34,483 bases of DNA from Gammaproteobacteria bacterium. GTDB lineage: Bacteria > Pseudomonadota > Gammaproteobacteria > Pseudomonadales > Litorivicinaceae. The position numbers and the translations under genes were made by a program. Shown here in pieces: positions 1 through 34,483 of this stretch. The stretch spans positions 1 to 34,483 of the forward strand of contig JAHEDY010000020.1 of the NCBI GenBank assembly GCA_024640985.1. The letters are read 5' to 3'. The first letter of the stretch is position 1; every line of letters starts with the position of its first letter. A model generated the notes under the pieces. The model did no database searches. It saw nothing but the letters and a program-made list of their open reading frames with translations, and had not been told where the DNA came from.

Positions 1-1023
1 AATCCAGTGAAGGCTTTGGGTTTTTACCGGCCTGAACCCTCTGGCAATTTTATGTTCACCCTGAGCACCTGGATCAAAGCGCTCAATACCCTGTGCAATT
101 GCATCTTCGATCCACTGATGAAAGCACGTTTCAAAGTGCAAGCAATCGACATCATAGAGTGCCCCCCAGTAGCGGCCGTAGAGGTTTTTTTTATCTTTTA
201 AACAGAATGACATGGCGATACGTTTACCCTGATGGAGAGCGAATGCAACTCGGATCGCGTCTGGTATTCGTGCGACCACCAGTTCAAAAAACTCTCGCGT
301 CAGATATCCCCGGCTTCCCCGAACACGATAGGTCATCTGATAACATTGAAATAGGGTCTCAAGTGCCTCGCTATCAATCGCGTGACCGCTTAAACGCTCA
401 AATTCAATGCCCTGTTCCTGCACGCGCCGTCGCTCACGTCTCGCCTCTTTTCTACGTTTGGAATTAAAGGTGGCAAGATGGTCGTCGAAGGTTTCAAATC
501 CTTGATTAAACCAGTGAAATTGAACGCCATGCCGCTTCAGCCAGGAACCCTGAGTGAACAGGTCATGGCTCGTCTCTTCATCAGGGAACAAGATATGCCA
601 ACTCGAAATCTGATCGCTCAACTCGCTTTTGAGTGTTTTGATGAGCAGTTCCGTTACAACTGCGCGGTCGTATCCATCTTGAATCAGCAACCTCGGTCCA
701 GTCGCGGGCGTAAAGGGTACGGCGGTGACGCACTTTGGATAGTAATTCAAACCGTGCCGATGATAGGCATCAGCCCAAGACCAATCAAATACGTACTCTC
801 CGTATGAGTCAGATTTGAGAAAGCACACCATGGCACCAACGAGCACGTCTCCATCCTTAACAGCGGCATAAAGAGGGGTCCAGCCTGTTCCTTCGCCAAT
901 GCTTTTGGAATCCTCAAGTGCCGATAAAAAGCCATGCAGTAGTCCTGGGTAAGCGCTCGGATTGAGTGCATCCCAGTGGCTCGCTTGAAATGCGTGGATC
1001 GAGGGGTGTAACCCTGATTGCAT
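1..1023 (-). CDS. FemAB-like / GNAT family protein (COG3146, former DUF482), 3' end outside window
   Basis: Read from an ATG at 1023 down to the left edge without a stop (341 codons, C-terminus missing). The start begins MQSGLHPSIHAFQASHWDAL; further on are ALEDSKSIGEGTGWTPLY, SYGEYVFDWSWADAYHRHG, YYPKCVTAVPFTPATGPRLL, GRYWGALYDVDCLHFETCF and PGAQGEHKIARGFRPVKT. These blocks are the hallmark of the PF04339/COG3146 family, sometimes labelled peptidoglycan biosynthesis protein because of its FemAB-like acyltransferase fold; the true substrate is not established. Full-length members are roughly 370-390 residues, so only a short tail is missing. The start is backed by an AAAGGG ribosome binding site five bases upstream and by its place 15 bases after the DUF3108 stop, which makes it the last visible gene of the purM-purN-DUF3108 operon. 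Family assignment is secure; biochemical role is not. Confidence 0.88.
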   Translation of the reverse strand, partial: MQSGLHPSIHAFQASHWDALNPSAYPGLLHGFLSALEDSKSIGEGTGWTPLYAAVKDGDVLVGAMVCFLKSDSYGEYVFDWSWADAYHRHGLNYYPKCVTAVPFTPATGPRLLIQDGYDRAVVTELLIKTLKSELSDQISSWHILFPDEETSHDLFTQGSWLKRHGVQFHWFNQGFETFDDHLATFNSKRRKEARRERRRVQEQGIEFERLSGHAIDSEALETLFQCYQMTYRVRGSRGYLTREFFELVVARIPDAIRVAFALHQGKRIAMSFCLKDKKNLYGRYWGALYDVDCLHFETCFHQWIEDAIAQGIERFDPGAQGEHKIARGFRPVKTQSLHWI

Positions 1024-1038
1024 AATTGCCCTTTGCGG

Positions 1039-1731
1039 TTAGGGCGTCCCTGCTTTTGTAAAAGCCTTCAGCGTCAATGCCAAAAACCGTTTTTTGTCCC
1101 GTTTCTCAAGCTTGACCAATTGGTAGTCAAGGCTGGGCGCCAGCCAGAATTCGAATGAGCGTTTGGGGTCGGGGTTGTCGTCAACCAAATTAAATTTCTG
1201 AGCTTCGATCGTTCCGTATGGAGTGTCGACCCTCTCAAGTCCGCCAGGCACCACGGATTTTACTTTAATATCACGACCGTCGAGCATCGTAATCGAGGTT
1301 GGCAATGTTCGGCCATTGTTTAATAAATAGGCTAACTGCAATCGAAAACCTAAAGGATCAACTGTATCGCTCGGAATGGCTTGTTCAGGGCGTTCTGGCT
1401 CATGAAGCCATGTGACAGAACCTTTATTCCAATTAAATCGAAAATTTCGTCCTGTGGTCCGACCAAGAATGCTCTGGGTATAACTGTAATCCAATGGTTT
1501 CCAACCGTTTTCCGGCTGATAAAGCAAGTTCGTTGTTTCTGTTGCTGATCCAATACTCGCCGCCGCATCGAGGATCATCTCAAATCGATCACCAGTTTTT
1601 CTCAACGTCTCGGTGGCTTCAGCTTCGAGTTTAATGCCAACGCTCCAGATCATGTCGTATTTGGCTTCGTACCCTTGCCCAAAAACCGGCATGCTGACCA
1701 GACCTGCTATCCAAATTAATGTTCTCAACAT
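1039..1731 (-). CDS. DUF3108 exported protein
   Basis: A 230-residue protein with an N-terminal signal peptide (hydrophobic residues about 3-16, likely cleavage after VFG near residue 18), so it is probably periplasmic. The body has the DUF3108 (PF11306) pattern: an early YEAKYDMIWSVGIKLEAEA strand region, a central YSYTQSILGRTTGRNFRFNW stretch and a late YGTIEAQKF...FEFWLAPSLDYQLVKLE block. The function of the family is unknown. The ATG overlaps the purN stop by seven bases, so translation is probably coupled to purN. The same purM-purN-DUF3108 order is known in Pseudomonas and relatives, so this is an old neighbourhood rather than a recent arrival. No enzymatic motif is visible. Confidence 0.88.
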   Translation of the reverse strand: MLRTLIWIAGLVSMPVFGQGYEAKYDMIWSVGIKLEAEATETLRKTGDRFEMILDAAASIGSATETTNLLYQPENGWKPLDYSYTQSILGRTTGRNFRFNWNKGSVTWLHEPERPEQAIPSDTVDPLGFRLQLAYLLNNGRTLPTSITMLDGRDIKVKSVVPGGLERVDTPYGTIEAQKFNLVDDNPDPKRSFEFWLAPSLDYQLVKLEKRDKKRFLALTLKAFTKAGTP

Positions 1732-2303
1732 GAAATTACCCCTAACGATAGATCGCGGATCACTGAAGGATATAACGTATGCTCGGCCTCGAGGACTCGA
1801 GCTTTTAAACTTTCCTCTGAATCATCAGCAACAATGGGCACTTCGATTTGCTGAATGATGTCGCCAGCATCCAACGCTTCAGTGACCCAGTGAACAGTCG
1901 CACCTGCTACCGTGTCTCCAGCGTCTAGGGCCCGTCGATGAGTATCGAGCCCCTTGTATTTTGGGAGCAAGGACGGGTGGATGTTGATCAGACGACGATG
2001 GTAATGCGTCACAAATTCAGCGGTCAAAATTCGCATAAATCCTGCCAAAACCACTAGATCTGGATCATATCCATCGATTAACGACCGAAGGGCTTGGTCA
2101 AAAAGAAGGCGATCGGAGTACTTGCGATGTGACAGCACTGCTGTGGGAATCGAGGCTTTCTTGGCGCGTTCGAGTCCGTAAGCGCTGGCAACATTTGAGA
2201 TCACGCTAACGATCGCTGCATCCCCGAGGAGACCTTTTGTCTGCCAATCAATGAGTGCTTGTAAATTCGTTCCCCCACCAGAGATGAGACAAACGACGCG
2301 CAT
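1725..2303 (-). CDS. purN: Phosphoribosylglycinamide formyltransferase (GART)
   Basis: Transfers the formyl group from 10-formyltetrahydrofolate to GAR, the third step of de novo purine synthesis, in the cytosol. At 192 residues it has normal family length. Visible motifs are the phosphate-binding SGGGTNLQALID near the N-terminus, VLAGFMRIL around residue 85, INIHPSLLPKYKGLDTH with catalytic Asn107 and His109, and VHWVTEALDAGDII containing Asp145; these match the Asn106-His108-Asp144 triad of the E. coli enzyme. Its ATG shares one base with the purM stop (TAATG), so it is translationally coupled to purM, and it overlaps the DUF3108 start by seven bases. Confidence 0.97.
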   Translation of the reverse strand: MRVVCLISGGGTNLQALIDWQTKGLLGDAAIVSVISNVASAYGLERAKKASIPTAVLSHRKYSDRLLFDQALRSLIDGYDPDLVVLAGFMRILTAEFVTHYHRRLINIHPSLLPKYKGLDTHRRALDAGDTVAGATVHWVTEALDAGDIIQQIEVPIVADDSEESLKARVLEAEHTLYPSVIRDLSLGVISC

Positions 2304-3358
2304 TAAGCAAAGGCTCCCGTGAAGACGACCGCTTCAGTTGTTCGGTTGGTCAGTTGCCCAATCACCATGGGGTTTTCACCTGCATCACTGAGGATTTTGG
2401 TCAGCTCGTCAACATGCTCTGGCGCGCAGAACATGATGAACCCAATGCCACAGTTGAAGGTTCTTAACATTTCTTCGGCTCCAACATCCCCTTGGGCTTC
2501 AAGCCATTTGAAGATCTCTGGTCGATCCCAGGCATCGAGGTCGATGGAGGCTGCGAGATCGCTGTTAAAAGATCGAGGTAGGTTTTCTTGGAATCCGCCA
2601 CCGGTGACGTGAACAGCTCCTGTCACATGTCCGGTTTCCATTGCCTTTAACACGGGTTTCACATAAATCCGTGTGGGTCGCATGACAGCATCGAGAACTG
2701 TTAGTTCAGGGGTCAGCAGTTCTGTCGACGGATCCACATCCGCGTGCGCAATGATCTTACGAATCAGGGAATATCCATTACTGTGCGGTCCCGATGACGG
2801 AAGGCCGATGATGATGTGACCGGCCTGGACTTCACTTCCGTCTAAGATTTGAGATTCTTCAGCCACACCAACACAAAAACCTGCCAAATCGTAATCGCCA
2901 TCTTGGTACATGCCCGGCATTTCAGCAGTCTCACCACCAGCAAGGGCACATCCTGAGAGTTCACAGCCGTTGGCAATTGAGGCGATCACGGACTCTGCAA
3001 CATCAATATCGAGATGCCCAGTGGCGTAATAGTCGAGGAAGAATAGGGGTTCTGCATTGGCGACAATCAAATCATTCACACACATTGCGACTAAGTCTTC
3101 ACCGATCTGTGAATGTCGATGGTAGTCAATTGCCAGTTTGAGTTTGGTGCCAACGCCATCTGTTCCTGAGACGAGTACTGGACTCTGATAGCCCTTGGGG
3201 ATTTTAAATAAGGCTCCGAACCCACCGATGGCTCCAAGTGATTCTTTGCGAGCGGTTCGTTTCGCGTGCGGTTTGATGCGTTCGACGAGTGCGTTTCCAG
3301 CATCAATATCGACACCAGCGTCTCGATAAGAGAGACCTTTCTGATGATCTTGACTCAT
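2303..3358 (-). CDS. purM: Phosphoribosylformylglycinamidine cyclo-ligase (AIR synthetase)
   Basis: ATP-dependent closure of FGAM to aminoimidazole ribonucleotide, the fifth step of purine synthesis. The opening [20 protein letters not shown], then [65 protein letters not shown] and [13 protein letters not shown] are all canonical, and the order matches E. coli PurM over its full length. I place the start at ATG 3358 (351 residues). An in-frame ATG nine bases upstream (3367) is nearly as likely, because an AGGAAG element sits just before it; spacing is short for 3367 and long for 3358. Frame continues open to 3505 but that would run through the divergent DUF2066 gene and add 49 non-family residues. 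First gene of the minus-strand purine operon. Confidence 0.97.
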
Positions 3359-3434
3359 TGACTTCATAGCTTCCTGCGTGAATGGTTGCGGGAGTGTATC
3401 ATTTGCCGACTTATCAGAACCAATGCGAGGTTTC

Positions 3435-4460
3435 ATGACAGCACGAATTTCTCTCTTCATTGCGTGTTTGCTTTCGTCCGTTGCAAATGCCCTTGAATAT
3501 CGCATCGATGTTGCAGAGCCATCGTTATTTAACGTGGAGGAAGCGATTCAAAATGTCATTGTGGGTGCTGCTGAAAATCTCACAGGGATACCAGTGGCTC
3601 AGATGACCACAGACGCTCCTGATTTGTTTAGTTTGTCTGAAGCACTGGTGAATTCGTATGGCTACGATGGCGACACGTTTATCGTGGACATCGACGTCGA
3701 TGGTTTGAAGACGCGCCTTGAGACTGCGGAGATTGAGTTATGGGAGTCGGCGCGCCCTGAACTGTTAATTTGGGCGACCGAAGAGCGTGGACTTGAGCGA
3801 CTCATGGTCGGACCTGAATCGAATGTGATCGTTGATCGACTCTTGGCAGCTAGTGAGCGTTTTGGTGTTCCAATGCAGCGTCCATTGATGGATCTTGAGG
3901 ACACCCTTGCTTTATCGCCGGCCGAGATTTGGGGAGAATTCGCAGGTGCAGTCACCAACGCGTCTGCACGATATGGTCTGCCACACATTTTGGTGATTGG
4001 CGATCGTCCCGCGCGTCAAGCACTGAAGTATTGGTTATACGACTCCAGTGGTGATTTTCGCTCTGGAGATCTGTCGGGTGTTGATGAGGACGCCCGGGCA
4101 AACGCATTGATTGAAGTTGTGATGGACTATGCACGTTCTGCATCAGAACCCCTGGAGGCTGTTTCAAGTCCGGCCTTTGTTAGTCGTGACGATGCTCCGC
4201 TGGTCTCACTTCAACCGCAGGATGCCCTGATTGCTGGGCAATGGACGGTCAATGTTGAGTACACTGATGTGATTCGCTTGATGGAGCTGATTGACCATGT
4301 GGAGGCATCAGGGTCGGTGTTGATTCAGTCGGTTCAAGTTCGCGCAACGGATGCATCGATTGTGCTGAAAACGGACTTACCACTGGGTGCCACTGACGAT
4401 TTGATCTCTTCATTTGCGTCCATCCAATTTATTTCGCCGTTGGTTTATTCTCTGAAGTGA
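3435..4460 (+). CDS. DUF2066 exported protein
   Basis: A 341-residue protein whose start at ATG 3435 is supported by a GAGG ribosome binding site and by an immediate signal peptide ([19 protein letters not shown], cleavage before LEYRID). Open frame extends to 3378 upstream, but only this start gives a proper export signal. The mature part resembles DUF2066 (PF09839): an N-terminal [17 protein letters not shown] block, a central [21 protein letters not shown] region and [28 protein letters not shown]. Function unknown. It is divergent from purM across a 76-base gap and its stop overlaps the GTG start of hda by four bases. The purM / DUF2066-hda arrangement is shared with Pseudomonas, so the family assignment is supported by context as well as sequence. 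Confidence 0.85.
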
Positions 4461-5149
4461 ATCCAAAGAAGCCGATTCAAGAAATTTTGCATCTGGAAAA
4501 GCCAGCAGGGTATTCGGGGGCATGCTGGGTCGAGACCGATCAACATCGATTGATTCTGTCACAAGTCAGCGAATCGCTTGTCGGTCAATCGGCCGAGCTT
4601 TGGATTCACGGACCAGAAGGCGTTGGAAAAACGCATCTCGGTCTCGTGATTGCCGACCGCTGTCAATGGAGTTATTACGATTGTGGTGATATCCAACCGG
4701 ATCTGGCGTCTGAGCTATTGGAATGGCTTGATATTGGAGTTGGACTCGTTCTTGATCGCGTTGACTGCTGGCTCCACCATGCGGAGGCTGAGGCGGCCTT
4801 GTTTTCCTGGTGGAAGCGAAAAGAGAATGGGCTGGTATTGATCTCGACCCTTTCGCCTCGTGTTGAGGGTCAAGTCAGTTTGCCGGATCTGGCGAGTCGG
4901 GCCCATGCCAGCATGATTCTGCCGCTTGACGGATTGGCAGATTCCCATCTTGCTGAGTTGTTTCGATGTCAGTTGAGCCTGCTGAATGTGGAATTAACGC
5001 CTGAGGTGTCACGTTTTCTTGGGCCGCGACTTCCGAGAAATCCAAGAAAATTGATGCAGTTAGTTCGTTCCATCGATCAGGAAAGCTTAAGAGATCAACG
5101 AAAAATTACGATTCCTTGGCTGAAACAGTTACTTCTGAAGCTGGGGTAA
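4457..5149 (+). CDS. hda: Hda, DnaA-related regulatory inactivator
   Basis: AAA+ protein of the DnaA family that, with the DNA-loaded sliding clamp, stimulates ATP hydrolysis by DnaA after initiation. The 230 residues carry a P-loop [11 protein letters not shown] (about 51-61), a Walker-B position VLDRVD (Asp100), the [11 protein letters not shown] box with the conserved arginine, and a C-terminal helical domain ending [15 protein letters not shown], closely like the end of E. coli Hda. It lacks the DnaA DNA-binding domain IV, as expected for Hda. Start is GTG at 4457, overlapping the upstream stop as GTGA. The N-terminal clamp-binding hexapeptide is degenerate: residues 8-13 read QEILHL against the QLSLPL of E. 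coli, keeping Q, L and L at the right spacing. The Walker-B motif also deviates from the usual form. Confidence 0.9.
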
Positions 5150-5175
5150 AATACTGACATTATTTTCAGTATTTT
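5148..5175. promoter_or_regulatory. Perfect inverted repeat upstream of recA, candidate LexA box
   Basis: Arms AAAATACTGA (5148-5157) and TCAGTATTTT (5166-5175) are exact reverse complements around an eight-base AT-rich spacer. The core has the TACTG-N10-CAGTA frame of the E. coli LexA box, but the inner bases are CTGA-N8-TCAG instead of CTGT-N8-ACAG. It overlaps the last two bases of the hda stop codon and lies 68 bases before the chosen recA ATG. I find no convincing -35/-10 pair to place it against; CTGACA 5179-5184 with TACTCT 5202-5207 is the nearest, with a weak -10. An alternative reading is a weak AT-rich terminator hairpin for hda. Confidence 0.6.
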
Positions 5176-5243
5176 CTGCTGACAGCAGGTTCGAACACAG
5201 TTACTCTATGAACGAATTCCACAGACACGAGAAGGGTATTTCA

Positions 5244-6290
5244 ATGGATGACAATCGTCGCAAAGCGCTCGATGCAGCGTTAAGTCAGATCGAACGCCAA
5301 TTTGGTAAAGGTGCGGTCATGCGGATGGGTGACTCGCCACGTGAGGCGATTCCTGCGATTTCGACAGGTTCATTGGGTCTTGATATTGCCTTGGGGATTG
5401 GCGGTCTTCCAAAAGGCCGGATTGTCGAAGTGTATGGTCCGGAATCGTCTGGTAAAACCACCCTGACTTTACAGACGATCGCTGAATGCCAAAAAGCAGG
5501 TGGAACAGCAGCTTTTATTGATGCTGAGCATGCATTAGATCCGATCTATGCCGGGAAACTGGGTGTCAATGTGGATGATTTGTTGGTGTCTCAGCCCGAT
5601 ACTGGTGAGCAAGCATTGGAAATTGCAGACATGTTGGTTCGTTCAGGGAGCGTGGACATTCTCGTGATCGACTCGGTGGCTGCGTTGACGCCGCGTGCGG
5701 AAATCGAAGGGGACATGGGTGACACCCACGTGGGGCTTCAAGCCCGATTGATGAGCCAAGCTCTTCGTAAAATTACTGGCAATATCAAACGGTCCAATTG
5801 TTTGGTGATTTTCATCAACCAGATCCGTATGAAGATCGGTGTGATGTTTGGTAATCCAGAGACAACCACCGGTGGTAATGCGCTGAAATTCTACAGTTCT
5901 GTTCGTTTAGATATTCGTCGTATCGGCAGTGTGAAGCAGGGTGATGAGGTGATTGGCAATGAGACTCGCGTCAAGGTCGTGAAAAATAAAGTGTCACCGC
6001 CGTTCCGTCAGGCCGAATTCCAAGTGATGTATGGCCAAGGCATCTACCACATGGGTGAGGTTCTGGACTTGGGTGTGCAGGAAGGCTTGGTTGAGAAATC
6101 GGGCGCATGGTACTCATACAACGGTCAGCGCATCGGTCAGGGTAAAGCCAATGCGGCTCAGTTTCTTGATGAGAATCGTACCATGGCCGATGAAATCGAA
6201 AAGATTCTTCGTGATCGGTTGTTAGCAACACCAACGGTTACTGACGATCCCACAGACGCCGCAGCTGAGGTTCCGCCCGAAGAGTCATAG
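5244..6290 (+). CDS. recA: Recombinase RecA
   Basis: Central homologous recombination ATPase and SOS co-protease. The start at ATG 5244 gives [20 protein letters not shown], colinear with the N-terminus of known RecA proteins (348 residues), and has an AAGG ribosome binding site eight bases upstream; an in-frame ATG at 5208 lacks one. Visible motifs are the P-loop GPESSGKTT (about residues 65-73), [20 protein letters not shown], the [22 protein letters not shown] loop-2 region and an acidic C-terminal tail rich in Asp/Glu, typical for RecA autoregulation. It follows hda after a gap containing a LexA-like inverted repeat, so SOS control is likely. No recX follows; recX lies 20 kb downstream. 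Confidence 0.98.
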
Positions 6291-6311
6291 CGACAGCTTC
6301 ACCCGCACCTG

Positions 6312-7082
6312 ATGGAATCCATGCTTATCCAAGACCCCCTATTCTGGGGTCTTGCGTTGATTGGCCTGCTGATTGTTGGTGTGTCCAAGGGTGGATTTGG
6401 TGGCGGTTTGGGTGTGGTTGGCGTTCCGTTCCTTGCAGCCGCAATCCCGGTCAATCAAGCAGCAGCCATGATGTTGCCCTGCCTAATCATCATGGATATT
6501 ACTGGATTGTACGGTTGGCGTGGTCAGTGGTGTTGGATTCAGTTAAGGCGACTATTGCCGGCAGCGGCCCTTGGTGTCTGCCTCGGGGGATTGGGCTTTC
6601 ATGTATTATCGGATAATGCGTTACGGGTGATGATTGGAGGGATTGGACTTGGGTTTGGCCTCCAATGGTGGCTGCAGCATCTGGGTTTGAATCACCGTCC
6701 TGAGCCATCGTTACCTGGCGCATGGCACACGCGTTTTTGGAGTATGGTTTCAGGCTTTACCAGTTTTAGCGTTCACGCAGGTGGACCGCCTTTGCAAGTC
6801 GCGCTTCTTCCTCAACGGCTAGACCCCAAGATTTACGCGGCAACAACGGTCGTCTTTTTTACTTTTGTGAATCTGATCAAGGTTTATCCATACTATTGGT
6901 TAGACCAATTTACGTCTGAAGTGCTGTGGACAGCTATGTTTTTAGCTCCCGTTGGTCCTTTTGCTGTTCGGCTGGGAATCTATTTAAATCAAAGAGTATC
7001 AGCGCTTTGGTTCTACAGAGTTTGCTATTTCGCGTTGATGATCTCAAGTGGGCGACTCTTAATTATTGGTCTGACCACTTAG
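6312..7082 (+). CDS. TauE/SafE family membrane permease
   Basis: A 256-residue polytopic membrane protein with about seven or eight hydrophobic segments. The N-terminal repeat GVSKGGFGGGLGVVGVPFL and the C-terminal repeat GFTSFSVHAGGPPLQVALLP are the paired signatures of PF01925 (TauE/SafE, DUF81), a family implicated in export of sulfite, sulfoacetate and other small organic anions. The substrate cannot be read from sequence. It begins 21 bases after recA, ATG at 6312 or 6321; neither has a good ribosome binding site, so it may be poorly translated or coupled to recA. It also lies upstream of glcDEF, so organic acid transport is possible but is only inference. Confidence 0.85.
   Translation: MESMLIQDPLFWGLALIGLLIVGVSKGGFGGGLGVVGVPFLAAAIPVNQAAAMMLPCLIIMDITGLYGWRGQWCWIQLRRLLPAAALGVCLGGLGFHVLSDNALRVMIGGIGLGFGLQWWLQHLGLNHRPEPSLPGAWHTRFWSMVSGFTSFSVHAGGPPLQVALLPQRLDPKIYAATTVVFFTFVNLIKVYPYYWLDQFTSEVLWTAMFLAPVGPFAVRLGIYLNQRVSALWFYRVCYFALMISSGRLLIIGLTT
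6331..6353 (+). other. Hairpin in the first codons of the TauE/SafE gene
   Basis: AAGACCCC (6331-6338) and GGGGTCTT (6346-6353) form a perfect eight-base stem with a seven-base loop. It lies 41 bases past the recA stop, inside codons 7-14 of the permease gene. No T-run follows, so it is not a textbook terminator. It could damp read-through or translation, or be a coincidence of coding sequence; a stem of this size is expected a few times by chance in 34 kb. Confidence 0.3.
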
Positions 7083-7123
7083 TCCAATTGCCACGGGGTC
7101 ATTGTGATAGTCTTTCCATCATA

Positions 7124-7136
7124 TTGATTCAATCAA
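7124..7136. promoter_or_regulatory. Short palindrome upstream of glcD, possible operator
   Basis: TTGAT-TCA-ATCAA is a perfect five-base inverted repeat, 24 bases before the glcD start in the 78-base gap after the permease gene. It resembles half-sites of FNR-type boxes (TTGAT-N4-ATCAA) but with a spacer one base short, and does not match the GntR/FadR-type pattern expected for GlcC. A TTGCCA hexamer at 7088-7093 could be a -35, but I see no matching -10. Weak evidence. Confidence 0.25.
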
Positions 7137-7160
7137 CCTGCCAATAAAAAAGGTGATTTC

Positions 7161-8615
7161 ATGGAAACCGGCCAATTAGTCGCGGCATTAGCGACCGGTG
7201 TTCACGCGGACCGCGTGTTGTTTCAACCGCATGACGTCTCTCCCTATGAGTGCGATGGTCTCACGATGTTCAAGGCGAAACCCAAAGTTGTGGTCTTGCC
7301 GGAGACGCGTGACGAAGTCTGTCATGTGTTACGGACCTGTAAAGCACTTGGAGTTCCGGTTGTCGCTCGTGGTGCTGGTACCGGACTATCCGGCGGTGCA
7401 CTCCCACACGCCGAAGGCGTTTTGCTGGTGATGGCTAAGTTCAACCGCATTTTGGACGTCGACGCCGATGCGCGTATTGCTCGAGTAGAGCCCGGTGTCC
7501 GTAATTTGGCAATTTCTGAGGCTGTCAGTGATCTGAATTTATACTATGCGCCAGATCCATCGTCGCAGATTGCCTGTTCGATCGGCGGCAACATTGCCGA
7601 GAACTCCGGTGGTGTTCATTGTTTGAAGTATGGTTTGACGGTGCATAACGTCCTGTCGATCACCATTGCATTGGACGACGGATCAGTCGTTACGGTCGGC
7701 TCAGATGCTTTGGATTCTGCGGGCTATGATTTGTTGGCCTTAACAATCGGCAGCGAAGGATTGTTAGCGGTCGTCTTAGAAGTCACGGTTCGTTTATTGC
7801 CAAAGCCTGAAGAAATGCGTGTTGTGATGGCGGCATTCGATGATGTCACTAAGGCCGGAGATTCGGTCGGTAACATCATCGCAGCCGGAATCATTCCAGC
7901 AGGCCTTGAAATGATGGATGGGCCAGCGGTCGCTGCTGTCGAAGACTTTGTTAAAGCAGGTTATCCACTTGATGCCGAGGCACTATTGTTATGCGAGGTC
8001 GACGGTACACGGGAAGAGGTCGCTGATGAGCTGGCACGAGTGGAGTCCATTCTGAAGGAATCTGGTGCGACCATGTTGCGGGTTGCGAAGAACGAAGATG
8101 AACGTCTTCTGTTCTGGAAAGGTCGGAAAAGTGCATTCCCCGCAGTGGGCCGAATTTCACCGGATTACTATTGCATGGACGGTACCATCCCAAGAAAACA
8201 CCTGTCTTTAGTGTTAAAACGCATGCGGGAAATGTCCGAGCGTTATGACCTTCGCTGCGCCAATGTCTTTCATGCAGGTGATGGAAATTTGCATCCGTTA
8301 ATCTTGTTTGATGCGAACAATCCCGATGAAGTCAAGCGCGCCGAAGACTTTGGAGCAGAGATCTTAGAACTCTCGGTCGAAGTGGGCGGGACGATTACCG
8401 GTGAACATGGCGTGGGTGTCGAAAAAATCAATGAGATGTGTGTGCAATTTTCATCCGACGAACTGACCCAGTTCCATACTGTCAAAGCGGCGTTTGATCC
8501 GACTGGGATTCTGAATCCCGGAAAAGCGGTGCCGACCCTGAATCGCTGCGCTGAGTTTGGAAAGATGCATATTCATCATGGGCAGATGCCACACCCTGAG
8601 TTGGAACGCTTTTAA
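7161..8615 (+). CDS. glcD: Glycolate oxidase, FAD-binding subunit GlcD
   Basis: Flavin subunit of the membrane-associated glycolate dehydrogenase complex GlcDEF, which oxidises glycolate (and often D-lactate) to glyoxylate. The 484 residues show the PCMH-type FAD fold: VVARGAGTGLSGGALPHA (about 68-83), ACSIGGNIAENSGGVHCLKYG and GYDLLALTIGSEGLLAVVLEVTVRLLP, followed by the FAD-oxidase C-terminal domain with NVFHAGDGNLHPLILFD and VGGTITGEHGVGVEK. Length matches E. coli GlcD (499). The start has an AAGGTG ribosome binding site seven bases upstream. The stop overlaps the glcE start by one base (TAATG). No GlcC-type regulator or glycolate permease gene is adjacent in the window. Confidence 0.95.
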   Translation: METGQLVAALATGVHADRVLFQPHDVSPYECDGLTMFKAKPKVVVLPETRDEVCHVLRTCKALGVPVVARGAGTGLSGGALPHAEGVLLVMAKFNRILDVDADARIARVEPGVRNLAISEAVSDLNLYYAPDPSSQIACSIGGNIAENSGGVHCLKYGLTVHNVLSITIALDDGSVVTVGSDALDSAGYDLLALTIGSEGLLAVVLEVTVRLLPKPEEMRVVMAAFDDVTKAGDSVGNIIAAGIIPAGLEMMDGPAVAAVEDFVKAGYPLDAEALLLCEVDGTREEVADELARVESILKESGATMLRVAKNEDERLLFWKGRKSAFPAVGRISPDYYCMDGTIPRKHLSLVLKRMREMSERYDLRCANVFHAGDGNLHPLILFDANNPDEVKRAEDFGAEILELSVEVGGTITGEHGVGVEKINEMCVQFSSDELTQFHTVKAAFDPTGILNPGKAVPTLNRCAEFGKMHIHHGQMPHPELERF

Positions 8616-9664
8616 TGTCAGATTTCATTGCTACTTTGTGCAGCCAACTGGCTGCAAAACAGCCAATCTCAGTGATTGGCGGAAACACCAAGGGATTTCT
8701 TGGTGGCCGTTTAATCGACGAACCATTGTCGATGCGCGAACACTCAGGAATCTTGAGTTATGAACCCACCGAGCTCGTGTTAACCGCCAAAAGCGGGACG
8801 ACGCTCGCTGAAATCGAACAGTGCCTCCAAGACGCGCGTCAAATGCTGCCATTTGAACCTCCAAGGTTCGGAGAGCAATCGACCATTGGTGGAGTCATGG
8901 CGACCGGTTTGTCGGGTCCTCGCCGGATGCATTTGGGTAGTGCACGCGATTGCGTCTTGGGTGTCCGTTTGATCAATGGCCTCGGGCAGCATCTCAAGTT
9001 CGGTGGCGAAGTCATGAAAAATGTTGCGGGATACGATTTGTCGCGGCTGTCAGTCGGTGCCTACGGAACGCTTGGAATTTTGACCGAGATCTCTGTCAAA
9101 GTGCTGCCCATGCCCGAAATCGAGCAGACACAGAGTCTTGAGTGCTCGCAAGCCGAGGCCTTGGAGATCTTAGTGCGTATTGGGCGGCATCCCTATCCCA
9201 TCTCGGCGGCCGCTTGGATCAAGGGTGCCCTGGCTGTGCGTTTATCTGGTGCGGCCAGTGGGGTCGCTTCTGCCGCTGCAGCCATCGGCGGAACGTCACT
9301 GCCAGACAGTGAAACGTTTTGGGCCGGGTTGCGAGACCTGTCAGCGACCGAGTTTCATGAAGCAGGGCGTTGGCTATGGCGGCTATCGGTGGCACCCACC
9401 ACGCCTGTGAGCGCGATTGATGCGTTCTGTTTTGATTGGGCAGGAGGGCAGCGTTGGGTCATGACGGATCCGGACGATTATTCTCCTTTCGACATCGTAT
9501 CAGAGTGCGGTGGTCATGCGATTTGCTTCGCGAAAGACCGATCTGAAGGCACTGGAATGCAGCCGTTAGAGCCTGGCATTTTGTCATTGAATCAACGGAT
9601 CAAAGATGCGATGGACCCGCATGGGCTGATTAACCGCGGCCGTTTATTGGGAGGGACTCACTGA
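8615..9664 (+). CDS. glcE: Glycolate oxidase subunit GlcE
   Basis: Second FAD-binding subunit of the glycolate dehydrogenase complex, 349 residues. It carries the shortened PCMH FAD domain: ISVIGGNTKGFLGG near residue 20, ILSYEPTELVLTAKSGTTLAEIE, the characteristic FEPPRFGEQSTIGGVMATGLSGPRRMHLGSARD, then GLGQHLKFGGEVMKNVAGYDLSRLSVGAYGTLGILTEISVKVLP. The C-terminus ends RIKDAMDPHGLINRGRL, the usual close of GlcE. One-base overlaps on both sides (TAATG with glcD, TGATG with glcF) imply translational coupling of all three subunits. Confidence 0.94.
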   Translation: MSDFIATLCSQLAAKQPISVIGGNTKGFLGGRLIDEPLSMREHSGILSYEPTELVLTAKSGTTLAEIEQCLQDARQMLPFEPPRFGEQSTIGGVMATGLSGPRRMHLGSARDCVLGVRLINGLGQHLKFGGEVMKNVAGYDLSRLSVGAYGTLGILTEISVKVLPMPEIEQTQSLECSQAEALEILVRIGRHPYPISAAAWIKGALAVRLSGAASGVASAAAAIGGTSLPDSETFWAGLRDLSATEFHEAGRWLWRLSVAPTTPVSAIDAFCFDWAGGQRWVMTDPDDYSPFDIVSECGGHAICFAKDRSEGTGMQPLEPGILSLNQRIKDAMDPHGLINRGRLLGGTH

Positions 9665-10878
9665 TGCAAACCAATCTTGTTGAGCGTTATGCCAATACGC
9701 CTGATGGACGAGAAGCTGAAGACATTCTCAGAAAATGTGTCCATTGTGGTTTTTGCACGGCGACTTGCCCGACCTACCAGCTATTGGGTGATGAACTCGA
9801 TGGACCGCGTGGTCGTATCTATCAGATAAAAGAAGTGCTTGAGGGTGCGACTCCCACGGCGTCCATGCAAACCCATCTGGATCGATGTTTGACTTGCCGA
9901 TCCTGTGAAACGACGTGTCCATCTGGCGTTGATTATGGGCGGTTAGCGGATATCGGACGCAAAATCGTCGAAGATGAGGTTGGCCGTTCCTGGATGCAAA
10001 CTGTGATTCGTCAGGCCCTCATTGTGGTCATTCCCAATCGAAAACTCTTTAGCTTTTTAATGCGCCTAGGGCAAATTTTCCGACCAATAATGCCTGCGCC
10101 AATCCGCCGCAAAATTCCGCAAAAACAAACAGCCGGTCTGTGGCCTGTGCGGAAACACTCACGTCAGATGTTGGTGTTAGAGGCCTGTGCACAACCCTCG
10201 GCAACCCCCAATGTCAACGCCGCCGCTGCGCGTGTTCTCGATCGTTTGGGTGTCCAGTTAATTGCGGCGAAAGAAGCTGGGTGTTGTGGTGCTGTGGCGC
10301 ACCACTTAAGTGATCATGATCGAAGCTTTGATGCGATCAAGCGCAATATCGATGCGTGGTGGCCATTGGTGGAACAAGGTGCAGAGGCGATTGTGATTAC
10401 CGCATCTGGCTGTGGGGTGATGGTGAAAGAATATGGTCATTTGTTAGCGGATGATCCCTTGTATGCTGAGAAAGCCAAACGGATTTCTGCACTGACCCGA
10501 GATATTTCCGAAGTCCTATCTAACGAAGATTTGGGGGGTCTAAAAGTGCGAGGTGCGAAGACACTTGCGTTTCACTCGCCGTGCACCTTGCAACATGGAC
10601 AGCAATTAAGCGGGCTGACCGAACGGGTACTTCGTGAGCTTGGATTTGATCTGAAACCTGTAGCCGATTCTCATTTGTGTTGTGGATCTGCAGGCACCTA
10701 TTCGATTTTGCAGCCTGATCTGAGTAAGCGGTTGTTAAAGAACAAAGTTCGAGCGCTCGAAGCGACCGGGGCACCAACCATTGCAACTGCCAATGTGGGT
10801 TGCCAGTTGCACTTGTCGACCGGAGCTTCGACCCCGGTCAAACATTGGATTGAATTGGTCGACGAAGTTACCGGATAA
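9664..10878 (+). CDS. glcF: Glycolate oxidase iron-sulfur subunit GlcF
   Basis: Electron-transfer subunit of GlcDEF, 404 residues. Two ferredoxin-type 4Fe-4S motifs are intact: CVHCGFCTATCP (Cys25, 28, 31, 35) and CLTCRSCETTCP (Cys75, 78, 81, 85). The C-terminal half has two CCG-type domains, seen as KEAGCCGAVAHH with ITASGCGVMVKEYGHLL, and HSPCTLQHGQ with SHLCCGSAGTYS, which hold a further cluster in heterodisulfide-reductase-like proteins. Its last 11 bases overlap the end of the convergent oxidoreductase gene, so no room for an intergenic terminator exists. Confidence 0.95.
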   Translation: MQTNLVERYANTPDGREAEDILRKCVHCGFCTATCPTYQLLGDELDGPRGRIYQIKEVLEGATPTASMQTHLDRCLTCRSCETTCPSGVDYGRLADIGRKIVEDEVGRSWMQTVIRQALIVVIPNRKLFSFLMRLGQIFRPIMPAPIRRKIPQKQTAGLWPVRKHSRQMLVLEACAQPSATPNVNAAAARVLDRLGVQLIAAKEAGCCGAVAHHLSDHDRSFDAIKRNIDAWWPLVEQGAEAIVITASGCGVMVKEYGHLLADDPLYAEKAKRISALTRDISEVLSNEDLGGLKVRGAKTLAFHSPCTLQHGQQLSGLTERVLRELGFDLKPVADSHLCCGSAGTYSILQPDLSKRLLKNKVRALEATGAPTIATANVGCQLHLSTGASTPVKHWIELVDEVTG

Positions 10879-11860
10879 GAACGACTTTGCCGATCGCTTC
10901 GCCGGACTCGAGATAGGCGTGCGCATCGGCGACGTCTTCAAATTCAAACTGCGATTGGTCGATTAATGGACGTAACTCACCGTTTTCGGCCAGCTCACAG
11001 AGAGTTTCCAGGCGTGGTCGAATCGTCTGTCGATTGAGTGGATTGGCGACCTGGGCGACTAAGAACACCACATGCAACGTCAGGCTTCTCGCGTGCATCG
11101 GACTTAAATCATGCGTCGAACGTGCAGCGATATTGACGACCGTGCCGCCAAAGCGAGCGGCGTTGAAACTTGCATCCAAATTATCACCGCCCACGGTATC
11201 GAAGACCACGTCGTACCCTTTGCCATCCGTATGCGCATTTACATAATCGTCGACCGATAATCCGCGATAGAGAATGGTTTCTTCGGCTCCCAATTCCCGT
11301 GCATAGCCTGCTTTTTCTTCGCTGCTGACGGTGGTGTGCACGATTCCACCCAAATGCTTCGCAATTTGAATTCCAACATGGCCGACACCTCCTCCTCCGG
11401 CATGGATCAAAACCCGATCTCCAGATTTCACTTGAGCGCGATCAGCCAATGCAAACCAGGCTGTTAGCGAGACCAAGGGCAAGGCGGCTGCCTCGACAAA
11501 GGATAAGTTTTTCGGCTTTTTGCTAATCAGTTGAGCATCTGTCACCATTTTTTCGGCGAGTGCTCCTGATGGAAGTCCATTGAAACCACCGGCGCATCCC
11601 CAAACCTCATCGCCAACCTGCAGATGGTCGACAGCCTCGCCCACTTCGGTGACGATACCAGCGACATCGCCGTGCAAGACTGCAGGGAATGCCGGAGTTG
11701 CTGGAGGGACCATTCCTGCGCGAATTTTCAGATCGATCGGGTTGACGCTCGATGCTTTAACATCAATCACCACCTGTCCTTTTCCAGCCGTCGGCTCGGG
11801 CATGTCGTGTAGAGAAAATACTTCGGGTCCACCGAAGCCTGAGATCGTCATCACTTTCAT
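10868..11860 (-). CDS. Zinc-free MDR oxidoreductase, quinone oxidoreductase-like
   Basis: A 330-residue medium-chain dehydrogenase/reductase. The N-terminal GroES-like domain (VKASSVNPIDLKIRAGM, HGDVAGIVTEVGEAVDHLQVGDEVWG) lacks the GHE zinc motif of alcohol dehydrogenases, so it belongs to the NADPH:quinone reductase/zeta-crystallin-like branch. The Rossmann domain is clear at VLIHAGGGGVGHVGIQIAKHLGG, followed by AGYARELGAEETI and YDVVFDTVGGDNL. It probably reduces quinones or enones using NADPH; the natural substrate is unknown. It stands alone on the minus strand, convergent with glcF and divergent (46 bases) from the L,D-transpeptidase gene. Confidence 0.85.
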   Translation of the reverse strand: MKVMTISGFGGPEVFSLHDMPEPTAGKGQVVIDVKASSVNPIDLKIRAGMVPPATPAFPAVLHGDVAGIVTEVGEAVDHLQVGDEVWGCAGGFNGLPSGALAEKMVTDAQLISKKPKNLSFVEAAALPLVSLTAWFALADRAQVKSGDRVLIHAGGGGVGHVGIQIAKHLGGIVHTTVSSEEKAGYARELGAEETILYRGLSVDDYVNAHTDGKGYDVVFDTVGGDNLDASFNAARFGGTVVNIAARSTHDLSPMHARSLTLHVVFLVAQVANPLNRQTIRPRLETLCELAENGELRPLIDQSQFEFEDVADAHAYLESGEAIGKVVLIR

Positions 11861-11906
11861 TGGTTGTTCATCCAGTTTTGTTATTGCGAAGTGCTAGACT
11901 TGGACT

Positions 11907-12392
11907 ATGGCAATCGAATCACTTGAGATCAATCTCCAAACGCAAAATTGTCGTGCTTTTACCCAAGATGGGTTTCACGACTACCCCTGTTCCACGGCGC
12001 TGAATGGCGCGGGGGAGCAGGAGGGCTCAGGTTGCACGCCCAGAGGCCAACACCGGATTCGAGCGATCATCGGTCGTGGCGAACCAGATCACTCAGTTTT
12101 CGTGGGTCGACGCGCAACCGGTGAACTATGGACACCAGAACTCCATGCCGAACACCCCAATCGTGATTGGATTTTGGGAAGAATCCTGTGGTTATGTGGA
12201 AATGAACGCGGATTGAATCGAGGCGGGACCGTCGACACACAACGTCGGTATATTTATCTTCATGGTACGCCACCGGTGGAGCCGATGGGCGTCCCTTTGT
12301 CGCACGGTTGTATTCGAATGCGATTGGCTGATATTTGTGAACTGGCGGATCACATCACGCCAGGGGCTTTTGTGACCATTCTGGAATCTTGA
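11907..12392 (+). CDS. L,D-transpeptidase (YkuD) domain protein without signal peptide
   Basis: A 161-residue protein consisting almost only of a YkuD domain. The catalytic region is intact: YIYLHGTPPVEPMGVPLSHG with His119 and His133, then Cys135 in SHGCIRM. YkuD enzymes make 3-3 peptidoglycan cross-links or attach lipoproteins and act in the periplasm, yet this sequence starts MAIESLEINLQTQNCRAF with no hydrophobic signal and no membrane segment. Either it is cytoplasmic (for example acting on muropeptides or another substrate) or it is exported in another way. No longer upstream extension is possible because the oxidoreductase gene begins 46 bases away on the other strand. It is followed after one base by the MscS-type gene, so the two are likely co-transcribed. 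Confidence 0.85.
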   Translation: MAIESLEINLQTQNCRAFTQDGFHDYPCSTALNGAGEQEGSGCTPRGQHRIRAIIGRGEPDHSVFVGRRATGELWTPELHAEHPNRDWILGRILWLCGNERGLNRGGTVDTQRRYIYLHGTPPVEPMGVPLSHGCIRMRLADICELADHITPGAFVTILES

Positions 12393-12393
12393 C

Positions 12394-13527
12394 ATGCTTG
12401 AACTCGTTATCGAATCCATTCTTTCTCTGCTCGAAGCTCCCTTGACGGGAATAGGGATTTCACCGGTTGCTGTGCTTCGCGGTGTTGAATTGTTTGTGAT
12501 CGTGTTGCTCACCGTTTTTGGCTCTTATTTTGTGCGTCGCTCGGTGAGAACGCTCAAAACACGAGCTACCAAAACCACGTCAAAATGGGATGACACCTTC
12601 TTTGCTGCGCTTGAAGGTCCGGCGCGCACACTGGTTTGGGTCGTGGGATTGACCTTTGCGTTGGAGCGTGCGTCCGTTGGTCTTGATCTTCAAGCGGCCT
12701 TCAGTCCACTTCGTGCTGCCCTGGTTGTGGCGACCTTGACCTGGGCGTTGATTCGATTCATCGATCGAGTGCAGCGGAGAATGATTCAGGATCCAAAGAC
12801 CGACGATTTGGATCTGACGACGGTGGAAGCTATTGGTCGATTGATTCGGATTACCGTGCTGATCACCAGCGGTTTGATTATTCTCCAAACGCTTGGTTTT
12901 TCGGTTTCTGGGGTGCTTGCATTTGGGGGCCTTGGTGGAATTGCCGTTGGCTTTGCAGCGAAAGATTTACTGTCGAACTTTTTTGGTGGATTGATGATCT
13001 TTTTGGACCGCCCGTTCGGAGTGGGTGACTGGATTCGGTCTCCAGATCGCGATATTGAGGGGACTGTCGAGTCACTTGGGTGGCGGCTCACCACTATCCG
13101 TACCTTTGATAAGCGGCCACTCTATGTTCCGAACGCGACATTTTTATCGATTGCAGTTGAGAACCCGTCGCGAATGTCGCATCGCCGAATTTATGAAACG
13201 ATCGGTGTCCGATACGACGATGCGACGCAAATCCGAGTCATTGTTGAGCGTGTGAAAGCGATGCTAGAGACACATCCCGACATCGATGCGTCGCAGACGC
13301 TGATGGTGAATTTCAATCAATTCGGGCCAAGTTCGTTGGACTTCTTTTTATATTGCTTTACCAAGACGACGGTGTGGACTGAATATCATCGCGTCAAAGA
13401 AGATGTGCTATTACAGGCCTACGATTTGATTACTGCGCTTGGGGCTGAGGTTGCGTTTCCAACACAGACACTTCATTTGCAGGTGGAACCTGAGGCGTTG
13501 CCAGTTCAATCGGCTCAGCAGCAATAA
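12394..13527 (+). CDS. Small-conductance mechanosensitive channel, MscS family
   Basis: A 377-residue MscS-type channel. After N-terminal hydrophobic segments (about 28-44, 70-85, 90-105, 140-170) comes the pore helix and beta domain: GVLAFGGLGGIAVGFAAKDL, then LSNFFGGLMIFLDRPFGVGD and IEGTVESLGWRLTTIRTFDKRPLYVPNATFL. The glycine/alanine-rich pore segment and the PN[AS]xF signature are typical. The cytoplasmic C-terminal domain ends with EVAFPTQTLHLQ, the normal last strand, plus a short Q-rich tail. It releases solutes on hypo-osmotic shock. It shares its last 98 bases with the convergent csiV gene. Start ATG lies one base after the preceding stop. Confidence 0.93.
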   Translation: MLELVIESILSLLEAPLTGIGISPVAVLRGVELFVIVLLTVFGSYFVRRSVRTLKTRATKTTSKWDDTFFAALEGPARTLVWVVGLTFALERASVGLDLQAAFSPLRAALVVATLTWALIRFIDRVQRRMIQDPKTDDLDLTTVEAIGRLIRITVLITSGLIILQTLGFSVSGVLAFGGLGGIAVGFAAKDLLSNFFGGLMIFLDRPFGVGDWIRSPDRDIEGTVESLGWRLTTIRTFDKRPLYVPNATFLSIAVENPSRMSHRRIYETIGVRYDDATQIRVIVERVKAMLETHPDIDASQTLMVNFNQFGPSSLDFFLYCFTKTTVWTEYHRVKEDVLLQAYDLITALGAEVAFPTQTLHLQVEPEALPVQSAQQQ

Positions 13528-14089
13528 GCACTCCAAAGGCCGGATGATCCAGATAATGGATGTCCTTGGATGACATTTTTCTGAATTCTTTCAGCACATA
13601 CACTTCGTCGAGCACAGTGCCATCCGTAGCTTGCCGGACCGATTCACGGGTCACTCGGAGATCGGCGTCGAGTTCGATGTAACGATCGATCGACCACCTG
13701 AGATACCCATTGAGTTTGAATCCATTGGACCCGGATCCAGAAATTTGGAACCAAGGATTATCCGCCTGATTTTCCGTTAATGGATGGATCCATCGTTGGT
13801 GGAAGAGAACCTCACCATTCAGTTGAGTTTGGATACGAAGGGCTGAATTGAGAAGGACTCGGCTTGAATTAGGCAGTGGTGTTAAATTCTTGAATCTGGA
13901 ATTGAGGGCAAAGAGCAAGTCAAAACTTTGCGGCGCTTCTGGTTCGGTTGCTGGAAACACTTCGGTGATGGATTGCACAGGCTCCGGTCTCGCGAATACC
14001 AAGATCTCGAGCGCATAGGGACGTACCTCAGCGTAGGCTGTTGATGTCATCAAGGTGACGAGGAGCATGCTGACAATGCGGTGTGTCAT
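13430..14089 (-). CDS. csiV: CsiV family peptidoglycan-synthesis regulator
   Basis: A 219-residue exported protein with signal peptide MTHRIVSMLLVTLMTSTAYA. The mature part matches the CsiV family (PF10972): YALEILVFARPEP at the start, an internal VLFHQRWIHPL block, GSNGFKLNGYLRWSIDRYIELDADLRV, and the closing EFRKMSSKDIHYLDHPAFGVLI. In Vibrio cholerae CsiV activates PBP1A through LpoA; the same role is plausible here but no lpoA or mrcA is in the window. Its ATG overlaps the mfd stop as ATGA, and mfd-csiV adjacency is common in Gammaproteobacteria. The last 31 residues, Pro/Gln-rich and outside the conserved domain, are encoded antisense to the end of the MscS gene. Confidence 0.85.
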   Translation of the reverse strand: MTHRIVSMLLVTLMTSTAYAEVRPYALEILVFARPEPVQSITEVFPATEPEAPQSFDLLFALNSRFKNLTPLPNSSRVLLNSALRIQTQLNGEVLFHQRWIHPLTENQADNPWFQISGSGSNGFKLNGYLRWSIDRYIELDADLRVTRESVRQATDGTVLDEVYVLKEFRKMSSKDIHYLDHPAFGVLIAAEPIELATPQVPPANEVSVLETQPQPQAQ

Positions 14090-17000
14090 GATGTGGCAGG
14101 CCTTTTTAGTGCATCAAGTACTTCATGAATAAACGTCAATCGCGCGTCTGTGCCAACCGTTTCGCGGATGACTTTTAATGCGGTCGCGCCATCGAGTTTA
14201 TATTCGTGCGCTTTGGACTGTACCAGACTGATGAGAACCATTGGATCCACTTTTGTTTTTTCTCGGAATTCAATCCGCCCTGACTGCGGTCCAAGGGTGA
14301 TTTGTTTGATCCCGAGCGCTTCAGCAAGTAAGCGGACTTTCGCCTGTTGGAATAAATTTTTCACCTGGGGTGGCAAAAGCCCGAAACGATCGATCATTTC
14401 GATTTCAATCTCAGAGAGATGCTCCTCTGAAGCCGCTGAACTGATCCGTTTATAGAGCTCAAGTCTGAGCGGTACGTCATTTAAGTAATCGTTTGGAATC
14501 AAGGCTGGGATCTTAAGGTCCACTTCGGCATGGGCTGATTCTGTTTGATCAAAGTCAGGTGTCCGTCCTTCACGAATAGCGGTGACAGCCTCATCCAGCA
14601 TCTCCATGTACAGTGAGAAACCGATCGTTTGCATGTTTCCGGATTGGTCCTCGCCAAGTAGCTCTCCGGCGCCTCGGATCTCAAGATCATGGGTGGCCAG
14701 TTGGAAGCCAGCACCGAGATCACTCGCTGCTTCAATCGCCTCAAGCCGTTTGAGCGCATCGGGTGTCATTGCGCGAGGATCCGGTGTCAGAAGGTATGCA
14801 TAGGCTTGATGGTGTGATCGACCAACGCGGCCTCTCAACTGATGCAATTGAGCCAGACCGAATTGATCAGCACGCTCAATCAAAATGGTGTTTGCAGAGG
14901 GAATATCGATTCCGGTTTCAATGATTGTTGAGCACACTAACACATTGTATTTTTTGTGATAAAAATCGGTCATGACGTCTTCAAGGTCACGTTCACGCAT
15001 CTGTCCATGAGCGACGATCACTCGCGCTTCTGGCACAAGCTGGCGCACGTCATCTGCGGAGCGCTCGATGCTTTTAACTTCGTTATGAAGGTAATACACC
15101 TGTCCGCCACGCAGTAATTCCCGAAGAATGGCTTCTTTGAGCAATGCATCTTCTTTTTGTTTGATGAAAGTTTTGATGGATAAGCGCCTGGCCGGTGGTG
15201 TGGCGATAACAGACAGGTCTCGAATACCGGCCATCGATAAATTCAATGTTCTCGGGATGGGTGTTGCTGTCAGAGTCAGGACGTCTACGTCTGCCCGATA
15301 CTTTTTTAATCGTTCCTTTTGAGCCACTCCAAACCGATGTTCCTCATCGATGATCAACAGTCCGAGTTTTGGTAACTGAAGATCGCTCGAGAGGAGTTTG
15401 TGAGTTCCCACCAGAATATCGACTTTGCCTTGATTGGAACGCTCAATGACGGCTTTGGTTTCTTTGGGTGATTTAAATCGACTGAGAACTTCGACGGTCA
15501 CCGGCCAGTCGGCGAAGCGATCTCTAAATGACTCAAAATGTTGCTGAGCCAGAAGGGTCGTTGGTACCAACACGCAGACTTGTTTGCCACTGCTGACTGA
15601 CGCAAATGCGGCACGCATTGCGACTTCTGTTTTCCCAAATCCAACATCACCACAGACCAAACGATCCATGGGTCTTGGGGCCTTGAGATCAGCTAGTACG
15701 GCGTCGATGGATGTTTCCTGATCAGGGGTTAATTCAAATGGGAAACCGTCAGCGAACCGATCATATTGGGTCTCATCGATTTGATGTGCATAACCTTGCT
15801 TCGCAGCGCGTCGCGCATAAATGTCTAAAAGCTCAGCGGCTTTGTCTCGGATTTCCTCTGCGGCTTTTTGTTTGGCTTTACTCCAGCGATCGGTGCCGAG
15901 TTTGTGTGCGGACACCGCGTCGGGGTCACCACCTGCATAGCGACTTAATACGCCAAGATTGGTCACCGGAATATAGAGCTTAGCTCCATCTCGGTATTCG
16001 ACGGTGACAAATTCGTTGATGTCATGACCAAGCGCAATCGTCTCAAGCCCCTGGTAATGACCGACGCCGTGATCGAGGTGGACGATCGGATCGCCCACTT
16101 CGATTTCTGAGAGATCCCGCACAATGAGGTCTGTGGCGATCTCATGCTGTTTCCGTCGGCGTCTTTGAGGCACTCGACGATCAAAGAGTTGGCTTTCGGG
16201 AACGATCGAAAATCCATCGACGGTGATCCCTTGATCCAATAAGCCGAGGGTGATCACTGCCGGCTCAGATTCAGGGTTGAAATCGCTGAACTGATCAAGT
16301 GGTTCAGGGCGTACACCATGTTTGGCGAGAAGTTCCAGTAACGCTTCCCGTCGTCCCGCAGATTCAGCAACGAAGACCACGGATTGGCCGCTTTGCATTA
16401 ACTGTTTGATTTTAGCGGCGGGATCGTCAGCCTTGGCATCAAAGGTCACATCGGGTAACGGTCGAAGCCGCGGATGCTGCGTATCGGGATCGCGAATATC
16501 AATTGAGCCATAAGGCTTCAATTCAGAAAATAGTTCTTCGGTGCGGACAAATAACTTCTCAGGAGCCAAGATCGGTTTACGGCGATCATGCCGAAGACTC
16601 TCATAGCGAGTCGCGACATCCCCCCAAAACTTCTCTAGTGCCTGATGTAATGCGCCAATCCGAACGGTTTGAGTATCATTTGGCAAGTAATCGAACAATG
16701 TTGCCATTTGGTTGAAGAATAGTGGGGCGTAGTACTCAACGCCTGGGGGCGCTAAGCCAGATGAGACATCTTGGTAGATGGAGCAGTCTCTCGGATTCCC
16801 CTCAAAGGTTTCATGCCAATTGTTCCGGAATGTCGTGATACCGGTTTCGGTGAGCGGGATTTCGCGCGCCGGTAAGAGTGTGACTGAGTCGACTTTGGTG
16901 ATGGTGCGCTGGGTGTCTGGATCAAACGCTCTTAAGCTTTCGATTTCTGTATCGAAGAGCTCAATACGGAGCGGTTGTTGTGAGCCCATTGGAAAGACAT

Positions 17001-17565
17001 CCAGGATGGCACCGCGTACGGCAAATTCACCATGTTCATGAACGGTATCCACTGCGTGGTATCCAGACGCCTCAAGTCGCCGCCGTTCGGTATGCAGATC
17101 AAAGGTGTCACCGGTCGTTAAAACAAAGCGCTGGCCTTCGAGATGCTCTCGTGGCGGTAAGCGATGTGCGAGTGTTTGGATCGGCAGTATCAATAATCCC
17201 CGGTGCAGGTCACTCAACTGACTCAGTGCTTTTAAACGCTCAGAGGTAATATCTTCATGCGGGGAGAAGCTGTCATAAGGCAGTGTTTCCCAATCAGGGA
17301 GATGCACGATTGGAATGTCAACCGATCCATCGGCTTCGCCCTCGGCATCCAAATGATGTTCCTGGCCCAAATAAAAATGCAACGCATTGACGAGTTGCTG
17401 TGCATCTTGGGATTTTTCAACCAACACCAAAACCAGTGAGTTCGACCGCGAGGCAATCTCTGCGATGGCAAGCGGAATAGCGCTTTTGGGAAGATTCGAT
17501 AGCGTTTTTAATGGGCTGCCAGCCGTTGGCAGTGAATCAATTAATGGTGGTTGAAGTATCAGCAT
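14086..17565 (-). CDS. mfd: Transcription-repair coupling factor Mfd
   Basis: Removes stalled RNA polymerase at lesions and recruits UvrA. Visible in order: an N-terminal UvrB-like region (LPDWETLPYDSFSPHEDITSE, the UvrA-contact part), an RNA-polymerase-interaction/CarD-like domain (EVGDPIVHLDHGVGHYQGL), RecG-like helicase motifs (LVCGDVGFGKTEVAMRAAFA, LLIIDEEHRFGV, LTLTATPIPRTLNLS, QLRGRVGRSHHQAYAYLL) and the TRCF C-terminal domain. I start at ATG 17565 (1159 residues; E. coli 1148). An in-frame TTG at 17607 would add 14 residues but lies upstream of a good -10 (17594-17599). The stop overlaps csiV by four bases. Confidence 0.96.
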   Translation of the reverse strand: MLILQPPLIDSLPTAGSPLKTLSNLPKSAIPLAIAEIASRSNSLVLVLVEKSQDAQQLVNALHFYLGQEHHLDAEGEADGSVDIPIVHLPDWETLPYDSFSPHEDITSERLKALSQLSDLHRGLLILPIQTLAHRLPPREHLEGQRFVLTTGDTFDLHTERRRLEASGYHAVDTVHEHGEFAVRGAILDVFPMGSQQPLRIELFDTEIESLRAFDPDTQRTITKVDSVTLLPAREIPLTETGITTFRNNWHETFEGNPRDCSIYQDVSSGLAPPGVEYYAPLFFNQMATLFDYLPNDTQTVRIGALHQALEKFWGDVATRYESLRHDRRKPILAPEKLFVRTEELFSELKPYGSIDIRDPDTQHPRLRPLPDVTFDAKADDPAAKIKQLMQSGQSVVFVAESAGRREALLELLAKHGVRPEPLDQFSDFNPESEPAVITLGLLDQGITVDGFSIVPESQLFDRRVPQRRRRKQHEIATDLIVRDLSEIEVGDPIVHLDHGVGHYQGLETIALGHDINEFVTVEYRDGAKLYIPVTNLGVLSRYAGGDPDAVSAHKLGTDRWSKAKQKAAEEIRDKAAELLDIYARRAAKQGYAHQIDETQYDRFADGFPFELTPDQETSIDAVLADLKAPRPMDRLVCGDVGFGKTEVAMRAAFASVSSGKQVCVLVPTTLLAQQHFESFRDRFADWPVTVEVLSRFKSPKETKAVIERSNQGKVDILVGTHKLLSSDLQLPKLGLLIIDEEHRFGVAQKERLKKYRADVDVLTLTATPIPRTLNLSMAGIRDLSVIATPPARRLSIKTFIKQKEDALLKEAILRELLRGGQVYYLHNEVKSIERSADDVRQLVPEARVIVAHGQMRERDLEDVMTDFYHKKYNVLVCSTIIETGIDIPSANTILIERADQFGLAQLHQLRGRVGRSHHQAYAYLLTPDPRAMTPDALKRLEAIEAASDLGAGFQLATHDLEIRGAGELLGEDQSGNMQTIGFSLYMEMLDEAVTAIREGRTPDFDQTESAHAEVDLKIPALIPNDYLNDVPLRLELYKRISSAASEEHLSEIEIEMIDRFGLLPPQVKNLFQQAKVRLLAEALGIKQITLGPQSGRIEFREKTKVDPMVLISLVQSKAHEYKLDGATALKVIRETVGTDARLTFIHEVLDALKRPATS

Positions 17566-17593
17566 GTCATGTCGTGGCTTTGTTTGAGACGAG

Positions 17594-17599
17594 AGTATA
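17594..17599 (-). promoter_or_regulatory. Candidate -10 element for mfd
   Basis: On the minus strand the hexamer reads TATACT, 28 bases before the chosen mfd ATG. No matching -35 is evident at 16-18 bases. Transcription from here would start near 17587 and exclude the alternative TTG start at 17607. On the plus strand TTGTTT (17580-17585) and GACAAT (17603-17608), spaced by 17, could be the divergent pdxB promoter, but that match is poor. Confidence 0.35.
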
Positions 17600-17635
17600 G
17601 GCGACAATCCATGGTTTCGCTTGGGAGAACTTTCA

Positions 17636-18691
17636 ATGACTGTGCTGGTCGCTGATGAAGGACTACTGGGGCTCGCCGAGCTGGTGCCCAGTCATTGTGA
17701 GATCCGTTGGTATTCTGGACGTGATCTCCCACCGACGTTACTGGAGGGTGCGGATGCACTGTTAGTGCGTTCAACCGCTCGTCTCGCCGCACACAAGTTA
17801 CCGGAGTCGATTCGATTGATCGGGACCGCCACGATCGGCACAGACCATCTGCCATTGGCTGACCTTGCTGAGCGAGGAGTGGCGGTTCACTCAGCCCCTG
17901 GATGTAACGCGTTTGCTGTCACGGATTATGTGCTTTCTCATCTGTTCAGTTGGGCAAAATCACGGGGTCGTACGTTGGATCAGGTCACACTTGGGATCAT
18001 CGGTGTCGGCGCAGTTGGCTCACTCTTACATCAACGCGCGCGAGCGCTTGGGATTCAGACTGTGTTATCAGACGATCCTCGCTACGATGCTGGAGCCTTA
18101 TCCGATCATGTGGCATTAGAAGACGTGATCCGGCAATCGGATGTGATCAGCCTTCATGTTCCGCGCATTCCAGTTGGCCACTATCAAACCGATCGTCTAT
18201 TGACTGCCGATTTGTTGTCGCAGATGAGGCGTCAGTCGCTATTAATTAATGCATCACGCGGGCAGGTGTTACACGAACATGACTTGCTCAACCAAACCCA
18301 TTTTGATTTGGTTTTGGATGTATTCCCGAACGAGCCCGTGATCAGTGATGCTCTGATCAGTCGTGCCTGGCGCATCAGTCCTCACATCGCTGGGCATTCT
18401 GCCGAAGGAAAGTATCGCGGAACTAAGCAGATTCTGAGGCTGGTGGCAGATGTTCTTGGATTTGAGTTGGAACCACTCGATGAAGAGACCTTTCTGGCTT
18501 CTGTTGCTGGACCTCGACCGGACTCGCCACATCTCATCGAGACGATTTTACAGGTTTGCCCCATGGCTGAGACTGATCGAAGACTTCGCGATCGCGTTTT
18601 TCGGGCGTTTGAGATGGAAAAGCCAGATTTGTTTGATGAAATTCGAAAAACGTATCGGTTGAGACGAGAATCAGAGTTTTATCCTCTCTAA
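17636..18691 (+). CDS. pdxB: Erythronate-4-phosphate dehydrogenase
   Basis: Second step of the DXP-dependent pyridoxal phosphate pathway, oxidising 4-phosphoerythronate. Start at ATG 17636 has a GGGAG ribosome binding site; length 351 residues (E. coli 378). The NAD-binding loop GIIGVGAVGSLLHQRARALG (about 120-139), SDVISLHVP, LLINASRGQVLHEHDL with Arg208, LVLDVFPNEP with Glu233 and SPHIAGHSAEGKYRGT with His250 match the Arg-Glu-His set of 2-hydroxyacid dehydrogenases. The SAEGKYRGT block and the C-terminal dimerisation domain (LIETILQVCPMAETDRRLRD) separate PdxB from SerA. It is divergent from mfd with about 70 bases between starts. Confidence 0.94.
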   Translation: MTVLVADEGLLGLAELVPSHCEIRWYSGRDLPPTLLEGADALLVRSTARLAAHKLPESIRLIGTATIGTDHLPLADLAERGVAVHSAPGCNAFAVTDYVLSHLFSWAKSRGRTLDQVTLGIIGVGAVGSLLHQRARALGIQTVLSDDPRYDAGALSDHVALEDVIRQSDVISLHVPRIPVGHYQTDRLLTADLLSQMRRQSLLINASRGQVLHEHDLLNQTHFDLVLDVFPNEPVISDALISRAWRISPHIAGHSAEGKYRGTKQILRLVADVLGFELEPLDEETFLASVAGPRPDSPHLIETILQVCPMAETDRRLRDRVFRAFEMEKPDLFDEIRKTYRLRRESEFYPL

Positions 18692-18697
18692 AATATA

Positions 18698-18725
18698 TTG
18701 CGATGCACAATAGATCCCTTATACT
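18698..18725 (+). promoter_or_regulatory. Candidate sigma70 promoter for the 83-residue ORF
   Basis: TTGCGA (18698-18703) and TATACT (18720-18725) are separated by 16 bases, directly after the pdxB stop. Predicted transcription start is near 18732, giving a leader of about 23 bases to the ATG at 18755. A four-of-six -35 with a five-of-six -10 is a fair but not decisive match. Confidence 0.5.
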
Positions 18726-18754
18726 TTAGTGACAATGTTCGCGGGGATGGATCG

Positions 18755-19006
18755 ATGCGATTGAAATTAACAGAGTGGTCAGGATCAACGGCTGATCAGG
18801 CGTTATCAGCTCGTGGTATGGAGCACGCCGAAATCGAAGCGCTTGTGCAGCACGCAAAATATGAGCGCATTCGGCCACTTCGTGCGTTGCTCGAGTTAAT
18901 GGCGAACTTCATGACGTTTTGCCGCTGGCGTGGCGAGATCCACATGAATGGACGTCGTATTGGCCCTGTCCATCATCAAATCTTCCACAATCCTCGAAAG
19001 AAATAA
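18755..19006 (+). CDS. Hypothetical small basic protein, 83 residues
   Basis: I do not recognise this family. From ATG 18755 the product starts MRLKLTEWSGSTADQALSAR and ends in a basic, His-rich tail GRRIGPVHHQIFHNPRKK. The middle (about 25-60) is predicted to be helical with hydrophobic LLELMANFMTFCRWRG, short of a true membrane segment. A GGGG-rich purine stretch precedes the ATG, and a candidate promoter lies at 18698-18725. An in-frame TTG at 18698 would start inside that promoter, so I prefer the ATG. It sits between pdxB and the convergent metH, followed at once by a strong hairpin. A real gene is likely given promoter, start and terminator-like hairpin, but no homology is claimed. Confidence 0.6.
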   Translation: MRLKLTEWSGSTADQALSARGMEHAEIEALVQHAKYERIRPLRALLELMANFMTFCRWRGEIHMNGRRIGPVHHQIFHNPRKK

Positions 19007-19011
19007 CGTGG

Positions 19012-19033
19012 TCTCACCCAAGAATGGGTGAGA
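19012..19033. terminator. Hairpin between the small ORF and metH, possible bidirectional terminator
   Basis: TCTCACCCA (19012-19020), loop AGAA, TGGGTGAGA (19025-19033) form a perfect nine-base stem. It overlaps the last codons and the stop of metH. Downstream on the minus strand the sequence becomes T-rich (TTATTTCTTTC) after about five bases; on the plus strand there is no T-run. It may terminate or stabilise metH transcripts, and block convergent read-through. Confidence 0.5.
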
Positions 19034-22000
19034 GCCAACGTGCATTTTCATCCACAGCTTCATCGCGAAGTGCAGCGTACGTCTTCAATTGATCCTGTCC
19101 GATTTGTCCCAGCGTGAAGTAACGCGCGTCTGGATGCGCAAAATAAAATCCACTCACTGAGGCGGTCGGCCACATCGCCAAGCTCTCAGTCAACGAGATT
19201 CCTGTGGCAGTTTCAACATCCAGCAGTGACCACAGTGAGCGCTTCTCGCGATGATCTGGGCAGGCTGGATAGCCAGGTGCCGGACGGATGCCACGGTACT
19301 TTTCTCGAATTAATTCGTCATTCGATAAGGTTTCGTCACAGGCGTAGCCCCAGAACTCTGTTCGGATTCTGCGGTGCAGATGTTCTGCAAAGCTTTCAGC
19401 AAAACGGTCAGCCAAGGCCTTCAGTAGAATGGCCTGGTAGTCATCGTGTGCGTCTTCAAAGGCTTTGACATGTGCGTCGATGCCGTGACCGGTGGTGACT
19501 GCGAATGTACCGATGAAGTCTAATTGTCCGGATTCTTTCGGAGCGATGAAATCACTGAGGCACAGTTGTGGCTTGCCATCAGGCATCGGGCGTTGTTGTC
19601 TCAGCCAGTGTGTTCTCAAAAGCTCACGCTCGTGGTCTTCGGGGTCTAAAATGACAATGCTATTGCCTTCGGAATAGGCTGGAAAACAGCCTGCGACCGC
19701 GTCTGCTCGCAACCACTTTTCATCGATGATTCGATCGAGCATCCCTTGGGCATCGTCAAACAGCTGACGTGCCTCTGGTCCTTTTCTCGGATCATTCAAG
19801 ATATCCGGGAATCGACCACTGAACTCCCAAGCATTGAAAAACGGCATCCAGTCGATGGTGTCTACAAGCGCATCCAAGGGATAATCATTCAACACAATCC
19901 GCCCGATGGAATTGGGTGTGACGATGGTGGAATGATCAAAGGTGAGATTGGCTGCACGTGCATTGGCATCAACAATGGATAAGAGCTTTTTTGGTGCTTT
20001 ACCAGCATGTGCTTTGCGCTTGGTCTCGTGATCATCACGAATGGATTGATGGTAAGCATCGCGTTCATCACTTAATAGCTTCGAGGCAACACCGACAGCA
20101 CGGGACGCATCTTTGACATAGAGCACCGGACCTGAATACGCCGGATCGATCTTCACGGATGTGTGAGCAGGCGAGGTGGTTGCTCCACCAATCAAAAGAG
20201 GACAGGTAAACCCTTGACGTTCCATTTCAGAGGCAACTGTTACCATTTCATCAAGCGATGGTGTGATCAGACCGGATAAACCAATGATGTCCGCGTTGTG
20301 CTCGCGTGCTGCATCTAAAATCGTCTGAGTCGGGACCATGACGCCTAAATCAATGACCTTGAAGTTGTTGCACTGAAGAACAACGCCGACAATGTTTTTG
20401 CCGATGTCATGCACATCACCTTTGACCGTCGCCATGATGATGACCCCATGTTCTTGGCTGGTATCACCGGCGGCTTCTTTCTCTTCTTCGATGAACGGAA
20501 TCAAGTGCGCCACCGCTTTTTTCATGACTCGCGCAGACTTCACGACCTGAGGTAGAAACATCTTTCCGGCTCCGAAGAGGTCGCCGACGGTATTCATCCC
20601 GTCCATCAAGGGCCCTTCGATGACCGATAAGGGCCGAGGTGCTTTTAATCGCGCTTCTTCGGTATCTCCGACAACATGCGTATCGATCCCTTTGATCAAG
20701 GCGTAAGCCAGTCGCTCTTCACAGGACCCATTGCGCCACTCGGCAACGGTTGTATCCTCGTCTTCTCGATCAACATTGTACGTCGGTGCAGCATCGACCA
20801 AGCGTTCAGTAGAATCATCACGACGATTTAAAATCACGTCCTCAACCAATTCCCTCAGTTTGGAATCGATGTCTTCATAGATCGCTAACTGTCCAGCATT
20901 GACGATTCCCATCGAAAGTCCTTGGCGGATAGCGTGGAATAAGAAGACGGAGTGCATCGCTTCACGCACCGCATTGTTGCCCCGGAATGAGAATGAGACG
21001 TTCGAGATGCCACCTGAGATGGAACTGTGTGGACAATGCTCGGTAATGTCGCGACAGGCCTCAATGAAATCGAGCGCGTAGTTATTGTGTTCTTCGATTC
21101 CTGTGGCAACGGCAAAGACGTTGGGATCAAAGATAATATCCTCCGGAGGAAATCCAATGGTCTCTGTCAGAATCTTGTAAGAGCGTTGGCAGATTTCGAG
21201 TTTTCGAGCTTGAGTATCCGCCTGACCGGTTTCATCAAAAGCCATCACCACAACAGCAAATCCGTATTGCCGAATTTTTCGTGCTTGTTCGACGAAAATG
21301 GCTTCGCCTTCTTTCAAAGAAATTGAATTGATGATGCCTTTGCCCTGAACGCATTGCATTCCAGCTTCTAAGATGTCCCATTTCGATGAATCGATCATCA
21401 CAGGCACTCGGGAAATGTCAGGTTCAGATGCGATCAGGTTCAAGAAAGTCACCATGGCCGATTGCGAGTCGAGCATGCCTTCATCCATATTGATATCGAT
21501 GATCTGGGCTCCGTTTTCCACCTGTTGTCTGGCAACAGCTAAGGCTTCATCGAACTCGCCGTTCAGAATTAAGCGTTTGAACATCGCAGATCCTGTGACG
21601 TTGGTTCGTTCTCCAACATTCACAAAGCCGGTCGTTTCATCGGCAATAAAGGGTTCAAGGCCAGACAATCGCATCAGAGGTTTCATCGCTGGAATCTCTC
21701 GTGGCTTCTCAGATGCGACCTGATTGGCGATGAGGCGGATGTGTTCGGGAGTGGTTCCACAACAGCCGCCGATGATATTGACCAGCCCGGCTCTCGCATA
21801 TTCGGCGACGATATCTGCCATTTCAGCAGCGTCTAAGTCGTATTCGCCGAACTGGTTTGGAAGGCCAGCATTGGGGTGTGCGGAAACAAAGGTATCAGCG
21901 ACGCGTGACAGATCCGCCAAAAATGGACGCAGCTCGTGTGGTCCAAGTGCGCAATTGAGACCAATTGTGAGGGGTTTGGCATGACGAACAGAGAACCAGA

Positions 22001-22682
22001 AGGCTTCGGTTGTCTGCCCCGACAAGGTCCGGCCTGAGGCATCCGTGATGGTCCCGGAGATCATGATACGGATCTGGATGCCGGTTTCTCGGGCGACCTC
22101 GTCAATTGCAAACAGCGCGGCTTTGGCATTTAAAGTGTCGAAAATGGTTTCTACCAGGATCAGATCAGCGCCGCCTTCCAACAGCGCGCGGGTGGCCTCT
22201 GTATAGGTTTTGACGAGTTGGCTGAAGGTAATATTTCTTGCCCCGGGGTCATTTACATCGGGGCTGATCGAGCAGGTTCTATTGGTTGGGCCGAGAACAC
22301 CGGCCACCAGCACAGGTCGATCGTAGGAATCGGCGACTGTTCGTGCGAGCTTTGCGGCCTCACGATTCAGTTCGCTGACCAAATCTTCCATGGCGTAATC
22401 AGCCATCGACGGATGATTCGAATTAAAGGTGTTAGTTTCAAGGATGCTCGCACCGGCATCGGCATACGCTTTGTGGATCGATGCGATCAGGTCTGGCTGT
22501 GTGATGGTCAGCAGATCATTATTTCCTTTGAGATCTTGGGGAAAATCCTTGAATCGACCACCACGATAGTCGCTTTCACCAAGACCCGCGCCTTGGATCA
22601 TGGTTCCCATGCCGCCATCTAAAATGACGATGGATTCTGTTAGTGTGGACTCAAGCCACTCGATGCGATCGTCACGTGTCAT
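19014..22682 (-). CDS. metH: Cobalamin-dependent methionine synthase
   Basis: Transfers methyl from 5-methyltetrahydrofolate through cobalamin to homocysteine. At 1222 residues it is full length (E. coli 1227) with all four modules: the homocysteine/zinc barrel ([30 protein letters not shown] with zinc Cys), the pterin-binding barrel ([40 protein letters not shown]), the cap and B12 domain ([20 protein letters not shown] with the lower-ligand His, [16 protein letters not shown]) and the AdoMet reactivation domain ([15 protein letters not shown]). ATG overlaps the metF stop as ATGA, so it is coupled to metF. No cobalamin riboswitch is present; control is probably through the upstream ArsR-type gene. 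Confidence 0.98.
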
Positions 22683-23533
22683 GCGTTACCCCGAACTCCT
22701 AAAGCGTGACAGACAGCAAAGCTTAAGTCCGCACGATTTAATGTATAAAAATGGAAGTCGTCGACACCCTCGCGACCGAGATTTTCAGCCTGCGATACCG
22801 CAGCATGAGCTGCAATCAGTTGGCGTGTGCTTGGGTCCTCATCGAGTCCTTCAAACAACGTTTTCAACGTCGCTGGAATCGATGCGCCACAGGCGTCTGC
22901 GAACCGGACTAAGGTGTTGAAGTTGGTCACCGGTAGAATCCCTGGAATTAATTCAACATTGATGTTTGCTGCAGCCACACGGTCTCGAAACCGCAAGAAA
23001 ATTGCGTTATCAAAAAAGAATTGGGTGATGGCACGATGTCCGCCGGCATCGACTTTGCGCTTGAGATTATCCAGATCGGTGTCCGCCGAGATCGCTTGTG
23101 GATGCGTCTCGGGATAGGCTGCGACAAAGAGTTCAAATGGATGTTTTGCGAGCAGGCCTTCGACCAAATCCGAAGCGTAGGCATAGCCATTTGGGTGTGG
23201 TTGATAGTCGGCTTCAGCACCACCTTCAGGGTCGCCACGAAGCGCGACGATTTGTCGGACCCCCATCGACCAGTAGTCATCCGCGATTGCATCGATTTCA
23301 TCACGCGGCGCGCCAACACAGGTCAGATGTGGCACAGGCTTGAGTTCGGTTTTCGTCAAAATGCTCTGGATCACTTGATGGGTCCGCTCACGTGTCGAGC
23401 CATCAGCCCCATAAGTCACAGACACAAATTCAGGATTCAACGGGGCTAATCGTTCGACCGTTTTCCAAAGACTCGCCTCAGCTTCGGGAGTTTTGGGGGG
23501 GAAAAATTCAAACGATACGCGAGGCGCACTCAT
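22679..23533 (-). CDS. metF: 5,10-methylenetetrahydrofolate reductase
   Basis: FAD enzyme that makes 5-methyltetrahydrofolate for MetH. The start at ATG 23533 (284 residues) has AAGGA eight bases upstream; an in-frame TTG two codons earlier is less likely. Catalytic residues are visible: Glu9 in [11 protein letters not shown] and Asp101 in [11 protein letters not shown], equivalent to Glu28 and Asp120 of E. coli MetF. Other conserved blocks are [38 protein letters not shown] and [11 protein letters not shown]. It lies two bases after the ArsR-methyltransferase stop and overlaps metH by four bases, forming one regulator-metF-metH operon. Confidence 0.97.
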
Positions 23534-23535
23534 GT

Positions 23536-24465
23536 TCAATCCTTATTCTTTTCTGAAACCAATAAACTGATATCCAAGACATCGCCAGGGAGGACGTTGG
23601 TGGACGAAATCGTCAGTCCAGCTTCTAAAAGCCAGTGGTGGATATCGGAGATTCTGATACTGACCGACGGAGGCGTTTTTGCCTCGGCTGCCGCGGTAAA
23701 TGCCACCAAGAGCAATCGGCCATTGGGTTTCAGGACTCGGGTGGCTTCTTTGATTAATGCGTCGGGATTGGATGCGAAATACAACACTTGATCAATGGTG
23801 ACCGTATCAAAATGCCGTGCCGGAAATCGCATTTGATACATATCTTCTTGGCGAACCGTGAGATGAGGAAGATCTGCGTCGGCCAGCGCGTTTCTTGCGA
23901 CCATCACCATTTTTTTTGAGAGATCAATGCCGACACCGCTAGCCGCTAAAGGTCCAGCAATTTTGAGCATGCGACCTGTTCCGGTCGCGATATCTAATAA
24001 ATGTCCAACCGGCTTTCCAGATAGAGCCTCTTGAACGGCATCACTGAAGCGTTGTTCGTCACCATGGTATTCGTGCAAGCGCAACCAATCAGGCACTTCT
24101 GTTTCAACAAATTCTTCGGATAATTTTGCACGTGCATCACGCAGTTCATTGAGTCGTGCTTGATCTAATTCCATCAGATCATCATCGACCGGCAACTGCT
24201 CCAATAAATCGTGAACCAATTGCTGACAGGGCACATTCTGGGCGACTCGATAAAATACCCAGTGCTGCTCACGAAAGCTTTCGAGCACTCCTGCATCTTG
24301 TAATAGTTTTAAATGACGAGAAACACGCGGCTGTGATTGGCCGACAATCCGCATCAGTTCTGATACAGTCAACTCGCCTTGTGCGCATAAGCGCGTCAGC
24401 CGGAACCGAGTGGGTTCAGCTATCGCTTTTAATGCGTCGATATAGTCGTCATAGGATGTCCACAT
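23536..24465 (-). CDS. ArsR-family regulator fused to a SAM-binding methyltransferase domain, SahR-like
   Basis: A 309-residue two-domain protein. Residues 8-75 are an ArsR-type winged helix (KAIAEPTRFRLTRLCAQGEL, then VGQSQPRVSRHLKLLQDAGV). Residues about 130-300 are a class I methyltransferase fold with motif I LLDIATGTGRML (156-167), GIDLSKKMV, a DMYQMRFPARHFDTVTIDQVLYF block and VLKPNGRLLLVAF. ArsR proteins with this C-terminal domain next to metF/metH are known in Proteobacteria; SahR senses S-adenosylhomocysteine and represses methionine-cycle genes. Here it heads the metF-metH operon, which fits. The metal-binding Cys motif of metal-sensing ArsR proteins is absent. The minus-strand leader is probably very short or missing. 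Confidence 0.88.
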   Translation of the reverse strand: MWTSYDDYIDALKAIAEPTRFRLTRLCAQGELTVSELMRIVGQSQPRVSRHLKLLQDAGVLESFREQHWVFYRVAQNVPCQQLVHDLLEQLPVDDDLMELDQARLNELRDARAKLSEEFVETEVPDWLRLHEYHGDEQRFSDAVQEALSGKPVGHLLDIATGTGRMLKIAGPLAASGVGIDLSKKMVMVARNALADADLPHLTVRQEDMYQMRFPARHFDTVTIDQVLYFASNPDALIKEATRVLKPNGRLLLVAFTAAAEAKTPPSVSIRISDIHHWLLEAGLTISSTNVLPGDVLDISLLVSEKNKD

Positions 24466-24471
24466 GACGGA

Positions 24472-24477
24472 TATAAT
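24472..24477 (+). promoter_or_regulatory. Perfect -10 hexamer facing the HIBYL-CoA hydrolase-like gene
   Basis: TATAAT on the plus strand, overlapping the minus-strand -10. No good -35 is seen 16-18 bases upstream. Transcription from here would start near 24484, inside the proposed operator, and leave a leader of about 29 bases. Confidence 0.35.
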
Positions 24478-24502
24478 AATATAAAGATATCCTTATGTTC
24501 AA
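24473..24502 (-). promoter_or_regulatory. Candidate promoter of the regulator-metF-metH operon, possibly leaderless
   Basis: On the minus strand, TTGAAC (24502-24497) and TATTAT (24478-24473) are 18 bases apart. Only seven bases separate the -10 from the ATG at 24465, so transcription would begin at or next to the start codon, and no ribosome binding site is visible. The palindrome 24479-24498 almost fills the spacer. Confidence 0.5.
24479..24498. promoter_or_regulatory. Candidate SahR-type operator
   Basis: The 20 bases read ATATAAAGATATCCTTATGT; eight of ten base pairs are symmetric, with the central AAGATATCCTT core nearly palindromic. It is in the only intergenic gap (24466-24512) between the ArsR-type regulator and the divergent operon, and lies between the candidate -35 and -10 of the regulator operon. 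From memory, AT-rich palindromes of similar form are proposed for ArsR/SahR proteins of the methionine cycle; this needs checking against a motif collection. Confidence 0.55.
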
Positions 24503-24512
24503 TGGAGATTTG

Positions 24513-25643
24513 ATGTTAGAGCCTACCGTTCATTTTCACACCATTCCGCTGAAACAATCCGAAGGCCTTTTAGGTGTCGCGGTCATGGACCGCCCAAAGG
24601 CACTGAATGCCTTGGATCACACCATGATTCGAGAACTATTAACGATCGTTGAGACCGTTGAGTCGGATACATCGATCCGGGGATTGTGGATCGAATCCTC
24701 TGCTGAAAAAGCGTTTTGCGCCGGTGGTGATGTGCGTGATGTGACCAACAATGGACAAGCTGGCGGATTAACGGACCTGAGTAATTCCTCAGACTATTTG
24801 GCTGATGAATATCTGTTGGATGTTGGGTTGCGGTACTGCTCGAAACCGGTATTTGCCTGGGGTGATGGTTACATCATGGGTGGCGGAATGGGCGTGTTCC
24901 AAGGCGCTGATGTTCGTTTCGTCACCGAGTATTCAAGTCTTGCGATGCCAGAAGTCCGCATTGGTTTTGTTCCAGACTGTGGTGGCAGTTGGTTTTTGAA
25001 CCATGTCCCAAAGGGCCTCGGAATCTGTTTGGCGATGAGTGGCGCAACGGTCGGGGCAGCCGATGGTTGTTGGTTGAATCTGGCTGATTGGTTGTTACCA
25101 AGAGCGGAGAAATCGGCACTCTTTGATGCTGCGCTCGCGCTCAATTATGCGTCAAAATCTCAGGCATTAGCCGAACTCGGTTCGATCCTTAAAGAAGCAA
25201 CGACTGAATCTCCAAGGCAAGGTCCTTGGGAAGAAAATGGTGCGCGATTGGCCAATAGTATTCGTCACCAAACGCCACTGAACGTTTGGCACGCCATGCA
25301 GGCCTGGCATCATGATGTCCCGGAGTTATTTATCGGGCTTGAGCAAGCAAGCCCAGGCGCTGCTATGGTTGCTGGCTATCAGCAACAGCGCATGAAATAT
25401 CAAAGTCTCATTCATGCGGTACTTCAAGAACACGATATCGGAATGCAGATGTTGTCGGATGGTGAGTGGTGTGAAGGTGTTCGCGCTCTCCTGATCGACA
25501 AGGATAAAAATCCTCAGTGGCGATTTGCGACCATCGAAGAGGTCACGCCTGACTGGATACAGGCGATGTTAGCCCCCATGGAGTGGACAACCACACATCC
25601 CTTGGCAGCCAAGTTAGCTGCCAAAGGACTATTGCACGATTAA
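24513..25643 (+). CDS. Crotonase-fold 3-hydroxyisobutyryl-CoA hydrolase-like protein
   Basis: A 376-residue enoyl-CoA hydratase/isomerase superfamily member. ATG 24513 has GGAG five bases upstream; ATG 24495 has no such site and lies in the proposed operator. Motifs: AFCAGGDVRDV (68-77), GYIMGGGMGVFQGADVRFVTE with the oxyanion-hole glycines, and LAMPEVRIGFVPDCGGSWFL with Glu147 and Asp155. That Glu/Asp pair spaced by eight residues, and a length well above the 260 of plain hydratases, point to HIBYL-CoA hydrolase (valine catabolism; human Glu169/Asp177). The next gene, a 3-hydroxyisobutyrate dehydrogenase homologue, would use its product. A different short-chain acyl-CoA substrate cannot be excluded. 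Confidence 0.82.
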   Translation: MLEPTVHFHTIPLKQSEGLLGVAVMDRPKALNALDHTMIRELLTIVETVESDTSIRGLWIESSAEKAFCAGGDVRDVTNNGQAGGLTDLSNSSDYLADEYLLDVGLRYCSKPVFAWGDGYIMGGGMGVFQGADVRFVTEYSSLAMPEVRIGFVPDCGGSWFLNHVPKGLGICLAMSGATVGAADGCWLNLADWLLPRAEKSALFDAALALNYASKSQALAELGSILKEATTESPRQGPWEENGARLANSIRHQTPLNVWHAMQAWHHDVPELFIGLEQASPGAAMVAGYQQQRMKYQSLIHAVLQEHDIGMQMLSDGEWCEGVRALLIDKDKNPQWRFATIEEVTPDWIQAMLAPMEWTTTHPLAAKLAAKGLLHD

Positions 25644-25664
25644 GACAACGATAAAGGACTCCAC

Positions 25665-26549
25665 ATGAAAGTGTCATTTTTAGGATTAGGCGTGATGGGA
25701 TATCCCATGGCTGGTCATTTGGCGAAAGCGGGACATGAGGTCACGGTTTATAATAGAACGTTTCAGAAAGCACAGCAGTGGGCTCAGGAGTTTGGTGGTC
25801 AACCCGCCAAAACCCCGAAAGAAGCTGCTGTTGGCCAAGATATCGTGTTCGCCTGTGTGGGTAACGACGATGATTTAAGAAGTATCACCTTGGGAGATGA
25901 CGGGGCCTTTGCTGGAATGAGTGAAGGCGCGCTCTTCGTGGATCACACCACAGCCAGCGCTGAGGTGGCTCGCGAACTCGGTGCGATGGCAAAATCGCTC
26001 AATGTTGGATTTATGGATGCGCCCGTGTCGGGTGGCCAGCAGGGTGCAGAGAATGGTGCCCTAACGGTGATGGTTGGCGGTAGCCAAGCGCATTTTGATC
26101 GAGCCGCTCCCGTGATTGACGCCTTTGCCCGCGCATGTACCCTGATGGGAGACGTTGGTGCCGGTCAATTAACCAAGATGGTCAATCAAATCTGTATTGC
26201 CGGTCTCGTTGAGGCCTTATCTGAAGGGTTATCCTTTGCCCGGGCAGCAGGCCTTGACGCCCACAAAGTCGTGGATGTGATCAGTAAAGGTGCTGCACAA
26301 TCTTGGCAAATGGAAAATCGCTACAAAACGATGCTCGCTGATGAGTTTGAGCATGGCTTTGCCGTCGATTGGATGCGTAAAGATTTGTCCATCTGTTTGG
26401 CTGAAGCGCGGAAGAATGGATCAGCGTTACCCATTACCGCGGCTGTTGACCAGTTGTATGGCGAAGTCCAAGCGATGGGCGGAAACCGTTGGGATACATC
26501 CAGCTTATTTGCGCGCCTTGAGGCGATGCGCCAGCACGGTGGCAAATAA
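25665..26549 (+). CDS. mmsB: 3-hydroxyisobutyrate dehydrogenase family protein
   Basis: A 294-residue beta-hydroxyacid dehydrogenase. The NAD(P) loop is SFLGLGVMGYPMAGHLAKAG (about 4-23); FMDAPVSGGQQGAENGALTVMVGG (about 117-139) is the substrate-binding block; and GAGQLTKMVNQ supplies catalytic Lys171. The C-terminal domain has EHGFAVDWMRKDLSICLAEA. Paired with the HIBYL-CoA hydrolase-like gene 21 bases upstream, oxidation of 3-hydroxyisobutyrate to methylmalonate semialdehyde in valine breakdown is the best guess. The family also includes tartronate semialdehyde reductase (GlxR), which would connect to glycolate metabolism, so the gene symbol is provisional. AAAGGA precedes the ATG. The last 11 bases overlap recX. 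Confidence 0.8.
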   Translation: MKVSFLGLGVMGYPMAGHLAKAGHEVTVYNRTFQKAQQWAQEFGGQPAKTPKEAAVGQDIVFACVGNDDDLRSITLGDDGAFAGMSEGALFVDHTTASAEVARELGAMAKSLNVGFMDAPVSGGQQGAENGALTVMVGGSQAHFDRAAPVIDAFARACTLMGDVGAGQLTKMVNQICIAGLVEALSEGLSFARAAGLDAHKVVDVISKGAAQSWQMENRYKTMLADEFEHGFAVDWMRKDLSICLAEARKNGSALPITAAVDQLYGEVQAMGGNRWDTSSLFARLEAMRQHGGK

Positions 26550-26979
26550 TCCGTTTGATAGCCTGATCAACCGTTTGGCCCGCAGAGAGCACTCGCGGGT
26601 CGAATTGGATCGTAAACTTCAGACCGTACACCCCGAACTCTCTCAAGAGGAGCGTGTACAACTACTCGATCGGTTGGTTGAGCTCAATTTGCAATCCGAC
26701 ACACGGTTCGCGGAGATGCTGATTCGGTCTCGATTGCAACGCGGTCAAGGTCGTCGCCGAATTGAACAAGAGCTTGGGCAACACGCGATTGATGTTGGCG
26801 AAGTCGCTGAGCATTTTGATGAAGCTGATGTCAGCGAAAGTGAGCGTTGCTATGCTGCGCTTGAGAAGTGGGTGCGGAGTAAAAAAGATCCAAACCGAGA
26901 GAAAGCGTTCCGATTTTTAGCCTCACGTGGCTTTAATTTTTCGGATGCAACAGAAGCAGTCAACGCGATTTTCCGCTAG
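26539..26979 (+). CDS. recX: Regulatory protein RecX
   Basis: Modulates RecA filaments. From GTG 26539 the product has 146 residues, a usual RecX length. Blocks such as SLINRLARREHSRVELDRKL, RLVELNLQSDTRFAEMLIRS, RLQRGQGRRRIEQELGQ and REKAFRFLASRGFNFSDATEAV follow the three helical repeats of the family. The open frame extends back into mmsB, but those residues are shadow sequence. GTG is the only good start near the domain, with a weak GAGG 14 bases upstream, and it overlaps the mmsB stop region by 11 bases, suggesting translational coupling. In many gammaproteobacteria recX directly follows recA; here it does not, although its tie to alaS is kept. Confidence 0.88.
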   Translation: MANNPFDSLINRLARREHSRVELDRKLQTVHPELSQEERVQLLDRLVELNLQSDTRFAEMLIRSRLQRGQGRRRIEQELGQHAIDVGEVAEHFDEADVSESERCYAALEKWVRSKKDPNREKAFRFLASRGFNFSDATEAVNAIFR

Positions 26980-27017
26980 CATTGTTCCTCACTTGAATTC
27001 CAGATGTTTGAAAAACC

Positions 27018-29615
27018 ATGAAAAGCGCTGAAATCCGTTCGCAATTCCTTGAATATTTTCAGGAGAATGGCCACACCATCGTGTCGTCGAGCCCATTGAT
27101 TCCCGGTAACGATCCCACCTTGTTGTTTACCAATGCCGGGATGGTGCAATTTAAAGATGTATTTACCGGAGAAGAAACGCGTCCTTACCACCGAGCAACG
27201 ACCTCTCAGCGTTGCGTGAGAGCTGGCGGAAAACATAATGATTTGGAAAATGTGGGGTATACCGCGCGCCATCACACATTTTTTGAAATGCTTGGGAATT
27301 TCAGTTTTGGTGACTATTTCAAAGAGGATGCCATTCGGTTTGCCTGGGATTTTTTGACCAAACGGTTAGGCCTTCCAGAAGAGCGTCTTTGGGTGACAGT
27401 TCATCACTCGGATCAAGAGGCTGAAGACATCTGGATTCAGACCATTGGTGTGGATCCAAACCGGCTTTCCCGCTTGGGTGACAAAGACAATTTTTGGTCG
27501 ATGGGAGATACAGGCCCTTGCGGTCCGTGCAGCGAAATCTTCTACGATCATGGGCCGGATGTCCCTGGCGGTCCCCCCGGATCAGATGACGACGATCTGG
27601 ATCGCTATATTGAGATCTGGAATTTAGTCTTCATGCAGTTCGAGCAGTCAGCCGATGGAACTCGAACGCCACTTCCAAAGCCCTCTGTTGATACGGGAAT
27701 GGGTCTCGAACGCATCGCGGCTGTGATGCAGCATGTGCACTCCAACTACGAGATTGATTTATTCCAAGCGCTCTTGAAAGCTGCAGCAGAGGTCACGCAT
27801 ACGCAGGATTTAGAAGCGAAATCACTGCGGGTGATTGCTGATCATATCCGCAGTTGTTCCTTTTTGATTTGCGATGGTGTTTTGCCATCCAACGAGGGTC
27901 GTGGCTATGTCTTGCGGCGAATCATTCGTCGCGCCATTCGTCATGGCCATAAGCTGGGTTGCGATCAGCCGTTCTTTCACAAAATTGTGCACACGCTGGT
28001 GGCCGAGATGGGTGAAGCCTATGCAGAACTCCGTGACAACGAAGACCGTATTGTGGCTGCCCTCAAACAAGAAGAAGCGCAGTTTGCCAAAACGCTCGAT
28101 GCGGGCATGAAGGTCTTAGAAGATGCGGTGTCATCACTGACCTCCAAGACACTTCCGGGAGAGTTAATCTTCAGGCTGTACGACACCCATGGTTTTCCAG
28201 TGGACCTGACCAATGACATTGCGCGTGAGCGGGATCTGGAGCTGGACATCGTGGGTTTTGAGAAAGCCATGGATGAGCAGCGGGAAAAGTCGAGGCAGGG
28301 CTCGAGTTTTGCTGCAGAAGGCCAGGTCCGGTTTGATTTGGACGGATCAACCGAGTTTTTGGGGTACACCCACCTGGATGCGAGTGCGGTCGTTGTGGCA
28401 CTCGCCAAAGACGGTGAACAAGTGGATGCTTTAGCGGCTGGCGATTCAGGAATCGTGGTGCTGAACCAAACACCCTTCTATGCTGAAAGCGGTGGTCAAC
28501 AGGGTGACAGGGGTTCACTGATATCGGCCAACGGCTCGTATCAAGTGATGGGCACGAAAAAATTTGGTTCGCATTTCGGTCATGAAGGCAAGTTAGGGAT
28601 GGGCGAATTGAAAGTGGGTGATACCGTCAACGCTCGTGTCGAGGGACCACGGCGCCAAGCAACGGCACTCAATCATTCAGCGACCCATCTGCTGCATGCG
28701 GCTCTTCGAACCGTGCTTGGGGATCATGTGACGCAAAAGGGCTCACTGGTGACTCATGAGCGCACACGGTTTGATTTTTCGCATCCACAACCTGTGACTG
28801 CTGAAGAATTGGCCGCCATCGAAGCCATGGTGAACCGCGAGATTCGGCAGAACGAAGTCGTCGAAACGCGTGTCATGCCAATTGAGGAAGCAAAGGCTGC
28901 CGGAGCGATGGCACTCTTTGGGGAAAAATACGACGACGAAGTTCGTGTGTTATCGATGGGCGAGTTCTCAGTCGAGCTGTGCGGCGGAACGCACGTGGCA
29001 CGGACCGGCGATATTGGATTGTTCAAAATTTTGTCCGAGGGCGGTGTCGCCTCTGGCGTGCGCCGCATTGAGGCCGTGACCGGCGAAGGTGCATTGGAAC
29101 AGGTAGCGGCACTTGAGGCGACATTGGATCGGGCGGCAGCTCTCTTAAAAACCGGCGCAGACTCGATTGTCTCGAAAATTGAGCAGATGACTGAACGGTT
29201 AAAAGTCGCCGAGCGAGAAGCTGACGCACTGAAGATGAAGCTTGCGACACAAGCCGGTGGGGATTTACTAGATGATGTCATCGATGTCTGCGGTGTTCAA
29301 TGCTTGGTAGCGAGCTTGGATGGGCAAGATCCGAAGACACTCAGGGACACGTTGGATCGAGTGAAAAATCGGTTGTCTCAGGGGGTTGTGGTGCTGGCAA
29401 CCGTGCGTGACGAGAAGGTCAATTTGATTGCAGGCGTGACGGATAATTTGACCGACCGAGTGAAAGCCGGCGATCTGATTGGATTTGTTGCTTCGCAAGT
29501 GGGTGGCCGCGGGGGTGGTCGTGCAGATATGGCGCAAGCCGGTGGTACGGAGCCCGCATCATTGCCAGATGCCATGAAATCCGTGGCTGCATGGCTTGAA
29601 GAGCAATTGAGTTAG
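27018..29615 (+). CDS. alaS: Alanyl-tRNA synthetase
   Basis: Charges tRNA(Ala) and edits mischarged Ser/Gly. The 865 residues contain the class II catalytic core ([54 protein letters not shown]), the [10 protein letters not shown] motif 3 region, the editing-domain zinc site HSATH (His553, His557) with CGGTH (Cys655, His659) and the C-Ala domain ending [21 protein letters not shown]. Length is normal (E. coli 876). It begins 38 bases after recX with no strong ribosome binding site, and it lies upstream of lysC, an arrangement shared with Pseudomonas. Confidence 0.98.
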
Positions 29616-29623
29616 GAAGTTCA

Positions 29624-30853
29624 ATGGCATTAATCGTCCAAAAATATGGCGGTACCAGTGTCGGTACGGTCGAGCGCATCCAAGGGGTTGCCAACAAAGT
29701 TAAAGGGTTCAGAGATCAAGGACACGATGTGGTCGTCGTAGTCTCTGCCATGAGTGGTGAAACCAATCGTTTGATTGGCATGGCCAATGAAATCAGTCAC
29801 CGTCCTGTGCCTCGAGAGATGGATGTCCTCGTTTCAACCGGTGAGCAGGTCACCATTGCTCTCTTGGCGATGGCGTTAAGCGAATTGAACTGCCCAGCGA
29901 AGAGCTATACCGGTGGCCAAGTTCGAATCCATACCGATAGTTCTCACACCAAAGCCCGTATCCAAGCGATTGATGATGCGAAGATGCGTTCTGATTTGTC
30001 GGCTGGCCGTGTCGTCATTGTCGCTGGATTTCAAGGAATGGATGAGCAGGACAACATTACGACGCTCGGTCGTGGTGGATCAGACACCACTGCGGTTGCC
30101 TTGGCGGCAGCGTTAAAAGCTGATGAATGTCAGATTTACACCGATGTGGATGGTGTGTACACCACCGATCCACGGGTGGTTGCTTCTGCGCGTCGGTTGT
30201 CAAAAATTACTTTTGAAGAGATGCTTGAAATGGCATCTCTCGGGTCGAAAGTCTTGCAAATTCGGTCGGTGGAATTTGCCGGCAAATACAATGTGCCACT
30301 GCGTGTGCTCTCGACCTTTGAAGAGGGCCCAGGCACCTTGATTACTACTGAGGAGTTAGATTCCATGGAACAACCCGTCATTTCCGGTATTGCGTTTAAT
30401 CGTGATGAGGCCAAGCTCACGCTGCTTGGCGTGCCAGATGTTCCTGGTGTTGCCGCCAAAATTTTAGCGCCGATCGGTGCGAAAAATATCGAGGTGGACA
30501 TGATCGTGCAGAACGTCGGCGCAGATCAGACCACTGACTTTACCTTTACCGTCCATCGCAATGATGTTGATGCCGCCTTTGATGTGCTTGAAGCGGTTTC
30601 CCAAGAACTTGGTGCCCGTGAAGTCCGAAAAGATGCCAAGATCTGTAAAGTCTCAGTCGTCGGGGTTGGGATGCGCTCTCATGCAGGGGTTGCGAGCCAG
30701 ATGTTTGAAACCTTGGCTGCGGAAGGCATCAATATTCAGATGATCTCAACATCAGAAATTAAGATTTCTGTGGTGGTCGATGAGAAGTATCTCGAACTTG
30801 CGGTTCGAGCTCTTCATCAGGCGTTTGATTTGGCTCTTGAGGATGCCAGTTAA
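29624..30853 (+). CDS. lysC: Aspartate kinase (alpha subunit)
   Basis: First step of the lysine/threonine/methionine family: phosphorylates aspartate. The 409-residue form has the kinase domain (VQKYGGTSVGTVERI at the start, GFQGMDEQDNITTLGRGGSDTTAVALAAAL, EDECQ-like YTDVDGVYTTDPR) and two ACT domains (about 265-409) that bind lysine and/or threonine for feedback inhibition; length is that of single-function, inhibitor-controlled aspartokinases in Pseudomonas and Bacillus. GGAAG lies before the ATG, eight bases after the alaS stop. An internal strong start inside the gene (next entry) would give a beta subunit. In many relatives csrA follows lysC; here tcdA follows. Confidence 0.97.
   Translation: MALIVQKYGGTSVGTVERIQGVANKVKGFRDQGHDVVVVVSAMSGETNRLIGMANEISHRPVPREMDVLVSTGEQVTIALLAMALSELNCPAKSYTGGQVRIHTDSSHTKARIQAIDDAKMRSDLSAGRVVIVAGFQGMDEQDNITTLGRGGSDTTAVALAAALKADECQIYTDVDGVYTTDPRVVASARRLSKITFEEMLEMASLGSKVLQIRSVEFAGKYNVPLRVLSTFEEGPGTLITTEELDSMEQPVISGIAFNRDEAKLTLLGVPDVPGVAAKILAPIGAKNIEVDMIVQNVGADQTTDFTFTVHRNDVDAAFDVLEAVSQELGAREVRKDAKICKVSVVGVGMRSHAGVASQMFETLAAEGINIQMISTSEIKISVVVDEKYLELAVRALHQAFDLALEDAS
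30365..30853 (+). CDS. Probable aspartokinase beta subunit from an internal lysC start
   Basis: In frame with lysC, ATG 30365 (codon 248) is preceded by AGGAG at 30351-30355 with a nine-base gap, an unusually strong ribosome binding site inside a gene. It would yield a 162-residue protein that starts MEQPVISGIAFNRDEAKLTL and contains only the ACT regulatory domains. Internal starts of this kind make the beta subunit of alpha2-beta2 aspartokinases in Bacillus subtilis and Corynebacterium glutamicum, where the beta product is of similar size. Expression here is inferred, not shown. Confidence 0.55.
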   Translation: MEQPVISGIAFNRDEAKLTLLGVPDVPGVAAKILAPIGAKNIEVDMIVQNVGADQTTDFTFTVHRNDVDAAFDVLEAVSQELGAREVRKDAKICKVSVVGVGMRSHAGVASQMFETLAAEGINIQMISTSEIKISVVVDEKYLELAVRALHQAFDLALEDAS

Positions 30854-31631
30854 CACTCCCGATGCGTTCCAAGGGATTGATCGCCTTTATGGTGATCATG
30901 CCTATCAAAGGCTCTCCAAGAAACGAGTCTATGTGGTTGGAATCGGTGGCGTTGGGTCTTGGGTCGTTGAAAGTCTGGCTCGATCAGGCCTCGGTGAGAT
31001 TCGCCTGGCAGATCTTGATGATCTCTGCGTGACCAATACCAACCGCCAAATCCATGCGCTGAGAACGACCATTGGCCAGTCCAAAATTGAAGTGATGGCG
31101 TCCAGATGTCGCGAAATCAATCCGGAGATCCAAGTCAGGTGCGATCACGCATTTGTGACCGATCAGACAGTTGAAGCACTGATCACCCCTGATTTGGATT
31201 TGGTGATTGATTGTGGTGACAATCAGATGGCGAAGTCAGCGCTGATTGCACACTGTCGGCGAATCCAGATCCCCATCATTACGATTGGTGCTGCCGGTGG
31301 GCGGATTGATCCCTCTAAAGTCCGGGTTCGCGATCTGGCGAAAACGGAAGGCGATGCATTGTTGGCCTCGGTCAGACAAACATTGAGGAACCGCTACGGA
31401 TTCTCTCGAACTCCGACTAAACGCTTTTCAGTCAGCGCTGTTTACTCCGACGAGCAAACTCGATATCGCCAGGCTGATGGCTCGATCGGACAACAAAAAC
31501 CCGGATCGGGTGCCTCCCGCCTCGATTGCGCCGGAAGTCTGGGTGCCGCCACGCATATCACTGCAGTCTTCGCGTTTCATGCGACGGCCAAGGCGATTGA
31601 GCGACTCCTTAGTTCACCACCTCAATCGTGA
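30843..31631 (+). CDS. tcdA: tRNA threonylcarbamoyladenosine dehydratase
   Basis: ATP-dependent cyclisation of t6A37 to ct6A37 in tRNAs decoding ANN codons. The 262-residue product is a ThiF/E1-like enzyme: RVYVVGIGGVGSWVVESLARSG is the nucleotide-binding loop, DLDDLCVTNTNRQIHAL the E1 signature, IGAAGGRIDPSKVRVRDLAKT the middle, and SRLDCAGSLGAATHITAVFAFHA the C-terminal block with the conserved Cys. These match E. coli TcdA (CsdL) end to end. The ATG at 30843 overlaps the lysC stop by 11 bases. The 3' end overlaps the convergent DUF4198 gene by 23 bases. Confidence 0.94.
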   Translation: MPVNTPDAFQGIDRLYGDHAYQRLSKKRVYVVGIGGVGSWVVESLARSGLGEIRLADLDDLCVTNTNRQIHALRTTIGQSKIEVMASRCREINPEIQVRCDHAFVTDQTVEALITPDLDLVIDCGDNQMAKSALIAHCRRIQIPIITIGAAGGRIDPSKVRVRDLAKTEGDALLASVRQTLRNRYGFSRTPTKRFSVSAVYSDEQTRYRQADGSIGQQKPGSGASRLDCAGSLGAATHITAVFAFHATAKAIERLLSSPPQS

Positions 31632-32400
31632 GCGAGGGCCAGTGGCTGATCCAATCATAGTTAGGATCTGTATCAGGCCGAATCACCACACCACTTAACA
31701 GATACCGATCGGCGGTCGGAAGATTCAGGTTCACTTGACCATCTTGGTCTGTATAGGCTTCTGCGACGACTTGGCGGTCGCTGTGTCGGAAGGCTTTGAC
31801 AAGAACGCCTTCCAAGGGTTTTTGTTGCTCAAAGAGTGTGACTTGATAAGTCCTGGTGTGTAGTTGACTCCAACTGCCGTTTAAGACCAATTCAAATGGC
31901 ATTTCACCAGTCAGTGTATCTTCAACTCGCGCACCTCCAACTTGAATCAGGCTTTTGGCGCATCGAACATAACGTTCGGTGACAGGCACAGTTTTGGGGA
32001 GATCTGCATGTTGATTCAATTGTTGTTCTAGACCATCGAGCGCAATGTAGTTGGCCCAACGCTCATCACCATCACCAAACCGAATCGAAAACGGAGTGGT
32101 TTGATGAATTAGTTGATTTAACCCTTCACTGACTTGAGCGCGAGCGGCAGGTCGAGAATCACCCAGTAATCCAGTGATCGATTGCTTTGTCTGGTTGATC
32201 AGAACAAAGTTCGCGGTCTCTTCCGGTAGATAGGGTTGCGCACTGCCGCGGAAGGTCTCGCCGACTTTGAGAGTGATATCAATGGTTTGGTTTACGCCTG
32301 TGTAGTGATCCGAGGGTTCGAGCCAAAATTCGTGCGCTTGGATTTGTGTACTGGTGACCAGAAGTCCGATGGAGAATGTTAGGCTGTGATGTAATGTCAT
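31609..32400 (-). CDS. DUF4198 exported protein, probably metal-related
   Basis: A 263-residue exported protein. ATG 32400 has GAGG five bases upstream and opens a signal peptide MTLHHSLTFSIGLLVTSTQIQA, with predicted cleavage before HEFWLEPSDHY. An HEFWLEP start to the mature protein, a beta-rich middle and a late TYQVTLFEQQKPLEGVLVKA ... TDQDGQVNLNLP carboxypeptidase-regulatory-like repeat are typical of DUF4198 (PF10670), a family found near nickel, cobalt or copper transport genes (NikK-like). The mature N-terminal histidine could bind metal. It is divergent from the HupE/UreJ-type gene, 30 bases apart, suggesting a shared control region. Its precise role is unknown. Confidence 0.82.
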   Translation of the reverse strand: MTLHHSLTFSIGLLVTSTQIQAHEFWLEPSDHYTGVNQTIDITLKVGETFRGSAQPYLPEETANFVLINQTKQSITGLLGDSRPAARAQVSEGLNQLIHQTTPFSIRFGDGDERWANYIALDGLEQQLNQHADLPKTVPVTERYVRCAKSLIQVGGARVEDTLTGEMPFELVLNGSWSQLHTRTYQVTLFEQQKPLEGVLVKAFRHSDRQVVAEAYTDQDGQVNLNLPTADRYLLSGVVIRPDTDPNYDWISHWPSLTIEVVN

Positions 32401-32430
32401 TCTGACCTCTAGTGATTGAGAAACCAAGTC

Positions 32431-33543
32431 ATGAAAAGTTTGTTGCTGGCTCTACTGTTAGCGATTTCCAGTCAGCTCGCAAGTGCTCACGAGATGCGTC
32501 CGTCGATTGCATCCTTATCGGTGGATTCGCAGGGTATTCTGACGCTCGATTTAGTCACTAATCTGGAGGCTTGGCTTGCCGAGGTCAATCCATCGCTGTC
32601 AGATACCAACGATTCACCAAATGCTGAACAATACGATCGATACCGACAGTTAGATTCTGATGCACTGACTGCACTCGCTGATGATGCCAGTCGCGACTTA
32701 GCGGATGCGATCCATATTCGGTCTGGCCAAAAGACGGTTGCCATGACCTTGTCGGGTGTCGAGGTATTGCCTGTTGATGATCCTGAGTTGCCGAGGGATA
32801 CCAAGCTTCAATTCGTCGGCGGTCTCCCAGATGGTGCCGATCACCTGGTGTATCGCGTTGATGATCGCTTTCCAAATACCGCAGTGCGGTTGTTTCTGAC
32901 CAATGCTGATCCGCGAGTGCAATTCGTCAAAACAGGTGCGTCATCGGATCCTTTGTCGCTTGATCAGCATGTCGAGCGGTCGGTCCTTGGGTTGATCGAT
33001 GAGTACATCCAACTTGGGTTCACCCACATCATCCCTCGGGGCCTTGACCACATTATTTTTATTCTCGGATTAACTCTGATCTCCAAGCGATTCATCGATC
33101 TGGTGATTCAGGTCACAGCTTTTACCGTCGCTCACTCGGTCACGCTTGCGATGGGTCTCTATGGTGTGTTGAATTTACCGGCGTCGATCGTTGAGCCCTT
33201 AATTGCCGCTTCCATTGTGTATGTGGCGATCGAGAATATCTGGCATCACCGAGTCAATACCTCCCGCACGGTCATCGTGTTTGCGTTTGGATTGCTCCAT
33301 GGGCTTGGTTTTGCAGGTGTTCTGACCGAACTTGGCTTACCAGAGCGAGATTTTGTGATTGGTTTGTTGTCATTCAACGGGGGAGTTGAGCTAGGCCAGC
33401 TTGCGGTGATACTCATTGCGTATTTCTCAGTGGGGATCTGGGTTCTTCGTTATTCTTGGTATCAGAGCCGGATTGCAACGCCATTGTCTGCTGTCATTGG
33501 CCTGATCGGGCTTTATTGGTTTTTTGAGCGCGTGGTGGCTTGA
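32431..33543 (+). CDS. HupE/UreJ-type membrane protein with periplasmic N-terminal domain
   Basis: A 370-residue protein. ATG 32431 gives a signal peptide MKSLLLALLLAISSQLASA, cleaved before HEMRPS; an in-frame TTG at 32416 is less likely. A periplasmic domain (about 20-190) rich in Asp is followed by about six membrane helices (about 190-370) with GFTHIIPRGLDHIIFILGL, AHSVTLAMGLYGVL, VEPLIAASIVYVAIENIWHH and FAFGLLHGLGFAGVL, the His-bearing motifs of HupE_UreJ_2 (PF13795). HupE/UreJ proteins move nickel or are linked to hydrogenase and urease, but this subfamily occurs without them; no such enzyme is in view. The stop overlaps the cation-efflux gene start by one base (TGATG). Confidence 0.85.
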   Translation: MKSLLLALLLAISSQLASAHEMRPSIASLSVDSQGILTLDLVTNLEAWLAEVNPSLSDTNDSPNAEQYDRYRQLDSDALTALADDASRDLADAIHIRSGQKTVAMTLSGVEVLPVDDPELPRDTKLQFVGGLPDGADHLVYRVDDRFPNTAVRLFLTNADPRVQFVKTGASSDPLSLDQHVERSVLGLIDEYIQLGFTHIIPRGLDHIIFILGLTLISKRFIDLVIQVTAFTVAHSVTLAMGLYGVLNLPASIVEPLIAASIVYVAIENIWHHRVNTSRTVIVFAFGLLHGLGFAGVLTELGLPERDFVIGLLSFNGGVELGQLAVILIAYFSVGIWVLRYSWYQSRIATPLSAVIGLIGLYWFFERVVA

Positions 33544-34483
33544 TGTCAGTTGAATCGAAAACAAATTCGCAGGTGATGACTCGTGTCACGATCATTGGGG
33601 CGGTGGTCGATGGATTGCTTGGTCTGTTTAAGATCGGTGTTGGTTTTGTCAGTCAGAGTCACGCATTAGTGGCTGATGGTGTGCACTCGCTGTCAGATCT
33701 TGGGACCGATGTTTTGGTGATTTTGGCGGCCAAGTGGAGCAATGAAGAGCCCGACGCGAATCATCCCTACGGTCACGACCGTATTGAAACGTTGGCGACG
33801 TTAATTTTAGGCAGTGTGTTGCTAGCGGTTGCTGGGGGAATTTTTTATGACAGCTTGCAGCGGTTTTTTGATCCATCAGTAGCGATTGAGTTGGGGATCG
33901 CCGCCTTCGCCGTCACCGTGGCTTCGATTGTGTCCAAAGAAGCCATTTATCGATACACGCGGCATTATGCGCAGTTATTGAATTCAAAACTATTAATGGC
34001 GAATGCATGGCATTCACGAACTGACGCACTGTCCTCGATTGCTGTGTTGGTGGGATTAATTGGGGTGAGCTTCGATCTGATTTGGCTCGATGCGCTGGCA
34101 GCGCTAGTCGTTGCTGTCTTCATTGCCAAGATTGCTCTCACATTGCTCTGGGATGCGATGCAAGAGTTGATCGATACGGCTTTACCTGAAGAGCAGGTGG
34201 CGGCGATTCGGGCCGTCGCGCTTGCCGTGCCTGGGTTGCGCGATGTGCATCACATTCGAACTCGCACCATGGCTGGAAAGACATTGATGGATCTGCATTT
34301 ACAGGTGGATCCTCGGGTCTCTGTGTCTGAGGGTCATGAGATCGGATGCTGGGTCGCGGCCTCGATCCGTGCGCAATTTAAAGAGATCACAGATATTACC
34401 TTTCATATTGATCCGGAGGACGATGCAGAAATGGATCAAGAAGGTCCCACATCGCTTCGCCCACTCAGAAGAGAGGTCCTCGA
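33543..34483 (+). CDS. Cation diffusion facilitator (CDF) metal transporter, 3' end outside window
   Basis: Starts ATG 33543 and stays open to the right edge (313 codons). Begins MSVESKTNSQVMTRVTIIGA; then SHALVADGVHSLSDLGTDVL, HPYGHDRIETLATLILG, and LLMANAWHSRTDALSSIAVL give the CDF transport site with His48, Asp52, His157 and Asp161 (HxxxD / HxxxD, the arrangement common in zinc-type members, unlike the DxxxD of FieF/YiiP). Several membrane helices follow, then the cytoplasmic C-terminal domain (VHHIRTRTMAGKTLMDLHLQVDP). It exports divalent metal by proton exchange; the ion is not certain. Coupled by a one-base overlap to the HupE/UreJ-type gene, so the two are likely to handle the same metal. 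Confidence 0.93.
   Translation, partial: MSVESKTNSQVMTRVTIIGAVVDGLLGLFKIGVGFVSQSHALVADGVHSLSDLGTDVLVILAAKWSNEEPDANHPYGHDRIETLATLILGSVLLAVAGGIFYDSLQRFFDPSVAIELGIAAFAVTVASIVSKEAIYRYTRHYAQLLNSKLLMANAWHSRTDALSSIAVLVGLIGVSFDLIWLDALAALVVAVFIAKIALTLLWDAMQELIDTALPEEQVAAIRAVALAVPGLRDVHHIRTRTMAGKTLMDLHLQVDPRVSVSEGHEIGCWVAASIRAQFKEITDITFHIDPEDDAEMDQEGPTSLRPLRREVL

Follow-up and report, generated by a model that had tools for sequence, protein, structure and literature searches.

A near-palindrome in the 47-bp gap between the minus-strand gene sahR (ATG at 24465) and a plus-strand hydrolase gene (ATG at 24513) was supported by sequence comparison as a SahR-type operator inside the sahR-metF-metH promoter. 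The window, which is the whole stretch of 34,483 nucleotides that was analysed, comes from a Litoricola-clade gammaproteobacterium with a genome of 1.63 Mb that is 98.9% complete. As judged from the sequence comparisons, the operator site is real and conserved, and the system is a SahR regulon of the kind described for alphaproteobacteria, here in a gammaproteobacterial host. We hold it to be highly probable that the near-palindrome is the operator of the adjacently encoded, SAH-responsive SahR of the alphaproteobacterial form, with the mechanism and the leaderless start proposed below.

The features of the locus are collected in Table 1. The gene sahR runs directly into metF and then metH. 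The protein encoded by sahR matched PF01022 with 47.3 bits (cut-off 22) and PF08241 with 72.6 bits (cut-off 21.2), which is the domain plan of SahR, and its glycine-rich DIATGTGR motif was intact. On the other strand, the sequence-only reading had named a HIBYL-CoA hydrolase and a dehydrogenase. These names held at the family level, whereas the NCBIfam cut-offs were missed, just barely by the hydrolase and in every listed case by the dehydrogenase. The ATG at 24495 was rejected as the hydrolase start because it is out of frame in locus L019, where an inserted base, seen by eye, breaks the frame.

Table 1. Positions of the genes, promoter elements and operator in the window, and of the SAM-V riboswitches in genomes of the same genus
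Feature	Position	Strand	Evidence or remark
metH, cobalamin-dependent methionine synthase	19014..22682	-	TIGR02082 and NF007024 above cut-off
metF	22679..23539	-	PF02219; TIGR00676 above cut-off; overlaps the sahR end; 23533 is a possible ATG
sahR, 309 aa, ArsR-type HTH and SAM-dependent methyltransferase-like domain	23536..24465	-	PF01022, PF08241
Stretch from -10 to ATG, 7 bases	24466..24472	-	Sequence variable, length near-constant; transcript predicted to start on or beside the A of the ATG
TATAAT	24472..24477	+	Possible, poorly supported -10 of the divergent operon; perfect in 14/20 loci
-10 TATTAT of the sahR promoter	24473..24478	-	Bases 1, 2, 3 and 6 invariant in 20/20 loci
Putative SahR operator, 20-bp near-palindrome	24479..24498, core 24481-24496	.	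Genus conservation, metK-ahcY copy, related sahR-metF sites
-35 TTGAAC of the sahR promoter	24497..24502	-	Bases 1, 2, 3 and 5 invariant in 20/20 loci
GGAG, likely Shine-Dalgarno of the hydrolase gene (ATG 24513)	24504..24507	+	
3-hydroxyisobutyryl-CoA hydrolase-like gene, ECH_2 family	24513..25643	+	PF16113; NF004127 264.9 bits against a cut-off of 274
3-hydroxyisobutyrate/tartronate-semialdehyde-type dehydrogenase	25665..26549	+	PF03446, PF14833; below every NCBIfam equivalog cut-off listed
recX, start unsettled	26533..26979	+	PF02631
SAM-V riboswitch, G011	L117 1204-1273 = G011:C2:7103-7172		41.1 bits, above the cut-off of 41; core with one mismatch
SAM-V riboswitch, G017	G017:C65:99-170		38.9 bits, under the cut-off of 41; core with one mismatch
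SAM-V riboswitch, G005	G005:C11:33706-33775		37.8 bits, under the cut-off of 41; core exact

The sequence-only reading had placed a SahR-like near-palindrome in the spacer of a TTGAAC-18-TATTAT promoter, seven bases ahead of an ATG that lacks a ribosome binding site, and all of this was present in the window at 24502-24473 on the minus strand. The spacer of 18 nt covers 24496-24479, and the two hexamers match the consensus at 9 of 12 bases. A promoter scan reported the sahR promoter twice, with spacers of 18 and 17 nt; shuffled sequences gave a mean of 0.9 (sd 1.0), so that the promoter score has no significance when taken by itself. Of the 10 pairs in the 20-mer at 24479-24498, 8 are symmetric, and a single base (24492) sets its core apart from the perfect palindrome ATAAAGATATCTTTAT.

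Conservation was examined as a footprint over the 20 same-genus loci that contain the whole gap; L018, whose contig begins inside the gene, was left out, and genome G017 (78% complete) gave no sahR match. The palindrome was found to be conserved among these relatives, as the earlier reading had asked to be checked: 15 of the 16 core columns were invariant, compared with 0 of 17 fourfold-degenerate third positions of the adjacent gene. The core was ATAAAGATATCTTTAT in 16 of the 20 loci and the window's form, ATAAGGATATCTTTAT, in the other 4. The linking AT of the sahR promoter was also invariant in all 20. The distance from the -10 to the ATG was 7 nt in 19 loci and 6 nt in 1, with a variable sequence. 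The odd operator base at 24492 (AAGG for AAAG) recurred in 4/20 sahR sites and in 2/16 metK sites (L109 and L112), and in these sites the AAGG variant was always on the -35-side half and never on the other half.

A search of the 1.63-Mb genome with up to three mismatches returned seven core matches (reversed control: two), namely one exact, the window's own with one mismatch, and five with three mismatches. From base composition alone (51% GC, taken from a 326-kb sample), 0.0003 exact and 0.015 one-mismatch copies would be expected in the genome, and one of each was found. The exact copy, the only other match with fewer than three mismatches, is located before metK, which is followed by ahcY; both near-exact copies thus sit in promoters of SAM-cycle operons. 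Its location is among those for which the sequence-only reading had proposed a search for further copies (upstream of ahcY, metK, metE or metX). This operator is enclosed by a TTGACA-16-TACAAT promoter matching 11 of 12 consensus bases. The five three-mismatch sites (L072-L076) were rejected as regulon members; by eye they lie in reading frames and do not precede methionine genes, and their number is near the level of the reversed control. In the available text of PMC4239095 the core regulon of SahR comprises sahR, ahcY, metH, metF and metK, and these genes stand behind the two sites found here, sahR-metF-metH and metK-ahcY. MetJ gave no match in the host genome, and E. coli alone was positive among 14 control genomes.

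Fifteen of 22 genus genomes carry the arrangement TTGACA-operator-TA(C/T)AAT before metK, at 16 sites in all, each with a transketolase gene on the other side. The genomes for which no metK site is listed (G006, G007, G008, G016, G017, G018 and G019) are 56-89% complete. In this search of 22 genomes the reversed control had matches in 3, and two-mismatch matches were assessed in the window's own genome only. A one-mismatch core in G014 (L107) had no gene start beside it. Coincidence could be considered for the palindrome in the window, given that the site is short and AT-rich and that the promoter score alone falls within the shuffle range. However, its rarity in the genome, its conservation in 20 loci, its placement in a promoter and the shuffled controls described below all argue against a chance AT-rich palindrome, which we rejected as having a negligible probability.

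The sahR mRNA is most likely leaderless, starting at the AUG or no more than a base or two from it, as predicted from the promoter geometry. A search of the 4-18 nt upstream of the sahR ATG gave no Shine-Dalgarno tetramer, neither in the window nor across the 20 same-genus loci. The test is a crude one: applied to 287 mechanically called genes from 326 kb of the host genome, it left 171 without the tetramer, so the promoter geometry and not the missing ribosome site carries the argument. Of these 287 genes, 3, with sahR among them, have a hexamer resembling a -10 at 5-8 nt upstream of the start. The genus footprint, with invariant hexamer bases and a near-constant gap, identifies the promoter, and transcription would be expected to start at, or about one base before, the A of the ATG. 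The suggestion of a leaderless regulator mRNA in the sequence-only reading was thus supported by a geometry that is conserved in the genus. In the own genome the metK core lies 38 nt from the metK ATG, so the missing leader would be particular to sahR. We consider it unlikely that sahR has an ordinary leader, transcribed from a start further upstream that was not seen, with the hexamers mattering only as operator surroundings. The rarity of the leaderless-like spacing in the own genome would fit such a leader, as would the situation in S. meliloti and R. leguminosarum, where 16 nt separate the operator from the annotated start of sahR. In the genus loci, however, the key bases of the hexamers vary no more than the operator does, the distance to the ATG is nearly fixed in length while its sequence changes, and the ribosome site is missing throughout.

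Leaderless mRNAs of autoregulated repressors are known from lambda cI and Tn1721 tetR. The likeness to sahR is an autoregulated repressor mRNA that starts at its own AUG, a start that is predicted in the present case, and the difference is that these repressors belong to other protein families than SahR. In one locus of another class (L155, genome G858), TTGACC is followed by an operator in the spacer and by an ATG about 6 nt after the -10, and by eye it looks leaderless. A spacer operator combined with a leaderless layout may therefore be a recurrent arrangement.

On the sequence evidence, the regulator is closest to the alphaproteobacterial sahR-metF proteins and not to the metK-linked SahR of its own order. 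Relatives at E ≤ 1e-30 were found in 55 of 299 genomes of the phylum outside the class, and the best 29 of these 55 loci were all examined. Among these best 29 of 55, 26 regulator genes had the 20-bp operator close to their start, at no more than three mismatches, and the same 26 had metF as a neighbour; the operator was missing upstream of L149, L160 and L162. In the same 29 stretches the reversed pattern matched in none, and 200 symmetric shuffles matched in a mean of 0.12 loci (highest 15). The pair flanking the operator centre was G-C in 11, C-G in 6 and unmatched in 9 of the 26 sites, and the symmetric exchange of G-C and C-G fits a dimer site, the 26 sequences not being independent. The other class is taken to be the Alphaproteobacteria, since a relative was found on 11 plasmid or chromid records, every one of them under an alphaproteobacterial genus name (taxonomy lines read for four). 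These 4 named records all carried the operator with 1-3 mismatches, and in the annotated records of Sinorhizobium meliloti and Rhizobium leguminosarum metF was directly behind. The palindromic 20-bp operator of the alphaproteobacterial type was thus found both among the best 29 of 55 loci and in the named records, and the motif was identified from these sites. In one other-class genome a second operator site was seen by eye before a metH-like gene. An undescribed gammaproteobacterial group of operator and regulator was rejected, as the other-class loci show the same operator.

The likenesses to alphaproteobacterial SahR (accessible text of PMC4239095 and, for Ensifer aridi, of PMC8877191) comprise an ArsR HTH fused to a methyltransferase domain (36-48% identity among the best 29 of 55), the order sahR-metF(-metH), a 20-bp operator centred on GATATC or CATATG, and metK and ahcY in the regulon. 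Orthology with SahR was found, and the link to the described SahR runs via gene order, operator and named species. The differences are that the host here is a gammaproteobacterium and that the operator, which in S. meliloti and R. leguminosarum lies 16 nt from the annotated start, is here placed between -35 and -10 of a probably leaderless gene. In a tree of 63 of the 85 proteins (near-duplicates and short rows left out), the clade of the window joined the other-class proteins with a support of 93/86, which is under the 95/80 mark, and the metK-linked SahR and the SamR-like group formed separate clades, each with 100/100. The long rows L066, L139, L032, L143 and L138 were of unsure place.

The metK-linked SahR of the order has the same domain plan and pathway and adjoins metK in 6/6 loci. 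It differs by an identity of only 23-30%, a recognition helix of the type Q(S/P)xxSHHLK and an ATATCA..TGATAT palindrome in 3/6 loci (L030-L032), which fits ATC-N10-GAT; the different helix, palindrome and clade led us to reject this sub-type as the identity of the regulator. Pseudomonas PA0547 presumably adjoins metK. This protein is called SahR in the accessible part of PMC7950407. In PMC4239095, as far as its text was available, ATC-N10-GAT is the consensus for gammaproteobacterial SahR and SamR, and both operator sub-types are named SahR. The site in the window is GATATC-centred and does not match this gamma/delta consensus.

SamR of Xanthomonadales (available text of PMC4239095) has the same domain plan, and the SamR-like loci used for comparison, so labelled from their motif and metH neighbourhood, adjoin metH in 4/5. 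They differ by an identity of about 29-32%, another recognition helix and the motif ATC-N10-GAT in 4/5 loci. It would be very unlikely that the regulator is SamR-like, or a new regulator, answering SAM and not SAH. SamR is a distant homologue of SahR with an unknown effector, according to the same available text, and the protein of the window is 31-34% identical to SamR-like proteins. However, its recognition helix is SQPRVSRHLKLL and not of the AQ(P/S)RVSTHLA type, its site is unlike the upstream motif of those loci, and it falls in a separate clade. Its regulon also includes ahcY, whereas the SamR regulons in the accessible text of PMC4239095 hold metK as their sole SAM-cycle gene. SamR was rejected as the identity of the regulator, with neither its clade nor ATC-N10-GAT found for the window.

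For an SAH-responsive SahR, the following mechanism is proposed. With a dimer of SahR on 24479-24498, the spacer that separates -35 from -10 would be masked and RNA polymerase kept from the sahR-metF-metH promoter, and the second SahR site would act likewise at metK-ahcY. Accumulating SAH would bind the methyltransferase-like domain and release SahR, after which SAH would be hydrolysed by AhcY and homocysteine remethylated by MetF and MetH. We infer binding, repression and SAH as effector in this host, and the effector and the polarity are carried over from described relatives. In the available text of PMC8877191, sahR expression was highest in a sahR deletion of Ensifer aridi, and SAH is cited as the effector in Desulfovibrio.

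The sequence-only reading had extended SahR control to the divergent operon, so that one site would act in both directions and the hydrolase, the dehydrogenase and recX would also be SAH-responsive, via a start that overlaps the operator or lies just upstream. Such co-control is possible, and we regard it as less likely than not. The divergent pair of sahR and hydrolase was kept in 20/20 genus loci with a gap of 46-48 bp, despite hydrolase identity falling to 55%. The constant gap, however, is explained by the sahR promoter together with the ribosome site of the hydrolase gene. The plus-strand TATAAT of the earlier reading was present, but it was perfect only in 14/20 loci, read CAGCAT in L015, and had a best -35 of at most 3/6 in all 20, so it stands without a good partner and the control is unproven. 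An alternative TATAAA within the operator had a -35 partner of 3-4/6 in 20/20 loci. No plus-strand promoter of at least 9/12 was found within 200 nt upstream of the hydrolase gene in the window and 12 other loci, which would leave room for a hydrolase promoter overlapping the operator. In 5/20 loci (L007-L010 and L021) a promoter match of 9-10/12 was located inside sahR, 28-29 nt before the operator, and in 2/20 (L011 and L012) a plus-side match of at least 9/12 was within it; bound SahR would obstruct the promoters in these loci. Against two-way control, the divergent neighbour differs elsewhere, being transketolase at the metK sites and another protein at the metH site of G022, and the word valine is absent from the main text of PMC4239095 as available.

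Beyond the genus, the exact core was found in 20 of 390 genomes of the order: 15/16 of the same genus, 1/2 of the sister genus and 4/372 others (reversed control 2/390). G376 carried it before metK-ahcY, with proteins 66% and 76% identical to those of the window's genome, and G070 before an ArsR-methyltransferase gene and metF. In G221 and G077 it showed no link. The sahR promoter of G070 (L119) has overlapping half-site copies (ATATAAAGATATCTTTATATAAAGATAT) that end close to the start codon. In the sister-genus genome G022 (L123 491-506, G022:C296) the operator lies before metH, which in that genome is set apart from sahR and follows an opposite-strand gene. No operator was present upstream of the sister-genus sahR loci L024-L026 or of L066; L068 and L069 are 3' fragments and were not counted.

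The core touches or overlaps the regulator's start codon in 14 relatives of Halieaceae type, which are 55-61% identical; it was exact in 6, had one mismatch in 7 and was cut by the contig end in 1. None of metF, metH, metK, ahcY and the hydrolase gene was present in these 14 loci of 3.7-6.9 kb each. In the tree, the Halieaceae-type SahR (L053-L063) was nested in the Litoricola set with a support of 97/88, which suggests that sahR was transferred together with its operator. Seven further regulators came from gammaproteobacteria of other orders: L133, L135 and L137 have the core with no more than one mismatch, L136, L138 and L139 lack it upstream, and L134 was masked.

Among the matches listed from the open-licence literature, as far as its text was available, none mentioned the host lineage, the spacer-embedded operator or the leaderless geometry. 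SahR with Litoricola or Halieaceae and SahR with leaderless likewise gave nothing relevant among the matches listed there, and AAAGATATCTTT had no text match in this literature. The locus adds a marine gammaproteobacterial lineage to the map of SahR, and it indicates that SahR sub-types with different operators are in use within a single order of gammaproteobacteria. With the relatives HIMB30 and LSUCC0096, it provides a small system in which to study a repressor that is probably in control of its own leaderless mRNA.

In 3 of the 22 genus genomes, the window's not among them, a SAM-V riboswitch (RF01826) begins 5 nt after a SahR-type core, and for these loci dual control by SAH and SAM is possible. 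The widest reading is that the 47-bp divergon uses a single site as a two-way SAH switch for methionine recycling, branched-chain acyl-CoA breakdown and recX, with a leaderless autorepressor, and that the stack of operator and SAM-V in relatives is gated by the SAM/SAH ratio; taken as a whole, we consider it rather doubtful. If the gating were true, one transcript would be subject to SAH sensing at the DNA and to SAM sensing in the RNA, and SahR plus SAM-V in the three relatives would be a natural sensor of the SAM/SAH ratio. A similar sequence in G004 had no Rfam match. The SAM-V loci precede a small ORF that matched nothing in Pfam, genes for an ABC-2 transporter and a sox-like cluster, the molybdopterin oxidoreductase in G005 being assigned by Pfam and the remaining neighbours by eye.
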